From NCBI RefSeq assembly GCF_012163145.1, contig NZ_JAAVTX010000010.1:1-64000 (forward strand): a stretch of DNA of 64,000 bases, given 5' to 3'. Made by a program: the position numbers and the translations under genes. Within the stretch, counting starts at the first letter, position 1. Each line of letters opens with the position of its first letter. Below, piece after piece: positions 1 to 64,000 of the stretch. The notes under the pieces were generated by a model that did not search any database, was not told the DNA's origin, and saw nothing but the letters and a program-made list of their open reading frames with translations. The DNA is from Falsiroseomonas frigidaquae (GTDB lineage: Bacteria; Pseudomonadota; Alphaproteobacteria; Acetobacterales; Acetobacteraceae).

Positions 1-99
1 GCGCGGATGAGACAACCACGGACCCGCCTCCACGTGCATGAATCGCCACACGTACGAAGACAGCTCCGCGTCACGCAAGCATTTTATGACACAGTAGTA

Positions 100-723
100 T
101 TAGGCACCAGAGCCGGTTGATGTCTTGCCTTCGTCGCTCTTGGTTTCAGCGCGCGCGTCGCGCAGTATCTCGATACCGCCCTTGATCGCGATGATGGCGG
201 TCGCGAGCCCGACCAGTAGGTCGGGCCAGTTGCTGCCCAGCCACAGCACCAGCACGCCGGCGACCAGGATGCCGCCATTGGAGATGAAGTCGTTGAAGCT
301 GAAGGTGGTGGCGGCGCGAAGGTTCACGTCCTTCTGCTTCAGCCGCTGGAGCAGCCGGAGACAAATGTAGTTTACGACGCCGGCGATTGCCGACATCACC
401 ATCATCGTCGGCCCAATTGGCGCACTGCCCTGGATGTAACGGCGGCCGACGTCGATCAGAATGCCACCGGCGAAGATCAGCAGCATGACCCCGGACGCAG
501 TGGCGGCTCGGGTCTTCCAGGTCTGCCCGTGGGTCAGCGCGATAAGGCTCAGCGCGTATACCGCCGTGTCCGACAGATTATCCACGCCGTTGGCAATTAG
601 GGCGCTGGAGTCCGCGAACAGTCCGGTGCCGAAGAAGCCCGCCGCGATGGCGACATTCAGCAGCAGCACAATCCAGAGCGTGCGTCGCCCGTCCGGCGCT
701 TGACGATCGGTAGCGGCGGTCAT
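100..723 (-). CDS. Short CDF-type cation transporter
   Basis: A 207-residue membrane protein of the cation diffusion facilitator type, which exports divalent metals such as Zn, Co or Cd by proton antiport. The N-terminal half carries a D-x3-D pair (D48 and D52 in NGVDNLSD) in the second membrane segment, where the family binds metal. The matching later segment reads FNDFISN, so the second ligand is Asn rather than Asp or His. The protein ends after about six membrane segments and lacks the usual C-terminal cytoplasmic domain (family length about 300). The ATG at 723 is preferred over an upstream extension that has no membrane character. Metal specificity cannot be told. Confidence 0.8.
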   Translation of the reverse strand: MTAATDRQAPDGRRTLWIVLLLNVAIAAGFFGTGLFADSSALIANGVDNLSDTAVYALSLIALTHGQTWKTRAATASGVMLLIFAGGILIDVGRRYIQGSAPIGPTMMVMSAIAGVVNYICLRLLQRLKQKDVNLRAATTFSFNDFISNGGILVAGVLVLWLGSNWPDLLVGLATAIIAIKGGIEILRDARAETKSDEGKTSTGSGA

Positions 724-1009
724 CCTACAATCTCTTTGAGCGTCAGCAGTGCGAGGGAGCCAACGGAGGACATTGAGTTGATGAACGGGGTTATCAAGTC
801 TCCGCGGGTTGAAAAGAATCGAATCCGGCGTCAGAGCGCGGATTAGCCACCTGCTGTTGGCCCGCCTTCTTGGCCTTCTGCCGATTTGGTGGACACCAAG
901 TTTAGCTTGAACTGGCCAAGCGCTTGAACGGGCCACTGGTCCTGACCCGGAGAACTGGTCCGCCCGGGGCGCAATTGTTTTGGGCACTTTAATCCCTGGA
1001 GGAGGGTGC

Positions 1010-1425
1010 CATGATCCAGCCGACGTTCCACCGGTGGAAGAAGCAGTTCGCCGGGATGGGTGTGGTCGAGATCCGACGGCTGAAGCACCTCGAGGAGGAG
1101 AACGCGAAGCTCAAGCGGCTGGTCGCCGACCTGACGCTCGATAAGACGATGCTGCAGGATGTTCTACGCCGAAAGTGGTGAGGCCCATCGTGCGCCGCGA
1201 CGTGGTGCGCCATCTGCTGGGCGCCTACGGCATAGGCGAGCGGCGGGCGTGTTCAGCGACGGGCTTCCGGAGGTCATTGCATCGATACCGCTTGCGGCGG
1301 GACCCGCAGGCCGAGCTGCGCCTGCGGCTGCGTGACCTGGCGGCGGCACGGGTGCGCTACGGCTACCGGCATCTGCATGTGCTGCTGCGCACGAAGGGCT
1401 GGCCGGTGACACTCCCCGCCGCGAC
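1010..1425 (+). pseudogene. IS3-family transposase remnant (orfA' and orfB')
   Basis: Positions 1010-1180 encode the C-terminal part of an IS3 OrfA: FHRWKKQFAGMG followed by a leucine-zipper-like stretch (LEEENAKLKRLVADLTLDK) and a final RRKW. The N-terminal helix-turn-helix half is missing. An overlapping ORF from 1175 has the start of OrfB (GERRAC, then the RYGYRHLHVLLRTKGW block) but departs from the family at about 1415, before any catalytic D-D-E residue. The piece is not mobile by itself. It is a different IS3 subgroup from the intact element at 59950-61222. Confidence 0.8.
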
Positions 1426-1530
1426 GGCGCCAAAGTGCAACGTGGTGGTGGCATACCAAGCCCCTCCTTGCAAAAAGATCAAAACGGGTGTTTGAACGTT
1501 TGCTTGTTTAGCCAACGACCGGAGTGCCGC

Positions 1531-2049
1531 GTGTTCCGCAGTCCTCACCACCCCTTTCGTGTGGGCCTCCTGGCCCTTGCCTCTGCCTTCGCGCTCGACC
1601 AGGGCACCAAGTGGTGGATCGCCGAGGTGGTGATGCAGCCGCCCCGGACGATACCGATAGTCCCGTTTTTCAACCTGACCTTCCACCGCAACACGGGCGT
1701 GAGCTTCGGCCTCTTCGCCGGTTTCGGCGAGGCCGGCCGGTGGGCGCTCGTGGCCGTCGCCCTCGCGGTTGTAGCCATGCTGTGCGTGTGGATGGCCCGC
1801 GCGGAGCGGGCCTGGGTCGGAGTCGCTCTTGGCCTCGTTGCCGGCGGCGCGATCAGCAACGTCGTAGACCGGCTGCGGCACGGGGGCGTGACCGACTTTC
1901 TCGATTTCTATTACGCCGGCTGGCACTGGCCGAGCTTCAACCTCGCCGATGCGGCCATCTGCGTCGGCGTCGCCCTGCTGCTTCTGGACGGGTTTCTCGG
2001 GGAGCGGCGAAAGGAAACGGCAGGGATTGCGGACGGAAGGCAGCCTTGA
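1531..2049 (+). CDS. lspA: Lipoprotein signal peptidase (signal peptidase II), PbrC-like
   Basis: Integral membrane aspartyl protease that removes the signal peptide from diacylglyceryl-prolipoproteins; 172 residues with four predicted membrane helices. Conserved FHRNTGVSFG lies at residues 51-60. The catalytic aspartates are D122 (TDFLDFY) and D140 (FNLADAA), matching the spacing of the E. coli pair. GTG 1531 is chosen because it follows GGAG by about seven bases and gives the family length; a longer reading from 1435 adds non-family sequence. It sits 54 bp upstream of the arsR-ATPase-uppP genes. In pbr lead-resistance operons a signal peptidase II (PbrC) is coupled to the same partners, so a metal-resistance role rather than the housekeeping one is likely. 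Confidence 0.92.
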   Translation: MFRSPHHPFRVGLLALASAFALDQGTKWWIAEVVMQPPRTIPIVPFFNLTFHRNTGVSFGLFAGFGEAGRWALVAVALAVVAMLCVWMARAERAWVGVALGLVAGGAISNVVDRLRHGGVTDFLDFYYAGWHWPSFNLADAAICVGVALLLLDGFLGERRKETAGIADGRQP

Positions 2050-2070
2050 CGCGTTTTCCGGCGTCGCTAT

Positions 2071-2090
2071 ATACAAACAATGCTTTGAAT
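2071..2090 (+). promoter_or_regulatory. Putative ArsR/SmtB operator
   Basis: An AT-rich island in very GC-rich DNA, 14 bp before arsR. It holds an imperfect dyad, ATACAAA (2071-2077) and TTTGAAT (2084-2090), six of seven positions complementary, separated by six bases. ArsR/SmtB repressors bind such AT-rich dyads overlapping their own promoters. The position suggests autoregulation of arsR and of the ATPase, uppP and MBL genes behind it. Binding is inferred. Confidence 0.55.
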
Positions 2091-2103
2091 ATTTGAGGGT
2101 TTG

Positions 2104-2460
2104 ATGGACGAGCCGTCACTCACCGACGAGCAGGCGCAGGAGCTCGCCGAGGTGTTTCGCATGCTGGGCGACCCGAACCGGCTGCGCATCGCCTTGGCCT
2201 GCCTCGGCAATCCGCGGTGCGTCGGCGACGTGTCCGAGCGGGTGGGGCTCTCGCACGCCCTCGTCAGCCATCACCTGCGCGTGCTGAAGGCGGCGCGGTT
2301 TCTGACCGCCCGCAAGCGCGGCAAGCAGGTCTTCTACGTGGCGTCCGACGACCGGGTCCGCTGCGTGATCCGCGACATGGTGGGCCACGTCGCCGAGCCT
2401 GGCGGCGGGGAGCCCATGAGTGCGGCCGAGGTCGAGGAGGAGGGAAGTGATGGACGGTGA
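2104..2460 (+). CDS. ArsR/SmtB-family metal-sensing repressor
   Basis: A 118-residue winged-helix repressor. Residues about 10-80 form the ArsR fold, with a recognition helix around GLSHALVSHHLRVLKAA. Such repressors leave DNA when they bind Zn, Cd, Pb or As. Candidate ligands are one Cys in the recognition-helix region (NPRCVGDV) and a C-terminal helix with Cys, Asp and His (VRCVIRDMVGH). ATG 2104 is preferred over the adjacent TTG 2101. The gene ends inside the start of the ATPase gene (11-bp overlap), so the two are almost certainly co-transcribed and the regulator controls the pump. Canonical pbr operons use a MerR-type PbrR here instead. Confidence 0.9.
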   Translation: MDEPSLTDEQAQELAEVFRMLGDPNRLRIALACLGNPRCVGDVSERVGLSHALVSHHLRVLKAARFLTARKRGKQVFYVASDDRVRCVIRDMVGHVAEPGGGEPMSAAEVEEEGSDGR

Positions 2461-5400
2461 TCGACGCGGCGCCGCCGGTGCCGGCCGGGCGGGTGCGCCC
2501 CTGCGCTTCCGGATCGAGGGCCTCGACTGCCAGAACGAGGTCAGGGCTCTGAAGGGCGCCGTCGGGCCGCTCGTCGGCGGCGAGGACGGCCTGGCCTTTG
2601 ACACACGGGCCGGCCTCATGAGCGTGACCGCGCCGGGTAGCACGTCGGCCGAGGCGATCGCGCGCGCGGTCGCCGGCACCGGCATGCGGGCTGAGCTGCT
2701 GCTGGACGACGTTGCGCCCGCCTCCAAGGCCCGCCCCGCCACGCCAGAGCCGGAGCCGCTGGTCTTCCAGGTCAGGGGCCTCGACTGCCAGAACGAGGTC
2801 CGGGCGCTGCGGCAGGCGGTGGGACCGCTGGTTGGCGGCGACGACCGGCTTTGGTTCGACACCGCCAAGGGCATCATGACTGTTGCGCCGGTGCATCCCG
2901 TCCCGGCGGCCGCCGTCGTCGAAGCGGTGGCGAGGACGGGGATGAGCGCCATGGCGCGGGTCGGCGCTCCCGGGTCACCGGCGCTGCTCCTGCGGGTGCG
3001 GGGGCTCGACTGCAAGAACGAGGTGGCGCTGCTGGAGCGCGCGCTCGGGCCGCTGGTGGGCGGCACGCATGCGCTCGCCTTCGACACCGGGCGTGGCGCG
3101 GTGACCGTCGTCGGCGGGCCGCGTAATGGCGATGAGCACGACCTCCTGGCGGCGATCCGCGAAGCCGGCATGGACGCCGAGCCGTGGGAGATGACGGCGC
3201 CGTCCGCAGACCCGGCCACGGCCGCACTCCGGCTCTTCCGCGTCGAGGGCCTCGACTGCCAGAACGAGGTCGCGGCACTGCGGCGCGAGGTCGGCCCTAT
3301 GGTGGGCGGTCCCGAGCGGCTGCTCTTCGACCCCGCAAAGGGGCTGATGGCCGTGACGGCGGCGGGCTCGGCCACGGGGCCGGAGATCGAGACGGCGGTC
3401 GCGCGCACCGGCATGCGCGCCACGGCCTGGCATGCCGGTCCTGAGGGACCCTCCCCGCAGCTCTTCCGGGTGGCGGGCCTCGATTGCAAAAATGAGGCGG
3501 CGGCCCTGACGCAGGCGGTCGGCCCCGTGGTCGGCGGCGCCGAGGCGCTGGCCTTCGACACGGGCCGCGGTGCGATGATTATCGCACCTGCTCCCGGCCG
3601 CGCCCTGTCGGTCGAGGCAATCCGGGACGCGGTGGCGCGCACCGGCATGCGTGCCGAGCCGTGGTCCGAGGCGGCTGAGCCGGCGGCCCCGGACGCCTGC
3701 GGCTTGGGGTGTGGGGGTGATGTTGCCGCGGCTCTCGCCCCGCCACTGCCGACGCATGCGCCGGACGCCGTGGTCTTCAAGGTGCACGGGCTGGACTGCG
3801 GTGACGAGGTGGCAGCGCTGAAGCGTGAGGTCGGGCCGGTTGTCGGCGCCGAGGACCGCCTCTCCTTCGACCTGCTCAACGGGCGCATGGCGATCACCGG
3901 TGCGGTGTCGCCGGAGCTCGCCGACCGAATCGAGAAGGCCGTCGCCCGCACCGGCATGCGCGCCGAGCCCTGGCAGGAGGGGGAGCAGACCGCCGCAGGT
4001 GCCGCGGAGGATCGGCGCCGGCGCGTCCAGACCTGGCTCACCATCGCAAGCGGCGTACTGGCCGTGGCCGGCGTCGCGCTGCACGCCTGGCTGGGCGGCG
4101 GCCTCGCTGCGGCGCTCGGTGCCGAGGAGGGTGGCGGCGGCACGCCCTTGCCGGCGATCCTCGCCTACGCGGCCGCCATCGCCTGCGCCGTGCGCTATGT
4201 GGCGCCGAAGGCCTGGCTTTCCGCCCGCCGCCTGCGGCCCGACATGAACCTGCTGATGGTCGTCGCGGTGGCCGGTGCCGTCGGCATCGGCGAATGGTTC
4301 GAGGCCGCGATCGTCTCCTTCTTCTTCGCCCTCGCCCTGGCCCTTGAGGCATGGAGTCTCGGCCGGGCTCGGCGAGCCGTCGCCGCCCTGATGGAGCTCG
4401 CCCCGGCCACGGCCCGGGTCCTGATGCCGGGCGGTACCGAGCGCGAGGTGCCGGCCGCCGAGGTGGCCGTCGGCGCGCGCGTCCTGATTCGGCCCGGCGA
4501 CAAGATCCCGCTCGACGGCCGCGTTGCCGCGGGCGAGAGCGAGGTTAACCAGGCGCCCATCACCGGGGAGAGCGTGCCCGTCCACAAGGCACCGGGCGCC
4601 GAGGTGTTCGCCGGCACCATCAACGGCGACGGGGCGCTCGAAGTCGAGACCACCAAGGCGGCGCGCGACACCACGCTGGCGCAGATCATTCGCATGGTCG
4701 GCTCGGCACAGGGCCGCCGGGCGCCGAGCGAGCAGTGGGTCGAGCGCTTCGCCCGCGTCTACACGCCGGCGGTCATGGTGCTCGCGCTCGCGGTATTCCT
4801 CGTCCCGCCGCTGCTCCTTGGGGGGGCGTGGGACATCTGGTTCTACCGCGCGCTGGTGCTGCTGGTGATCGCCTGCCCCTGCGCGCTCGTCATCTCGACC
4901 CCGGTGACCATCGTCGCGGCGCTGGCCGGCGCTGCGAAGCAGGGCGTGCTGGTGAAGGGCGGGCTGCACCTGGAGACGCCCGCCAAGATCCGCGCGATGG
5001 CCATGGACAAGACCGGGACGCTCACCGAGGGCCGGCCACGGGTAGTGGCCCTCGCCCCGCTCGGCGGCCGCGACGAGGCGGCGTTGCTCGGGCTCGCCGC
5101 GGCGCTCGAGGCGCGCAGCGAGCACCCGCTGGCCAAGGCGATCCTGGATCGCGCCGCGGAAGCAGGCGTTGCCGTCGCCCCGGCAGAGGCGGTGCAGGCA
5201 GTGCCCGGCAAGGGTCTGACGGGCCGCGTCGGGGGCCGGTCCGCCTGGCTTGGCTCGCGGCGCTTCCTGGAGGAGCGCGGGCTGGCCACGCCCGAGGCGC
5301 TCCGCCGCGCCGAGGAACTGGCGAGCGCCGGGCGCACCGTTGTCGCCGTCGGCGACGAGGCGGGCGTCTGGGGCCTGGTCGCGGTGGCGGACACCCTGCG

Positions 5401-6004
5401 CCCGGGCGCGCGGCAGACGATCGCCGCGCTGCACGCCGCCGGCATCGAGCGGGTGGTCATGCTGACCGGCGACAACCGCGCCACGGCGGAGGCGATCGCG
5501 CGCGAGACGGGCGTGGACGAAGTGCGCGCCGAGCTGCTGCCGGCCGACAAGGTGGCGGCGGTCGAGGATCTGGTGGCGCGGTACGGCGCGGTGGCGATGG
5601 TGGGCGACGGCGTGAACGACGCGCCGGCCATGGCACGGGCCAATCTTGGCATCGCCATGGGCGCGATCGGCAGCGACGCGGCGATCGAGACGGCGGACGT
5701 CGCGCTGATGTCGGACGACATCGCCAAGCTGCCCTGGCTGGTGCGGCACTCGCGCGCGACGCTGCGCGTCATCCGGCAGAACATCGGCTTCTCCGTCGCA
5801 GTCAAGCTGCTCTTTACCGGGCTGACGGTGGCGGGCCTCGCCTCCCTCTGGGGGGCGATCGCGGCCGATGTCGGGGCGTCGCTGCTCGTCGTGTTGAACG
5901 GGCTCCGCCTGCTGGGCGGGGGCGAGACGACGGCCGCGCCTCCGTCGGCGGCGCCACCGGCGCCGGCAGGCACCGGTCGGCCGGCGCTCGCGGCCCAGGG
6001 CTGA
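2450..6004 (+). CDS. Zn/Cd/Pb-translocating P1B-type ATPase with six tandem N-terminal HMA-like domains
   Basis: ATP-driven exporter of Zn, Cd or Pb in the inner membrane, 1184 residues (family about 700-800). The extra length is six repeats of about 75-85 residues. Each has a GLDC-x-x-E motif with a single Cys (residues 27, 113, 188, 270, 346, 450) in place of GMTCxxC: CQNE, CQNE, CKNE, CQNE, CKNE, CGDE. The pump core follows from about residue 530: CPC in TM6 (C809, C811), phosphorylated D853 in [17 protein letters not shown] and GDGVNDAP. The final membrane segments carry the Lys and Asp typical of the Zn/Cd/Pb subgroup (AVKLLFTG, ADVGASLLVVLNGLRLL). ATG 2450 follows GGAGGAGGGAAG and overlaps arsR. 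Confidence 0.95.
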   Translation: MDGDRRGAAGAGRAGAPLRFRIEGLDCQNEVRALKGAVGPLVGGEDGLAFDTRAGLMSVTAPGSTSAEAIARAVAGTGMRAELLLDDVAPASKARPATPEPEPLVFQVRGLDCQNEVRALRQAVGPLVGGDDRLWFDTAKGIMTVAPVHPVPAAAVVEAVARTGMSAMARVGAPGSPALLLRVRGLDCKNEVALLERALGPLVGGTHALAFDTGRGAVTVVGGPRNGDEHDLLAAIREAGMDAEPWEMTAPSADPATAALRLFRVEGLDCQNEVAALRREVGPMVGGPERLLFDPAKGLMAVTAAGSATGPEIETAVARTGMRATAWHAGPEGPSPQLFRVAGLDCKNEAAALTQAVGPVVGGAEALAFDTGRGAMIIAPAPGRALSVEAIRDAVARTGMRAEPWSEAAEPAAPDACGLGCGGDVAAALAPPLPTHAPDAVVFKVHGLDCGDEVAALKREVGPVVGAEDRLSFDLLNGRMAITGAVSPELADRIEKAVARTGMRAEPWQEGEQTAAGAAEDRRRRVQTWLTIASGVLAVAGVALHAWLGGGLAAALGAEEGGGGTPLPAILAYAAAIACAVRYVAPKAWLSARRLRPDMNLLMVVAVAGAVGIGEWFEAAIVSFFFALALALEAWSLGRARRAVAALMELAPATARVLMPGGTEREVPAAEVAVGARVLIRPGDKIPLDGRVAAGESEVNQAPITGESVPVHKAPGAEVFAGTINGDGALEVETTKAARDTTLAQIIRMVGSAQGRRAPSEQWVERFARVYTPAVMVLALAVFLVPPLLLGGAWDIWFYRALVLLVIACPCALVISTPVTIVAALAGAAKQGVLVKGGLHLETPAKIRAMAMDKTGTLTEGRPRVVALAPLGGRDEAALLGLAAALEARSEHPLAKAILDRAAEAGVAVAPAEAVQAVPGKGLTGRVGGRSAWLGSRRFLEERGLATPEALRRAEELASAGRTVVAVGDEAGVWGLVAVADTLRPGARQTIAALHAAGIERVVMLTGDNRATAEAIARETGVDEVRAELLPADKVAAVEDLVARYGAVAMVGDGVNDAPAMARANLGIAMGAIGSDAAIETADVALMSDDIAKLPWLVRHSRATLRVIRQNIGFSVAVKLLFTGLTVAGLASLWGAIAADVGASLLVVLNGLRLLGGGETTAAPPSAAPPAPAGTGRPALAAQG
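2500..3980 (+). repeat. Six tandem coding repeats (HMA-like metal-binding domains)
   Basis: In-frame repeats whose Cys codons lie at 2528, 2786, 3011, 3257, 3485 and 3797, a period of 225-312 bp. Shared protein pattern: F-x-V-x-G-L-D-C-x-N-E-V-x-A-L, then GPLVGG, F-D-T, and a terminal ARTGMRAE block. Unit 6 differs most (CGDE, FDLLNGRMAI) and resembles the single DCGEEV-type domain usual for this ATPase group. Units 1-5 therefore look like internal amplifications. Between units 5 and 6 lies a short insert containing DACGLGCGGD. Confidence 0.9.
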
Positions 6005-6013
6005 CCGGGCGCC

Positions 6014-6829
6014 GTGGCGGTTGGGACTGACTGGGCGCTTGCCGCGCTGCTGGGAGCCGTCGAGGGGGTAACCGAGTTCCTGCCGGTCTCCTCGACGGGC
6101 CACCTGATCTTGCTGGTGGACCTGTTGGGCTTCCGCGGGCCACCCGGCCGGGTCTTCGAGATCGCCATCCAACTCGGTGCCATCCTCGCAGTGTGCTGGG
6201 TCTACCGGGCACGCCTGCTCGGCACCGCTGCCGCTCTGCCGCGCGACCCGGCGGCGCAGCGGTTCGCGGCCGCGGTGGCGCTGGCCTTCCTACCGGCCGC
6301 CGTGGTCGGCGCCTTGGCGCACGGGACCATCAAGGGCGTGCTTTTCTCGCCTTGGATTGTCGCCGCGGCGCTCATCGTGGGTGGCGTCGCCATCCTGGTG
6401 GTGGAGCGGGTGCGGCCGCAGCCTCGGGTGTACGAGGCGGAGGCGGTCGGGCTCCGGACGGCCCTGGCGATCGGCGCGTTCCAGGTGCTGGCGATGGTCC
6501 CCGGCGTGTCGCGCTCCGGCGCTACGATCCTTGGTGCGCTGCTGCTGCGGGTGGATCGCCCGGCGGCCGCCGAGTTCTCCTTTTTCCTGGCGATCCCGAC
6601 CATGCTCGGGGCCACGGCCTTCGACCTCTACAAGAACCGCGCGGCGCTGGATGGCGAAGGGAGCGCGCTGATCGCCGTCGGCTTCGCCGCAGCGTTCGCC
6701 ACGGCGCTCGTGGTCGTGCGGTGGCTCGTCGCCTTCGTCGGGCGGCACGGCTTCGCGCCCTTCGCCTGGTACCGCATCGCGCTCGGCGCGGCGATGCTTG
6801 CCGTCCTCTCAATCGCCGCGCCGGCCTAG
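6014..6829 (+). CDS. uppP: Undecaprenyl-diphosphatase (UppP/BacA), PbrB-like
   Basis: Integral membrane phosphatase that converts undecaprenyl diphosphate to the monophosphate carrier lipid, releasing phosphate on the outer face of the membrane. 271 residues. EGVTEFLPVSSTGH places E17, E21, S27 and H30 exactly as in E. coli UppP, and the second motif PGVSRSGATI supplies the catalytic Arg. GTG 6014 begins nine bases after the ATPase stop, so the genes are co-transcribed. In C. metallidurans the equivalent PbrB is thought to supply phosphate that precipitates exported Pb2+; the same role is inferred here. A broken second copy of the 3' end lies at 47775-48013. Confidence 0.93.
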   Translation: MAVGTDWALAALLGAVEGVTEFLPVSSTGHLILLVDLLGFRGPPGRVFEIAIQLGAILAVCWVYRARLLGTAAALPRDPAAQRFAAAVALAFLPAAVVGALAHGTIKGVLFSPWIVAAALIVGGVAILVVERVRPQPRVYEAEAVGLRTALAIGAFQVLAMVPGVSRSGATILGALLLRVDRPAAAEFSFFLAIPTMLGATAFDLYKNRAALDGEGSALIAVGFAAAFATALVVVRWLVAFVGRHGFAPFAWYRIALGAAMLAVLSIAAPA

Positions 6830-6849
6830 CAAGCGACGGAGGAGAGGCG

Positions 6850-7755
6850 ATGACGTCACGCAGACCGGTCGTGGATGGCTTTTACGACGAGGGCACCGGG
6901 AGCGTTGCCTATATTGTGGCGGACCCCGAGACGGCGCGGTGTGCCATCATCGATCCGGTGCTCGGGTTCGACCGCGATTCCGGCGCCACCGATACCCGCT
7001 TTGCGGACGAGATTGCCGACCACGTCCGGGCGCGGGGCCTGACCGTGGAGTGGGTGCTCGATACCCACCCGCACGCCGACCACCTGTCCGGTGTGGCCTA
7101 TCTGGGCGACCGCCTGGGCGCACCGACCGGCATCGGCGAGCGCGTCGCCGCGGTGCAGGGGATCTGGGCGGACATCTACCACCTGCCGGAGCTGCAAGCA
7201 GAGGGCCGCCGCTACTGGGACCGTCTGTTCGCCGAGAGTGACCGCTTCCGGGTTGGCGGGCTGGAGGTCGAGGTGATCTTCTCCCCAGGCCACACGGCGG
7301 CCTCCGTCACCTACCTCGTCGGGGACGCCGCCTTCATCCACGATACCCTGTTCATGCCGGACGCCGGCACGGCGCGGGCCGATTTTCCCGGTGGTGACGC
7401 GCGGGCGCTGTACCGCAGCATCCAACGAATTCTCGCGCTGGAGCCGCAGACGCGCCTCTTCACCGGCCACGACTACCGCCCGGGCGGGCGCGCGGCACGC
7501 TGGGAGGCGACCGTGGCCGAGCAGCGGGCACGCAACGTCCACCTCCGCGACGGCGTCGGCGAGGAGGAGTTCGTGCGCCTGCGCAAGGAGCGCGACCGGA
7601 CACTGCCCCTGCCCGGGCTGATGCTCGCCGCGCTGCAGGTCAACCTCCGCGGCGGCCGCCTGCCGGAGCCCGAGGCGAACGGCACCTCCTACCTCAAGCT
7701 GCCGCTGAACCGCTTTGGTCCGGCAGCCCCGGAGCCGCGCCTTGATGCGGAGTGA
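6850..7755 (+). CDS. MBL-fold metallo-hydrolase (persulfide dioxygenase/glyoxalase II-like), copy 1
   Basis: A 301-residue metallo-beta-lactamase-fold protein. The metal site THPHADHL gives H73, H75, D77 and H78; further ligands are in SPGHTAAS, FMPDAGTARADFPGG and TGHDYRPGG. This arrangement resembles the persulfide dioxygenase (ETHE1/Blh) and glyoxalase II branches, which act on glutathione persulfide or thioesters; substrate not provable. ATG 6850 follows GGAGGAGAG, 20 bp after uppP, so it is the last gene of the operon. A same-length copy sits at 48034-48939, also behind uppP sequence. Confidence 0.85.
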   Translation: MTSRRPVVDGFYDEGTGSVAYIVADPETARCAIIDPVLGFDRDSGATDTRFADEIADHVRARGLTVEWVLDTHPHADHLSGVAYLGDRLGAPTGIGERVAAVQGIWADIYHLPELQAEGRRYWDRLFAESDRFRVGGLEVEVIFSPGHTAASVTYLVGDAAFIHDTLFMPDAGTARADFPGGDARALYRSIQRILALEPQTRLFTGHDYRPGGRAARWEATVAEQRARNVHLRDGVGEEEFVRLRKERDRTLPLPGLMLAALQVNLRGGRLPEPEANGTSYLKLPLNRFGPAAPEPRLDAE

Positions 7756-8020
7756 GCCGGCGGGCTCGGGCGCTGGTCGCCACGGTGGCAGGAGCAGCCG
7801 GCAGACGGCTTGAAGACGCAGGTACCGTAGCGGTGGTGACCGGTCGGGAGCGGCGGGGGCCTTTCCCTGGCGGACGCGTATCAGGTGATACCGGGCGGCG
7901 CGGGCGACGGTCGTCAGGGCACCTGCGTCATAGCAATCATCACAGGCGCATCATTTAATATTGATGCGGCAGCAGCTTAATTCGTGAAGCTTCGCAAACG
8001 TCCGACTGGAAATCGTCCTC

Positions 8021-9274
8021 ATGCCGCCCATCCCGCGCGACACCCGCTTCGACAGTACCTTGGCGCTACTGTCGGCGCCGTACGATTTCATCTCGCTCCG
8101 GTGTGCGCGCTACCGATCTGACCTGTTCGAGGCCCGGCTTCTGCTGCGCCGGACCATTTGCATGAAAGGGCCGGAGGCCGCAGAGCTACTGTGTGACATA
8201 GACCGCTTCGAGCGGCGCGGCGCGATGCCGTTGCGGATTCAAAAGACGCTGCTGGGCCAAGGCGGCGTGCAAGGGCTCGACGCTGCAGCGCACCGGCATC
8301 GCAAGGCGATGTTCATGGCGCTGATGACACCTGAGCGCATCGGCCAATTGGGCGCCCTCAGCGCGGACGCCTGGCGGGCCTCCAGCCAGAAATGGGCGGC
8401 GTCCAGCCAGGTGACGCTCTACAGGGAGGTGCAGGAGTTGCTGACCCGAGCCGTCTGCGAGTGGGTCGGTATTCCACTGGAGGAGGCGGAGGTGCCGCAC
8501 CGCACGCGGGAGCTGACGGCTCTGTTCGATGCTGCCGGGGCGATCGGGCCGAGGCACTGGTGGTCACGCCTGGCCCGCCGCCGGGCCGAGCGATGGATTG
8601 GCGACATCATCCGGCAGATTCGTGCCGGCCGGCTCACCCCTGCCGAGGAGAGCCCGGCGCACGCGATCGCCTGGCATCGTGAGCTAAATGGCGAGCTGCT
8701 GCGTCCGCGCGTGGCGGCTGTGGAGCTGCTGAACCTGCTGCGGCCGACCGTCGCGGTCTCGGTGTACATAGTACACGTTGCCCATGCGCTGCACCAGCAC
8801 CCGGAGTGCCGAGAGCGGCTGCGTGCCTGCGAGGACGGCTATGCGGGGCGGTTCCTGCAGGAGGTACGCCGCTTCTACCCATTTTTCCCCGCCGTTGCGG
8901 CGCGGGTGCGCAGCGACTTCGACTGGAATGGCTACCGCTTCCCGCGCGGCCGGCGGGTGATGCTGGATTTGTACGGCACCAACCATGACGCGCGGAGCTG
9001 GGACGCCCCGGAGGAATTCCGCCCGGAGCGGTTCCAGGCGTGGGACGGCAGCCCCTTCAACTTCATCCCGCAAGGTCCGGGGGATCACCATCTGAATCAT
9101 CGCTGTCCCGGCGAGTGGATCACTCTGGAGTTGATGAAGGTGGCGGTGGAGTTCCTTGCCTGTCGCCTCCGGTACGACGTGCCGGAGCAGGATTTGCAGA
9201 TTGACCGTTCGCGGCTGCCGGCGCTGCCACGGAGTCGCTTCTTCATCAGCCATGTCCGGTTGGAGGATCGATGA
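8021..9274 (+). CDS. Cytochrome P450 of the CYP152 fatty-acid peroxygenase type
   Basis: 417 residues. The heme-binding loop IPQGPGDHHLNHRCPGEW (Cys C362) and the LLRPTVAVS helix (R241, the residue that anchors the substrate carboxylate) match CYP152 enzymes such as B. subtilis BS-beta, where Cys is 363 and Arg 242. LYGTNHDARSWDAPEEFRPERF is also conserved. CYP152 enzymes use H2O2 directly to hydroxylate or decarboxylate fatty acids and need no reductase, consistent with none being encoded nearby. ATG 8021. Its stop overlaps the next small gene (ATGA), suggesting an operon with a ccdA-like gene. The link to metal resistance, if any, is unclear. Confidence 0.9.
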   Translation: MPPIPRDTRFDSTLALLSAPYDFISLRCARYRSDLFEARLLLRRTICMKGPEAAELLCDIDRFERRGAMPLRIQKTLLGQGGVQGLDAAAHRHRKAMFMALMTPERIGQLGALSADAWRASSQKWAASSQVTLYREVQELLTRAVCEWVGIPLEEAEVPHRTRELTALFDAAGAIGPRHWWSRLARRRAERWIGDIIRQIRAGRLTPAEESPAHAIAWHRELNGELLRPRVAAVELLNLLRPTVAVSVYIVHVAHALHQHPECRERLRACEDGYAGRFLQEVRRFYPFFPAVAARVRSDFDWNGYRFPRGRRVMLDLYGTNHDARSWDAPEEFRPERFQAWDGSPFNFIPQGPGDHHLNHRCPGEWITLELMKVAVEFLACRLRYDVPEQDLQIDRSRLPALPRSRFFISHVRLEDR

Positions 9275-9498
9275 CTTCCTGGGAATTCAGCGACTCCGCT
9301 GGTGGACGAGCTGCACTGCGATTGGATCAGGCGGCGGCAGGCGCGAGACGTGGAGTGTTGGAAGCGGCACAACCCGCAGCGTTGCCGGGCCGAACGCCTT
9401 ATGCGCGCCTCGAAGATTGGCCGCTGCTGGCAGTCCTGTTCGCAGGACTGACCGGCCTGGCCGCCACCCGCAGGGAAAGCGAGCCGCATGACGCTTGA
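9271..9498 (+). CDS. Hypothetical small protein with one C-terminal membrane segment
   Basis: A 75-residue ORF whose ATG overlaps the P450 stop and whose end overlaps the ccdA start, so it fits translationally coupled genes. The N-terminal two thirds are hydrophilic and unrecognised. The C-terminus has one plausible membrane helix (WPLLAVLFAGLTGLAATRR) followed by positive charge. It could be a small tail-anchored membrane protein. The position argues for a real gene, but no family is recognised. Confidence 0.45.
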   Translation: MTSWEFSDSAGGRAALRLDQAAAGARRGVLEAAQPAALPGRTPYARLEDWPLLAVLFAGLTGLAATRRESEPHDA

Positions 9499-10210
9499 AT
9501 TCTCGGCCCTCGGCCTGCTCCTGGCGTTCGGCGGCGGACTGGTCTCCTTCCTGTCGCCCTGCGTGCTGCCGCTGGTTCCGGGCTGGGTGGCCTATGCCTG
9601 CGGCACAGGCGTACGCGATGCGCCGCCGCGCGCCCGGGCCATGCTTCTGGGTGCCAGCTTCGTCCTAGGCTTCTCGCTGGTCTTCGTGCTGCTCGGGCTC
9701 GGCGCATCGGCGCTGTCGCAATGGCTGCGGCGCTGGAGCCTGGAGTTCCAGATCGCCGGCGGGGCGTTGGTCCTGGCCTTCGGCCTGGTGCAGATCGGCG
9801 CGCTGCGCCCCTCGTGGCTGCTGCGTGACGTGCGGCTGCCGGCCTTCGCTGCGGGCGGCACGCCCGGCGGCGCGGTGCTGCTTGGCGTCTCCTTCGGGTT
9901 CGCCTGGACCCCCTGCATCGGCCCTATCCTGGGTGCCGTACTGGCTGTCGCGGCCATCCAGGGTGATGGCGCCGGGGGGCCGCTGCTGCTCGCCTACTCG
10001 CTGGGGCTGGGCGTGCCCTTCCTGCTGGTCGCCTTCTACCTGCCGGCGGCCGCGGCGACGTTGCGGCGATGGCGTGGCTTCGGCCGCGGGGCGCAGGTTG
10101 CCTCCGGTCTCGTCATGGCCGCGATGGGCGTCCTGATGATGCTGGGCGAGATGACCAGAATTGCGGGCTGGTTCGTCCAGACCTTTCCCTTCCTGCTGAG
10201 GCTAGGCTGA
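9488..10210 (+). CDS. ccdA: CcdA-type thiol-electron transporter, copy 1
   Basis: 240-residue, six-helix inner-membrane protein of the CcdA/DsbD-beta family. It carries electrons from cytoplasmic thioredoxin to periplasmic thiol-disulfide proteins. The two redox cysteines lie in the duplicated motifs LSPCVLPLVPG and TPCIGPILGA. No thioredoxin-like partner is adjacent; TlpA and CcmG proteins are encoded elsewhere in the window. The downstream lspA-like ORF overlaps the stop (ATGA). A second copy lies at 54043-54777. Confidence 0.92.
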   Translation: MTLEFSALGLLLAFGGGLVSFLSPCVLPLVPGWVAYACGTGVRDAPPRARAMLLGASFVLGFSLVFVLLGLGASALSQWLRRWSLEFQIAGGALVLAFGLVQIGALRPSWLLRDVRLPAFAAGGTPGGAVLLGVSFGFAWTPCIGPILGAVLAVAAIQGDGAGGPLLLAYSLGLGVPFLLVAFYLPAAAATLRRWRGFGRGAQVASGLVMAAMGVLMMLGEMTRIAGWFVQTFPFLLRLG

Positions 10211-10593
10211 TGCGCTTGATCGGGATCATGGCGGCCCTGGCTGCGGGCGCTGTCGACCAGGCCACCAAGGTATGGGCGCTTTCCGCTCTCTGGCCGCCCT
10301 ACAGCGGGGGCATCACGGTGCTGCCCGTGCTGAACCTGCGGCTCGGCTTCAACACCGGCGTGACCTTCGGCATGTTCGCCGACAGCGCAGCCGGCGCCGC
10401 CTGGGTCCTGGTGCTGGTCACCCTCGCCATCACCGCGTTCCTGCTGCACTGGCTCTGGCGCACGACATCAAGAGTGGAGGCCCTGGCGCTTGGCCTGATC
10501 ATCGGCGGCGCCCTCGGCAATGCCGTCGACCGGCTACGCATCGGAGCAGTCGTTGACTTCCTCGACGCGCATTACGCGGGCTGGCACTGGCGT
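10210..10593 (+). pseudogene. lspA: Truncated second signal peptidase II gene
   Basis: Encodes the first about 128 residues of a signal peptidase II: NTGVTFGMF, then ALGNAVDRLRIGAVVDFLD with the first catalytic Asp. After YAGWHW the sequence leaves the family, just before the FNxAD segment that carries the second catalytic Asp, so it should be inactive as a protease. The reading frame stays open to 10887 but with Arg/His-rich out-of-frame sequence. It begins at an ATGA overlap with ccdA. The junction at about 10585-10595 joins a fragment of an unrelated membrane-protein gene. Confidence 0.8.
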
Positions 10594-10786
10594 CGGGATC
10601 GCCCTCGGCGCCCTGTGGGAGGTGGCCGAGTGGGGCTTCGACCAGATCGCGCCCGGCGACGTCATCAAGGGCAAGCACGACACCATCATCGACATCGTCA
10701 TGGACACGGCCGGCGCCCTGCTGGCGGGCATCCTCGCGCTGTGGCTCGCACGCTGGCCGCCGGGGACGGGTGGCGGGTCCCGCTGA
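10590..10786 (+). pseudogene. 3' fragment of a DUF2238-like membrane-protein gene
   Basis: In another frame from the lspA fragment, this stretch encodes GIALGALWEVAEWGF, then KHDTIIDIVMDTAGALLAG and a final membrane helix. The ALWE-EW and DT-x3-D-x2-MDTAGA pattern resembles the C-terminal third of DUF2238/YjdF-type membrane proteins. No start or N-terminal part is present, so it looks like the surviving right side of a deletion junction. The family name is from memory and should be treated as tentative. Confidence 0.5.
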
Positions 10787-10961
10787 GCGGCCCGGCACGT
10801 CCGCCCGCGGGTGCCCCCGGGCGTGGTTGCCTCCGGGCGTGGTTGACGGGAACAGCGTACGTTTGCGGGCACGGGGCGTTCGCGTGAGGTGGCCGAGGGG
10901 CTCGCGTCGCGTCCGGCGCAGCGAGCCCACGTCGCCGACGACCCCGGAGGCACGACGCCGA

Positions 10962-11490
10962 TGTTCTTCGACAGTTGGTTCGGTTTGCTGCGGGTGCTGG
11001 TGGTCGGCACCCTCGCCTACGCCGCCCTGGTGGTTTTGCTGCGCGCCTCTGGCAAACGCACGCTGGCCAAGCTCAACGCCTTCGACCTCGTCGTCACCGT
11101 GGCGCTCTAAGCTCGACCCTGGCGACCGTGCTGCTCAGCAAGTCGGTGGCCCTGCTGGAAGGCTTGGTCGCCTTCGCCCTGCTGGCGGGGCTGCAGTTCG
11201 GGGTCGCTTGGCTCTCGGTCCGCTCGCCGCGCTTCGATGGCCTCGTGAAGTCCGAGCCGACCCTGCTGCTGCACCGCGAGCGCTTCCTCGACGGCGCGAT
11301 GCGCATCCAGCGCGTGACCCGTGCGGAGGTCCTCGCCGCCCTGCGCGGATCGGGCGCCGCTGATGCCGGGTCGGTCGCCGCCGTGGTGCTGGAAACCGAC
11401 GGGAGCCTCAGCGTCGTACGGGACGCGGGTGGCGCCGGGAACGTGGGCACCCTGGAAGGTCTGGCGGCCACCGGGGACGAAGCGTGGTAG
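10962..11490 (+). pseudogene. DUF421 (YetF/YcaP-like) membrane-protein gene, frameshifted
   Basis: ATG 10962 opens a DUF421-like protein (GKRTLAKLNAFDLVVTVAL) that stops at 11110. The next frame continues the family without loss: STLATVLLSKSVALLEGLVAF, then KSEPTLLLHRERFLDGAMR and VLETDGSLSVV, to 11490. The break at 11105-11112 reads GCGCTCTAAGCTCG where ALGSTLA would be expected, so one extra base has entered. YetF-type proteins have two or three membrane helices plus a cytoplasmic domain; function poorly known. Either a true pseudogene or a sequencing error. Confidence 0.75.
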
Positions 11491-11583
11491 CCGCGGAACA
11501 ACCTTCCGGACCCCATGCCAACGGCGTCCCGCACCTTTTCGAAGTTCAACCGCGTTGAGCGTCTTCGAAACGAGGGGCACGCG

Positions 11584-12565
11584 ATGTTCGACGAAGCGCT
11601 GGGCCGTCTCCAGACCTTGGGGAACTCTGCCGTCACCATACTGCCCAGCCTGCTGCTGGGCCTTGCCGTGTTCGGCCTCGGCCTGCTTGTGGTACGGGGG
11701 GGTGCGCGCCGGGGTGACCCGCGCCGCGTCGCTGCGCGAGGCTTCCGGCGGCTCGGCCGCCGTGCTGGGGCGCATCGCCGGCGGCATTGCCACGATCCTG
11801 GTGTTCCTCGTCGCTGCCTCGATCGCTTTTCCCTCGGTGTCGGCGGGCGACCTGTTCAATCTGCTGGGCATCGGCGGCGTGGCGATCGGCTTCGCCTTCC
11901 GTGACGTGCTGCAGAACCTGCTGGCCGGCATCCTGATCCTGCTCACGCGCCCGTTCCGCATCGGTGACCAGATCCAGCAGGGCGGCCAGGAAGGCACCGT
12001 GGAGGACGTCTGGGTGCGGGCGACGGTGCTGCGGACCTACGACAACTGCCGCATCCTAATCCCCAACGCGGCGCTGTTCACCAGCCAGATCGAGGTGATC
12101 ACCGCCTACGACAAGCGCCGGCTGGCCTTCCCGTTCACGATTGGCAACGGCGACGACGTGAGGCTGGCGCGTCGGGTCGTCGTCGCGGCACTCCGCTCCG
12201 CGCCTGGCGTGCTGTCCGAGCCGCCGCCGGAGGTCCTGATCACCGGGCTTGGGGACAGCGGCGTGGAGATGCAGGCCCGCTTCTGGATCGACCCGCCGCG
12301 CCGGCGGCAAGCGGTGGACGCGTTGGACGGCGCGATCGAGGCGGTCAAGGACGCCCTGGCCGAGGCGGGCGTGGACCTGCCCTACCCGACCTCGCAGATG
12401 CTGTTCCACGACCAGACCGAGGAGACGGACGGCGACCGGGCCCGTCAGCGCGAGGGCTGGCCCGCCGCCGGCCGCCAGCCGCCTCGGTCCCGCTGGCAGG
12501 CCGGGCGGAGCGAGGCGGCCGCCCGTGGCGGCGAGCCCGCGCCGGCGCGGGAGGATTGGACCTGA
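11584..12565 (+). pseudogene. MscS-family mechanosensitive channel gene, frameshifted at a G7 run
   Basis: Starts at ATG 11584 (MFDEALGRLQTLGNS, then a membrane helix). The frame breaks in the run of seven G at 11696-11702. The next frame gives a normal MscS body: GDLFNLLGIGGVAIGFAFRD, LLAGILILLTRPFRIGDQI, EGTVEDVWVRATVLRTYDN and IPNAALFTSQIEV. The C-terminus is long and Arg-rich. MscS channels release solutes on osmotic down-shock. One base less or two more in the G run restores the gene, so it may be a phase-variable tract or a homopolymer error rather than real decay. Confidence 0.8.
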
Positions 12566-13857
12566 CCTCGTCCCTGCGGAGCCGGCTGGAGGCGCTGGGC
12601 GACGCGTTCTGGCTGCGCCCGGCGCTCGTCGTGGCCGCCGGCATCGTGCTCGGCGAGCTGGCGGTCTGGGCCGAGCGGGCGGGCCTGGACGTGCCCTTGC
12701 TGCCGGCAAGCTGGGTGTATGCCGGCGGCGAGTCCGGCGCCCGCTCGTTGCTCGGCGCCATCGCCTCCTCCACCATCGGCGTCGCCGGCACCACCTTCTC
12801 GATCACGGTGGCCGCCCTCTCGCTGGCCTCCGGCCAGATGGGGCCGAGGCTGCTGCGCAACTTCACCCGTGACGCCGGCAACCAACTCGCCCTCGGCATC
12901 TTCCTCGGCACCTTCGCCTACGCGCTGGTCGTGCTGCGCACCCTCCGCTCGGTGGACGAGACGCCCTTTGTCCCGCATCTCGGGGTCACCGGCGCGCTGC
13001 TAGGGGCGCTTCTCTGCGTCGGTACGCTGATCTGGTTCGTCCACCACGTTGCCACCGGCATCAACGTCGAGACCGTGATCAACCTCGTGCACGAGGATCT
13101 GCGCGAGGCCCTGGCCCGGCTCACGTTCGACCGCCCCGACCCGGCGGCGCCACGCGAGCCGCCGCGCGGCCATCCTGTGACCGCCCGCGAGGGCGGCTAC
13201 CTCCGCGCCCTCGATGAGGCGGCGCTGGCCGACTGGGCCGAGCAGCGGGGCGCGGTCGTGGTCCTGCTGGTCCGGCCGGGCGACTACGTGTTCCCCGGCG
13301 CGCCGGTCGCCGAGGTCAGCCCCGCCGCATCTGCCGGCGATGCGGCGGCGCCGGTCCGCGCCACCCTGTCGCTCGGGGTTCGCCAGGCGGCGGGCCAGGA
13401 CCTGGAGTTCACGGTGCGGCAGCTCGTCGAGGTGGCCGTGCGGGCGCTCTCCCCCGGCATCAACGACCCGTTCACCGCCATGGCCGTGCTGGAGCGCCTG
13501 GGCGCCACGCTGTGCGAGCTGGCGCTCCGGCACCTGGCAGGCCCCATCGTGCTGCGGAGCGGGCGTGCCGTCCTGCACCGCCGGGCGATCGGCTACGACG
13601 GCCTGTGCGACGCGATGTTCCACATGATCCGGCAGAACGCGGACGGGTCCGCGGCCGTGCTCATCCGCCTGCTGGAGGTGCTGACGGACGTGCTGGCGGT
13701 CGAGGCATCGTCAGGCCGGCGTGCGGCGTTGCGGCGACATGCCGACTTGGCGCTCGCAACGGGACGGGCGGGCCTGCAGGACCCGGCTGGCGTCGCGGAC
13801 CTCAATGCGCGGCACGATTCGTTCCTGCGCGCGATGGCATCGACGGGTAGCCCATGA
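12556..13857 (+). CDS. DUF2254 family membrane protein
   Basis: 433 residues. The N-terminal half has about four membrane helices, including [30 protein letters not shown], a hallmark stretch of DUF2254. The C-terminal half is soluble and contains [15 protein letters not shown], also conserved. Function is unknown; the family is common in proteobacteria and often near stress or envelope genes. The TTG at 12556 lies directly after GGAGG, too close for ideal spacing, so the exact start is uncertain. It overlaps the end of the broken MscS gene by ten bases. Confidence 0.85.
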
Positions 13858-14069
13858 CGCGTGAGGAGCGCCCCACCGGGTCGAGCACAAGATGGCGTGC
13901 TACGCGACCAAGAACTCCGACTGCGACCGCAGCTAGAGCTGGGTTTGATCGATCCGCCGTGCAGCTCTCGATTGGCGCAATTCAGCTCAGAACTTGCGCG
14001 TGCCTCCCCTGTTGTGCCGCGGTGCCCAACCGCGCCTGTTGGTCGCGCGCCTTAACCGGAAGGTCCATT

Positions 14070-15041
14070 GTGCAGCAAAGCCTCAACCTGATCCGGCATT
14101 CCTTGACACGGTTGCTCGCTTTCCTCCGCTCCGAGACGGGCGGCGGCTTCCTGCTAATCGCCGCCTCGCTGCTCGCGCTTCTGTGGGCGAACTCGCCTTA
14201 TGCCTCGTTTTACTTCGCCATGCTGGGCACGTATGCGACCATCGGGGCTGGCTCGTTCTCGCTGTCGCTGAACCTGCTGCACTGGGTGAACGACTGGCTG
14301 ATGGCGGTGTTCTTCCTGCTGGTCGGGCTGGAGATCAAGCGCGAGCTGGCCGTGGGCGCGCTGTCGTCGCCGCGGCTCGCGGCCCTGCCCGCCGTCGCCG
14401 CCCTGGGCGGAATGGTCGCCCCGGCCCTCATCTACGTCCTGATCGCCGGTGGCGACCCGGAGGCGCTGCGCGGCTGGGCCATACCCGCCGCCACCGACAT
14501 CGCCTTCGCGCTCGCCGCGTTGTCTCTGCTCGGCAGCCGCGTGCCGGTCAGCCTCAAGGTTTTCCTCGCGGCGCTGGCCACCATCGATGACCTCGGCGCC
14601 ATCGTCATCATCGCGCTGTTCTACACCGCCGATCTGTCGCTTCCCATCCGCGGCCTGGCAGGGGCTGCGCTCGTCGCCTTGGTCATCCTGAACCGCTCAG
14701 GCGTCGTCCGGCTGTGGCCCTACCTTCTCGTGGGCGCCCTCCTTTGGCTGTTTACTTTGAAATCCGGCGTGCATGCGACCCTCGCCGGCGTGGCGCTCGC
14801 CCTCGCGATCCCGCTGCACGACGAGGATGCCAAGGACGAGCGCGACACCTCGCCGCTCACCCGCCTGGAGCATGCGCTGCACCCGGCGGTGGCCTACGCG
14901 GTCATCCCCGTGTTTGGGCTCGCCAACGCCGGGGTGTCGTTCGCGGGTCTCGCGCCCTCCGCCCTGCTCGACCCGGTGCCGCTCGGCGTGCCCGTGCGCA
15001 TGCATGGCCTGCGGCCCTCCCTGCGCGTCGAACGTTGTTGA
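14070..15041 (+). pseudogene. nhaA: Na+/H+ antiporter NhaA, C-terminally truncated
   Basis: GTG 14070 follows GGAAGG by six bases and begins a clear Nha[57 protein letters not shown] with the cation-site aspartates in [16 protein letters not shown], then [22 protein letters not shown]. After LDPVPLG (about 14985) the family match stops. About 36 unrelated codons follow, and the last membrane helices of the roughly 390-residue protein are missing. It is therefore probably non-functional. The break is close to the ardC region and may be a recombination junction. Confidence 0.85.
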
Positions 15042-15137
15042 AGGTATTGAGGTTGCGACGACTTGGTCGCGGATGTACGTAGCTTCACGTAGACCTCATC
15101 TTAAAGAGAGACGGAAAACGAGTAGCCGTTGAATACT

Positions 15138-15166
15138 GTCCGGCGGCGCGCTTGGCGCCGCCGGAC
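15138..15166. terminator. Strong GC hairpin between nhaA' and ardC
   Basis: A perfect 11-bp stem (15138-15148 with 15156-15166) and a seven-base loop lies between the convergent ends of the nhaA remnant and ardC, 11 bp past the ardC stop. No T-run follows on either strand, so it may act as a Rho-assisted terminator or transcript end-stabiliser rather than a classical intrinsic terminator. Confidence 0.5.
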
Positions 15167-15177
15167 CTGAGCGGTAA

Positions 15178-16146
15178 CTACTCGGCTGTGGCCGCGCCGC
15201 AGTTCTGTCCGTCCTCCGGCTGGAGGCTCCAGAGGAAGTCGCAGGCGCGCTGGGCATGTGCCGCAGCCACAAAGATGAAGCGCTTGTCGCTGGCCAGCAC
15301 GCGGAGCCAGGAGCCGATGTAGGCGGTGCTGTCCTCGCGCAGGTCGTGGTCGATGCCGAGCGAGGCGCAGGTGAAGGCCGCCGTGAGCTCCGCCAGAATC
15401 TCCTCCACCGCCCGCGCCTCCTCGCTGTGCCGGCGGGTGATGGTCTCCCGGTTCAGCCGCGACGGGTGGCCGGTCCAGTGGCCCATCTCATGCGCCAGCG
15501 TCGCGTAGTAGGCCTCCGGATAGATGAAGTCGCCGATCGCCGGCATGCGGATGTAGTCGAGGTTGGGGGTGTAGAAGGCCCGTTGCCCGCCCGGCCGGAT
15601 GTCGGCGCCGGTGCTGGCGAAGAACCGCTCCGCCGCCTCGATCCGCTGCACCGGTGCGGCCTCGGCCGGGTTGCTGGCCGGGTGGAAGCGCTCCGGCAGG
15701 CCGTCGATCTGGCAGGCGTTGAACACGGCATAGCTCTTGAGGAACCAGATGCGGCGCTCCTCCTCCTCGCCGTCCGGCGTCTCCTCCACCCGGCGCAGCG
15801 TGTCGCTGTAGGTGACGGTGGTCGCCTTCTCGCCGCGTCGGACCTGTCCGCCGAGTTCCTGCGCCTGTCGGTAGGTCATGAAGTAGGGGGAGGTGTAGCC
15901 GTGGGCGCACATGGCCATCCAGAGCACCAGGGTGTTGATGCCGCGGTAGGGCTGGCCGGTGTGGCGGAGGGGGAGGCAGGCAGCGGCGGTGCGCCAGGGG
16001 CGGCGCCAGGGCTTCAGGCCAAGTTCTAGCTCGGCGAGGATGGCGTCGGTGACGGTCTGATAAAGGTCGGTGCGCCCGGTGTCCCCACACCCCGTGTTGC
16101 TGGTCTTGGTGCTGGCCGTGGTCGGCTTGGTGCTGGTCTTCCTCAT
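15178..16146 (-). CDS. ardC: ArdC-like antirestriction / zincin metallopeptidase-domain protein
   Basis: 322 residues. The N-terminal ArdC domain (about 25-150) includes LKPWRRPW, YRGINTLVLW and SPYFMTYRQAQELGGQVRRGEKA. The C-terminal zincin domain has LAHEMGHWTGH, with the HExxH zinc motif, and the downstream EEILAELTAAF helix. ArdC proteins of conjugative plasmids bind DNA and protect incoming DNA from host restriction. ATG 16146 has GAGGAGAGACC upstream; a longer reading to 16467 lacks family sequence. Its presence supports a plasmid or integrative-element origin for this DNA. Confidence 0.88.
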   Translation of the reverse strand: MRKTSTKPTTASTKTSNTGCGDTGRTDLYQTVTDAILAELELGLKPWRRPWRTAAACLPLRHTGQPYRGINTLVLWMAMCAHGYTSPYFMTYRQAQELGGQVRRGEKATTVTYSDTLRRVEETPDGEEEERRIWFLKSYAVFNACQIDGLPERFHPASNPAEAAPVQRIEAAERFFASTGADIRPGGQRAFYTPNLDYIRMPAIGDFIYPEAYYATLAHEMGHWTGHPSRLNRETITRRHSEEARAVEEILAELTAAFTCASLGIDHDLREDSTAYIGSWLRVLASDKRFIFVAAAHAQRACDFLWSLQPEDGQNCGAATAE

Positions 16147-16835
16147 CTGGTCTCTCCTCGAAAAGCGACAGCTTTTCGGGGGCGAGGCCCGCGCCAGTGA
16201 GCGGAGGGAGGGGGTCCAGGTCAGCGGGGCCGGAGGGGTATCTCCCGGCATTCTGCTCTGAATGTCGGGGACACCGGCCCGGCTGCCCGCAGGGTCGCCT
16301 GGACGCCCGGGAGGCCGCAGGCCTCCAAGACACGGTCGCGTCCGCGGCCAAAGGCCGGCACTGCCGACGGGCCGGCAGGACATACGGATCAGGCACGGCG
16401 GCAGCAGCGAAAGCATGTTCCCTATACGTTCGAGTCCCTGCGTGATCGCTGGATGCCGCCGCGCCACCTCCCCGCACCGCCTCGACCATTCAACCTGGAG
16501 ACCGCCGGCGCGACGGCTCCAGCAGGTTGGTTAAGTCGGGGGGCCAGCGAGGGAGGTCTGGACGGGGCGGAGGCGATGGCGGCGGTGCGCGCAATGCATT
16601 CGGCCTGGCCGCTGAATCTGGCCCGTGAGGTGGCGGCGCGCCGGCTCAACCGCTCCCTCGCCAAGGAGGCGGCTCTTCCCCAGCGCTGGCAAACCCCACC
16701 CGCGGCCCTGCTCCGCCCCCTCGCCGCGCCGGCTCTCCACGATTCCGCACCAAGCGCGCGGCATGCATCGGTTCACGCCGGCGTCGGACCGGCGCCACCA
16801 AGTCCTGAGCAAGCGACTGGCACAGGCTCGCCGGC
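16147..16835. other. 689-bp stretch without a recognised gene
   Basis: Upstream of ardC. An ORF on the plus strand at 16453-16839 (128 codons) overlaps the next gene by ATGA and has a helical, charged middle part (EAMAAVRAMHSAWPLNLAREVAARRLNRSLAKEA), but no family is recognised. Its Pro-rich ends look like untranslated GC-rich DNA. The region upstream of ardC probably contains that gene's promoter, which is not distinct. Confidence 0.4.
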
Positions 16836-17366
16836 ATGAGCTTCGTTCCCGCGCTCGATCCCGAGGTGCTCCGGCGGATGCGCGAGATCATCGTCACCAG
16901 CATCGCCACCCGCTCCGCCAGCCTGCGCGAGGCCGCAGCCGAAGCTCGCGATCTCGCGCGCGGCCTCTGCCCCAGGCTGTCGACTGCGGCACTGAACGAG
17001 GCAGTGACGACGCTGCTGATCGAGCTCGGCGCTCATGCGCCGCCGGCACCTCCCGACCTGGACGGACAGGGGCTGCGTCCGGCCGATCCCGCGGAGGTGG
17101 CCGATAGCCTAGCCTTCGCCCTGCGCTTCGACGAGCGCGGCAAGGCGCGCCGGACTGGCGTCGAGTACACCTCCAAGATTGCCGCTGAGCAGTCGGTCCA
17201 GCGCCTGCTAGCCAGCGGCTTGAGGCCAGCGCGTCGGTTGTTCAATAGACAACGCGAAGCCCGAATTCTTCGGGAGCGCCACGTCAGGCATGGGCGGTTC
17301 TTTCCAATTTTGAGCTGGGTGGACCGGGAACACTGTAGCGGACGGCTACCCCGCAGTCGTCCCTGA
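16836..17366 (+). CDS. Hypothetical protein, probably with a disrupted C-terminus
   Basis: 176 residues from ATG 16836. Residues 1-125 are well-behaved, acidic and helical (DPEVLRRMREIIVTSIATR, ADSLAFALRFDERGKARRTG). After LLASGLRPARRLF the sequence turns Arg-rich and loses that character, which suggests a frameshift or insertion at about 17235. No family is recognised. Its proximity to ardC suggests plasmid-maintenance cargo, but no function can be assigned. Confidence 0.5.
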   Translation: MSFVPALDPEVLRRMREIIVTSIATRSASLREAAAEARDLARGLCPRLSTAALNEAVTTLLIELGAHAPPAPPDLDGQGLRPADPAEVADSLAFALRFDERGKARRTGVEYTSKIAAEQSVQRLLASGLRPARRLFNRQREARILRERHVRHGRFFPILSWVDREHCSGRLPRSRP

Positions 17367-17426
17367 CTGAACATTGGACTGAGCTCTTCGTCTTGGAATT
17401 TCCCGCACCTCGCTGTTTTGCGCTGA

Positions 17427-18899
17427 TCATCCCGCGCAGCAAGACAGCTTCGCGACCTCTTTTGAGAAGCTCAACGCGGCCAGCTTCAGGGCCTCAACCG
17501 TCGTCAGGTACGGGAAGATCGTGTTGGACAGGTCGGCCACAGTCAGCCCGTGCTTCACCGCTAGGACGGCGGTCTGGATGCTGTCCCCGGCTTCCGGCGC
17601 CAGGATGTGCGCGCCCAGGAGGCGCCCGCTGCCCCGCTCCGCCACGAGCTTGACTAGCCCCCGCGTGTCGCGGGCGGCCAGCGCCCGGGGCACTTGGTCG
17701 AGCGACACGATTCTAATCTCGACCTCCAGCCCTGCACGCCGGGCCGCCACCTCGGTCAGGCCGACGCTCGCCATCTGCGGATCGCTGAAGACCACCTCCG
17801 GCATGGCCGTGGCGTCGTAGCGCGGCGCGCCTTCGTTGCCGAGCGCGTTCTCTGCGGCGACCTTGCCGCCGTGGGCGGCCATGTAGACGTACAGGTCCCG
17901 GCCGGTGACATCGCCCGCGGCGTAGACCCCCAGGCGCGTCGTGCGCATCCGGTCGTCGACCTGGACGGCGCCGCGGCCGTCCAGCGCAATGCCAGCATCC
18001 TCCAGACCCATCCCAGATGTGTTCGGGGTCCGGCCCGTGGCCACGAGCACGCGCTCGGCCGAGAGCGTCACGGCGGTACCCTCGGCGTCCCGGGCGACGA
18101 GTTCGACCTCGCCGTCCCCGGCCTGCCGGATGGCCTCGTAGGACATCCCACAGCGGACATCGACGCCTTCGGCGCGGAGATACTCGGTCAGCGCCGCGCT
18201 CACCTCCGGCTCCGCGCCGGGCAGCAGCCGGGACCGGCACACGATGGTCACGCGCACGCCGAAGCGGGCGAACATTTGGCCGAGCTCGACGCCGATGACG
18301 CCGCCGCCGATCACCAGGAGGGAGGCGGGGAGCGCCTCGATCTCCATTGCCGTCGTGCTGGTGAGCCAGGGGACCGTGTCCAGCCCGGGGAGCGCCGGTG
18401 CGGTGGGCGACGTCCCGGTCGCGATGATGACCCTGGCAGACCGGTAGGCCGTCTCCCCGACCATGACGGCGCCGTCCGGAGCGAGACGTGCACGTCCCGG
18501 GACGTAAGTGACATCAGGGTACTGTGGCAGGAGATCGGCGTACTTCGCCTGCCGGAGGCTGCCAACCAACTCGTCCTTCTGCGCGACGAGGGCCTTCCAG
18601 TCCTCTAGCCGCGCCGATGCGGTGATCCCGGCGAAGCGCGAGGCCGCACGCGCCTGGTGCAGCGTCTCCGCCGCCCGGATGAGCGCCTTCGACGGCACGC
18701 AGCCAATGTTGACGCAGGTGCCGCCAATGGTTCCATCGCCAACCAGCGCGACCTTCGCGCCAAGCTCCGAGGCGCGGATCGCCGCGGAGAAGCCTGCCGA
18801 CCCGGTGCCGATCACGACGAGATCCGGCTTGCGCTCGCCACGGCTCGACTTGGCGCTGCAGCAATCAAGTTTGGCGGGCTGCGGTGCGATGAAGTTCAC
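17427..18899 (-). CDS. merA: Mercuric reductase
   Basis: FAD- and NADPH-dependent cytoplasmic enzyme reducing Hg(II) to volatile Hg(0). 490 residues. The redox pair is C62/C67 in GGTCVNIGCVPSK, the FAD site GTGSAGFSAA, the NADPH site IGGGVIGVELG, and the C-terminal mercury-delivering vicinal pair C487-C488 (SCCAG). The separate N-terminal HMA domain of long MerA forms is absent; only a short leader with another vicinal pair (C13-C14, LDCCSAK) precedes the core. GTG 18899 is chosen over upstream candidates because AAAGGAAT precedes it. It is the last gene of the mer operon, 34 bp after merF. Confidence 0.95.
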   Translation of the reverse strand: MNFIAPQPAKLDCCSAKSSRGERKPDLVVIGTGSAGFSAAIRASELGAKVALVGDGTIGGTCVNIGCVPSKALIRAAETLHQARAASRFAGITASARLEDWKALVAQKDELVGSLRQAKYADLLPQYPDVTYVPGRARLAPDGAVMVGETAYRSARVIIATGTSPTAPALPGLDTVPWLTSTTAMEIEALPASLLVIGGGVIGVELGQMFARFGVRVTIVCRSRLLPGAEPEVSAALTEYLRAEGVDVRCGMSYEAIRQAGDGEVELVARDAEGTAVTLSAERVLVATGRTPNTSGMGLEDAGIALDGRGAVQVDDRMRTTRLGVYAAGDVTGRDLYVYMAAHGGKVAAENALGNEGAPRYDATAMPEVVFSDPQMASVGLTEVAARRAGLEVEIRIVSLDQVPRALAARDTRGLVKLVAERGSGRLLGAHILAPEAGDSIQTAVLAVKHGLTVADLSNTIFPYLTTVEALKLAALSFSKEVAKLSCCAG

Positions 18900-18933
18900 G
18901 GTGATTCCTTTGTTTGTTGCTTGCGCCGGAAGC

Positions 18934-19140
18934 CTAGGCGGAGCGCCGACGTCGATAGGCCGCATAGGCGACGATCCCGAGGAACAGGATCATTGCCGGG
19001 ATCAGGACGTAGTCGAGGTAGCCAAGCACGGCAGAGAGGCCGACAGCGCCGGGCAGGACGGCCAGGACCGGCGTGAAGCAGCACAGCGCGGTCACCACGA
19101 AGCCGACGATGCCGGTGGCCATGAGCCTGCGGTTTTCCAT
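18934..19140 (-). CDS. merF: Mercury transporter MerF
   Basis: 68-residue, two-helix inner-membrane protein that brings Hg(II) into the cytoplasm for MerA. TALCCFTPVLAVLPGAVGLS, with vicinal C20-C21 in helix 1, and LGYLDYVLIPAM in helix 2 match MerF. The C-terminus YAAYRRRRSA ends before the second vicinal pair found in classical MerF, so this version carries only one mercury-binding pair. It lies between a small unknown gene and merA. Confidence 0.9.
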   Translation of the reverse strand: MENRRLMATGIVGFVVTALCCFTPVLAVLPGAVGLSAVLGYLDYVLIPAMILFLGIVAYAAYRRRRSA

Positions 19141-19141
19141 G

Positions 19142-19327
19142 TCAGCGGTCCTCGCCTGCGCGCCCAGCGGAACTGCCGGGGTCGAGCACCGCAGCCGCGG
19201 CGGCAGTAGGCGCCAAATGGGCGACGAAGCCCGCCGGAGGGCAGCAGAGGCCGCCCAGGATTACGGCGACAGCGCCGAGGGCGAACAGGCCCGCGGAGAC
19301 GGCGGCCAGGGAGAGGGCGAGCCTCAT
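19142..19327 (-). CDS. Small exported or membrane protein with CCPP motif in the mer operon
   Basis: 61 residues. A hydrophobic N-terminal helix (LALSLAAVSAGLFALGAVAVILGG) runs into a vicinal pair C28-C29 (GLCCPPAGF) and an Ala-rich second hydrophobic stretch. The ATG overlaps the merB stop (ATGA) and the gene ends just before merF, so it is translationally coupled inside the mer operon. The helix-CC layout recalls MerT/MerF/MerE transporters, but no named family is recognised. A mercury-handling role is inferred from context and the vicinal thiols. Confidence 0.65.
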   Translation of the reverse strand: MRLALSLAAVSAGLFALGAVAVILGGLCCPPAGFVAHLAPTAAAAAVLDPGSSAGRAGEDR

Positions 19328-20106
19328 GCCCTGTCCTCCTCGGGCCGAGAAGCGAGCATCGGCACGAACAGGCCCTTGCCGACTTGCAGCGCCGCTTCCA
19401 ACGAGAGCCGGAACCCGGCGCCACCCGGGTCAACCCGCTGGCGCCACGCCGTGAGGTGCTCGTCCGAGCAGAGGAACACCTTCACGGTGCAGCCCGAGGT
19501 CGCGCCGCACCCGTCGGCGTACCGGATCCCCGTCCACGCAACGGCAGTGGCAGGCGTCGCCGAGGCAAGCGCGCGGCCCTTGTCGCGCGTCGTGATCCCG
19601 ATGGGCATACCGCACTCAGGGCAGGAGGACTCGATGGCCTTATTGCAGCCGAGCATGGCCCCCATGCCGAGGGCATCAATGGCGCAAAGGGCATGCACCG
19701 CAGCCAGCCCATCCAGTCGGACGCGATGGCCGGTCTCCCGCGCGCTGAAGGGGTAAGCTGCCGTCACGGCTGTGCCGCGCTCGTCGAGGACCACGAGGTC
19801 CCGCCGCTGCAGCTCGCGCAGCACTTCGACGACTGCGGGTTCATCCAGGCCGGTCCCGGCGGCCAGCCGCGCCGCGTCTGACGCCGCGCCAGAGCGGGCG
19901 AAGCCGCGCAGGACCGCCTGCCAGATCCGATCCTCGGTCGCATTAAGGCCCGACCACTTCTCTGCCCGCCGCGCCACGACCATGCTGGCGGCGAGCGCCT
20001 CGCGCGCCGTCGGGTCGGTGACGGGCGACCAGTCCGGCATCGGCACACCAGGGCGCAACGCGAAGGACTCGCCGACGGCGCCGAACGTCCGTTTGATTGT
20101 ATCCAT
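19324..20106 (-). CDS. merB: Organomercurial lyase
   Basis: Cytoplasmic enzyme that protonolytically cleaves C-Hg bonds of organomercurials, giving broad-spectrum resistance. 260 residues. An N-terminal winged-helix part (about 50-120) is followed by the catalytic core with C141 and D144 (HALCAIDALG) and a second Cys at 206 (ATSGCTVKVFLCS), corresponding to the C96/D99/C159 set of E. coli MerB. Between them an extra CPEC pair (C162, C165) is present. Longer than the classical 212-residue enzyme by an N-terminal extension. ATG 20106 is preferred over an upstream extension that would overlap merP. Confidence 0.92.
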   Translation of the reverse strand: MDTIKRTFGAVGESFALRPGVPMPDWSPVTDPTAREALAASMVVARRAEKWSGLNATEDRIWQAVLRGFARSGAASDAARLAAGTGLDEPAVVEVLRELQRRDLVVLDERGTAVTAAYPFSARETGHRVRLDGLAAVHALCAIDALGMGAMLGCNKAIESSCPECGMPIGITTRDKGRALASATPATAVAWTGIRYADGCGATSGCTVKVFLCSDEHLTAWRQRVDPGGAGFRLSLEAALQVGKGLFVPMLASRPEEDRA

Positions 20107-20134
20107 GGAACCTCGGTCGGCGCTGTGGGCTGCC

Positions 20135-20428
20135 CTATTGCACCGCCCGCGACGGAAACCCGGCGCCTGTCGTCGCCCGTACCAGGGCCGCGATGTCCGT
20201 TCGGGCAGCATCGAAGGTCACAGTCGCGGTGACCGTTCCGTTGCCCTCGGAGAGCGCCACCCGGCTGACGCCGGGCACGCGGGCGAGGGTGCGCCTCACC
20301 ATGGGCGCGCAGGTGATGCAGGAGACATTCTGCACCTCGAGGGTAGCCGTCTGTTCGGCGGCGAGGGCTGTGGTGCCGGTGGCCAGGACGAGACCCAAAG
20401 CGGCGGAGAGGCGGGCGATCGGCTTCAT
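20135..20428 (-). CDS. merP: Periplasmic mercury-binding protein MerP
   Basis: 97 residues: a cleavable signal peptide (to about LAA at residue 24) and one HMA domain with NVSCITC (C37, C40), which captures Hg(II) in the periplasm and passes it to MerT. The ATG at 20428 gives a normal signal peptide. It lies 23 bp after merT and 28 bp before merB. Confidence 0.92.
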   Translation of the reverse strand: MKPIARLSAALGLVLATGTTALAAEQTATLEVQNVSCITCAPMVRRTLARVPGVSRVALSEGNGTVTATVTFDAARTDIAALVRATTGAGFPSRAVQ

Positions 20429-20451
20429 GTCGGGCTTTCTTTCGGGTACGG

Positions 20452-20868
20452 CTACAGGAGGATCGACGCGGCGTAGGGGAAAGCGAGGGCCGCCGCGACG
20501 AGGGCGGCCGCGCTCCAGAGGGCGACCTTTGCGATCCGGTCGGAGGCCGGTCGCGCGCAGTACGATCCCTCGGCGCAGGCCGCGGCCTTGGGCTTGCGGT
20601 AGACCGCGTAGAACCCGCCCGCGAGGCAGGCCAGGGTGACGGCAACGAAGACCGGCTGGTAGGGCGCCAGGACCGTTAGATTGCTGATCCAGGCACCGCT
20701 GACGCCCACGAGGAACAGGCCGAGGGGCAGGAGGCAGCAACTCGATGCGCCGAGGGCGGCGAGCAGCCCCGCAGTGGCCAGCAACGCCTTGGACGAGCCA
20801 CCTCCATCCGCCGCCCGCTCGACCGCTTCTCCCGGAGCAAGGACACTTCGTTCCGCTTGGTCGCTCAT
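20452..20868 (-). CDS. merT: Mercuric transport protein MerT
   Basis: 138-residue inner-membrane Hg(II) importer. Helix 1 has the vicinal pair C44-C45 (GASSCCLLPLGLFLVGVSG). A second pair sits in the cytoplasmic loop (KPKAAACAEGSYC, C98 and C104). A third helix ends the protein. The N-terminal 25 residues are hydrophilic. ATG 20868 is used; an alternative ATG eight codons upstream is possible. First gene of the mer operon, directly behind the putative MerR operator. Confidence 0.92.
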   Translation of the reverse strand: MSDQAERSVLAPGEAVERAADGGGSSKALLATAGLLAALGASSCCLLPLGLFLVGVSGAWISNLTVLAPYQPVFVAVTLACLAGGFYAVYRKPKAAACAEGSYCARPASDRIAKVALWSAAALVAAALAFPYAASILL

Positions 20869-20899
20869 CGCCACTTGGCCCTTCGCCGTCATCTGGGCC

Positions 20900-20930
20900 A
20901 AGATGAGATCTGTAGTAACTATAGGTTCAA
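20900..20930 (-). promoter_or_regulatory. Putative merT promoter with MerR operator
   Basis: Reading toward merT: -35 TTGAAC (20930-20925), a 19-base spacer, and a weak -10 CATCTT (20905-20900). The over-long spacer is the signature of MerR-activated promoters. Inside it lies the dyad CTATAGT-T-ACTACAG (20924-20910), with one mismatch between arms. The site sits between the divergent merT and merR starts, so MerR could both repress itself and switch on the mer operon. Confidence 0.65.
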
Positions 20931-20959
20931 GGGGGAATTTACGCCCTCTGGAGATGACG

Positions 20960-21388
20960 ATGGACCGTAGCCAGCAGGGCATTTCGATCGGCGACCTCTC
21001 CATGCGGACAGAGGTCAACATTGAAACCATCCGGTACTACGAGAAGATCGGCCTGCTGCCCGTCCCGGGGCGGACTGAGGGGCGGCACCGGGTGTACGGG
21101 TCTGCACACGTCGCGCGGCTCACTTTTGTGCGCAGGAGCCGCGAGGTGGGCTTCAGCCTCGACGAGGTCCGCAGCCTCCTGAAGCTCGTCTACGGCGGCC
21201 ACAGCTCGTGCTCGGACGTGCAGGCCGTGACCCTCGACCACTTGCATGAAGTGCGGAAGAAGATCGCCGACCTGCAGCGGCTGGAGCGGACCCTCAGCGA
21301 GGTCGCGTCACGCTGCCAGGGCGGGTCGGTCCCGGACTGCCCCATCATCGAGGCACTGTACGCGCCCGCACACGGCGCCGAGGCATGA
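20960..21388 (+). CDS. merR: MerR, mercury-responsive transcriptional regulator
   Basis: 142 residues. N-terminal winged helix-turn-helix (ISIGDLSMRTEVNIETIRYYE), a coiled-coil dimer helix and the three mercury-ligand cysteines C84 (HSSCSD), C119 and C127 (SRCQGGSVPDCPII), spaced as in Tn501 MerR. It bends the over-spaced merT promoter on binding Hg(II). ATG 20960 is preferred over 20954 because GGAG sits at a proper distance. Divergent from merT; followed by a flavoprotein gene. Confidence 0.93.
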   Translation: MDRSQQGISIGDLSMRTEVNIETIRYYEKIGLLPVPGRTEGRHRVYGSAHVARLTFVRRSREVGFSLDEVRSLLKLVYGGHSSCSDVQAVTLDHLHEVRKKIADLQRLERTLSEVASRCQGGSVPDCPIIEALYAPAHGAEA

Positions 21389-21496
21389 CCGCTCCTGTTG
21401 ATCTCGGGAAAGTGCTTTGAAGCTGAAGTTGCTACACGTCCCACGGTTTGCCTGGGTGTTCGCGTGCGCCGCACCCTCACGCGGGAGGAGAGGCCC

Positions 21497-22843
21497 ATGC
21501 TTGACACCTACGACCTCGTTGTCCTCGGCTCCGGGACTGCCGCCCAGGTCGCGAGCAGCCGCGCGCGGGCCGCGGACTGGACGGTCGCCGTGGTCGATCA
21601 CCGGCCGTTCGGCGGCACCTGCGCGCTGCGCGGCTGCGACCCCAAGAAGATGCTGGTCAGCGGGGAGGAGGCCGTGGACGCCGTCCGGCGGATGCGCGGC
21701 CACGGCGTCGAGGGCGACGTGCGGATCGCCTGGCCCGACCTCATGGCCTTCAAGCGCAGTTTCACCGGCCCGGTGCCGGGAAAGCAGGAGCAGCGCTACC
21801 GCGAGCAAGGCATCGATGCCTTCCACGGCCTCGCCCGGTTCACCGGCCCCGACACGGTCACCGTGGACGGGCGGGAGCTCAAGGCGCGCCACGTCCTCAT
21901 CGCGACCGGCGCTCGCCCCGTGACGCTCAGCATCACCGGCGAGGAGCACGTCGCCACCAGCGACGATTTCCTTGAGCTTGAAGCCTTACCTGCGCGCGTC
22001 GTCTTCATTGGGGGCGGCTACATCGCCGCCGAGTTCTCCCACCTCGCCGCGCGCGCCGGGGCCAAGGCAACCGTCCTCCAGCGCGGCGCCCGGATGCTGC
22101 CGGGCTTCGACCCGGATCTCGTTGGCTGGTTGATGGAGAGGTTCGACGATCTCGGCATCGATGTGCGCACGAGCACCACGGTGCAGCGGGTCGAGGCGAC
22201 AGATCGAGGATACTTGGTGCACGCCGTCGCCGGTGGCCGGGAGCAGACCGTGGCGGCCAACCTGATCGTGCATTCAGCGGGCCGTGTCCCTGACCTCGAA
22301 GCGCTCGACCTGGTCGCGGGCGGGATCGTGCTGGAGGGCGGGCGACTGAAGCTCAACGAATTCCTCCAGAGCGTGTCGAACCCCCGAGTCTACGCGGCCG
22401 GCGACGCGGCGGGCAGCGGGCCACCGCTCACACCCGTGTCGAGCCATGACGCCAAGGTGGCCGCGGCGAACCTGATCAAGGGAAACCACGCCAAGCCCGA
22501 TTATCGCGGCGTTCCTAGCGTGGCCTTTACCGTCCCGCCGATCACGACTGTGGGGCTGGGCGAGGCGGAGGCGCGGGAGCGCGGACTGAAGTTTCGAGTC
22601 AAGTCGGAAAAGGTGCCGCAATGGTTCACGGCCCGACGGCTTGCCGAGCGCATCTACGGCTTTAAAACGCTCGTGGAGGAGGACACTGGGCACATCCTGG
22701 GCGCCCACCTCGTGGGCCCCCACGCGGACGAGGTGATCAACCTCTTCGGGCTGGCGATCCGGCACGGCCTGACGGCCGCGGATTTGAAAGAGACAATGTT
22801 CGCCTATCCAACCGGCGCCTCGGACATCGGCTACATGATTTAA
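21497..22843 (+). CDS. MerA/glutathione-reductase-like FAD disulfide oxidoreductase
   Basis: 448 residues of the class I pyridine-nucleotide disulfide oxidoreductase family. FAD site GSGTAAQVASS, redox pair C42/C47 in GGTCALRGCDPKKM, NAD(P) site IGGGYIAAEFSHLA, and the second FAD motif VYAAGDAAGSG. The C-terminal active-site block reads YPTGASDIGYM, where glutathione and mercuric reductases usually have HPT/His, so the catalytic base appears replaced. No C-terminal vicinal cysteines are present, so it is not a mercuric reductase. ATG 21497 follows GGGAGGAGAGG, 108 bp after merR on the same strand. Substrate unknown; likely a low-molecular-weight disulfide or quinone. Confidence 0.85.
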   Translation: MLDTYDLVVLGSGTAAQVASSRARAADWTVAVVDHRPFGGTCALRGCDPKKMLVSGEEAVDAVRRMRGHGVEGDVRIAWPDLMAFKRSFTGPVPGKQEQRYREQGIDAFHGLARFTGPDTVTVDGRELKARHVLIATGARPVTLSITGEEHVATSDDFLELEALPARVVFIGGGYIAAEFSHLAARAGAKATVLQRGARMLPGFDPDLVGWLMERFDDLGIDVRTSTTVQRVEATDRGYLVHAVAGGREQTVAANLIVHSAGRVPDLEALDLVAGGIVLEGGRLKLNEFLQSVSNPRVYAAGDAAGSGPPLTPVSSHDAKVAAANLIKGNHAKPDYRGVPSVAFTVPPITTVGLGEAEARERGLKFRVKSEKVPQWFTARRLAERIYGFKTLVEEDTGHILGAHLVGPHADEVINLFGLAIRHGLTAADLKETMFAYPTGASDIGYMI

Positions 22844-23129
22844 GCGCGTCCCGACACCGGTGATCGCAGGCCGAGGCAACGTGCGAACCGTCCGCTCCCC
22901 GCCCTTTCGCGACCATCAACAAAGGCAGATCCGCAGCGCCATAACCCGGGCCGTAGCGCGACGCGAGTTTGTAGTGCTGTCCTGGTGCTGCCTGGGGTGG
23001 GATAGATCTGCGTACACCACAGTCTAAGCCCATTGCTCGCCACGCTAACTGAAGAAGCAGCCATCGCTGCCGCTGCAATTATCGATGGTAATCGGGATGC
23101 TCAGAACCGGGTAATCCGGCCCCACCCGC

Positions 23130-23792
23130 TCAAGCAATGCGACGTTCCTTCAGCAGAATCCATACCCCGCCGAAATTCAGTAGGCAGCCGACGACAACAG
23201 CCACATGCCAGATGACGTGGTTCCACGGGAGTTCGGGGCGACGATAGAAAAGGATCCCCGCAGTGTAGGCCACGGCACTACCAAACAGAAATACCAGCGA
23301 GGCCGGCGAGAGCAGATGAAAGATCGTGCGGCCGTAGAGCAGCACTGGCGCCCATCCTTGCACCATGTAAAGCGCGTAAGTGATGCTATAGAACCACTCC
23401 CGTCTGCCTCCCGCGGCCGCCGCGACCTCGCCGCCGATACCCAAGGCTGCAGCCCCCCACACCAACGCCAGCATCCACCCTGCTTGCCGCGGCGGCAGCT
23501 TGAAGGGCGCGAGCGGTGACCATCCCGCCGCAATGATCAAGAAAATCGCACCATGATCGAGGGCGGCAAAAATCCGCCGGAGGCCCCCCTGCGGTGTTAA
23601 GTGAAATAGGATTGAGGCGAGATAAAGCGTCAGCCACGCTGCAACAAAAATCACAACCGCCCAGCGCTCCGCCCACCTGACGCCGCTCCCAGCGCTGGCG
23701 CCGGCGCGGACGAGGCGCGTGCCTAATCCGGCGGCTATGAGCAGCCCGGCGGCGTGAACGGCCGCGGCTGCAACATCCTCGGCTGTCGGCAC
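23130..23792 (-). CDS. Hemolysin III (PAQR/YqfA-like) family membrane protein
   Basis: 220 residues, seven predicted membrane helices. Family marks: LASILFHLTP near helix 2, LDHGAIFLIIAAGW in helix 3, and the C-terminal PWNHVIWHVAVV with the zinc-binding His residues. PAQR/HlyIII proteins carry an intramembrane zinc site and are probably hydrolases or membrane-homeostasis factors; the haemolysin name is historical. It stands alone between the mercury region and the copA gene. Confidence 0.85.
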   Translation of the reverse strand: MPTAEDVAAAAVHAAGLLIAAGLGTRLVRAGASAGSGVRWAERWAVVIFVAAWLTLYLASILFHLTPQGGLRRIFAALDHGAIFLIIAAGWSPLAPFKLPPRQAGWMLALVWGAAALGIGGEVAAAAGGRREWFYSITYALYMVQGWAPVLLYGRTIFHLLSPASLVFLFGSAVAYTAGILFYRRPELPWNHVIWHVAVVVGCLLNFGGVWILLKERRIA

Positions 23793-23884
23793 GGCTCACC
23801 TTCCATGTCAGCGGCTTGGCCAGTAAAAAACATTTCGTGGGCGCGGTGTCGACAAAGCCAACCGCTTTTGAACACGACTTGCCT

Positions 23885-23905
23885 CGTCATGCCTCAGGGA
23901 TGACG
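23885..23905. promoter_or_regulatory. Dyad upstream of copA (24080)
   Basis: In the 287-bp gap before copA a perfect six-base inverted repeat, CGTCAT (23885-23890) and ATGACG (23900-23905), is separated by nine bases. It lies about 175 bp upstream of the start. It may be an operator or part of a short hairpin. No -10 box is obvious and no regulator is adjacent; only weak support. Confidence 0.25.
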
Positions 23906-24079
23906 GTGCGTGTACGCATCAGGTGCGGCTAATCGTCGAAGAGTGGCCTCCGCCGCCCGAGCTTGGACGCTGGAGGCCTGCGGGCCGGCAGCGCGCATCT
24001 CCTGCGCCTGGTCTGCGTTGTTGGTGAAGAATGCGTCAAGAGGGCCGTCCATTTCGGGCTCAAGGGAGGCCAGTAATCA

Positions 24080-26566
24080 ATGAAGCGTCCGCACAATACC
24101 CAGGCATCCCACGACCACTCCTACCATGTCCCTCAAGGCATCACCCCGGCGCATGGCCAAGCGGAGACGCAGGCCCGCGCGATCGGCGCGCATGGCCAGA
24201 CTGACCCGCGCGCCCACCAGCACGGTCCCGGGGCCGCGCACCACGCCGACCCACTCGCGCCCGACGCCGCAGTGCTGGTTGAAGATCCAGTCTGCCACAT
24301 GCGGGTGAACCCGCACGAGACGCCGCATCGCACCGAGCACAAGGGGCGGACCTTCTACTTCTGCACCGCGCGCTGCAGGGAGAAGTTCGTCGCGGAGCCG
24401 GTGCGCTTCCTCTCACCCAAGGAGCGCGAGGCGCCGCCGGTGCCCGAAGGGTCGATCTACACCTGCCCCATGCACCCCGAAGTGCGCCAGGTCGGCCCTG
24501 GCGCCTGCCCGATCTGCGGCATGGCCCTCGAGCCCGAAGTGGTCACGGCAGAGGAGGCCGAAAACCCCGAGCTGCGCGACTTCACCCGTCGCTTCTGGGT
24601 TGGCTTGGCGCTGACCCTACCGGTGCTAGCCCTAGAAATGGGCGGGCACCTCCTTGGGCTTGACCATCTGATCGAGCGCCGCACTTCTAACTGGCTCCAG
24701 TTCGCCTTCGCGACACCGGTGGTCCTCTGGGCGGGGTGGCCCTTCTTCGTTCGTGGCTGGCGGTCCGTCGTCAACCGCAACCTCAACATGTTTACCTTGA
24801 TCGCGATGGGGGTAGGCGCGGCCTTCCTCTTCAGCCTTATCGCGACGTTGGCGCCCAGCGTCTTCCCGGCAGCCTTTCGCGGCTCGGACGGATCGGTCGC
24901 GGTCTACTTCGAGGCGGCGGCGGTGATCGTCGTCCTCGTGTTGCTCGGCCAGGTGCTCGAGTTGCGCGCGCGCGAGCGCACCTCGGGGGCGATCCGAGCC
25001 CTGCTCAACCTCGCCCCTGCGACGGCGCGGCGGCTCCGCGAGGACGGCTCCGACGAAGAGGTGCCCCTGGCGGAGGTGCGGGTCAGCGACCGCCTGCGCG
25101 TGCGCCCCGGCGACAAGGTGCCGCTCGATGGCGAGGTCCTCGAGGGCCGCAGCAACGTGGACGAGAGCATGGTCACGGGCGAGCCGATGCCGGTGACGAA
25201 GGAGCCTGGTACGCGGGTGATCGGCGGCACCCTTAACGGCCAGGGGTCCTTCATCCTGCGTGCAGATGCGGTCGGGCGCGACACCATGCTCTCGCGCATT
25301 GTCGAGATGGTGGCCCGCGCGCAGCGGTCGCGCGCGCCAATCCAGCGGCTGGTCGATCTCGTCGCGGCCTGGTTCGTCCCGGCCGCAATCGGCGTCGCCG
25401 TCCTCGCCTTCATTGCATGGTCCGTCTGGGGCCCGGACCCGCGAATGGCCTACGCCATGGTGGCGGCCGTGACGGTGCTGATCATTGCCTGCCCCTGCGC
25501 CCTTGGCCTCGCCACGCCGATGTCGATCATGGTGGGCGTGGGCCGCGGCGCCCAAGCCGGCGTACTGGTCAAGGATGCCAAGGCGCTGGAGCGGCTGGAG
25601 AAGATCGACACGCTGGTGGTGGACAAGACTGGCACCCTGACTGAGGGGCGGCCGAGCGTGACCGCAATCCGTCCTGCTCCTGGCTTCGCCGAAGAAGAGC
25701 TGCTCCGCTTCGCCGCTGCGCTGGAGCGCCCGAGCCAGCATCCACTCGCCGAGGCGGTGGTCCGAGCCGCGGAGGAACGCGGCTTGGCGCCCCTACCCGA
25801 GGTGCACGGCTTCGACGCTCCGACCGGGCGCGGCGTCACCGGGGAAGTGGAGGGGCGGCGCATAGCCCTCGGCAATGCCCGCCTCATGGCCGATCTTGGC
25901 GTGGATCCCGGACCACTAGCCGAAGCCGCAGAGGCACTGCGGCGCGAGGGAGCAACCGCTTTCTTCGCGGCCGTGGATGGCAGGCCGGCCGGCGTCCTCG
26001 GCATCGCTGACCCGATCAAAGCAACAACCCTGGAAGCCATCCACACGCTCCGGGGCGAGGGGGTTCGGGTGGTGATGCTGACAGGCGACAATCGCACCAC
26101 CGCTGAGGCGGTGGCGCGCTCCCTCGGCATCGACGAGGTCGTGGCCGAGGTGCTGCCGGAGGACAAGGCCGCGGCTGTCGAGCGACTGCAGCGCGAGGGC
26201 CGCATTGTGGCCATGGCCGGCGATGGAGTGAACGACGCCCCGGCACTCGCCGCGGCCGACGTCGGCATTGCGATGGGCACGGGCACCGATGTCGCAATCG
26301 AGAGCGCCGGTGTGACGCTGCTCCGCGGTGACCTGACCGGCATTGTCCGGGCGCGGCGGCTCTCGCGCGCCACGATGCGTAACATCCGCCAAAACCTCTT
26401 TCTCGCCTTCGTCTACAACGGCGTGAGCATTCCGGTGGCAGCGGGGTTACTCTACCCGTTCTTTGGCATTCTGCTCTCGCCGGTGATCGCCGCGGCGGCG
26501 ATGGCGCTCTCTTCGGTCAGCGTCGTCGCCAACGCGCTCAGGCTACGCGCGGTGCGGATTGGATGA
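24080..26566 (+). CDS. copA: Copper-translocating P1B-type ATPase with YHS domain
   Basis: 828-residue Cu(I)-exporting ATPase. Order: a His-rich N-terminus (ten His in the first 60 residues), a YHS domain ([21 protein letters not shown], about 66-110), a heavy-metal-binding domain YTCPMHPEV with CPICGMAL (about 127-155), then the pump. CPC is C471/C473, the phosphorylated residue D515 in DKTGTLTEG, with SQHP, TGDN and GDGVNDAP. The last helices ([28 protein letters not shown]) carry the Asn and Met-Ser-Ser of the Cu(I) class. GMTCxxC domains are absent, unlike the second CopA at 49907. ATG 24080 follows GGGAGG. Confidence 0.93.
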
Positions 26567-26590
26567 GGCGACCGCCCGGCCCCGTTCGAG

Positions 26591-27088
26591 TCACGTCAGC
26601 TGCCGACGGACGAACCACGCCACGAGCGGCGGCAGCAGGATCCACTGCAGTACTGGCGAGAGCCCAACCCCGAGTAGCGGGACGAGAGGCATGGCTTCGG
26701 CGTACTCCCACCGCTCGAGCGGACCCGTGGCGAGCCACTCCAGCACCAGCGTGATCGCCACGCCGATGGCGACAAATCCTGCTAGCTGGCCGACGCTCGG
26801 AGCGAGAATCCAACGCCGCGTCCGCGTCGCCGCGGCGACGCCCCAAAAGGCTATAACCGCAATAACAGCGTCGCCGAGGGTGGCGCTTGTGCAGATCCTG
26901 ATGGCTTCCCAGTGCGAGGCCGTGGCCATGCCGCGGAACAGCGGCACCTGCAGGAACTCCCAGGGATAATTGAGTAGGAAGGCGAACACCGCCACGTTTA
27001 CTGTGGGGGCATCGAGGACGCGGCGAAGAAGGGCAAGTGGCCGGGCAGGACCCTCAGACCGGCCGGGGGAAGGACGCGTGGGTGTCAC
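26591..27088 (-). CDS. Conserved four-helix membrane protein of unknown function
   Basis: 165 residues from GTG 27088. Helix 1 holds the distinctive FLLNYPWEFLQVPLFRGM, followed by HWEAIRICTSATLGDAVIAV and two further helices, ending LLPPLVAWFVRRQLT. The sequence looks like a conserved but unnamed membrane family; no catalytic residues are visible. It lies 64 bp downstream of the methyltransferase gene on the same strand and converges on copA. Confidence 0.65.
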   Translation of the reverse strand: MTPTRPSPGRSEGPARPLALLRRVLDAPTVNVAVFAFLLNYPWEFLQVPLFRGMATASHWEAIRICTSATLGDAVIAVIAFWGVAAATRTRRWILAPSVGQLAGFVAIGVAITLVLEWLATGPLERWEYAEAMPLVPLLGVGLSPVLQWILLPPLVAWFVRRQLT

Positions 27089-27152
27089 AGAGTGGCGCCC
27101 GGGACCTGGCAGGCCGGATCGGGAGGGGAGGATTTGGCATCCGGCATCCTGC

Positions 27153-27779
27153 TCACCGCCCGGCCGCCGCTGTCGGTCGCGCCCGGCCCTCGTACATGAA
27201 GGTCATCGGCCGCGGGCCTTTGCCGAGATACCCGGAGCGGAGCTCGACAACGTCGAACCCAGTTTCGCGCAGCATCCGATCCACCGGGTTGTTGAGATAG
27301 CAACTGATCCGAGTCCATAGGGGATTGAGGCGGCGCTGCCAAGCGGCTGTCTCCGGATCCGGCGCCAGGCCGTGCTCAACGAAGAGGAGCTCTCCGTTGG
27401 GCCGGAGCACGCGGCGCATCTCGCCAAGGCCGGCGCGGGCATCTTCCAGGCTGCATAGCGTCCACGCCATGACGGTCGTGTCCACACTGGCCTCCACGAG
27501 TGGGATCGCCTCAGCCGTCGCCCGAACGAGGTGCACGGGGAAGGCGACGTGGGCGACCAGGGGCGTGGCGCGACGCAACAGTTCCGCCGAAGGGTCGAGG
27601 CCGATCACCATCTCGGCCCCGGGGCCGTAGAGCGGCAGGTTCAGTCCCGAGCCAAATCCGACCTCGAGCACGCGCCCTTGCGCGCGACGCACCAAGCGGC
27701 ATCGAAGGCCGGCCAGGTCCTCGGCGCGTATCGTCCAGTCGATCAGGCGTGGTAGGATCCACCGCCCGTAGATGCCCAT
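27153..27779 (-). CDS. Class I SAM-dependent methyltransferase
   Basis: 208 residues with the Rossmann methyltransferase fold: motif I VLEVGFGSGLNLPLY, the acidic loop VIGLDPSAELL, TVMAWTLCSLEDARAGL (motif IV region) and LRPNGELLFVEHG (motif V). The C-terminal part (WTRISCYLNNPVDRML, FDVVELRSGYLGKGP) resembles the UbiE/phospholipid methyltransferase-like group near metal clusters. Substrate unknown; a small molecule or lipid is more likely than DNA or RNA. It probably forms an operon with the membrane protein downstream. Confidence 0.85.
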   Translation of the reverse strand: MGIYGRWILPRLIDWTIRAEDLAGLRCRLVRRAQGRVLEVGFGSGLNLPLYGPGAEMVIGLDPSAELLRRATPLVAHVAFPVHLVRATAEAIPLVEASVDTTVMAWTLCSLEDARAGLGEMRRVLRPNGELLFVEHGLAPDPETAAWQRRLNPLWTRISCYLNNPVDRMLRETGFDVVELRSGYLGKGPRPMTFMYEGRARPTAAAGR

Positions 27780-27984
27780 GATGACTCACTCCGCTCCCGC
27801 TACCCGCTGGGCCTATTGATCGACCGAATGCCGGTGAGCCCGGAACGAAATTTTCAACGCCTGTGGGGCCTACGCCGTTGCGGATGAACTATAGAGTTCG
27901 CCTCCGCTGCATAGCCCGCCCCAGAGTGGCGGAGGGAACATCGAGGGCAAGCTCCCCCGCCAGACGTGCCGAAGGACCTACGAC

Positions 27985-28165
27985 AAGGCGGTCATTCCGG
28001 TGTGCTCGCTGTCGCTGAACAATGTCTCGATCAGTGGGCACTCCAGTGCGGCCCGTCGGCGCAGTCCGCAAGCACGTCCTAGAGCGCAGCCTCCATGCGC
28101 CGCAGGTTCGTGATCTCGGCCTGAACCAGAGCGGTCGGCTGCGGCGAATTTCTCCTGCAGAAGAA
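27985..28165 (-). pseudogene. Remnant of a MerR-family metal regulator (C-terminal part)
   Basis: Read on the minus strand across two frame changes and a stop, the DNA gives LLQEKFAAAD, then VQAEITNLRRMEAAL-stop-DVLADCADG, then LECPLIETLFSD. This is the C-terminal coiled coil and effector end of a MerR-family regulator (compare RLERTLSEV and DCPIIEAL of merR here). The N-terminal DNA-binding half is not found. It may be what remains of the regulator for the nearby copA or another lost metal operon. The rest of 27780-28378 shows no gene. Confidence 0.45.
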
Positions 28166-28378
28166 CCGCTTGGATGGACACCCCTGATAGGCTGAAGGGC
28201 CTGGAGGTGTTCATGGTGGAGAGCGTAAAACGGCGCCGGAGCTTCCTGGACGCATTCAAGCTGGAGGCGGCAGCCGCGATCCGCGTCAGCGTGCTCGACG
28301 GCCATCTTTGGCCGCCTCGCGCCTGCCGTGGCATGCGCGCGGTGCAAGAGCGCTCCGCGCCGATGGTTCAGCGGCCTC

Positions 28379-29005
28379 CTACTTCACTTCGACCCAGCGC
28401 AGATAGGGGCGATCCGCCTTCCAGCCCTGGGGGAAGAGGGTCTTGGCCTGCTCGTCCGAGATGGAAGGCGGGATGATCGCCCGGTCGCCGGGCCGCCAGT
28501 TCACCGGGGTCGCCACTTTCTTGGTGTCGGTGGCCTGCAGGCTGTCGATCACGCGCAGGATCTCGTCGAAGTTCCGCCCAGTGGAGGGCGGGTAGACCAT
28601 CATCAGCCGCACCTTCTTATTCGGGTCGATGACGAAGACGGTGCGCACGGTAATGGTCGGATCGGCCTCCGGATGGACCATCCCGTAAAGCTTGGAAATC
28701 TTCTGCTCCGGGTCGGCGATCATGGGGAAGTTGACCGCGTGCCCTTGGGTTTCGGCGATATCCTTCTCCCAACCCTCATGAGAGGAGACGAGATCCACCG
28801 ACAGGCCGATCACCTTCACGTCGCGCTTGTCGAACTCGGGTTTCAGCCGCGCCGTCTCGCCCAGCTCCGTCGTGCAGACCGGAGTGTAGTCCTTGGGGTG
28901 GCTAAACAGAACGCCCCAGGAGTTTCCGAGCGACTCGTGAAAGCGGATGCGGCCTTTAGTCGTGTCCGCCTCGAAGTCCGGGGCCACCTGGCCAAGCTGA
29001 ATCAT
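28379..29005 (-). CDS. 1-Cys peroxiredoxin (Prx6 type)
   Basis: 208 residues of the AhpC/TSA superfamily. The peroxidatic Cys C44 lies in HPKDYTPVCTTELG. It is the only cysteine in the protein, so it must be a 1-Cys enzyme recycled by an external thiol. The C-terminal arm (VATPVNWRPGDRAIIPPS, LRWVEVK) is the Prx6 dimerisation domain. It reduces H2O2 and alkyl peroxides in the cytoplasm, useful under Cu or Hg stress. ATG 29005 has GGAGGAG upstream. It stands alone. Confidence 0.93.
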   Translation of the reverse strand: MIQLGQVAPDFEADTTKGRIRFHESLGNSWGVLFSHPKDYTPVCTTELGETARLKPEFDKRDVKVIGLSVDLVSSHEGWEKDIAETQGHAVNFPMIADPEQKISKLYGMVHPEADPTITVRTVFVIDPNKKVRLMMVYPPSTGRNFDEILRVIDSLQATDTKKVATPVNWRPGDRAIIPPSISDEQAKTLFPQGWKADRPYLRWVEVK

Positions 29006-29311
29006 GCGCGCTCCTCCTTCGTAAATATGTTGTTTACCCCGGCCGCGCGACCGCGATATGGGCGCCGGCCACCCGCCCCGCAACCCGGGCGACGCCACGA
29101 CAAATGTCCCAGGAGCATAACGCCTGAGGAGCAGGAGGGCTGCTCACCGGAGAGCACGCCGGCGCGTTTGTGGCTCGCCTTCCCGCAGCAAGCGCTCCGC
29201 CAGCAGCAGTCCGGGCAGCAGGTATACCAGCCCGCCGAGCACCCAATGACCAAGCGCCACTTCTCGCCGTGGTCCTCTCCAAGAATCGCCGCAGCGAGTC
29301 GCCGCTCATCG
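29006..29311. other. 306-bp intergenic stretch
   Basis: Lies between lgt and the peroxiredoxin gene. The end near 29010-29040 (plus strand CCTTCGTAAATATGTTGTTTA) is unusually AT-rich and probably carries the peroxiredoxin promoter. The rest is GC-rich with no convincing ORF. Confidence 0.4.
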
Positions 29312-30178
29312 CTACTTCCCGGCGAGCTTCTTGCCCAAGCTCAGCGCTACAGATTCTTGCTGTATCCCAAGAGGCTGCGCGCCGGGGGCACCTTGACGCC
29401 TCGCCCGCAGCATTAGCCAAATGCCGATGGCGACCATGGGCAGCGAAAGAAGCTGCCCCATGGTCGCCCCCGCGAAGAGGAAGCCAAGATACGCATCTGG
29501 CTGGCGGAAGAACTCGCCAATGATGCGCGCCACCCCATAGCCCGCAAGAAAGGCACCGGAGAGCAGACCCGGTCGCGCTCGCATCCAGGGGCGAGAGACG
29601 AGCCACATCAGCACCCCAAATAGCGCCAGCCCCTCCAGGCCGGCTTGGTAGAGCTGGCTCGGGTGCCGCGGCTCGGGGCCGGCGCCCGGGAAGACCATCG
29701 CCCAGGGCACGTCGCTGACACGGCCCCAGAGCTCCCCGTTCACAAAGTTGGCGAGGCGGCCAAAGAAGAGGCCGATTGGGACGACGCAGACGATGCGGTC
29801 TGCGAAGAAAAGGACGTCGAGCTTGCGGCTGTGCGCGAAGAGGAACAACGCGAGGATCACGCCCAGTGCCCCGCCGTGGAAGCTCATACCCCCTTGCCAG
29901 AGGTAGAGCGCTTCCCAGGGCGCGGTCAGATAGTATCCGGGCCGGTAAAAGAGCACGTAGCCGAACCGCCCGCCGAGGATGATGCCGAGCGTTGCCCAGG
30001 TGACAAAGTCCTCCACCTGCTCGGTCGTCGCGACCGTCGGGCGCCGCGCGACCAGCCGGCGCGCGAGCCACCAGCCGAGCAGGATGCCCGTAATGTAGGC
30101 CAGGGCGTACCAGCGGATAGCGATGGGCCCAACCTGGACCAGTACCGGGTCAATTATCGGGAATGGGAGGGCGAGCAT
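29312..30178 (-). CDS. lgt: Prolipoprotein diacylglyceryl transferase
   Basis: Inner-membrane enzyme that moves a diacylglyceryl group from phosphatidylglycerol to the lipobox Cys of prolipoproteins. 288 residues, seven helices. MSFHGGALG (essential His) and the Lgt signature GRLANFVNGELWGR with its essential Arg are present, as is GGRFGYVLFY. Start ATG 30178. It follows the TlpA gene by 34 bp in an operon. Together with lspA at 1531 the window encodes two of the three lipoprotein-processing enzymes, possibly for metal-resistance lipoproteins. Confidence 0.93.
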   Translation of the reverse strand: MLALPFPIIDPVLVQVGPIAIRWYALAYITGILLGWWLARRLVARRPTVATTEQVEDFVTWATLGIILGGRFGYVLFYRPGYYLTAPWEALYLWQGGMSFHGGALGVILALFLFAHSRKLDVLFFADRIVCVVPIGLFFGRLANFVNGELWGRVSDVPWAMVFPGAGPEPRHPSQLYQAGLEGLALFGVLMWLVSRPWMRARPGLLSGAFLAGYGVARIIGEFFRQPDAYLGFLFAGATMGQLLSLPMVAIGIWLMLRARRQGAPGAQPLGIQQESVALSLGKKLAGK

Positions 30179-30212
30179 GTGGTTTCCTACGCGGTGGAGG
30201 AGGCAGGTACGT

Positions 30213-30842
30213 TCATGGACGTGACGGCGCCGCCGTCATCGCGCGCCGGATCAGCTCGATCATCTCCGAGCTGTCCCACTCCAGCGGGCCGATAGCCCGG
30301 CCGATCTCGCGGCCATTGCGGTCGATGAGCAGCGTCGTTGGAATGCCGACGACGCCCAGCGCGCGGCTGGATGTGTTTGGGCGATCAAGGTAAACGGCGA
30401 GGTTCGCGATCCCGATTTGGTCGTAGAAGGCGCGTACTGGGTTGACACCGCCGCGGTCGATCGAGAGCGCCACGATTTCGAAATCGGGGCCGCCCAGCTC
30501 AGCCTGCAGCCGGTCCAGGGCGGGCATCTCCTCGCGACAGGGCACGCACCACGTCGCCCAGATGTTCAGCAGGACGGTCCTGCCCCGGAAGTCCGCTGGG
30601 CTGAGCAGTCTGCCCTCCGCGTCTGTGAACGCAAGGTCGGGAACCGGCACGGGTCTCTCACGCATCACCATGCCGCGCGACGGTTGCGGCGCAGCGCCCG
30701 GCACAACGCTAGCTGGCGGCGCCGGCTTGCCGAGCGGGACCGCCCACAAGGCAAGGCCCGCAGCGAGCCCGGCCAGGGATAGCAAGCTCAGGGACAGGAC
30801 TAGGAGGCCGCGCCGTTCGGGAGGGAAACGGTGGCTGGTCAT
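30213..30842 (-). CDS. TlpA-like thiol:disulfide oxidoreductase, copy 1
   Basis: 209 residues. N-terminal membrane anchor (LLVLSLSLLSLAGLAAGLAL) then a periplasmic thioredoxin fold with WCVPC (C99, C102) in [19 protein letters not shown] and the cis-Pro loop [14 protein letters not shown]. Such proteins reduce periplasmic disulfides, including copper-site cysteines of cytochrome oxidase and SCO. Very similar to the copy at 52700 ([31 protein letters not shown]). Upstream of lgt in the same operon. Confidence 0.9.
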   Translation of the reverse strand: MTSHRFPPERRGLLVLSLSLLSLAGLAAGLALWAVPLGKPAPPASVVPGAAPQPSRGMVMRERPVPVPDLAFTDAEGRLLSPADFRGRTVLLNIWATWCVPCREEMPALDRLQAELGGPDFEIVALSIDRGGVNPVRAFYDQIGIANLAVYLDRPNTSSRALGVVGIPTTLLIDRNGREIGRAIGPLEWDSSEMIELIRRAMTAAPSRP

Positions 30843-31256
30843 CGGCGCGATCTCTCGGTCGTGGACAGGACCCTTCTTCCCGCTCGCCGCGGGGTCGGCA
30901 CCGCGCCCCCGCGGGCTCGGGCGTGGCCGACACCGGTGCTGAGAGGCCAGGTGGAAAGGTCGATGCTTGCCCTCCCGAACGCCGTGCTTGGGAATGGGCG
31001 GGAAAAGAGTGGCCGCAATTGGGGACGGAAGTGCACGGTGCCTTCGAGACGTTCAGTTCGACCAAGCCGTCCTCCTTCGTGATGAGGTTCAGGACCGAGC
31101 CGACGACCACCGCCACTCTGGAAGGTCATGGGATGCTGTCGGAGAGCACGAGCACCAGGAATAGTTCTCACTTGCCCATTCATTCGCCTGTGCTCCTTCT
31201 TCACCTGGAGCGTCGGGCAGCAACGCCCATCTCCACCGGCTTTGGCATGGGATGTT
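30843..31256 (-). pseudogene. 414-bp gap with a possible NrtS-like remnant
   Basis: The minus strand at about 31116-31000 reads MAVVVGSVLNLITKEDGL followed by a degenerate KAPCTSVPNC. This recalls the start and middle of small NrtS-type membrane proteins (VAVVVGTxLNLINQGD, then KxALTxxVPYC), with indels. No intact frame exists. The remainder of the gap is GC-rich with no gene. Family assignment is by recall and weak. Confidence 0.3.
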
Positions 31257-31643
31257 TCAGCTGACGACGGCGCCGATTGAGCCGACGGGCACTATCCCGC
31301 GGCAGGTATCTGCGCGGCGCCAGCAGTTCTCCGCGCACTCCTGCATTTCGGGCAGTCCGGCTGCCATGCGCCGGCAGTTTTCGGCGCAGGTTTCGCACGC
31401 CGCCGCGCAGGCCGCGCACAACTTGGCACGGAGCGACGGCATGCGCGTGATAAAGTCCGCGGCGATCAAGCAGGCCTGCGCGCAGTCGAGCATTGTGCGG
31501 ATCAGAGGCATAGACGCCTCCGGGCCGCGGCGCTCGAAGGCTGCCATCGCCGCGCGGAGGCAGGCGCGGCGGCACTCCAAACAGTTCCGAATGTGGCGCC
31601 GCTCCTCGGCGGAAGCGCGCCGTCCGCTAGGTGTCAAGAACAT
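31257..31643 (-). CDS. Four-helix-bundle copper-storage protein (Csp-like), copy 1
   Basis: 128 residues with 13 cysteines arranged as C-x2-C-x3-C and related spacings on amphipathic helices (RNCLECRRACLRA, LDCAQACLIAAD, LCAACAAACETCAENC). This is the Csp/DUF326 layout, in which Cys residues line the core of a four-helix bundle and bind many Cu(I) ions. No signal peptide, so it is probably a cytosolic Csp3-type store. ATG 31643 gives the family length, with GGAGGAG about 12 bases upstream; a longer reading to 31706 is possible. It lies downstream of cusF in the cus cluster. Confidence 0.88.
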   Translation of the reverse strand: MFLTPSGRRASAEERRHIRNCLECRRACLRAAMAAFERRGPEASMPLIRTMLDCAQACLIAADFITRMPSLRAKLCAACAAACETCAENCRRMAAGLPEMQECAENCWRRADTCRGIVPVGSIGAVVS

Positions 31644-31748
31644 TGAAACGAACGGCTCCTCCGCCGGAGGTTGAAAAGGTTGTGCCCGACAGAAGGGCAC
31701 GGCCACGCCTTCGGCCAGCGACGGCGCCCGCCGCCGCAGCGACCACGC

Positions 31749-32072
31749 TCAACCCTTCGGGACCACGCGGGTGACGACGTAGCCCCCGCCCGCCCCAGGC
31801 CTCGGCGCGAGAGTGAACTCCACCTGCCGTCCGGGCGTGAGCGCTGACAGGTCCACGCCAGGCGTCACGGGAAAATCCATCGTCATCGCCGGCCAACGGA
31901 TTGCCGGGATGGGGCCATGAGCGAGGCTCAACATCCGGCCGGCGGCGTCCACCTTCTGGACGGTGCCAGTCGCGATGGCCGCCGAGCCTTGCTGGGCATG
32001 GCCCGCGGCGCCGGTCAGGGTCAGCAGCGCCGCCGCAGCGGCGGCCATGGTCAGCGGCCTTCTCGTGGTCAT
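31749..32072 (-). CDS. cusF: CusF-like periplasmic copper/silver-binding protein
   Basis: 107 residues: a signal peptide (to about residue 26) and a small OB-fold domain. H52, W60, M63 and M65 (AHGPIPAIRWPAMTMDF) have exactly the spacing of the E. coli CusF site (H36, W44, M47, M49), which binds Cu(I) or Ag(I) with a Trp cap and hands it to CusB. ATG 32072 follows AAGGAG. It lies 234 bp after cusA on the same strand. Confidence 0.9.
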   Translation of the reverse strand: MTTRRPLTMAAAAAALLTLTGAAGHAQQGSAAIATGTVQKVDAAGRMLSLAHGPIPAIRWPAMTMDFPVTPGVDLSALTPGRQVEFTLAPRPGAGGGYVVTRVVPKG

Positions 32073-32306
32073 GTCTTTGCTCCTTGGTTGCACTGCACAT
32101 ATGCCCTTCGCGGGCACGCTTCCGGCGGCAGGCGGACGCCGCCTGCCGCACATATCCGAGGCCGGCACCACCCGTCCGAACTGGCCGCCCAGCGGCCGCT
32201 GGTTTCGAGTGCCTGCCCCCGGCTCCTCCGGCCGCCGGCCGACCGACCGCGGTTGGGCTTGGCTGCTGGCCCGCTGCCGCATTGTCCTCGTCATCCCGGT
32301 GCCGCT

Positions 32307-35300
32307 TCATTTCCCAACCGGCTCGCGGCGCGCCGGTGCGGGGCGCGCGCCGTGGACCGGGCGAGTGTCGGCGCGATTGGTCAGGGCGGCGGCCTCCGTC
32401 TCCCGCGGCAGGCCCCAGCCCTTCACCAAGCTGTAAATGGCCGGGATCACCAAGAGCGTGAGCACGGTTGACGAGACCATGCCGCCTACCATTGGTACCG
32501 CGATCCGCCGCATCACCTCCGAGCCCGTGCCCTCGCTCCAGAGGATCGGCAGCAGTCCGGCCATGATGGCGACGACAGTCATCATTTTCGGACGCACGCG
32601 CTCCACTGCGCCTTCCATGATGGCGTCGCGCAGGTCGGAGCGGGTCAGTGTCCGCCCCTCCGCCGCGCAGCGGGCGCGGATCGCCACTAGCGCGGCTTCG
32701 AGGTAGATTAACATCACCACGCCGGTCTCGGCCGCGACGCCGGCCAGCGCGATAAAGCCGACGGCGACCGCGACCGACAGGTTGAACCCCATCCACCACA
32801 CGAGCCAGATGCCGCCCACCAGCGCGAAGGGCACCGAGAGCATGACGATTAGCGTCTCCGCCAACGCGCGGAAGTTCAGGTAGAGCAGCAGGAAGATGAT
32901 AAGAATCGTGACCGGGACGACGATGCGTAGTCGAGCCTCGGCCCGCTCGAGGTACTCGAACTGGCCGCTCCAAGTCGCGTGGTAGCCCGGCGGGAAGGCA
33001 ACCTCGGCGGCAACGGCGCGCCGCGCCTCCTCGACATAGCCCCGCAAATCGCGGTCGCGGATGTCAACGAAGACGTAACCCACGGGCTGGCCGTTCTCGG
33101 TTCGGATGGAGGTCGCGCCGCGGCTGAGGCCAATGGTCGCCACCTCCCCGAGCGGGACCGAGCCGCCGGCCGGTAGCGGCACCTGCACCTCCGTCGCAAT
33201 CGACTGTGGGTCATCGCGCAGCTCGCGCGGGTAGCGTACGTTGACCGAGTAGCGTTCGCGCCCCTCGACGGTGGTGGTCACCGTCTCGCCACCAAGCGCG
33301 GTGGCCACCACAGCCTGCACGTCGTCAATCGAGAGCCCGTAACGGGCAATCCCGTCACGGTCGGGCATGATGTCGAGGTAGTAGCCGCCAATGATCCGCT
33401 CGGCATAGGCGCTCGAGGTTCCGGGGACGGCACGCACCACCGCCTCAACCTGGCGCGCAAGGCGCTCGATCTCGGCGAGATCGGGTCCAAACACTTTCAC
33501 GCCGACGGGGGTGCGGATGCCGGTAGAAAGCATGTCGATGCGGGCCCTGATCGGCATGGTCCAGGCGTTGCTGACGCCTGGGAACTGCAAGGCCCGGTCC
33601 ATCTCGGCGATCAGGCCGTCGACCGTGACGTCCGGCCTCCACTCGGAACTTGGCTTCAGCTGGATCACCGTCTCGAACATCTCGGTCGGCGCTGGGTCGG
33701 TCGCCGTCGCGGCCCGCCCCGCCTTGCCGTAGACCGAGGCGACCTCCGGAAAGGAGCGGATGATCCGGTCCTGCGTCTGCAGCAGCTCCGCTGCCCGCGT
33801 CACCGAAAGGCCGGGCAGCGTGGTCGGCATGTAGAGCAGCGTGCCCTCGTTCATGGTGGGCATGAACTCGCCCCCGAGCCGCATCGCCGGCCAAGCGGCG
33901 GCACCCAGCGCCGCGACGGCGACTAGGATGGTCAGGACGCGCGCCCGCAGTACGACGCGAATGAACGGGCGGTAGAGCCAGATCAGCAGTCGGTTTACCG
34001 GGTTGCGGTGCTCGGGCACGATCCGGCCGCGCACGAAGACCACCATCAACGCGGGGACGAGCGTGATGGAGAGCAGCGCCGCCGCCGCCATGGCAAAAGT
34101 CTTGGTGTAGGCGAGGGGCCCAAACAGCCGTCCCTCCTGCGCTTCCAGGGCGAAGATCGGCAGGAAGGATACGGTGATAACAAGCAAGCTGAAGAACAGC
34201 GCCGGCCCAACCTCGGTCGCAGCCACTATCAGCACTTCGAGACGCGGCTTATCTGGCGGCGCGCGCTCCAGGTGTTTGTGAGCGGCCTCGATCATGACGA
34301 TCGCTGCGTCCACCATGGCGCCGACTGCGATGGCGATGCCGCCGAGGCTCATGATGGTCGAGCCGATGCCCATCACCTTCATGGCGATGAAGGCCATCAG
34401 CACGCCGACCGGAAGCATCAGGATGGCGACGAGTGCGCTTCTGACATGCAGCAGGAACACCACCGTCACCAGGGCGACGATAACGCTTTCCTCGATCAGC
34501 GTGACCTTGAGCGTCTTGATCGCGGCCTCGATCAGGTGGGAGCGGTCGTAGACCGGCACGATCTCGGTGCCCGCGGGCAAACTCGGCAAGATTTCGGCCA
34601 GACGCGCCTTGGCATTGCGGATCACATCGAGCGCGTTAGCACCGAAGCGCTGCAGAACGATGCCGCTCGCTACCTCGCCGTCGCCATTTAGTTCGGCGAT
34701 ACCGCGCCGCTCGTCCGGCCCGATCTCGACGCGCGCGACGTCACTGAGCAGCACCGGCGTACCTCCTGCGGCCCGCAGCACGACCCGCTCGATGTCCTCG
34801 ACGCCGCGCAAATAGCCGCGGCCGCGCACCATGTACTCGAATTCGGACATTTCGACGGTGCGGCCGCCGACATCCTGGTTGCTCGTCCGGATTGCCTCAC
34901 GCACCTGGCTCATGGAAATGCCGAGCGCGCGCAACCGCAGCGGGTCGACCACCACGTTGTACTGTTTGACAAAGCCGCCGACGCTGGCGACCTCGGCCAC
35001 GCCCTCGGCGCGCGCAAGGGCGTAGCGGACGCGCCAGTCCTGTAGGGAGCGGAGTTCTGCCAGGGTGAGGTCCTTGGCGAGCAGGGCGTACTGGTAGACC
35101 CAGCCGACGCCGGTGGCATCTGGCCCGAGCGCCGGCCTCGCTCCAGGCGGCAGGCGCCCCGAAGCGGCATTGAGGTACTCGAGCACGCGGCTGCGCGCCC
35201 AGTAGAGGTCCGTGCCGTCCTCGAAGATGATGTAGACGTAGGAGGCACCAAAGAATGAAAAGCCGCGCACGACCTTGGAGCGGGGCACCGTGAGCATGGC

Positions 35301-35513
35301 CGAGGCGAGCGGATAGGTGACCTGGTCCTCGACCACCTGAGGGGCTTGGCCCGCGTAGTCGGTGTAGACGATGACCTGGACGTCGGAGAGGTCAGGCAGC
35401 GCGTCGAGCGGGGTGTTGCGCACCGCCCAGATCCCAGCCGCCACCACGAAGGCGGTGGCAACCAGCACCAGGAAGACATTGCGCGCCGACCAGGCAATGA
35501 GGCGGGCAATCAC
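32307..35513 (-). CDS. cusA: Heavy-metal RND efflux pump, CusA type
   Basis: 1068-residue inner-membrane proton-driven pump of the HME-RND family. It starts MIARLIAWSARN, with NTPLDALPDLSDVQVIVYTDY typical of CusA/CzcA. TM4 has the proton-relay Asp in GAIAVGAMVDAAIVMIE-like context. The terminal helices contain LAGVAAETGVVMLIYLEAAL, a feature of the monovalent Cu/Ag (CusA) branch. Methionines for the transfer path are plentiful (FMPTMNEG, MPTTLPG). The ATG overlaps the cusB stop by 4 bp. No outer-membrane channel (cusC) is encoded nearby. Confidence 0.93.
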   Translation of the reverse strand: MIARLIAWSARNVFLVLVATAFVVAAGIWAVRNTPLDALPDLSDVQVIVYTDYAGQAPQVVEDQVTYPLASAMLTVPRSKVVRGFSFFGASYVYIIFEDGTDLYWARSRVLEYLNAASGRLPPGARPALGPDATGVGWVYQYALLAKDLTLAELRSLQDWRVRYALARAEGVAEVASVGGFVKQYNVVVDPLRLRALGISMSQVREAIRTSNQDVGGRTVEMSEFEYMVRGRGYLRGVEDIERVVLRAAGGTPVLLSDVARVEIGPDERRGIAELNGDGEVASGIVLQRFGANALDVIRNAKARLAEILPSLPAGTEIVPVYDRSHLIEAAIKTLKVTLIEESVIVALVTVVFLLHVRSALVAILMLPVGVLMAFIAMKVMGIGSTIMSLGGIAIAVGAMVDAAIVMIEAAHKHLERAPPDKPRLEVLIVAATEVGPALFFSLLVITVSFLPIFALEAQEGRLFGPLAYTKTFAMAAAALLSITLVPALMVVFVRGRIVPEHRNPVNRLLIWLYRPFIRVVLRARVLTILVAVAALGAAAWPAMRLGGEFMPTMNEGTLLYMPTTLPGLSVTRAAELLQTQDRIIRSFPEVASVYGKAGRAATATDPAPTEMFETVIQLKPSSEWRPDVTVDGLIAEMDRALQFPGVSNAWTMPIRARIDMLSTGIRTPVGVKVFGPDLAEIERLARQVEAVVRAVPGTSSAYAERIIGGYYLDIMPDRDGIARYGLSIDDVQAVVATALGGETVTTTVEGRERYSVNVRYPRELRDDPQSIATEVQVPLPAGGSVPLGEVATIGLSRGATSIRTENGQPVGYVFVDIRDRDLRGYVEEARRAVAAEVAFPPGYHATWSGQFEYLERAEARLRIVVPVTILIIFLLLYLNFRALAETLIVMLSVPFALVGGIWLVWWMGFNLSVAVAVGFIALAGVAAETGVVMLIYLEAALVAIRARCAAEGRTLTRSDLRDAIMEGAVERVRPKMMTVVAIMAGLLPILWSEGTGSEVMRRIAVPMVGGMVSSTVLTLLVIPAIYSLVKGWGLPRETEAAALTNRADTRPVHGARPAPARREPVGK

Positions 35514-36952
35514 TTGCTTTCCTCCCCGGCAGCCGTAGCCAGGCCGCGCAGGGCAGCACGCAGGTTGCTTTCCGCGTCAATCAGGAAGTTGGCGGCGACC
35601 ACAACGCGGTCGCCTTCAACCACGCCATCCCGGATCTCGACGAAGCCGCCACCGCGGCGGCCAAGCCTCACCTCTTTCGGCTCAAAGCGCCCCTCGCCGA
35701 GGTCGACGATCACCACTTGTCGGGTGCCACTGTCGATCACAGCGGAGTTGGGGACAGCGACCACCGGCCCTCCGCCGCCTGAGGCGATCTCTGCCTCGGC
35801 GTACATGCCCGGGAGCAGCACGCCCCCAGGGTTGGGCAACTCAACTCGAACTCGGGCCGTGCGGGTCTCCGTGTTGAGCTGGGGGTAGATCAGGTCGATG
35901 CGACCGGCGAAGCTGCGGCCGGGCAGGCCACGCGGGCGCACCTCAACCCTCTGGCCGAGTGCAAGGCTCCCCAGCTCGCGCTCGGGCAGGTCGGCCACCG
36001 CCCAGACCACAGAGAGGTCGGCCAGGCGGAACAGGATCTCGCCTGCTGGCATGCGCATGCCGTCGGATACGTTCCGCACCAGCACCACACCGTCGCGCGG
36101 GGCCGGCCAGACGAAGGATTGCGGGATGCGCCGCGTCCGCTCAATCTCGGCCAGGAGCTGCGGCGGCACGCCGAGGTTCTCCAGCCGTCGGCGGGCGCCG
36201 TCGGCGGTGGCCCCGCTGATCCCGGCGGGGATTCCGAGTGCCGAGACATATTGGGCGCCGGCGGCGACCACCTCCGGCGAGTAGAGGCGCAGCAGCGGCT
36301 GGCCGCGCCGCACGCGGTCGCCGGTGGTGACGTCCTCGACCTGGTCGATGAAGGCCTCCGCCCGTAGTGCGACCACTGAGACCCGTCGCTCGTCCAGCTG
36401 GATCATGCTGGGGGCGCGCACCGGGCGCACCAGCTCGCGCCGGGCGACGGGCTCGGAGCGCACGCCGGTGGTCTGGATCCGGCCCAGCGCGACCCGCACC
36501 GTGGACCCGTCTTGGTCCTCGCCCTCGTAAACCGGGATGTAGTCCATCCCCATCGAATCTTTTTTGGGCACCGGCGAGGTGTCCGGCAAACCCATCGGGT
36601 TGCGGTAGTAGAGAATCCTCCGCGGGCTACCCGCGGTCGGTTGGGCTGCGACCGTCGCGTTCGCCGGCGCGGCCGGGTCTTCCGGCTCCACGTCCTGGCC
36701 GGCATAGACCGCGCGGAAGTCCCGCCCATCGCCGGTCCGGCGCGGCTCCGCCGCGTATTCCGGCTGGTCGGGGTGGCGGAAGTAGAGGACGCGTTCGGAG
36801 GCGGGCCTCGCCGGCTCGCTTGCCTGCCGCTTCTCCGAGGCGGCGGCTGGTCCAAGCCCTGGAACCAGGTCCAACCGTCCAACTTGGTAGCCGCCGACCG
36901 CCAGGCCGACCGCTACGGGCACGGCCAACGCAGTCAGAATCATACGTCGCAT
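35510..36952 (-). CDS. cusB: RND periplasmic adaptor, CusB type, with duplicated metal-binding domain
   Basis: 480-residue membrane-fusion protein linking CusA to an outer-membrane channel and receiving Cu(I) from CusF. After an N-terminal anchor comes VLYFRHPDQPEYAAEPRR (about residue 55) and then ILYYRNPMGLPDTSPVPKKD with SMGMDYIPVY (about 112-145). The second is a normal heavy-metal-binding domain; the first looks like an older copy that has lost its Met residues. The barrel-sandwich, alpha-hairpin and beta-barrel domains follow (SPEVVAAGAQYVSA, PRDGVVLVRNVSDGMRM, AVPNSAVIDSGTRQVV). It starts 12 bp after the FixH-like gene. Confidence 0.92.
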   Translation of the reverse strand: MRRMILTALAVPVAVGLAVGGYQVGRLDLVPGLGPAAASEKRQASEPARPASERVLYFRHPDQPEYAAEPRRTGDGRDFRAVYAGQDVEPEDPAAPANATVAAQPTAGSPRRILYYRNPMGLPDTSPVPKKDSMGMDYIPVYEGEDQDGSTVRVALGRIQTTGVRSEPVARRELVRPVRAPSMIQLDERRVSVVALRAEAFIDQVEDVTTGDRVRRGQPLLRLYSPEVVAAGAQYVSALGIPAGISGATADGARRRLENLGVPPQLLAEIERTRRIPQSFVWPAPRDGVVLVRNVSDGMRMPAGEILFRLADLSVVWAVADLPERELGSLALGQRVEVRPRGLPGRSFAGRIDLIYPQLNTETRTARVRVELPNPGGVLLPGMYAEAEIASGGGGPVVAVPNSAVIDSGTRQVVIVDLGEGRFEPKEVRLGRRGGGFVEIRDGVVEGDRVVVAANFLIDAESNLRAALRGLATAAGEESK

Positions 36953-36964
36953 GGTGGCCGCCCT

Positions 36965-37375
36965 CTACTGGACCGCGTAAAGGACAAGACGGTTCTGCAC
37001 CGTGCCCTGCTCGCCTTGCACCTTTGCCGCAAGCGTCAGTGCCCAGCCGCCGGCCATCACCAGGTCGGCGCGGAAGCGGTAGACGCCAGGCTCATCGCCG
37101 CCCAGCACCGGCGTGACCGGCATGGTCATCGTCGGCATACTCTCGGGCGACATGTCGAGGCGCGTGGCGTAGATCACAGCGCCCGAGACGGCGCGGCTGG
37201 ACGACTTGTGGACGAGCCGGATCACTATGACCGCGCCCACGCCCTGCCTCACCTCGGACGTCACCAGCTGGAATTCATAGTCCTGCGCGCCTGCGGCGAG
37301 AACGTCAGCAGGGGGCGTCAGCGCCATCGCCACGGCCAGCATGGCCGAGCGGGCGGACATTTTCCAAATACTCAC
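36965..37375 (-). CDS. FixH-like/YtkA-domain exported protein
   Basis: 136 residues: signal peptide to about residue 28 (VLAAGA), then a beta-rich domain with VTSEVRQGVGAVIVIRLVH, SGAVIYATRLDMSPESMPTM and GVYRFRADLVMAGGWALTL. This is the FixH/YtkA-like fold common beside copper RND genes. The Met cluster MSPESMPTMTMPV is a plausible copper site. It is the first gene of the operon with cusB and cusA. Role inferred as a periplasmic copper helper. Confidence 0.8.
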   Translation of the reverse strand: MSIWKMSARSAMLAVAMALTPPADVLAAGAQDYEFQLVTSEVRQGVGAVIVIRLVHKSSSRAVSGAVIYATRLDMSPESMPTMTMPVTPVLGGDEPGVYRFRADLVMAGGWALTLAAKVQGEQGTVQNRLVLYAVQ

Positions 37376-37543
37376 TGAGTTGGTCCTCGCGTCTTGAGCT
37401 CAGCAAGCCGCCGACAAACGGTGCGCAAGCTGGCACAGCCAGCTGCGCGCCTTGCACATGCGGCGCTACGCGGCAGAGCCGTCCAGGGTCACGCCTGTGC
37501 GGCTCGGCCGAGACCGGCCTTGGTCTTCAGAGGCCGGGAGAGA

Positions 37544-37888
37544 TCAGGCGCGAGGGGGTTCGAACGGGGGAACGATGCCAATGCCAGCCTGCACGGAATG
37601 GCGGCGAGGCACCTGCACGGTAAACTCGAGGTATGCCACGGCGGGCGGTGCAACAGCCCAGTCGAGCAGCAGGACGGGGCACTTCGCCGAACATACCGAC
37701 GCGTCGGGCACCGTTTCGGGATTATCCGGCATGCTACCGCCGTCGCAAGAGTCACCGTCGGCTGCTGCCGCAGCCATCTCCATACCGCATGGTGCATCTG
37801 CTGCGACGGAGGTCGTGGCCAACCCTGCCAGCAAAATCGCCAGCACGGAGAGGACCACGATCAAGCGTCGGAAGAGCGAGAAACCCAT
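37544..37888 (-). CDS. Small exported Cys-rich protein, copper-cluster type A
   Basis: 114 residues. Signal peptide (LFRRLIVVLSVLAILLAGLATTSVAA), then a mature part with Cys at APCGM, SCDGG and a C-x3-C pair (VCSAKCP), and a terminal Pro-rich tail IVPPFEPPRA. Layout is shared with proteins at 38290-38640 and 59136-59477. No named family is certain (DUF2946-like is possible). A periplasmic Cu or Hg scavenger or sensor is inferred. It lies upstream of the fixH-cusBA genes on the same strand. ATG 37888 sits five bases after a good -10 box, so the mRNA may be leaderless. Confidence 0.7.
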   Translation of the reverse strand: MGFSLFRRLIVVLSVLAILLAGLATTSVAADAPCGMEMAAAAADGDSCDGGSMPDNPETVPDASVCSAKCPVLLLDWAVAPPAVAYLEFTVQVPRRHSVQAGIGIVPPFEPPRA

Positions 37889-38289
37889 AGAGCAGAATAG
37901 GCGGCGGTCCACGGTGGGATCAAGGGGCGAGTGACCCACCTGTTTTTCGGCGGACAGACCGATCTGATTCTGACCTTCGCCGGCCGGCGGCGGCGGAACC
38001 TTGCAGAGTGCCGGCCTGGGCGCCAACAGGGAATCTGCCGCCGAATCCAGCAGCGGAGAAACCTGCCAGGACGTTCGGGCGCCTCCGCCGGCACGCATGC
38101 GTCGCGTGCCAAGCCCGCTGGCCCCATAGGCCCCTCAGCACTTGACTAGGGCAAGGACCGCACAAACTGGTTCTTGCCGAAGCCTTCTACCGCGCCGGCT
38201 CGCCATTTGTTCCGACCGCTTGTTTGCAGGTTTGACAATAGATGCGCTTGCGCTTGAAACTCCGCCGTAGTCGGGCCGTTCACAAAACC
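37889..38289. other. Divergent intergenic region between two small Cys-rich genes
   Basis: 401 bp between the starts of the genes ending at 37888 and starting at 38290. It holds the promoter described at 37894-37923 and, on the plus strand, TTGACA at 38232-38237, a good -35 box for the rightward gene with no clear -10. An alternative start ATG 38242 for the rightward gene lies here. Otherwise no gene. Confidence 0.4.
37894..37923 (-). promoter_or_regulatory. Promoter of small Cys-rich gene A, probably leaderless
   Basis: Reading leftward: -35 TTGATC (37923-37918), 18-base spacer, -10 TATTCT (37899-37894). The ATG at 37888 begins six bases after the -10, where transcription would start. The spacer holds the half-symmetric CCACCGTGG, which could be a regulator site. 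Leaderless translation is inferred from position only. Confidence 0.5.
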
Positions 38290-38640
38290 ATGCGGGTAGC
38301 AATCATCAGACGGATTACGGTTATCCTGACGATCGTCGCGCTTCTAGGTCCGGCGATGGCGATGGCTGCCCGCTTCGCACCGACGGAAATGCTGAACTGC
38401 GGTGCCTTGATGAGTGAAACTGCTATGAGCAGTGCTCCCAGCGATGCACCTACGCCGAAGGGTGGACTGCCTGCCTGCTCCGCCGCCATGATTGGGTGCA
38501 CCGCTGTAGCGCTACCCAGTCCAGTAGCTCAGCCACCGTCTGTGCCACCGCTGTCTAAGATTTGGGCTCCGGTGCCGCCCTCCGTCCTCTTCGGCCGGAC
38601 GGTTGAACCCAGCCTCTTCCCTCCCATCCACTCCGTCTGA
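38290..38640 (+). CDS. Small exported Cys-rich protein, copper-cluster type B
   Basis: 116 residues. Signal peptide (IIRRITVILTIVALLGPAMAMA), then NCGALM, a Met/Ser/Pro-rich stretch, a Cys pair in PACSAAMIGC, and a Pro-rich C-terminus ending GRTVEPSLFPPIHSV. Same plan as the proteins at 37544 and 59136. ATG 38290 gives a standard signal peptide; an upstream ATG 38242 would add 16 basic residues. Divergent from gene A, upstream of the Met-rich and Csp genes. Function inferred only as periplasmic metal handling. Confidence 0.65.
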   Translation: MRVAIIRRITVILTIVALLGPAMAMAARFAPTEMLNCGALMSETAMSSAPSDAPTPKGGLPACSAAMIGCTAVALPSPVAQPPSVPPLSKIWAPVPPSVLFGRTVEPSLFPPIHSV

Positions 38641-38837
38641 CACGCGGGCGTACCCGCCTTTTGGGCGGTGTTCTCCCAATCTTCGCGCCGTGGTCTAGCG
38701 AGCGCGGTGCCGCCGTCGGTGGCCCGCAATTGCCGCCGCTACGCGAAAGAAGCGCACGAGGACTAGGGCACACCAGCCTCCGCCCGCCAGGGCGGTGGTC
38801 TGACCACTGCCGGGTCTGACGGATGGGAAGAAAAGAC

Positions 38838-39155
38838 ATGAACGCTCTCACTTTGCCCACTTCACCCGGCGAGACCCCACCGGACCGGTGGCGCCTTGCC
38901 GACCGCCTGCCTTCATGGCTGCGTGGCCGCCGGGCGGTGATGCTCGGGGTTGTCACGCTAGTCATCGCGGGTCTTGCGTTCGGCTGGCCATGGCTCGTGG
39001 CCTTCGGGCTCGCCCCCCTCTTGCTCTCGCTGCTGCCCTGCGCGGCGATGTGCGCGCTCGGCCTGTGCATGATGGGCGGCAAGGACGGCAAGTCCTGCCA
39101 CTCGCAGGCCAACGCCCCCGGGCCGGAAGCGCGCGCGTCGCGCCAGAACGCCTGA
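38838..39155 (+). CDS. Small membrane protein with LLPCAAMCALGLC motif, copy 1
   Basis: 105 residues. Two membrane helices (AVMLGVVTLVIAGLAFGWPWLV, GLAPLLLSLLPCAAMCALGLCMM) with a C-x3-C-x4-C array at the end of the second. The copy at 56014-56352 has the same helices and spacing (VLPCLVMCGLGLCMM). Proteins of this look recur in copper clusters but have no assigned function. Thiols at a membrane boundary suggest a metal relay; inferred. ATG 38838 follows GGGAAGAAAAG. Confidence 0.7.
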   Translation: MNALTLPTSPGETPPDRWRLADRLPSWLRGRRAVMLGVVTLVIAGLAFGWPWLVAFGLAPLLLSLLPCAAMCALGLCMMGGKDGKSCHSQANAPGPEARASRQNA

Positions 39156-39211
39156 CGGCGCCGCCGTCCGGCACCACTCCCACAACCACGCGATCAACAA
39201 AGGAACACAGC

Positions 39212-39526
39212 ATGACCCGCAAGCACACTGCGCTCTTTGCCGCCGCCGCCCTCGTCAGCGGCTTCCTGGCCACCCAGGGCGCCCTCGCCCAGCAGGCCCA
39301 GCCCGCCCCGGCTCAGCCCGGGCAGGGCCAGGGCATGACGGGCATGCAGCCCGGCCAGGGATCCGGGATGGGCGGCATGATGGGGATGATGAACATGATG
39401 GGCCAGATGGACCCAGCGCAGATGAACCGGATGATGGAGAACTGCAACAAGATGATGGAGGGGATGAACCGAGGCCAGGGCGGCTCCGATCCCGCCACGC
39501 CCGCGCCGAACCAGCAGCGCGGCTGA
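39212..39526 (+). CDS. Methionine-rich periplasmic copper-binding protein
   Basis: 104 residues: signal peptide to ALAQ (about residue 27), then a Gln/Pro linker and a Met-rich core (GMGGMMGMMNMMGQMD, NRMMENCNKMMEGMN) with 16 methionines and one Cys in about 50 residues. Such Met clusters bind Cu(I) or Ag(I) in oxidising periplasm, as in CopC/PcoE-like proteins. ATG 39212 follows AAAGGAA. In a run of small copper-type genes ending with csp. Confidence 0.75.
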   Translation: MTRKHTALFAAAALVSGFLATQGALAQQAQPAPAQPGQGQGMTGMQPGQGSGMGGMMGMMNMMGQMDPAQMNRMMENCNKMMEGMNRGQGGSDPATPAPNQQRG

Positions 39527-39538
39527 TCGGCCGCCGCG

Positions 39539-39569
39539 CCACCCGCCGCCGTCCCACGGCGGCGGGTGG
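39539..39569. terminator. Perfect 14-bp hairpin after the Met-rich gene
   Basis: Arms 39539-39552 and 39556-39569 pair perfectly around a three-base loop, 12 bp after the stop. No T-run follows, so it may be a weak terminator or a 3'-end stabiliser that separates expression of the Met-rich gene from csp. Confidence 0.5.
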
Positions 39570-39619
39570 CAGGCGAGAGCCCAGGCGTGACACGGCACTC
39601 CCCAGGAAGGACACCAGAT

Positions 39620-39985
39620 ATGAGCGGCCAGACCACCACCTCCCAGGCACCGGACGCCGCGATGCAACGCTGCATCGCCGAGTGCCTGGACTGCCACCAG
39701 ATCTGCCTCCAGACCATCGCATTCTGCCTCGGCACCGGCGGCGAGCACGCGCGGGAGGACCACATCCGGCTGCTGACGGACTGCGCCCAGATCTGCGTTG
39801 TCACCGCCGACTTCATGGCCCGGCGCTCCTCGCACCATGCGCACCTCTGCCGCGAGTGCGCCGAGATCTGCGCGCAATGCGCCGACGACTGCGACCGCCT
39901 TGGTCAGCATGAGGAGATGCGGCGCTGCGCCGAGGCGTGCCGCCGCTGCGCCGAGAGCTGCCGGGCTATGGTCGGGACCGCCTAA
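39620..39985 (+). CDS. Four-helix-bundle copper-storage protein (Csp-like), copy 2
   Basis: 121 residues with 16 cysteines on heptad-like helices (RCIAECLDCHQICLQ, DCAQICVVTAD, LCRECAEICAQCADDC, RCAEACRRCAESC). No signal peptide, so cytosolic Csp3-like. Only moderately similar to the 31257-31643 protein, with a His-rich turn (SSHHAHLCREC). It would store Cu(I) when the pumps are overwhelmed. ATG 39620 has AGGAAGG upstream. Flanked by two strong hairpins, suggesting a transcript with its own ends. Confidence 0.9.
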   Translation: MSGQTTTSQAPDAAMQRCIAECLDCHQICLQTIAFCLGTGGEHAREDHIRLLTDCAQICVVTADFMARRSSHHAHLCRECAEICAQCADDCDRLGQHEEMRRCAEACRRCAESCRAMVGTA

Positions 39986-40000
39986 GGCGGCAGCCGGATT

Positions 40001-40027
40001 GCCGCGGGCAACGCCATTGCCCGCGGC
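40001..40027. terminator. Perfect 11-bp hairpin after csp
   Basis: Arms 40001-40011 and 40017-40027 pair fully with a five-base loop, 15 bp after the csp stop and 45 bp before the next start. No T-run. Likely a terminator or attenuator between csp and the reductase gene. Confidence 0.5.
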
Positions 40028-40071
40028 GGGCTCCGGCCCAAGGCCAGACGCAGGTGAGCACGGGAGCGACC

Positions 40072-40977
40072 ATGTACGACGTCATCATTGTGGGTGGAGG
40101 GCCGGCCGGCCTGAGCGCGGCCCTGATCCTGGGGCGCTGCCGCCGGCGCGTGCTTCTGTGCGACGCCAGGCGGCCGCGCAATGCGGCCTCCCGGCACCTC
40201 AACGGCTTCCTCACCCGGGACGGCACGCCCCCCGCCGAGATGCGCCGGCTGGCGCGCGAGCAGCTTGGCGCCTACGACGGCGTGGAGATCCGGAACGCCG
40301 AGGCGACCGACGCTAGGCGCCGCCCCGACGGCGATTTCGAGATCACCCTGGACAGCGGCGGCAGCCGCGTCGAGGCGTCGCGCAAGCTACTGCTGGCGAC
40401 CGGTGTCGTGGATGCGCTGCCGGAGGTCGAGGGCTTCGCGGAGATCTACGGCCGGAGCGCGTTCCACTGCCCCTACTGCGACGGCTGGGAGCACCGCAAC
40501 CAGCCGCTTGCCATCCATGGTCATAGCGAGGCCGGCAAGGCCCTCGCCCTAGAGCTGACGGTCTGGAGCCGCGACCTCGTGCTGTGCACCGACGGGCCGG
40601 CCGGGCTACCGCCGGACGACCTTGACCAGCTGACCCGCAACGGGATCGGCCTGCGCGAGGAGCGCATCGCCCGCTTCGAGGCCCGTGACGGCGAGCTGGA
40701 GTGCATCCGCTTTGAGACTGGCGAGGCGCTCTCGCGCCGCGCCCTGTTCTTCGCCAGCGACGACCGCCAGTCCAGCGACCTCGCCCAGAGGCTCGGCTGC
40801 ACGCTGACGCGACGGGGCGACGTCCAGACCGGCAGGTATGAAACCACCGACGTTCCGGGTCTGTACGTTGCGGGCGATGCGTCCCGCCGCGTGCAGCTCA
40901 CCGTGGTCGCGGCGGCCGAGGGCGCGATGGCGGCCTTTGCAATCAACACAGAGCTGCTCAAGGAGGATCTTCGATGA
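40072..40977 (+). CDS. Thioredoxin-reductase-like FAD oxidoreductase
   Basis: 301 residues of the class II (TrxB/AhpF-like) family. FAD site IIVGGGPAGLSAAL, redox pair C133/C136 in HCPYCDGWE, and the second FAD motif GLYVAGDASRRVQLTVVAAAEGA. The NAD(P) glycine motif (here IHGHSEAGKALALE) is atypical, lacking a clean GxGxxG, so the donor is uncertain. Stop overlaps the next start (ATGA). Probable role: NAD(P)H-dependent reduction of a small thiol protein, or a FNR-like function. Confidence 0.85.
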   Translation: MYDVIIVGGGPAGLSAALILGRCRRRVLLCDARRPRNAASRHLNGFLTRDGTPPAEMRRLAREQLGAYDGVEIRNAEATDARRRPDGDFEITLDSGGSRVEASRKLLLATGVVDALPEVEGFAEIYGRSAFHCPYCDGWEHRNQPLAIHGHSEAGKALALELTVWSRDLVLCTDGPAGLPPDDLDQLTRNGIGLREERIARFEARDGELECIRFETGEALSRRALFFASDDRQSSDLAQRLGCTLTRRGDVQTGRYETTDVPGLYVAGDASRRVQLTVVAAAEGAMAAFAINTELLKEDLR

Positions 40978-43715
40978 CGACCATCGATCGAGGAGAGGCG
41001 GAGCCCGCATGGCGTCGGATTGTCGGTAGCATTGGCAGGCGCCCCACGGAGAATTCTCGCATGCTCGGTTCTTCGCCCCCAGACGGGCCCGTTCTCATCA
41101 CCGGCAGCAGCGGCTTCATTGGGTCGGCACTGATTGGCAGGCTCGCCGCCTCGGGCTTGCCTCTTGTAGGCCTGGACCGCGCCGGGCCACCCGACCCGCC
41201 TGCGCCGGCCCACGCCATCGACTTCGACCTGAGCTCGGACGACGGGGTCAAGGCGGCGCTCGAGGAGGTGAGGCGCCGCTTCGGCAACCGCATTGCCTCG
41301 GTCGTGCACCTCGCCGCCTACTACGACGTCTCGGGCGAGGCCAACCCGCTCTACGACAAGATCACCGTCGAGGGCACGCGCCGGCTCATCGATGCCCTCC
41401 AGGCCTTCGAGGTCGACCAGTTCATCTATGCCAGCACGATGCTCGTCCACAAGCCGACCGACCGGCCGGACGAGAGGATCAACGAATCCTCGCCCATTGA
41501 ACCGTCCTGGGCCTACCCGGAGTCGAAGGTACGCACCGAGGCGCTTCTGCGGGAGCGACACGGCAAAGTGCCCGTGGTGTTCCTGCGGATCGCCGGAGTC
41601 TACGACGACTTCGGCCACTCGCCGTTCATCGCCGAGCAGGTGGCGCGCATCTACGAGCACCGGCTTGCCGCTCACGTCTACCCCGGGATGCTCTGCGCTG
41701 GGCAATCCTTCCTCCACCTTGACGACCTGACCGACGCCATCGCGCGCCTCATCGAGCGCCGCCGTGAACTCCCCCCCGAGCTGCCGCTCCTCGTCGGCGA
41801 GCCAGAGGCGCTTGGCTATGCGGAGGTCCAGAACATCATCGGCGAGGCGCTGCACGGAGAGGAATGGACCACTGTCCGGGTGCCAAAGACCCTGGCGATG
41901 GCAGGCGTGTGGCTCCAGAACGAGGTGCTGGGCGGGGACGAGTTCGTCAAGCCCTGGATGGTCGAGCAGTCGAGTGACCACTACATCCTCGACATCTCGC
42001 AAGCCCGCAGCCTCCTCAATTGGGAGCCGAAGCACTCACTGCGCGAGGCGCTGCCCAGGATGGTCGAGGCGCTGAAGCGCAACCCGGTCGGCTGGTACAA
42101 GGCGAACAAGCTCAACCCTTCGCTCGTCGCCTGGTACGGCAAGCGGCCGTCGCCGGACGCCTCAGAGACGACCAAGGCCGAGGGCTCGCCCGCCGCAGCA
42201 CGAGACGGAGCCGTGGATCATGCTGCCATGGGCCACGCCGGGAAGGGCAAGGCGGATGTCGGGCACGGCGCGATGGCGGGCATGGGCGGGCATGACCACA
42301 TGGCGGCGATGGAGGCGGATGCGCGGCGCACCCGCTGGGCCCACTTCGCCAATATTGGCCTGGGCCTCTGGCTTGCCGCCAGCCCGCTGGTCTACGACGC
42401 CGTGACGACCGAATCCGTCAGCGCCGCGGTGCGCGAGATCACGCAGGAGCGCGGGCTGCCCTCGGTCGAGTGGCGGGCCAGCGCGCTCATGGCCAGCGAT
42501 GTCGTGAGCGGGCTGCTGATAGCCCTGTTCGGCGCCCTATCGCTTTCGAAGCGCACATCCTGGTTCGCGCAATGGGCGAACGCCAGCATCGGGATCTGGC
42601 TCCTGTTCGCACCTCTTTTCTTCTGGAGCCCGAGCGCCGCCCAGTACAACAACGATTTGCTGGTCGGCGCGCTGGTGATCACCTTTGCCGTGCTAGTGCC
42701 GATGATGCCGGGCATGAGCATGGCCGGCATGATGGACCCCAAGGTCATCCCGCCGGGCTGGACCTACTGCCCCTCGACTGGGGCGCAGCGGCTGCCGATC
42801 GCGGCGCTCGGCCTCGTCGGCCTCCTCATCTCGCGCATGCTCACGGCCTACCAGCTCGGCCACGTGGACTTCGTCTGGGAGCCCTTCTTTGCGGGCGACC
42901 CGGTCGACCCCAGGAACGGCACAGCGGAGATCATCACCTCCTCTGTCTCGAAGGCCTGGCCGATCCCGGACGCCGGGCTTGGAGCGGTCAGCTACATGCT
43001 CGAGATCCTCATGGCGGTGATGGGCACCCGTGCCCGCTGGCGCACGATGCCCTGGATGGTGACCTTCTTCGGCATTCTGGTGATCCCGCTCGGGGTGGTG
43101 AGCGTCTACTTCATTATCATCCAGCCAATCATGATCGGGACCTGGAGCACGCCGGCGCTCATCGCTGCGCTCGCAATGCTGGTTATGATTCCCTTCGCGC
43201 TGGACGAGGTGATCGCAATGGGCCAGTTCCTCTATTGGTCGCACTGCCGGGGCAAGCCGCTGCTCCGCACCTTCTTCAAGGGCGAAGCGGTCGATGGCGG
43301 ACAGGAGGACAGCTCGGACGCTCTCGTTAGCTGGCCTGTCTTTTGGGCGGACACGACGCGCGGCATAACGCTGCCTTGGACACTCGGGGTCTCGATCGCG
43401 ATCGGCGTGTTCCTCATGCTTACCCGGTTGGTCTTCGGCACGTCGGGGCCGATGGCCAACAGCGACCACGTGGTGGGGGCGCTCGCCCTCACGGTGGCAA
43501 TCATCGCCACGGCGGAGGTTGCGCGGCCGCTGCGGTTTGTGAACGCCTTGTTCGGCGCCTGGCTGACGCTCGCGCCCTGGCTCCTGGAGGGCGTGGCCTC
43601 GCCCGTCGCCGCCTGGGCGAGCGTCGCGGCAGGCGTGCTGCTGATCGGGCTCAGTCTGCCGCGCGGGCCGCGCACCGACGAGCACTACGCCGGCTGGGAC
43701 CGGTACGTGGTCTAG
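40974..43715 (+). CDS. Fusion: NAD-dependent epimerase/dehydratase + VKOR-like/SPW membrane domain
   Basis: 913 residues. Residues 38-395 are an extended SDR: VLITGSSGFIG (NAD site), Y181-x3-K185 (WAYPESK), TMLVHKPTD. A Met/His-rich linker (about 405-450) follows. From 455 on there are about ten membrane helices with three SPW-type repeats (GLWLAASPLVY, GIWLLFAPLFF, GAWLTLAPWLL). A VKOR-like block lies between them (SRMLTAYQL, IPDAGLGAVSYMLEILMA, IMIGTWSTPALI), but the VKOR CxxC is WSTP and the loop cysteines are absent, so it cannot be a redox VKOR. A start at 41061 is possible. It is coupled to the upstream reductase. Confidence 0.85.
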   Translation: MTTIDRGEAEPAWRRIVGSIGRRPTENSRMLGSSPPDGPVLITGSSGFIGSALIGRLAASGLPLVGLDRAGPPDPPAPAHAIDFDLSSDDGVKAALEEVRRRFGNRIASVVHLAAYYDVSGEANPLYDKITVEGTRRLIDALQAFEVDQFIYASTMLVHKPTDRPDERINESSPIEPSWAYPESKVRTEALLRERHGKVPVVFLRIAGVYDDFGHSPFIAEQVARIYEHRLAAHVYPGMLCAGQSFLHLDDLTDAIARLIERRRELPPELPLLVGEPEALGYAEVQNIIGEALHGEEWTTVRVPKTLAMAGVWLQNEVLGGDEFVKPWMVEQSSDHYILDISQARSLLNWEPKHSLREALPRMVEALKRNPVGWYKANKLNPSLVAWYGKRPSPDASETTKAEGSPAAARDGAVDHAAMGHAGKGKADVGHGAMAGMGGHDHMAAMEADARRTRWAHFANIGLGLWLAASPLVYDAVTTESVSAAVREITQERGLPSVEWRASALMASDVVSGLLIALFGALSLSKRTSWFAQWANASIGIWLLFAPLFFWSPSAAQYNNDLLVGALVITFAVLVPMMPGMSMAGMMDPKVIPPGWTYCPSTGAQRLPIAALGLVGLLISRMLTAYQLGHVDFVWEPFFAGDPVDPRNGTAEIITSSVSKAWPIPDAGLGAVSYMLEILMAVMGTRARWRTMPWMVTFFGILVIPLGVVSVYFIIIQPIMIGTWSTPALIAALAMLVMIPFALDEVIAMGQFLYWSHCRGKPLLRTFFKGEAVDGGQEDSSDALVSWPVFWADTTRGITLPWTLGVSIAIGVFLMLTRLVFGTSGPMANSDHVVGALALTVAIIATAEVARPLRFVNALFGAWLTLAPWLLEGVASPVAAWASVAAGVLLIGLSLPRGPRTDEHYAGWDRYVV

Positions 43716-43735
43716 GGCCCGAGGGAGAGATAGAG

Positions 43736-44551
43736 ATGACTGAGGCGCATCGGCCCTTGTCCGGCCAGAAGGCCATCGTCACCGGCGCCAGCTCCGGCAT
43801 CGGCGCCGGTATCGCCCGCGCCTTCGCGCGGGCCGGCGCTGCGGTGGGGATCAACTACCGCTCTGGCCGAGACGCGGCGGAAGCGCTCGTGGAGGAGATC
43901 TTCCGCGAGGGTGGTGAGGCAATTGCGCTCGGCGCCGACGTCTCGGACGAGGCGCAGGTGCAGGCGATGTTCGGCGCCTTCCTCGGCGCCTTCGGCCGGC
44001 TCGACATCCTCGTCGCGAACTCCGGCATCCAGCAGGATGCACCCTTCGCGGAGATGACGGCCGCGCAGTGGCGCCGCGTGATTGACGTCAACCTCACCGG
44101 CCAGTTCCTCTGCGCACGGGAAGCGGTGCGTACCTTCCTGGCGCAGGGGGCCGCGTCCGACGGCCCCTCGCGCGCGGCGGGCAAGATCGTCTGCATGAGC
44201 TCAGTGCACGACGTGATCCCCTGGGCAGGTCACGCCAACTACGCCGCCTCCAAGGGCGGCGTGGCGATGCTCGTGAAGACCCTGGCGCAGGAACTCGCAG
44301 AGAAGCGGATCCGCGTGAACGCGATCTCCCCCGGGGCCATCCGCACACCCATCAACCGCGAGGCATGGGAGACGGCGGAGGCTGAGGCGAGGCTGCTGGC
44401 GCTGATCCCCTATGGCCGCATTGGCGAGCCAGAGGACGTGGCGGAGGCCGCCATCTGGCTCGCCTCCGACGCATCAGACTACGTCGTCGGCACGACGCTC
44501 TACGTGGACGGCGGCATGACCCTCTACCCCGCCTTCCGCGGCAACGGCTAA
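43736..44551 (+). CDS. SDR-family oxidoreductase, glucose-1-dehydrogenase-like
   Basis: 271 residues, classical short-chain dehydrogenase: cofactor site TGASSGIGAGIA, NxAG-type motif NSGIQQ, catalytic Ser in MSSVHD and Y-x3-K in NYAASKGG, ending with LYVDGGMTLYPAF. Closest in look to glucose 1-dehydrogenases. ATG 43736 lies 20 bp after the fusion gene, behind GAGGGAGAGA. With the GH15 gene downstream it suggests a sugar path (oligosaccharide hydrolysis, then glucose oxidation) in a stress operon. Confidence 0.88.
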   Translation: MTEAHRPLSGQKAIVTGASSGIGAGIARAFARAGAAVGINYRSGRDAAEALVEEIFREGGEAIALGADVSDEAQVQAMFGAFLGAFGRLDILVANSGIQQDAPFAEMTAAQWRRVIDVNLTGQFLCAREAVRTFLAQGAASDGPSRAAGKIVCMSSVHDVIPWAGHANYAASKGGVAMLVKTLAQELAEKRIRVNAISPGAIRTPINREAWETAEAEARLLALIPYGRIGEPEDVAEAAIWLASDASDYVVGTTLYVDGGMTLYPAFRGNG

Positions 44552-44568
44552 CGGCGGAGGAATGAGGT

Positions 44569-46368
44569 TTGGCGGCACGCATCGAGGACTACGCCCTGAT
44601 CGGAGATTGCGAGACAGCGGCGCTGGTGGCGCGAGACGGCTCGATCGACTGGCTGTGCTGGCCCCGCTTCGACAGCCCCGCCTGCTTCGCGGCGCTGCTT
44701 GGTGGGCCGGAGCACGGGCGCTGGCTGGTCGCCCCGTCCGACCCGGCCCCGCGCGTAACGCGCCGCTACCGTCCCGGCACGCTGATCCTCGAGACAGAAT
44801 TCGAGACCGCCGAGGGCGCCGCCACGCTTGTCGACTTCATGCCGCTGCGCGGGCACGCCTCGGACCTGATCCGGCTTGTCGTCGGCCACCGCGGGCGGGT
44901 GGCGATGCGCACCGAGCTGCTGCTCCGCTTCGGCTACGGTGCGGACGTGCCCTGGGTAACGCGGTTGCCGGAGGGGGGCGGCCTGCGCGCGATCGCCGGG
45001 CCGGACATGGTCGAGCTGCACACGCCGGTGCCGCTGCAGGGCGAGGACCTAGTCACCCGGGGCGAATTCGCGGTGGAGGCGGGGCAGGTCGTGCCTTTTG
45101 TCCTCACCTACGGCCCCTCGCACCTGCCCGCGCCCCCGCCCGCGGATCCCGACGTCGCCCTCGCGGACACCGAGGCGTTTTGGACCGAATGGTCCGCGCG
45201 CTGCGGGCACACCGGCGACTGGCACGAGGCAGTGCTGCGCTCGCATATCACCCTCAAGGCGCTGACCTACGCGCCTACGGGGGGCATCGTCGCCGCACCG
45301 ACCACCTCTCTGCCCGAGTGGATCGGCGGCCCGCGCAACTGGGACTACCGCTTCTGCTGGCTGCGCGACGCCACCCTCGCGCTGATCTCCCTGATCGACG
45401 CGGGCTACCTCGAGGAGGCGCGGGCCTGGCGCGAATGGCTACTGCGCGCGGCGGCCGGGAGCCCTTCGCAGACACAAATTATGTACGGCTTGGCCGGCGA
45501 ACGATACCTGGGCGAGCGAGAGCTGGGCTGGCTGCCGGGCTACGAGGGCTCCCGCCCCGTGCGCGTCGGCAACGCCGCCCACGCCCAGTTCCAGCTCGAC
45601 GTCTACGGCGAGGTGGCCGATGCGCTGCACCAGGGGCGGCGCGCGGGGCTCGCCCCGAGCGCCGCCGGCTGGGCGCTGGAGCGGGCGCTGACCGAGCAGG
45701 TCGTGGCCGTGTGGGACCGCCCGGACGAGGGCATTTGGGAGGTGCGCGGCGACCGCCGGCACTTCGTCCACTCGAAGGTCATGGCCTGGGTGGCGCTGGA
45801 CCGTGCCGTGCGGGGCGTGGAGGAGTTCGGACTGGAGGGCCCGGTGGAACGTTGGCGCGCGCTGCGGCGAACTATCCACGAGGATGTTTGCCGGCGGGGC
45901 TTTGACCCGGAGCTAAACAGCTTCGTCCAATCCTACGGTTCCAAGACGCTCGACGCGAGCCTGCTGCTGATCCCACAGGTGGGCTTCTTGCCGCCTGGCG
46001 ACCCGCGCGTGCGCGGCACGGTGGAGGCGGTCGGGCGGCGCCTGATGGTCGACGGCCTGGTGCTGCGCTACGACACGGCCGAAGCCGGGGACGGGCTGCC
46101 GCCTGGTGAGGGCGCCTTCCTCGCCTGCAGCTTCTGGTACGTCGACGCGCTGGCCCTGCTCGGCCGCCGCGCAGAGGCGCGGGCGCTGTTCGAGCGCCTG
46201 CTTGCGCTGCGCAACGATGTCGGGCTGCTGGCCGAGGAGTACGACCCGCGCGCGGGACGCCAGCTCGGCAATTTCCCGCAAGCCTTCAGCCACCTCGCCC
46301 TAGCAAACACCGCGCGTAATCTTTCGGCCGCGGCGCAGCCGGCGCGGCAGCGCGCGGAGGGGGCCTAA
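44569..46368 (+). CDS. Glycoside hydrolase family 15 protein (glucoamylase/trehalase-like)
   Basis: 599 residues. The N-terminal beta-sandwich linker opens with DYALIGDCETAALVARDGSIDWLCWPRFDSP, the catalytic (alpha/alpha)6 barrel contains GGPRNWDYRFCWLRDATL and the acid PDEGIWEVRGDRRHFVHSKVMAW, and the end has GLLAEEYDPRAGRQLGNFPQAFSHLAL. Bacterial GH15 proteins hydrolyse trehalose or alpha-glucans. The start is TTG 44569 behind GGAGGAATGAGG, 17 bp after the SDR gene. No signal peptide, so cytoplasmic. Confidence 0.92.
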   Translation: MAARIEDYALIGDCETAALVARDGSIDWLCWPRFDSPACFAALLGGPEHGRWLVAPSDPAPRVTRRYRPGTLILETEFETAEGAATLVDFMPLRGHASDLIRLVVGHRGRVAMRTELLLRFGYGADVPWVTRLPEGGGLRAIAGPDMVELHTPVPLQGEDLVTRGEFAVEAGQVVPFVLTYGPSHLPAPPPADPDVALADTEAFWTEWSARCGHTGDWHEAVLRSHITLKALTYAPTGGIVAAPTTSLPEWIGGPRNWDYRFCWLRDATLALISLIDAGYLEEARAWREWLLRAAAGSPSQTQIMYGLAGERYLGERELGWLPGYEGSRPVRVGNAAHAQFQLDVYGEVADALHQGRRAGLAPSAAGWALERALTEQVVAVWDRPDEGIWEVRGDRRHFVHSKVMAWVALDRAVRGVEEFGLEGPVERWRALRRTIHEDVCRRGFDPELNSFVQSYGSKTLDASLLLIPQVGFLPPGDPRVRGTVEAVGRRLMVDGLVLRYDTAEAGDGLPPGEGAFLACSFWYVDALALLGRRAEARALFERLLALRNDVGLLAEEYDPRAGRQLGNFPQAFSHLALANTARNLSAAAQPARQRAEGA

Positions 46369-46888
46369 GCGTGGGAACGAACAGCTACGGCGCGCGATCC
46401 TCCGGCGCCGCAGCCGGGTGGAGGATAGCGGATGGCGTCCGCCGTCGAACAGTCTGCGACCAGTCTCAGCCTCGGTGTGCTGGCCAAAGCTACGCTGCTC
46501 AAGAAGCGCGTCCGGTTCACGCTGAATGCGCTGATCGTCTACCGCTTCGACACCTACCTGCCCGTTCCAGTCTGGACGCCGCGGTGAGGGCGAGATCCTC
46601 GTCCAACGCGGGGCGGGATCCTGGGCATGTTCGACATGTTCACGAGTGGGACGCTAGGAAGCATGACCGTCTTCGTGCTGAACATCATGCTTTACTGCGG
46701 CGATGCCTTTTTCAAACAGTCGGGCGCACATGCGCAAGCCAAGGGGAGGCCCGCGCCGACGCTCCTGGACAAGTGCGGGTTGGGGCGTCGCATCCGGCTA
46801 CGCGTCCCCCGAATCCCGCTTGTGCCAGACGACAATGTCTCCACCTTTGAATCCGAATGCCGATGCCTCGAACAAGGAGTTCACGACA
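46369..46888. other. 520-bp stretch with small unassigned ORFs
   Basis: Between GH15 and the BI-1 gene. The best small ORF is 46432-46587 (51 codons, SLSLGVLAKATLLKKRVRFTL), preceded by GGAG. A second, from 46627, begins MFDMFTSGTLGSMTVFVLNIML with a possible membrane helix. Neither has a recognised family and the second runs into low-complexity frames. They may be debris of broken genes. Confidence 0.3.
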
Positions 46889-47677
46889 ATGGCCCTTCAT
46901 CCCGATTATCAACCCACGACGGGTGCGCCAAGCTCAGGTCGCACGGCGGTCCTCGACGCGGCCGCCGTCGATGCCGGGCTCCAGGCGCACATGCTTCGCG
47001 TCTACAACTGGATGGCTTCGGGGCTACTGCTGACCGGCGCCGTCGCGTACCTGATCGCGAATACCCCTGAGCTGCAGGCGCTGTTCTATCAGCGTGTGAT
47101 GACGCCAGGCGGCGTCGCGGTCCAGCCGACGATCCTGGCCTACATCGCCATGTTCTCGCCCCTGGCTTTTGTTCTGGTATTGAGCTTCGGCATCAATCGG
47201 CTGTCCAAAACAGCCGCGCAGCTGCTGTTCTGGGCCTTCGCGGCGGTAATGGGCGCCAGCATCTCACACATCCTCCTAATCTACACCGGCGCCTCGGTCG
47301 CGCGCGCCTTCTTCGTCGCCGCGGCAATGTTCGGCGGCATGAGCCTCTACGGCTACACAACCAAGGCCGATCTAACGCGAATGGGCAGCTTTATGATGAT
47401 GGGCCTGATCGGCATCATCATTGCGAGCTTGGTGAACATGTTCATCGGCTCCACGGTGCTGCAGTTCGCGATCAGCGTCATTGGCGTGATCGTGTTCCTT
47501 GGCCTAACGGCTTGGGACACCCAGCGGATCAAGGCTGATTACGTCGAGCACGCCTACGCCGAGGGGGCCGACCTGGCGGCGAAGCGTAGCGTGATGGACG
47601 CGCTGGGGCTGTACCTGAACTTCATCAACCTCTTCATGCTGCTGCTGCAGTTCATGGGCGTCCGCCAGCAGGAGTAG
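46889..47677 (+). CDS. Bax-inhibitor-1/YccA family membrane protein
   Basis: 262 residues, seven helices. It has the family start VYNWMASGLLLTGAVAYLIA, central FWAFAAVMGASISHILLIYTG and the end GLTAWDTQRIKADYVEH followed by ALGLYLNFINLFMLLLQFMG. These are pH-sensitive Ca2+-leak channels or protease modulators that protect against stress. ATG 46889 follows AAGGAG. It stands alone before the duplicated uppP-MBL segment. Confidence 0.9.
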   Translation: MALHPDYQPTTGAPSSGRTAVLDAAAVDAGLQAHMLRVYNWMASGLLLTGAVAYLIANTPELQALFYQRVMTPGGVAVQPTILAYIAMFSPLAFVLVLSFGINRLSKTAAQLLFWAFAAVMGASISHILLIYTGASVARAFFVAAAMFGGMSLYGYTTKADLTRMGSFMMMGLIGIIIASLVNMFIGSTVLQFAISVIGVIVFLGLTAWDTQRIKADYVEHAYAEGADLAAKRSVMDALGLYLNFINLFMLLLQFMGVRQQE

Positions 47678-47774
47678 TGGGCGGCGTAGTTTCGACGGCG
47701 GCGCGCGCTCCTGTTCGCCGTAGGGGACGGGAGGAGATGCGGGATGGGCGACTAATATGAGAAGTGGCTTGGTC

Positions 47775-48013
47775 GTTTGCCCTACCCTGCTTGGGGCCGC
47801 AGCCTTCGACCTCTACAGGAACCGCGTAGCCCTCAATGTTAAGGGCAGCACGTTGAGCGCAGTTGGATTCGCCGCGACGTTCGCCACGGCGCTCGTGGTT
47901 GTCCGATGCTCGCCGCCTACGTCGAGCGTCACGGCTTCGCGCTCTTTACCTGGTACCGCGTCACGCTCGGCGCGGCGATGCTCGCTGTCCTAATAATTGC
48001 CGCGCCGTTCTAG
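47775..48013 (+). pseudogene. uppP: 3' fragment of a second uppP
   Basis: Matches only the last about 80 codons of uppP at 6014-6829: TLLGAAAFDLYRNRVALN aligns with TMLGATAFDLYKNRAALD, then AVGFAATFATALVVVR. One base is lost after VVVR (about 47905), after which the frame continues LAAYVERHGFALFTWYRVTLGAAMLAV, ending in TAG at 48013 just like the intact gene. Catalytic motifs are absent. The following 20-bp spacer and RBS are the same as in the intact operon, so the fragment came with the MBL gene as one duplicated block. Confidence 0.85.
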
Positions 48014-48033
48014 CAAGCGACGGAGGAGAGGCG

Positions 48034-48939
48034 ATGATGTCACGCGGACCGATCGTGCACGGCTTTCACGACGAGGGCACCGGGAGCGTTGCCTACATCG
48101 TCGCGGACCCCGGGACGGCGCGGTGCGCTATCATCGATCCCGTGCTCGGGTTCGACAGCGCTTCCGGCGCCACCGACACCCGCTTTGCGGACGAGATTGC
48201 CGACCACGTCCGGGCGCATGGCCTGACCGTGGAGTGGGTGCTCGATACTCACCCGCACGCCGACCACCTGTCCGCCGTGGCCTACCTGGGTGACCGCCTG
48301 GGCGCACCGACCGGCATCGGCGAGCGCGTCGCCGCGGTGCAGGAGATCTGGGCCGACATCTACCATCTGCCGGAGCTTCAAACACGGGGCCGCCGCCACT
48401 GGGACCGCCTGTTCGCCGAAGATGACCGCTTCCAAATCGGCGGGCTGGAGGTCGAGGTGATCTTCTCCTCGGGCCACACGGCGGCCTCCGTCACCTATCT
48501 CGTCAGGGACGCCGCCTTCATCCACGACACCCTGTTCATGCCAGACGCCGGCACGGCGCGGGCCGATTTTCCCGGTGGTGACGCGCGGGCGCTGTACCGC
48601 AGCATCCAACGAATTCTCGCGCTGCCGCCGGAGACGCGCCTCTTCACTGGACACGACTACCGCCCAGGCGGGCGCGCGGCGCGCTGGGAGTCGACCGTGG
48701 CCGAGCAGCGGGCACACAATGTTCACCTCCGCGACGGCGTCGGCGAGGAGGAGTTCGTGCGGCTGCGCGAGGAGCGCGACCGGACGCTGCCTCTGCCCGG
48801 GCTGATGCTCGCCGCGCTGCAGGTCAACCTCCGCGGCGGCCGCCTGCCGGAACCCGAGGCGAACGGCACCTCCTACCTCAAGCTGCCGCTGAACCGCTTT
48901 GGCCCGACGACCGCGGAGCCGCGCCTTGATGCGGATTGA
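48034..48939 (+). CDS. MBL-fold metallo-hydrolase, copy 2
   Basis: 301 residues, same length and start context (GACGGAGGAGAGGCGATG) as the protein at 6850-7755 and nearly identical along its length, with scattered changes (VVDGFYDEG becomes IVHGFHDEG; SPGHTA becomes SSGHTA; GDAAF becomes RDAAF). All metal ligands are retained (THPHADHL, GHTAAS, TGHDY). The gene should be functional, but it has lost the ATPase-uppP operon upstream and has only the uppP fragment in front of it. Confidence 0.87.
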   Translation: MMSRGPIVHGFHDEGTGSVAYIVADPGTARCAIIDPVLGFDSASGATDTRFADEIADHVRAHGLTVEWVLDTHPHADHLSAVAYLGDRLGAPTGIGERVAAVQEIWADIYHLPELQTRGRRHWDRLFAEDDRFQIGGLEVEVIFSSGHTAASVTYLVRDAAFIHDTLFMPDAGTARADFPGGDARALYRSIQRILALPPETRLFTGHDYRPGGRAARWESTVAEQRAHNVHLRDGVGEEEFVRLREERDRTLPLPGLMLAALQVNLRGGRLPEPEANGTSYLKLPLNRFGPTTAEPRLDAD

Positions 48940-48999
48940 ACGGGCGGGATTGGGCGCCGGTATCCATGACAGTCTGCCCTGACGCCGCGGACGACACTG

Positions 49000-49257
49000 T
49001 CAAGTTGATGGCTGCTTGCGGGTGGCGTGCTGCTCCAGTAGCGGGCCGGGATGAACTCACCCGCCACCAAGTCGCTCTACGCGGGGACGAAGAGAGCGCC
49101 AGATGAAGCGTTTCAAATCGCCTCGACTGGCACAGCGCTTCCTCTCCGCTCACGACAAGGTCAACAACCTCTTCAATCTCTGCCACGACCACGTCACCGC
49201 CTGAGAGTACCCGGGCCGCAAGGGCGCTTTGCGTTCAAGACGTGGGCCGACGTTTAG
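49000..49257 (+). mobile_element. IS6-type transposase C-terminal remnant
   Basis: From about 49103 the plus strand reads MKRFKSPRLAQRFLSAHDKVNNLFNLCHDHVTA-stop, and a neighbouring frame continues FAFKTWADV-stop at 49257. This is the usual C-terminal end of IS6/IS26-group DDE transposases (MKRFKS-x-AQRFLS, then a short tail with a Trp). The catalytic core is absent and the frame is broken. It lies between the duplicated MBL block and the second copper region, a likely recombination point. The rest of 48940-49392 shows no gene. Confidence 0.55.
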
Positions 49258-49392
49258 CGGGTTTGCTACCGCAGCTTGAACATCATGCCCTTGTCGCAGT
49301 CCGCGCTACCATCAACTTCGGCCAAAGGCTGACAAGTTGACGGTGCCCCGTGAGGTTTTCATGGCCTGCAGCCCGCAACATCCCAACCGTCC

Positions 49393-49881
49393 TCAAGTCA
49401 ATCCCGGGTGGCCAGCCCGTTCCCGGCGGCGGCGGTCGCCGCAAGCCGCGGTCGGTCGTCCGCCTCCCTCACCGCGGCGCTGCGGCGCGGCCGCCCCTTC
49501 GTCGGACGACGAGCAGTCGGGATAACCAGGTCGGCGGCCGCAGTCACACGCCTCAGCCAAGTTGTGCAGCGCGGCGGCCACGGCCCGGAGGGCCGCCGCC
49601 TTCGCCTCCAGTGCTGCCACGTGCTCGAGCGCCAACCTCTTCACCTCGCTGCCCGTGCGATTTGGGTTGCGCCACAGCCCGAGAATTTCCCCGATCTTGT
49701 CCAACGGGAGGCCGAGGTCACGGGCATGGTGCACGAAGCGCAGCGTGCAAACGTCGGCCTTGTCGTAGATGCGATAACCTGCCTCGGTGCGGTCCGCCGT
49801 CGGGACGAGGCCGATGCTTTCGTAGTGGCGGATCATCTTGGCTGACACGCCAGATGCAGCAGAGGCCTCGCCAATGTTCAC
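49393..49881 (-). CDS. cueR: CueR-like copper-responsive MerR-family regulator
   Basis: 162 residues from GTG 49881 (GGGGAG upstream). N-terminal helix-turn-helix VNIGEASAASGVSAKMIRHYESIGL with the CueR-type MIRxYE, then RTEAGYRIYDKADVCTLRFV and the dimer helix. The C-terminal metal loop has Cys in EACDCGRRPGYPDC, matching the two Cu(I) ligands of CueR, followed by an Arg/Ala-rich tail of about 35 residues not found in CueR. It lies 25 bp downstream of copA in the same direction, so it is co-transcribed with its target. Confidence 0.85.
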   Translation of the reverse strand: MNIGEASAASGVSAKMIRHYESIGLVPTADRTEAGYRIYDKADVCTLRFVHHARDLGLPLDKIGEILGLWRNPNRTGSEVKRLALEHVAALEAKAAALRAVAAALHNLAEACDCGRRPGYPDCSSSDEGAAAPQRRGEGGGRPTAACGDRRRRERAGHPGLT

Positions 49882-49906
49882 GGCCCGCTCCCCTTTGCCT
49901 GTGCGG

Positions 49907-52486
<2,580 letters not shown>

Positions 52487-52518
52487 GAGCTTTCTCCGCG
52501 GTTTGGATCGTCGGACCT

Positions 52519-52549
52519 GAGGTGGTGATTCCCACCATGGTAAGGTCAA
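52519..52549 (-). promoter_or_regulatory. Putative copA promoter with CueR operator
   Basis: Reading toward copA: -35 TTGACC (52549-52544), then the near-dyad CCTTACCATGGTGGGAA (52545-52529), very close to the CueR site pattern of TTGACC followed by CCATGATGGGAAGG. With a 19-base spacer the -10 is CACCTC (52524-52519), weak as expected for an activator-dependent promoter. CueR from the downstream gene would act here. Confidence 0.7.
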
Positions 52550-52699
52550 GGCGGCCGGCCTGCCGGCCCGGATTCGGGTGCCGGAGGTGGAAGCGTCGGG
52601 CGGCACCACGAGGTTTCGCGGTGCCGGTCCCTGACCTGCCTGCCGCTCTTCCAGCGCTGCGCTCACCCTGCCCTCTTCACCGCCGTTGCCCTGCTCGCC

Positions 52700-53365
52700 T
52701 CACCGCCGCGGCGTGGGGGCGACGACGGGTGCCACATCAGTACCCTCCGGCAGGTCAAGATGCCGCCGGATGGCGCCGACCAGTTCCGGGCTGTCCCACT
52801 CGGCGGGGCCGATCTTCCGGGCAACCTCCCGCCCGTCTCGATCAATGAGCAGCGTCGTCGGAATACCAACCGCATTGAGCGCACGCGACGCCGCGCCAGT
52901 TGGATCCACATAGATGTTCAGGGAGCGGAGGCCGATTTCCTTGTAGAATGCCTCGACGGCTGGTGGGCCGCCGCGATCGATGGATAGCGCCACCACCTCG
53001 AATCCATCACCGCCGAGCGCGGCCTGTAGCCGGTCCAGCGCGGGCATTTCCACCCGGCACGGGACGCACCAGGTCGCCCAGATGTTCAGCACGACTGCGC
53101 GGCCGCGGAAGTCCTCAAGGGTCAAAGTTCGTCCCTCGGCGGTGACGAAACGCAGGTCCGGCACCGGTCGCGGCGAGTCGAGCGGCACGAGCGTGAGGCG
53201 GTTCGCCAGGGTACCGGAGGTTGGGACCGCGGACTGTTCCGGCAGTCGCGTCGTCGTAGGGATCATGACGAAGGCCAGTACCAGCACGGCCGTGACGGTC
53301 CCCGCCACAGCTATCCCAAGCGCGAGCCGGCGCGCGCTGGTGCTGCCGCTGCGTGTGTGGATCAC
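52700..53365 (-). CDS. TlpA-like thiol:disulfide oxidoreductase, copy 2
   Basis: 221 residues: N-terminal membrane anchor ([21 protein letters not shown]), then a periplasmic thioredoxin fold with WCVPC (C100, C103) and [12 protein letters not shown]. Strongly similar to the copy at 30213 in the catalytic domain ([19 protein letters not shown]), but the N-terminal linkers differ. Overlaps the ccmG stop by 4 bp, so it shares a ccdA-ccmG-tlpA operon that lies upstream of copA. Confidence 0.9.
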
Positions 53366-54018
53366 GACTCCATGCCCTCTCGACGGAGGCGCTCGACCAA
53401 GGACAGAATCGTGTCCTCCAACACCTGTGGCGTCACCGCACCGATGTGCTTGAAGGCGATCAGGCTATCGGCGCCAACGACGTAGGTTTCGGGCACGCCG
53501 TACACGCCCCAATCAAGTGCAACCCGACCGTTCCGGTCCGCGCCCGTGCGGGTGTACGGGTCGCCCATCGCGTCCAGCCAGCCAGCCGCGTCGTCGGGCG
53601 CATTCTTGTAATTCGGCCCATGCACTGGCACGACGCCCCGCCGCGCGAGCCCCATCAAGTGCGGATGCTCCTCGCGGCAAGCGACACACCAGGAGCCGAA
53701 GACGTTGACCAGTGACACTTTTCCGCGCAGATCGGTGTCCGACAAGCCAAGGCGCCGTCCCTGGACAGGCGGCAGGTCAAATCTGGGTACAGTCTTGCCG
53801 ATGAGGGGCGAGGGAACCAACCTCACATCGCGTCCAAGACTTACTGCGAAGCTTGCGGCGAGCCCGCCAAACACCGCAAGGGGCGCGAACAGGATGGCGC
53901 GCCGATGCCAGTAGCCCGGCCGTCGCCCAGCATCGGCGGGCGCACGGTGCGTGGCGCCGACCGGCGCATCGTTCGGCATGATGCCAATGTCAGAGCTCGT
54001 ATTGCGGGAGGCTGTCAT
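53362..54018 (-). CDS. ccmG: CcmG/DsbE-like periplasmic thioredoxin
   Basis: 218 residues with a membrane anchor at 41-60 and a thioredoxin-like domain. The active site is WCVAC (C111, C114) in [17 protein letters not shown], with [11 protein letters not shown] carrying the cis-Pro and the CcmG acidic-loop features ([14 protein letters not shown]). CcmG keeps apocytochrome c haem-binding cysteines reduced. Electrons would come from CcdA encoded 24 bp upstream. No other ccm genes are nearby, so it may instead serve the cytochrome c or SCO protein encoded downstream on this strand. Confidence 0.9.
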
Positions 54019-54042
54019 GCTGGAGTGCTCCTCTCCTGCCGT

Positions 54043-54777
54043 TCAACCAATCAATGCCAGGGCGGGGAAGGTGCGCAGCATCCAGGCCCCGAACCGGGTC
54101 AAGTCGCCAGTGATCATCGCCATGCCCATCGCCACCATCCCCGCGCCAGCTATCCGTTGCAGCCAGAGGCCAAAGCGTGCGGTGCGCCTGACGCGGGCGA
54201 GCAGCGCGGGCAGGTATAGCGCGGCGAGCAGGAAGGGCACGCCGAGCCCGGCGGCGTAGGCCGCGAGCAGGGCCACGCCGTCCGCCGCGCCGCGGGCCGC
54301 CGCCGCGGCCGCAAGCACCGCCGCCAGCACCGGACCGATGCAGGGCGTCCAGCCAAAGCCGAAGGCGACCCCCACCAGCACCGCCTGGGCGGGCGTACCG
54401 CCTTCGAGCGCAGGGCGGAAGCGGAGGTCGCGCAGCAGCGGCACGGGAAGGCGCAGAAGGCCCATTTGCATCAGGCCAAGGATTGCCACCAGGATTCCGC
54501 CGACGACCGCGGCCTCGGTACTCCAACGTCGCAGCAGGCCGGAGAGGCCGGTGGCACCGGCGCCAAGCGCCACGAAGACCGCCCCGAAGCCGAGCACGAA
54601 GAACAGGCCGAGGCGGAAGGTCCGGCCGCGCCGCGCCTGCGCTCCGGCGAGGTCGGTGCCAGCGACCCAAGCCAGGTAGCCCGGTACCAACGGCAGCACG
54701 CACGGCGAAAGGAAGGAGACGAGCCCCGCCCCAAAGGCCAGCGTCAGGCCAAGCGGGGAGAGGTCGATGTTCAGCAT
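54043..54777 (-). CDS. ccdA: CcdA-type thiol-electron transporter, copy 2
   Basis: 244 residues, six helices. Redox motifs LSPCVLPLVPGYLAW and TPCIGPVLAAVL carry the two transmembrane cysteines. Divergent from the 9488 copy outside the motifs. First gene of the ccdA-ccmG-tlpA operon, so it feeds electrons from cytoplasmic thioredoxin to both thioredoxin-like partners. Confidence 0.92.
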   Translation of the reverse strand: MLNIDLSPLGLTLAFGAGLVSFLSPCVLPLVPGYLAWVAGTDLAGAQARRGRTFRLGLFFVLGFGAVFVALGAGATGLSGLLRRWSTEAAVVGGILVAILGLMQMGLLRLPVPLLRDLRFRPALEGGTPAQAVLVGVAFGFGWTPCIGPVLAAVLAAAAAARGAADGVALLAAYAAGLGVPFLLAALYLPALLARVRRTARFGLWLQRIAGAGMVAMGMAMITGDLTRFGAWMLRTFPALALIG

Positions 54778-54908
54778 GCGCAGCGCCGGCCTTCAGTGAT
54801 CGCGGGTGCGTGACTCCGCCGACGGCCTCCATTGCGGCCGTCGCCTTGAAGGGCGTGCGCCGCGGCTTCACCTGGGCCGTAGACAGCGACACCAGACGCG
54901 AGGTACCG

Positions 54909-55208
54909 ATGAGCACCAGCACAAGCGATGACACCCGGACCCGCCGGACTTTCCTTTCGGTCGAGGGCATGACCTGCGGCAGCTGCGTGCGCACCGTCGA
55001 GCGCGCGCTCGCCGGCGCCCCCGGCGTCGAGCGGGCCGTCGTGGATCTCGCGCGCAGCTACGCCGTGATTGAGGGCTCCGCGCACCCCGAGGAACTCGCC
55101 GCGGCCGTCGAGGCCGCCGGCTACACCGCCCGGATCCTGCCGGAGGGCGAGGCCGAATGGCCCGACCTGCCGGCGAACGAGCGCCGCCGCGGCGGCTGCT
55201 GCGGTTGA
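54909..55208 (+). CDS. Single-domain HMA metallochaperone-like protein
   Basis: 99 residues. An HMA domain with VEGMTCGSCVRTVERAL and the usual GYTARI end, then a charged tail finishing GGCCG. No signal peptide, so a cytosolic CopZ-like Cu(I) carrier or a regulatory HMA protein. The terminal vicinal Cys pair is unusual for CopZ and could be a second metal site. ATG 54909 lies upstream-divergent to the ccdA gene. Confidence 0.8.
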   Translation: MSTSTSDDTRTRRTFLSVEGMTCGSCVRTVERALAGAPGVERAVVDLARSYAVIEGSAHPEELAAAVEAAGYTARILPEGEAEWPDLPANERRRGGCCG

Positions 55209-55285
55209 ATTGCTTCCGGCGGCGCCCTGGGCGATCGGGTGCGCCGCTGTGGCCAATGCGCATCGCCGCGGCCATCCGGTGGCGG

Positions 55286-56017
55286 TCATAGCAGGCTCCG
55301 CAGCCGCTCCCAGAGGCCCTGCGGCGGAACCGGCCGAGGCAATGGTGGGGCTTGGGCGTCGCCGTCCTCGTCGTGGGTCAGCGCGTTCAGGTACAGGACG
55401 AGGTTCGTCGGGTTGAAGTCGAGCCCGTGGAATTTCGCCCTGAGCCGGCCCTCGCGGTCGATCACCTGCGTGACGACGGCGTGCATCTGCTGGCCGCCCC
55501 CCGTCGGCACGAAGACGAGGCCGAAGGCCTGGGCCAGCCTGACGGTTTCCTGCGGTCGTTCCGGCCCGCTCGTCAGGAAGGTCCAGTTGGCGGGTTTGAG
55601 GCCGTGCGTCTCGCCGAAGCCTCGCATCACCTCAGGCGTGTCGTGCTCCGGGTCGGTGGTGATGGTGACGAAGCGCACCTGCTCGCGCATGGGGGTGAGG
55701 TTCACCATCTCTTGGATGCGCGCGATCAGGTCCGCGTGCAGCGGGCAGGCGTCCGGGCAGCTTGCGTAGATGAAGTGGAGCACCACCACCTTGCCGCGCA
55801 GGTCGGCGAGGCCGACCGGCCGCCCTTCGGCGTCCTGCAGCGCGAAGTCCGGCGCGGGGCGCGCCTCGAAGGGCTGGAAGAACTGCTCGCGGTCGTGCAG
55901 CCGGCCTTCGACCTCCTTCATCGAGTGGGCCCCGGCCGGCCGCGGCGGCAGGGCCAGGACGGCGGCGGCCGGAAGCGCCGCGCCCAAGGCGAGGAGGACC
56001 GCGCGCCGCCGCCTCAC
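55286..56017 (-). CDS. SCO1/SenC-family copper chaperone
   Basis: 243 residues: signal or anchor peptide (VLLALGAALPAAAVLALP), then a thioredoxin-like SCO domain with C87-x3-C91 (FIYASCPDACPLH), the distal His in GQQMHAVVTQV and TITTDPEHDTPEVM. SCO proteins insert Cu into CuA of cytochrome oxidase or act as periplasmic thiol reductases. Last gene of the MCO operon; overlaps the small membrane protein gene by 4 bp. Confidence 0.92.
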   Translation of the reverse strand: MRRRRAVLLALGAALPAAAVLALPPRPAGAHSMKEVEGRLHDREQFFQPFEARPAPDFALQDAEGRPVGLADLRGKVVVLHFIYASCPDACPLHADLIARIQEMVNLTPMREQVRFVTITTDPEHDTPEVMRGFGETHGLKPANWTFLTSGPERPQETVRLAQAFGLVFVPTGGGQQMHAVVTQVIDREGRLRAKFHGLDFNPTNLVLYLNALTHDEDGDAQAPPLPRPVPPQGLWERLRSLL

Positions 56018-56352
56018 GCCACGCCCCGTTCCCGGCGGTGGATAGGCGCCGCCGCGGTAGCCGCCGCGTCCGCGGTCGCGTTGGCGGTCCCGCCGCCCGC
56101 CCCCTTACGCATCATGCAGAGGCCGAGGCCGCACATCACGAGGCAGGGCAGCACGCTCAGCAGAAGCGGGGCAAGGCCGGCAGCTACCAGCCAGCCCCAG
56201 CCGCCGAATGCCGCCGCGCCGCCCAGGGCCACGACCGCCACGGCGGCGAGCAGGATCTTGCGGTTGGCGAACCACCGCCTGGAGGACGAAGCGGCGCCGC
56301 AGCAGCCCGCGGACGAGGAAGGGGAAGGAGTGTTGGTCGCTGTTGTCTGCAT
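56014..56352 (-). CDS. Small membrane protein with VLPCLVMCGLGLC motif, copy 2
   Basis: 112 residues. An N-terminal segment with vicinal Cys (SAGCCGAAS), then two helices (ILLAAVAVVALGGAAAFGGW, GLAPLLLSVLPCLVMCGLGLCMM). Same fold plan and C-x3-C-x4-C as the protein at 38838. The tail is Ala-rich. Sits between cytochrome c and SCO genes, supporting a role in copper transfer in the membrane; function not established. Confidence 0.75.
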   Translation of the reverse strand: MQTTATNTPSPSSSAGCCGAASSSRRWFANRKILLAAVAVVALGGAAAFGGWGWLVAAGLAPLLLSVLPCLVMCGLGLCMMRKGAGGGTANATADAAATAAAPIHRRERGVA

Positions 56353-56395
56353 GGTCGATCTCCTTGGTAGGGGCAGGGGTGGACGTCGGGTGGTG

Positions 56396-56863
56396 TCAGG
56401 AGCGACCGGCAGCCGTGCCGAGGCGCTCCTCGCGCCGGCGACGTATGTCGGGCGGCCAGGTGCTCTTGATGAAGGCGATGACGGCTGCGATCTCGGCCTC
56501 CGTCAGCACGCCCTCGAAGGCGGGCATGTCGCTCTCGTAGCCGGGCAGGATCCCGGTCAGGCTCTTCCGCGTAAGCTCCATCAGCTGCGCGTCCGGGTGG
56601 TGCCAGGTGTGCCCGGTGGCGTCGTGGGGCGGGGCGGGCAGGCGCCCGTTGGGCCGGCGCGCCTGCCAGTTCGGCTGCCCCTCGAGGTTCGCGCCGTGGC
56701 AGGACGCGCAGCTCTCGGCGTAAACGCGCCGGCCAAGCGCTACCTGTGCAGGGTCGCCCGCGTCGGCAATGGCCGGTGCCGACGGTCCAAGCCAGCCGAA
56801 CCCGAGCGCCGCCGCTCCGAGAGCGCCGGCGGCGCCGAACGCGAGCGCGCGGCCCTTGGTCAT
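56396..56863 (-). CDS. Class I cytochrome c, membrane-anchored or exported
   Basis: 155 residues. N-terminal signal or anchor helix, then CASCH haem site (C52, C55, H56) in VYAESCASCHGANLEG and an axial Met in GYESDMPAFEGVLTEAEIAAVIAFIKSTWP. Typical of electron-carrier domains that accept electrons from periplasmic oxidases. The ATG overlaps the stop of the upstream microprotein gene (ATGA). Probably redox partner of the multicopper oxidase; inferred. Confidence 0.88.
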   Translation of the reverse strand: MTKGRALAFGAAGALGAAALGFGWLGPSAPAIADAGDPAQVALGRRVYAESCASCHGANLEGQPNWQARRPNGRLPAPPHDATGHTWHHPDAQLMELTRKSLTGILPGYESDMPAFEGVLTEAEIAAVIAFIKSTWPPDIRRRREERLGTAAGRS

Positions 56864-57003
56864 CCACCCCGCCGCCCGAACACATACTTGGCCAGAGCGG
56901 CGACCGCGAGGACGAGCAGGGCGAGGAGCAGGAGCCCAACCAGCCCCATGCCCCACATCATCGCCGTTCCCATCGTTCCGCTGCCCATCATGCCGCACAT
57001 CAT
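56860..57003 (-). CDS. Met-rich single-helix microprotein
   Basis: 47 residues, MMCGMMGSGTMGTAMMWGMG followed by one membrane helix (LVGLLLLALLVLAVAALAKYVF) and GRRGG. Its stop overlaps the cytochrome c start by 4 bp and a GGGAGA site precedes it. Nine methionines and one Cys crowd the N-terminus, the pattern of a copper-binding membrane peptide facing the periplasm. No family is recognised. Real gene status rests on coupling and on the coherent helix. Confidence 0.65.
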   Translation of the reverse strand: MMCGMMGSGTMGTAMMWGMGLVGLLLLALLVLAVAALAKYVFGRRGG

Positions 57004-57048
57004 CGATGTCTCCCGCTGTGGAACGGCCGCGCCCGGCCCTCGGCAGCC

Positions 57049-57534
57049 CTACTCGACCGCATAGACCGCGGGCTCCGCCGCCGAATCCCGTTGGATCGTG
57101 TAGATCGTGAAGGGCGCGGCCTTCGGGCCGCCCATGCCCGGGGAGCCCATCGGCATGCCGGGTAGCGAGATGCCGCGGATGTCCGGGCGCTCGGCGAGCA
57201 GGCGGTTCACGGGGCCGATGGGCACATGGCCCACGACGGTGTACCCATCCACCATCGTGATGTGGCAGCCTTCGAGCGCCGGCGGTACCTGCTGCTGTCG
57301 GCTGATCAGCGCGAGGTCGTGGCTGGGCACGACCCGTACCACGTAGCCGTTCTCGCGCAGGTAGGCTGCGTAGCCCTCGCAGCAGTCGCACTGCGGGTTC
57401 TTGTAAAGCGTGGCCTCGCGCGACGCGGCCGGGGGCTGAGCGGCGGCAGCGCGGACGGGCCGGGTCAGCGGGACGACGGCGGCGGTGGCGGCCAGGACGG
57501 CGCGGAAGGTGGCGCGGCGGGTGGTGGGCATCAT
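57049..57534 (-). CDS. DUF411 metal-binding protein, copy 1
   Basis: 161 residues: signal peptide (TAT-like RRATFRAVLAATAAV), then NPQCDCCEGYAAYLRENGY (C49, C51, C52), LISRQQQVPPALEGCHITMVDGYTVVGHVPI and a Met/Gly/Pro tail (LPGMPMGSPGMGGP). DUF411 proteins have a thioredoxin-like fold and bind Cu; common in copper operons. Follows the MCO gene by 27 bp. A second copy is at 62326. Confidence 0.85.
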   Translation of the reverse strand: MMPTTRRATFRAVLAATAAVVPLTRPVRAAAAQPPAASREATLYKNPQCDCCEGYAAYLRENGYVVRVVPSHDLALISRQQQVPPALEGCHITMVDGYTVVGHVPIGPVNRLLAERPDIRGISLPGMPMGSPGMGGPKAAPFTIYTIQRDSAAEPAVYAVE

Positions 57535-57561
57535 TCGCTGGTTCTCCTCTCTGGGTTTCGG

Positions 57562-59034
57562 TCAGGCCACACGGACCAGGCCCATCATCCCCGCGGCTTG
57601 GTGCTCGAGGACGTGGCAGTGGAACATCCAGTCGCCGGGATTATCGGCGACGAAGGCGATCTCTGCGCTTTCGCGCCGCGGGATCAGGACGGTGTCCTGC
57701 CACTCGCGGTGGCGGGTCGGGACGCCGTTGCGGGCGATCACCCGGAAAGAGTGCCCGTGCAGGTGCATCGGGTGCGGCCAGGCCGTCTCGTTGCGGATCG
57801 CCAGCACGTAGGAGGCGTCGCGGCGCAGCACCGCCAGCGGCTCGTGCACATGGACACCGGGCGCCGCCGCAGTCCCGTTGACCGTCCAGGTCAGGCCCCG
57901 GCGCATCATCTCGCGCACGTCCAGCCAGTGCCCGTCCACGAGCGCGCCCTCGAGGGGATTCATCATCCCGCCGCCGAGCACCACCGCATGTCGCTCGGCC
58001 CGCGCGAGGTCCGGCTCGGGGACCGGGTTGGCGGGCAGGCCGGGGATCGGCGCCGTGGGCGGACGATGGCGCAGCGGCTCCGCACCGTAGGCGATTTCGA
58101 GCAGCCTGTACTCAAGCTTGGCGTAGTAGGTGTCGAGCACGCGGGCACGCGCGCCCGGCTGGCCGGTCATGTCGAGCACCAGGTCCACGCGCATCCCTGG
58201 CCCGACCACGACGCGCCCGTCCTCGGGCACGTGCGGCGCGACCGGCTGGCCGTCGAGAGCAACGACCACAGGCTCGTGCCCTTCAAAGACCAGGCCGAAG
58301 ATGCGCGCATTGGCGGCGTTGATCAGCCGCAGCCGCAGTCGCTCGCCGGACCGCACCGCGAAGCCCCCATGCGGGACGCGGCCGTTCACCGTGACGGTGT
58401 TGCCGATGCGGCCGGTCATCCCGGCCTCCATGGCGTTGCCGAAGCCGCCCGCAATCTGTGCGTCCTCCAGCAGACGCCAGTCGTCGAGCACCCAGGTGGC
58501 GTCGCGGTCGATCGTGGGTGGCGGCTCGGGCTCTTCGACGACAAGCGGGCCGTAGAGGCCCCGCGCCACCTGCTCGAAGCTCCGGACGTGGGGATGGTAC
58601 CAGTAGGTACCGGCGTCCGTGGCATCGAACTCGTAGGCGAAGCTCTCTCCCGGTGCGATCGGGGGCTGGGTCAGGTGCGGCACGCCGTCCATCGCGTTCG
58701 GCACCCGGAGCCCGTGCCAGTGGATCGTAGTCTCTTCCGACAGACGGTTCTCCAGCACCACACGCAGCCGCTCGCCCTGGCGGACCCGGATTTCAGGGCC
58801 CGGGACCCGGCCGTCGTAACCCCAGACTGCGGTTTCGGGCCCGAAGTGAGGCGGGCCAGCAAGGGCCGCGCGCCCGGGGCGCGCGATGAGCCGGATGGTG
58901 CTGCCGCCTGAGACGGCGCTATCAGCGGCCCGGGCGACGGCGGGCACCGGGCGGAGGCCAGTCGCCGAGAAAGCGGCCGCGCCACCTAGCATGAGGAACC
59001 TGCGGCCGAGTATCGGCAGGCGGGAAATAGGCAT
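57562..59034 (-). CDS. Multicopper oxidase (CopA/CueO-like)
   Basis: 490 residues. A TAT signal (GRRFLMLGGAAAF) exports the folded enzyme. The four copper-binding blocks are HWHG (TTIHWHGLRVP), WYHPH (TYWYHPHVRS), HPMHLHGHSF and HCHVLEHQAAGMMG with the type-1 Cys and axial Met. It oxidises Cu(I) to Cu(II) or phenols in the periplasm. ATG 59034 gives the TAT start; an upstream extension lacks it. First large gene of the copper oxidase operon. Confidence 0.93.
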   Translation of the reverse strand: MPISRLPILGRRFLMLGGAAAFSATGLRPVPAVARAADSAVSGGSTIRLIARPGRAALAGPPHFGPETAVWGYDGRVPGPEIRVRQGERLRVVLENRLSEETTIHWHGLRVPNAMDGVPHLTQPPIAPGESFAYEFDATDAGTYWYHPHVRSFEQVARGLYGPLVVEEPEPPPTIDRDATWVLDDWRLLEDAQIAGGFGNAMEAGMTGRIGNTVTVNGRVPHGGFAVRSGERLRLRLINAANARIFGLVFEGHEPVVVALDGQPVAPHVPEDGRVVVGPGMRVDLVLDMTGQPGARARVLDTYYAKLEYRLLEIAYGAEPLRHRPPTAPIPGLPANPVPEPDLARAERHAVVLGGGMMNPLEGALVDGHWLDVREMMRRGLTWTVNGTAAAPGVHVHEPLAVLRRDASYVLAIRNETAWPHPMHLHGHSFRVIARNGVPTRHREWQDTVLIPRRESAEIAFVADNPGDWMFHCHVLEHQAAGMMGLVRVA

Positions 59035-59135
59035 GGTGATATGACGTCCTTCCGCGAGTGCGGATAGCCAGCCGCACGCACGAGCGGGCGGACAGGCGGC
59101 AGTGGAGGTCCGGCGCCGACACGCGGCGCGGTTCC

Positions 59136-59477
59136 TTAGCTCAGGACGATGACTCTGGGAGGATGAAGGTCGGGCGAACCAGTCAGCCCGGCCAGGGCGA
59201 GCACAGCTGGGATGGGCTCGGCCAGAGGTGGAACGAGGAACACCAAATGCGGGCCGGCGGGCGGCGCCACCGGAGGCACGGCACAAAGTGCCGCGCAGGA
59301 AGCTATGGCGGAGCCGGAGCCGTCGTCGCAGCCGTCGCAGCCAGGCATCTGCGTATCAGTGGATGGAGCCGCCGCCATGGCAAGATCCATGGCCGTCGCG
59401 CTGGCAACGTGCAGCACCGTCCCGGCCGCGAAAGCCAGAATCAGAGCAAGCAATATTGTGCGCAGAAAACCATGCAT
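59136..59477 (-). CDS. Small exported Cys-rich protein, copper-cluster type C
   Basis: 113 residues: signal peptide (FLRTILLALILAFAAGTVLHVASA), Met cluster, then CDGCDD and C-x3-C (ASCAALCAV), ending with a Pro-rich tail (SPDLHPPRVIVLS). Same architecture as the proteins at 37544 and 38290. ATG 59477 lies seven bases after the -10 box, so a leaderless mRNA is likely. It precedes the MCO operon on the same strand. Confidence 0.65.
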   Translation of the reverse strand: MHGFLRTILLALILAFAAGTVLHVASATAMDLAMAAAPSTDTQMPGCDGCDDGSGSAIASCAALCAVPPVAPPAGPHLVFLVPPLAEPIPAVLALAGLTGSPDLHPPRVIVLS

Positions 59478-59949
59478 CGACTTTAGATAGTGCGGCGTTG
59501 GCGCCGCGTCGACCCCGAGTGCGAATTCCACGCGATTGTGGGCGATGATCCCACGATGCGCCGCCACAGTGACCACCTTTCGCAGCATCTGCTGCAGGAC
59601 CGCGAGATCGTCGGGCGGCGTGTCGAGTTCGCTTCGGAGGCGCTGCACCCGGCGCCCGCCGACGCACTGCGGGAATGGCCGGTGTCAAGCGGAAGAACGT
59701 CTCCGGCGTGGACGACGATGACCCGGCGCTGCTCAAGCCGCTGGGAGCAACGTAGGGCAGCTTGTGCCGGTGAACTGTTGGCGCACCGCCTCCGACGGTG
59801 GCCAGTTGCTAAATTGGCCCAGGCTGTTGCCCGGCCTCGCTAACTTGCATCAGGGCAGAGATGCGTCGGAGCGGCAGTAGAATTTCCTTGCGTGATGAGC
59901 CGCGATTAAAGAACCGGGGAAGGAGGGGTGGCATACGGCAGGGCGCGGC
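59478..59949. other. 472-bp stretch left of the IS3 element
   Basis: It holds the promoter of small gene C at 59484-59512. A weak minus-strand piece (LDTPPDDLAVLQQMLRKVV, about 59560-59630) recalls the start of IS66 transposases but cannot be confirmed. No part of the missing 5' end of mntH is present here, so the IS insertion was followed by deletion or rearrangement. Confidence 0.4.
59484..59512 (-). promoter_or_regulatory. Promoter of small Cys-rich gene C, probably leaderless
   Basis: Reading leftward: weak -35 TCGACG (59512-59507), 17-base spacer containing the dyad GGCGCCAACGCC, -10 TATCTA (59489-59484). The ATG at 59477 starts seven bases after the -10, where transcription should begin. 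The arrangement parallels that of gene A. Confidence 0.45.
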
Positions 59950-59978
59950 TGACCTGCCCCTGACCGGGGATCCACGAG

Positions 59979-60890
59979 CTATGAGAGACTTGGCCCGTGT
60001 TCTGGCCTGGCCGGCTGGCCCTGCCGGAGCGGAGCGTAGTCGGGGCCAGCCGGCCAGGGCAACACCGCTTCCGGCGCCGGCGGCCGATAGCCCAGCGCGC
60101 TGTGCGGCCTGACCGTGTTGTAGTGGCGCCGCCAGCGCTCGATCAGCACCTCAGCTTCCCGCAGCGAATAGAAGATCTCTCGGTCCAGCAGCTCGTCCCG
60201 CAGCTTGCCGTTGAAGCTCTCGTTGTAGCCGTTCTCCCAGGGGCTGCCGGGCTCGATGAACAGCGTCGTCACCCCGACCCGGCCGAGCCAGCTGCACACC
60301 ACCTTCGCCACGAACTCCGGCCCGTTGTCGGAGCGGATGTGCCCAGGCGGCCCACGTTCGACAAACAGATCCGTCAGCACCTGCAGCACGTCGTCCGACG
60401 TCAGCCGCCGCGCCACCACGATCGCCAGGCACTCCCGCGTGTATTCGTCGATCACCGTCAGCATGCGAAAGCGCCGCCCGTCATGCGTCCGGTCCTGCAC
60501 GAAGTCATACGCCCAGACATGCCCCGGCCAGCACGGCCGCAGCCGAACGCAGGAGCCGTCGTTCAGCCACAGTCGGCCCCGCTTCGGCTGCCGCCGCGGC
60601 ACCTTCAGCCCCTCGCGCCGCCAGATGCGCTCCACGCGCTTGGCGTTTACACGCCAGCCCTCGGCCCGCAGCAGCGCCGTGATCCGGCGATAGCCGTAGC
60701 GGCCGTACTTCGCCGCAAGCGACACCACCGCATCGGTCAGTGCAGTCTCATCGGCCGACACCGCCCGCACCTTGCGCTGCGTCGATCGCGGCTGGCCCAG
60801 CGTGCGGCAGGCGCGGCGCTCGGAAACCCCGAGCACCGACTGCACATGCCGCACCCCGACCCGGCGGCGCTCGGGGCCTAGAAGTTTCCC
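59979..60890 (-). CDS. IS3 transposase OrfB (DDE catalytic part)
   Basis: Read as a fusion with OrfA through a -1 frameshift. OrfB has [21 protein letters not shown], the HTH_21-like block, and the rve/DDE core: first Asp in [15 protein letters not shown], second in [12 protein letters not shown], Glu in [22 protein letters not shown], then the [17 protein letters not shown] end. It encodes the catalytic integrase-like domain needed for transposition. The C-terminal tail is short and Arg/Pro-rich. Confidence 0.88.
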
Positions 60891-61159
60891 TCCGCGGCTT
60901 CTTTCAGAATCTGCTTGTCGAGCGTCAGCTCCGCCACCGCCCGCTTCAGCCGCGCATTCTCGCGCTCGAGCTCCTTCAGCCGACGCGCCTGGTCCACCTT
61001 CAGCCCGCCGTACTCTGATCGCCACCGATAGAAGCTCGCCTCCGAGACCGCGAGCCGGCGGCAGATCTCCCCCACCGTCTGGCCCTGCGCCAACTCCACC
61101 TCAGCCTGCCGCAGCAGCGCGATGATCTGCTCCGCCGTACGACGCTTCCTCGGCATCAC
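60878..61159 (-). CDS. IS3 transposase OrfA (DNA-binding part)
   Basis: 93 residues: [22 protein letters not shown], helix-turn-helix [23 protein letters not shown], then a leucine-zipper region ([22 protein letters not shown]). Just before its stop, the codons GAG GGA AAC contain the slippery heptamer G-GGA-AAC (60890-60884). A -1 slip there enters the OrfB frame, which is the normal IS3 mechanism for making the OrfAB transposase. Confidence 0.9.
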
Positions 61160-61222
61160 TGCCTCCTTCCAAGGAAGCCAACTCTCTCATCACAGCTGGA
61201 TCCCAGGCAGGGGGGAAGGTCA

Positions 61223-62127
61223 CCCCTGCTCTACGGGGTGATGCTGACGGCGCTCGACGCCTTCCTGATCCTATGGTTGCAGAACAAGGGCGTACGCTGG
61301 CTTGAGGCATTGGTCTTTGGGTTGATCGCGCTGATCTTTGGCTGCTTCGCGGTGCAGATCGCGCTTTCGCAGCCGGAATGGGCGGCGGTCCTGAACGGCT
61401 ACATCCCGGCCGCCTCGATCGTGACGAACCAGACGCAGCTCTACATTGCGATGGGAATCCTGGGTGCGACGGTGATGCCGCACAACCTGTATCTCCATAC
61501 TGCCGTGGTGCAGTCGCGCGCCTGGAAGACCGATGAAGCGGGCAAGCGCGAGGCGATCAAGTTCGCGACCATCGACAGCTCCATCGCTCTGACGCTGGCG
61601 CTGTTCATCAACTCCGCCATCCTGATCACCGCGGCCGCCACCTTCAACACCACGGGCAATACCGAGGTCGCAGAGATCGGCGACGCCTACCACCTGATCG
61701 CGCCGCTGCTCGGCAGCGGCTTGGCCGCAACCCTGTTCGCCCTGGCGCTGCTGTTCTGCGGGCTGAACGCCACGGTGACTGCGACGCTGGCCGGCCAGGT
61801 GGTGATGGAGGGCTTCCTGCGCTTCCGGCTGCACCCGGTGCTGCGCCGGCTCGTCACCCGGCTGGTGGCGATCGTGCCGGCGATCCTGGTCACCTGGTTC
61901 TACGGCACCAGCGGAACGGCGCAGCTGCTGATCCTGAGCCAGGTCATCCTCTCCATCCAGCTGCCCTTCGCGGTGATCCCGCTGATGCTCTTCGCGCAGG
62001 ACAAGCGGAGGCTCGGGGTCTTCGTCGCGCCGACCTGGCAGCTGGTGCTGGGCTGGGCTGGGCAACGGCCGCGGTGATCCTCGGGCTGAACATGAAGCTG
62101 CTGTACGACGCAGCCTTCGGGGAGTGA
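61223..62127 (+). pseudogene. mntH: Nramp (MntH-like) Mn/Fe transporter, truncated and frameshifted
   Basis: Begins abruptly at the IS3 end with LLYGVMLTALDAFLIL, so helices 1-3 and the first metal-binding Asp-Pro-Gly block are absent. The rest is a good Nramp: TVMPHNLYLHTAVVQSR, AATLFALALLFCGLNATVTATLAGQ. Near the 3' end CTGGG occurs three times in a row (62048-62062) where two copies keep the frame. This 5-bp expansion moves the frame from the proper end (ATAAVILGLNMKLLYDAAFGE, stop 62127) to a stop at 62077. The gene is dead. Confidence 0.88.
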
Positions 62128-62325
62128 GGTTCAGCGGGCTGGCGCGTGCAGCGCGTCGGCCATCGGCGGGTGGCATCCAATGCCACGGCTCCGGAAGCAT
62201 AAGATCCTGCACTGCCTGCGCCGGTGGATGCACCGGCCGCCATTGCCGGGTGCCAATGGCGCGTTGCGGAGCACGTCCCATATGCTGCCAATCGCTCGGG
62301 AACCGACAGGACCAAGGAAATAGCC

Positions 62326-62790
62326 ATGTCCATGCACCGTCGCCATCTGTTGCTTGCCGCCGCAGCCACGCTTCCTGGTGCTGCGTGGGCGGCGGAGCCC
62401 GTCCGGGTCACCGTTTGGCGCGATCCGTCCTGCGGCTGCTGCACCGGCTGGGTGGCACATCTGCGCGCCGAAGGGTTCATCGTGGACGACCAGGTGACGC
62501 AGGCGCTGGGCGCCGTGCGTCGGCGGCTCGGCACGCCTGCCGACCTGCTGTCCTGCCATGCCGGCGCGGCGGAAGGTTTTGCGTTTGAGGGCCACGTTCC
62601 CGCGACAGCCATCCGCCGTCTCCTGGCCGAACGCCCGGCCGGGGTCCGCGGCCTGGCCGTTCCGGAGATGCCGGTGGGCTCGCCGGGCATGGAAGTGCCG
62701 GGGCAGCCCGCCGACAGCTACGACGTCATCGCCTTCGGTGAGGCGCCGCACCGCCCCTACATGCGGTTCCACGGCACTCAGCCGGCCTAG
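62326..62790 (+). CDS. DUF411 metal-binding protein, copy 2
   Basis: 154 residues: signal peptide (HRRHLLLAAAATLPGAAWAA), then DPSCGCCTGWVAHLRAEGF (C36, C38, C39), LLSCHAG, EGHVPATAIRRLLAERP and a MPVGSPGM tail. Same family as 57049-57534, about half identical in the core. ATG 62326 follows AAGGAAA. It is followed by the sterol-desaturase-like gene 20 bp downstream. Confidence 0.85.
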   Translation: MSMHRRHLLLAAAATLPGAAWAAEPVRVTVWRDPSCGCCTGWVAHLRAEGFIVDDQVTQALGAVRRRLGTPADLLSCHAGAAEGFAFEGHVPATAIRRLLAERPAGVRGLAVPEMPVGSPGMEVPGQPADSYDVIAFGEAPHRPYMRFHGTQPA

Positions 62791-62810
62791 GGGAGGGCAC
62801 GTCCACCGCC

Positions 62811-63629
62811 ATGGCCGCCGAGGCGACGATCCGGCTCGCCGCGTTCATCGGCGTGTTGGCGGCCATGGTCCTTGCCGAGCGGACTTGGGCGCGCGGCCTG
62901 GTGCGGCCGCTCGGCTGGCGGCGATGGCCAGCCAACCTGGCGCTGCCGGTGATCGGCTCCGTCGTTCTGCGGCTGGTAGCGCCGGCCGGAGCGGTAGGCG
63001 TGGCGGTCTGGGCAGAGGCGCGGGGCCTTGGCCTGCTACCGGCCCTTGGCGCCCCCTTCTGGCTTGCCCTGCCGGTGGCTGTCCTGGTGCTGGACCTGTC
63101 GATCTACTGGCAGCATCGGGTGTTCCATTTCGTGCCGGCGCTGTGGCGGCTGCACCGGATGCACCATGCGGACCCGGAGCTGGATGCCACGACGGGGCTG
63201 CGGTTCCATCCTGTCGAGATCCTGCTTTCGCTTGGCATCAAGGTGGCGGTTGTCGTGGCGCTCGGGGCGCCGCCCGTGGCGGTTTTGGCCTTCGAGGTGC
63301 TGCTGAACGCCACCAGCCTGTTCAACCATGCCGACATCCGCATCCCGGCTCGCATGGAGCGCTGGCTGCGGCGCTTGGTGGTGACGCCGGACATGCACCG
63401 GACCCATCATTCGGAGGTCCAGGCCGAGACTGATAGCTGCTTCGGCTTCTGCCTGCCCTGGTGGGATCACCTATTCGGCAGCTACAGGGCCGCCCCGGCG
63501 GCGGGGCTCAATGGCGCGGTGATCGGGGTGCCAGGCTGGCGCACCGCCAGGGAGCAAAGGTTGGACCGCCTCCTGCTGCAGCCCCTGGCCGGCACGCCCC
63601 CTGCCGGTTTTCCTCAGAAAGGGACTTGA
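62811..63629 (+). CDS. Sterol desaturase/fatty-acid hydroxylase family membrane di-iron protein
   Basis: 272 residues, four to six helices. Three His clusters for a membrane di-iron centre: HRVFH (WQHRVFHFVP), HRMHH (LHRMHHADPE), and HRTHH (DMHRTHHSE), plus RFHPVE and FNHADI. The superfamily hydroxylates or desaturates lipids; substrate unknown. It follows DUF411 and precedes the promoter of the Zn/Cd ATPase. Confidence 0.88.
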   Translation: MAAEATIRLAAFIGVLAAMVLAERTWARGLVRPLGWRRWPANLALPVIGSVVLRLVAPAGAVGVAVWAEARGLGLLPALGAPFWLALPVAVLVLDLSIYWQHRVFHFVPALWRLHRMHHADPELDATTGLRFHPVEILLSLGIKVAVVVALGAPPVAVLAFEVLLNATSLFNHADIRIPARMERWLRRLVVTPDMHRTHHSEVQAETDSCFGFCLPWWDHLFGSYRAAPAAGLNGAVIGVPGWRTAREQRLDRLLLQPLAGTPPAGFPQKGT

Positions 63630-63656
63630 ACCTCTAGCCACTAGAAGTCCCATACC
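63626..63656 (+). promoter_or_regulatory. Putative CadR/PbrR/ZntR-type operator-promoter
   Basis: TTGAAC -35 (63626-63631), 19-base spacer, -10 CATACC (63651-63656). The spacer has the dyad TCTAG-CCA-CTAGA (63633-63645), and a wider inverted repeat GGGACTT/AAGTCCC spans 63621-63651. This is the layout of MerR-family promoters for Zn/Cd/Pb ATPases. The regulator is not in the window; it may lie beyond 64000. Confidence 0.6.
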
Positions 63657-63673
63657 GTTCCCAGCGGGATGGG

Positions 63674-64000
63674 ATGACGCGGATGAACGCGACAACACGG
63701 CTGGCCTGGCGGGTCGAGGGCATGGATTGCGCCAGCTGCGTCACCAAGGTGACGCGGGCTGTCGAACGACTGCCCGGCGTGGGCGACGTCGAGGTGAACC
63801 TGATGGCGGAGCGGCTGTCGCTCTCGCTGGCCCCTGGCGCCACCACGCCTGAGGCTGTCGTGAAGCAGGTGGCGGCGCTCGGTTACACGGCGACGACCTT
63901 GGCGCCTGCGGCGGCCTCGGATCGGCAGGTGTCTGGACAGCACCATGCCGGGCACGACCACGATGCGGCACCGGCCCCGCATGGTCACGGCCATGACCAT
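63674..64000 (+). CDS. Zn/Cd/Pb P1B-type ATPase, N-terminal part (cut by window end)
   Basis: 109 codons run to the window edge without a stop. One HMA domain with VEGMDCASC, then ALGYTATTL and a His-rich linker (QHHAGHDHDAAPAPHGHGHDH) at the edge. GMDC plus a His-rich linker is typical of ZntA/CadA pumps. Start ATG 63674 (GCGGG upstream) or 63683. It lies behind the MerR-type promoter at 63626. The rest of the pump is outside the window. Confidence 0.8.
   Translation, partial: MTRMNATTRLAWRVEGMDCASCVTKVTRAVERLPGVGDVEVNLMAERLSLSLAPGATTPEAVVKQVAALGYTATTLAPAAASDRQVSGQHHAGHDHDAAPAPHGHGHDH

Follow-up and report, generated by a model that had tools for sequence, protein, structure and literature searches.

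Prokaryotic P1B-type ATPases are given one or two N-terminal metal-binding domains in a 2024 article (PMC11970713). The locus described here raises the question of why a bacterial pump carries six such units in a row, each with a single cysteine residue at its putative metal site, and what such an array may contribute to metal export. The “window” is the complete stretch of DNA analyzed, 64,000 nt from Falsiroseomonas frigidaquae, contig NZ_JAAVTX010000010.1, positions 1 to 64,000. The features of the locus are listed in Table 1.

Table 1. Features of the array pump locus in the window
Feature	Position	Strand	Remark
lspA-like signal peptidase II ORF	1435..2049	+	Peptidase_A8, E 1.6e-39 from 1501; true start uncertain
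ArsR/SmtB-family metalloregulator	2104..2460	+	HTH_5, E 1.5e-10; HTH_metalloreg, 75.7 bits (cut-off 55)
P1B-2-type heavy-metal ATPase (predicted subclass)	2450..6004	+	1184 aa; coding 2450-6001, stop to 6004
Unit 1, GLDCQNE	2498..2707	+	Unit profile 113.1 bits
Unit 2, GLDCQNE	2756..2959	+	Unit profile 111.4 bits
Unit 3, GLDCKNE	2981..3196	+	Unit profile 90.5 bits
Unit 4, GLDCQNE	3230..3439	+	Unit profile 108.2 bits; folded alone, pLDDT 90.7
Unit 5, GLDCKNE	3455..3676	+	Unit profile 105.3 bits
Linker with Cys pair C417-x3-C421	3677..3769	+	Low confidence; codons of the pair within 3698-3712
Unit 6, membrane-proximal, GLDCGDE	3770..3985	+	Unit profile 90.2 bits; Pfam HMA
CPC (C809-P810-C811), transmembrane metal site	4874..4882	+	Aligned with the CPC of SsZntA (4umv)
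DKTGT phosphorylation motif (D853)	5006..5020	+	Aligned with SsZntA
Lys1119, P1B-2 counter-ion position	5804..5806	+	SsZntA alignment; invariant in 13 sequences
Asp1140-x-Gly, P1B-2 membrane ligand	5867..5875	+	SsZntA alignment; D1140 and G1142 invariant in 13 sequences
uppP/bacA undecaprenyl-diphosphate phosphatase	6014..6829	+	BacA, E 1.9e-78; PRK00281, 357 bits (cut-off 262)
MBL-fold hydrolase	6850..7755	+	Pfam Lactamase_B; start chosen by the analysts

The ATG of the ATPase gene overlaps the 3′ end of the upstream arsR-type gene. The motif G-L-D-C-x-x-E occurs exactly six times in the ATPase ORF, with the motif cysteines at residues 27, 113, 188, 270, 346, and 450 and in the order CQNE, CQNE, CKNE, CQNE, CKNE, and CGDE. 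A preliminary description of this DNA had placed six tandem units of this kind between positions 2450 and 4010 and had set five CQNE/CKNE units apart from a last CGDE unit, and the ORF translation and the motif positions agree with both statements. All 15 pairs of units are 40 to 58% identical, with shuffle z-scores of 12 to 20, and a repeat check at the DNA level found the array to be a six-copy direct repeat.

The units had been called HMA-like. In a full-length model of the protein (mean pLDDT of 66.7, pTM of 0.38), all six showed the strand-helix-strand-strand-helix-strand order of this fold, and the same model gave no reliable inter-domain contacts. Unit 4, modelled alone with 33 aligned units, was predicted to adopt the HMA fold with confidence (Table 1), and its model matched HMA domains in structure comparison, including that of a plant HMA protein (PDB 2kkh), so that the assignment to this fold is borne out by modelling. 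At the sequence level, Pfam HMA (PF00403) reported only unit 6 of the window ATPase; among the 33 array units, 12 reached an E value of 0.1 (best, 9.2e-4) and 21 escaped. The CxxC site of the classical HMA domain (PF00403) is not present in the window units, all six of which are CxxE. The units are a variant of the HMA fold and not classical HMA members.

Conservation of the putative metal site was counted from 473 profile hits, from which 310 duplicates, 19 hits from decayed, fragmentary, or unrelated loci, 10 short or X-containing rows, and 4 hits below 40 bits were dropped. The profile had been built from units chosen by GLDCxNE, and very divergent units may escape it. In 86 distinct array units, classed by their position, Asp was kept in 83, Cys in 84, Asn in 85, and Glu in 84, and the residue following Cys varied. 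The Cys was absent from unit 3 of L026 and unit 2 of L108, and array units without the Asp or Glu occurred in L037, L094, and L109. In 44 units proximal to the pump, Asp was kept in 43 and both Cys and Glu in all 44, with Asp or Glu at the position of the array Asn; the family motif of the proximal unit is D-C-[GAV]-[DE]-E. Because four residues are kept in 83 to 85 of the 86 array units, their site is better written as D-C-x-N-E than as “one Cys, one Glu,” the form proposed initially. That form was right on Cys and Glu, and the Asp before the Cys belongs to the site as well; the preliminary description had overlooked that the Asn before the Glu is conserved to the same degree as the Cys, and also the weak response of the array units to Pfam HMA and the Cys pair of the linker.

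The Asp-Cys part of this motif resembles ZntA-type sites and the Cys-x-x-Glu part those of plant HMA2 and HMA4, so that the site combines both; the ligands are Asp/Cys/Cys in ZntA and Cys/Cys/Glu in HMA4. The plant proteins possess one unit per pump. As in the window units, a Glu replaces the second Cys of CxxC in the N-terminal domain of HMA2/HMA4 (PDB 2kkh), in agreement with the match in fold, but two adjacent Cys residues are present there instead of the repeated Asp-Cys of the window. Binding of zinc and cadmium has been reported for the CCxxE site of HMA2/HMA4 (PMC3411818).

Additional cysteines are located between the array and the proximal unit. Of 21 array-bearing proteins examined, 17 had a C-x(1-3)-C pair in the linker ahead of the proximal unit, two had two linker cysteines with a different spacing, and those of L024 and L036 had none; in the window protein, linker residues 407 to 439 had a pLDDT below 50 in the full-length model. 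In single-unit relatives, CC preceded the unit in 13 of 19 cases, in stretches some of which may extend upstream of the true gene start.

The subclass of the pump was assessed from its core. The membrane residues align with those of SsZntA (Table 1), as expected from the earlier assignment to the Zn/Cd/Pb group of pumps. NCBIfam TIGR01525 was reached with 599 bits (cut-off, 346) and the Cd family model TIGR01512 with 508.5 bits (cut-off, 313.5). The ZntA equivalog models NF008262 (539 of 1005 bits) and NF033775 (465 of 1240 bits) were not reached, and ZntA proper was rejected as the identity of the pump for this reason. Among PDB sequences, the core matched 7qbz best (E value of 7.5e-121), a Cd-named P1B-4 ATPase with SPC at the position of the window CPC. 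Judged by its CPC, DKTGT, Lys, and Asp-x-Gly, the array pump is a probable, more distant P1B-2-type pump. It shares with ZntA/CadA (SsZntA, PDB 4umv) a pump core containing CPC, Lys, and Asp-x-Gly but differs by six N-terminal units instead of one and by D-C-x-N-E or D-C-G-D-E in place of the CxxC-type site.

Number and fold of the units are also those of human ATP7A and ATP7B, in which six tandem HMA-fold domains precede the P1B core and the last one is next to the membrane (PMC10654040). The best PDB sequence-profile matches of the units were to CopZ and ATP7B domains, and the copper subfamily model TIGR01511 was reached with 397, exactly at its cut-off and below the value for the Cd model. 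A copper(I)-type array for the docking of chaperones, as in ATP7A/B, would nevertheless be highly improbable: the units do not contain CxxC, the core has the membrane residues of P1B-2 pumps, a lone Cys together with Asp/Glu suits Cu(I) poorly, and the window harbors a separate ATPase with two HMA domains at positions 49910 to 52666, which is presumably CopA-like. ATP7A/B are Cu(I) pumps with CxxC sites and a copper core, in contrast to the CxxE units and the Lys plus Asp-x-Gly of the window pump, and membership in this copper ATPase group was rejected on the basis of the CxxE units and the SsZntA-like membrane residues.

The array is not unique to this genome. An exact peptide-pattern scan of genome contigs, which reaches close relatives only, yielded 18 related loci. 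In related pumps of Alphaproteobacteria and plasmids, the proximal unit is preceded by one to five distal units. Six units were found in three other loci (L009, L092, and L093), and the six-unit pumps outside the window are those of Falsiroseomonas tokyonensis, a Pararoseomonas plasmid, and a Roseomonas mucosa plasmid. By profile, there were five units in Consotaella, three in Azospirillum, four in Martelella, Bradyrhizobium, Afipia, Rhodopseudomonas, Microvirga, and others, and four in Sphingomonas, one of them without Cys. For Crenalkalicoccus (L010/G036), a count of seven units was not accepted: the third unit runs into an undetermined residue, and its start is duplicated letter for letter, which looks like an assembly seam. 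The pattern matched 156 of 72,556 plasmid records; among 10 of these 156 examined, the Pararoseomonas and R. mucosa plasmids had six units each, Agrobacterium and Bosea plasmids four each, Sphingorhabdus and Novosphingobium plasmids two each, and four other plasmids one. The Bosea frame comprises 585 aa without DKTGT and has no annotated gene; this array gene may be broken.

In genome samples, with no more than 14 or 15 first-look candidates scored per genome, a unit match was present in at least 13 of 385 genomes of the class, at least 3 of them with arrays, in at least 6 of 396 genomes of the order, and in at least 10 of 398 genomes of the phylum, where the window's own genome was the only one with an array among the matches scored. 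The matches in the order were three intact six-unit arrays including that of the window, Crenalkalicoccus, a decayed copy, and a fragment. Among 75 genomes from the family to which one array genome belongs, 9 matched, all with four-unit genes, one of them with two such genes and another with an additional single-unit gene. The preliminary description had allowed for the possibility that homologues with six units are already common and described. A count of domains in homologues showed that multi-unit relatives do recur, mostly with four units, though they are sparse (at least 3 of 385 class genomes). Half of that possibility stands, since six-unit pumps recur as well; a description of the array or its motif was not found in the literature searched, mostly at the level of titles and abstracts, and motif strings used as a literature query led to no paper.

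The public annotation of some of the plasmid-encoded proteins is “heavy metal translocating P-type ATPase.” The public model of the Pararoseomonas six-unit ATPase (L092:6913-9501) starts at 6913, inside the array, in a frame that is open from at least 5953, so that domain counts in databases can be too low. Seven loci (L012, L013, L014, L015, L016, L017, and L025) carry a four-unit operon within more than 9.5 kb of DNA that is 98 to 100% identical to L012. These records are named Martelella, Bradyrhizobium (three loci, two of one strain), Novosphingobium, Rhizobium, and a Proteobacteria MAG, and the shared DNA is either a recently mobilized resistance element or partly contamination. A decayed operon (L102:84-4336, in G731:C162) contains arsR, a unit remnant, an ORF assumed to be transposase-like between the unit remnants, two Cys-less units, a truncated pump, and a uppP-like ORF. 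The Asp-Cys pair is lost in all four unit matches of G731:C162; Cys loss as a new function was rejected in this case since the gene is decayed.

The gene order lspA-arsR-ATPase-uppP-MBL provided additional information. Of the 18 related loci, 15 had an LspA homologue in their flanks, 14 UppP (in L010 as fragments only), 16 at least one of the two, 7 ArsR, and 4 MBL (L009, L010, L011, and L024). After collapsing the seven near-identical loci, LspA or UppP remained in 10 of 12, and the flanks of L011 and L026 contained neither. Gene order and overlap suggest that lspA, arsR, the ATPase gene, and uppP are co-transcribed as an operon. The lspA-like ORF has a match in its own genome at 1582 to 1995.

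The content of this gene region is similar to that of the pbr operon of Cupriavidus metallidurans, where a P1B pump is accompanied by genes for PbrB (UppP type) and PbrC (signal peptidase), and phosphate provided by the PbrB phosphatase is proposed to precipitate lead after its export (PMC3431237 and PMC8195591). In contrast to pbr, the window contains a regulator of the ArsR/SmtB family instead of the MerR-family PbrR, separate lspA and uppP genes instead of a PbrB/PbrC fusion, and a pump with a unit array, which PbrA does not have. Identity with the pbr operon was rejected because the content is alike but the regulator is not of the MerR type. By analogy, UppP may have a PbrB-like role, and lead is a plausible substrate, with zinc and cadmium equally likely; specificity for lead is a guess because the regulator is not MerR type and ArsR was found in 7 of the 18 loci.

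The contig is also rich in other metal genes, including an RND pump, a multicopper oxidase, and two further P1B pumps. A P1B ATPase with N-terminal YHS and HMBD heavy-metal domains is encoded at 24080 to 26563, and a further lspA (10237 to 10590) and an lgt gene (29315 to 30220) are located among the metal genes; three of the five lspA-type matches of the genome are on this 112-kb contig. At 59982 to 62074, an ORF for an integrase-core transposase lies beside an Nramp ORF that matches only Pfam model positions 96 to 355 and looks like a transporter cut by insertion. An ArdC-type antirestriction protein (15181 to 16494) on a contig so rich in metal genes suggests that the contig is a plasmid or an integrative element.

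The origin of the array had been attributed to recent internal amplification, and this was not upheld: the units are only 40 to 58% identical and group by position across species and plasmids. In the unit tree, which is based on 75 columns with a bootstrap not fully settled, proximal and array units split at 100/99. Units 1, 2, 3, 5, and 6 of the window cluster with their counterparts of the same number in four Roseomonas-type relatives (F. tokyonensis, the Pararoseomonas plasmid, the R. mucosa plasmid, and Crenalkalicoccus), and unit 4 joins unit 4 of F. tokyonensis and Pararoseomonas only. Because units group by position across relatives, assembly of the array preceded the divergence of these lineages. 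Units 3 and 5 form sister groups (99/96), a relation that fits an old duplication of a two-unit block.

In a tree of pump cores from 51 distinct rows of core stretches, 26 of 27 array-bearing cores were in one clade (100/99). Proximal units and cores group together with those of single-unit CadA-like ATPases (C[AV]EE; from Alphaproteobacteria and one Methylomonas plasmid), which differ by the missing distal CxNE array and often by a CC pair before the unit. The 27th core, that of the P1B ATPase of L024 (L024:5001-8249), in which two CxNE units precede three GMDCP[TS]C units, groups with ordinary CASC-type pumps (99/98). Unless this MAG contig is misassembled, an array has been joined here to a second kind of pump.

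Comparison of the window with the R. mucosa plasmid copy revealed an uneven identity, 90 to 93% in unit 1, 69 to 77% from about 2800 to 3850 (units 2 to 5 plus linker), and 83 to 100% thereafter; upstream of unit 1, it was also uneven, with 77 to 91% in arsR and no match further up. The dS values were 0.21 for unit 1, 0.61 to 1.00 for units 2 to 5, 0.50 for unit 6, and 0.25 for the core. In the Pararoseomonas copy, bin 2800 to 2950 alone was low (68%) and the others were at 83 to 97%. Since dS is raised in the inner block, this pattern looks like allelic recombination, with the inner units exchanged as a block between alleles rather than altered by faster protein change.

Such a history raises the question of whether the units are dispensable spacers that arise by unequal crossing-over and drift in number without function. 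Copy number does vary, some units lack motif residues, the array looks recombined, and its dN/dS is higher than that of the core (0.25 to 0.32 for units 1 to 5 together versus 0.07 to 0.09, about three to five times). On the other hand, the site residues are kept in nearly all array units, 21 of 24 comparisons of single units gave a dN/dS below 0.4, the units of different species and plasmids largely correspond position by position, and the array genes of all nine matching genomes in the family of 75 have four units, which leaves drifting spacers as an improbable explanation.

A functional array is the preferred interpretation. The pump is probably a P1B-2 exporter whose array captures, buffers, and senses divalent metal, with a proximal relay and UppP-dependent phosphate precipitation. 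It would export Zn2+, Cd2+, or Pb2+. Each unit probably binds one divalent soft or borderline ion with modest affinity through the thiolate of the Cys and the carboxylates of the neighboring Asp and Glu. The five distal units would hold metal near the pump and sense the load, and the proximal unit, perhaps together with the Cys pair of the linker, would hand the metal to the CPC/Lys/Asp site or relieve autoinhibition. Once exported, the metal, and lead in particular, would be precipitated with phosphate supplied by UppP, in line with the PbrA/PbrB model, and the operon would be derepressed through the ArsR protein. Sensing or buffering, already suggested in the preliminary description, is thus a plausible role. 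Computation covers the fold and number of the units, the conserved motifs, the pump subclass, the gene order, the spread of homologues, and the selective constraint; metal binding, the metal itself, the relay, co-transcription, and the choice between buffering and regulation are inferred.

Alternatively, the array may be mainly an autoinhibitory sensor, with apo units docking on the soluble domains, metal releasing them, and little metal being handed on. Such a mechanism has been put forward for LpCopA and for ATP7B MBD1-3 (PMC11970713 and PMC10654040), and in the unit tree the distal units form a class separate from the proximal ones. One to five distal units within one core clade, and an array on the other-clade pump L024, fit poorly with a specific docking surface; a mainly autoinhibitory sensor has some appeal but is on the whole unlikely. 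A still more speculative and rather doubtful extension of the buffering exporter would be that the D-C-x-N-E array is a transplantable, recombining metal module with its own type of site. Adjacent units would share ions between their single cysteines, thiolate sites would arise between domains, and the load would be read as compaction of the chain; such a module could be attached to a pump from a different clade, and its inner units would be swapped as cassettes between alleles. Several observations speak against the preferred reading: the units that lack Cys, Asp, or Glu, the two linkers without cysteines, the raised dN/dS of the array, the 7qbz match and the NCBIfam scores of the core, the ArsR-type regulator, and the two loci with neither LspA nor UppP. 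In addition, removal of the N terminus from the one-domain ZntA of S. meliloti left cells only slightly zinc sensitive (PMC4932525).

The role of P1B metal-binding domains is still under debate (PMC11970713), with human ATP7B as the customary example of a pump with many domains. The bacterial Zn/Cd/Pb family now adds arrays to this case, with six domains on a subclass other than that of the copper pumps and with another set of putative ligands. This family may well have been overlooked because many units escape Pfam and one public gene model begins within the array. With its range of one to five distal units on a single clade of cores, it provides a copy-number series with which buffering, delivery, and autoinhibition can be tested.
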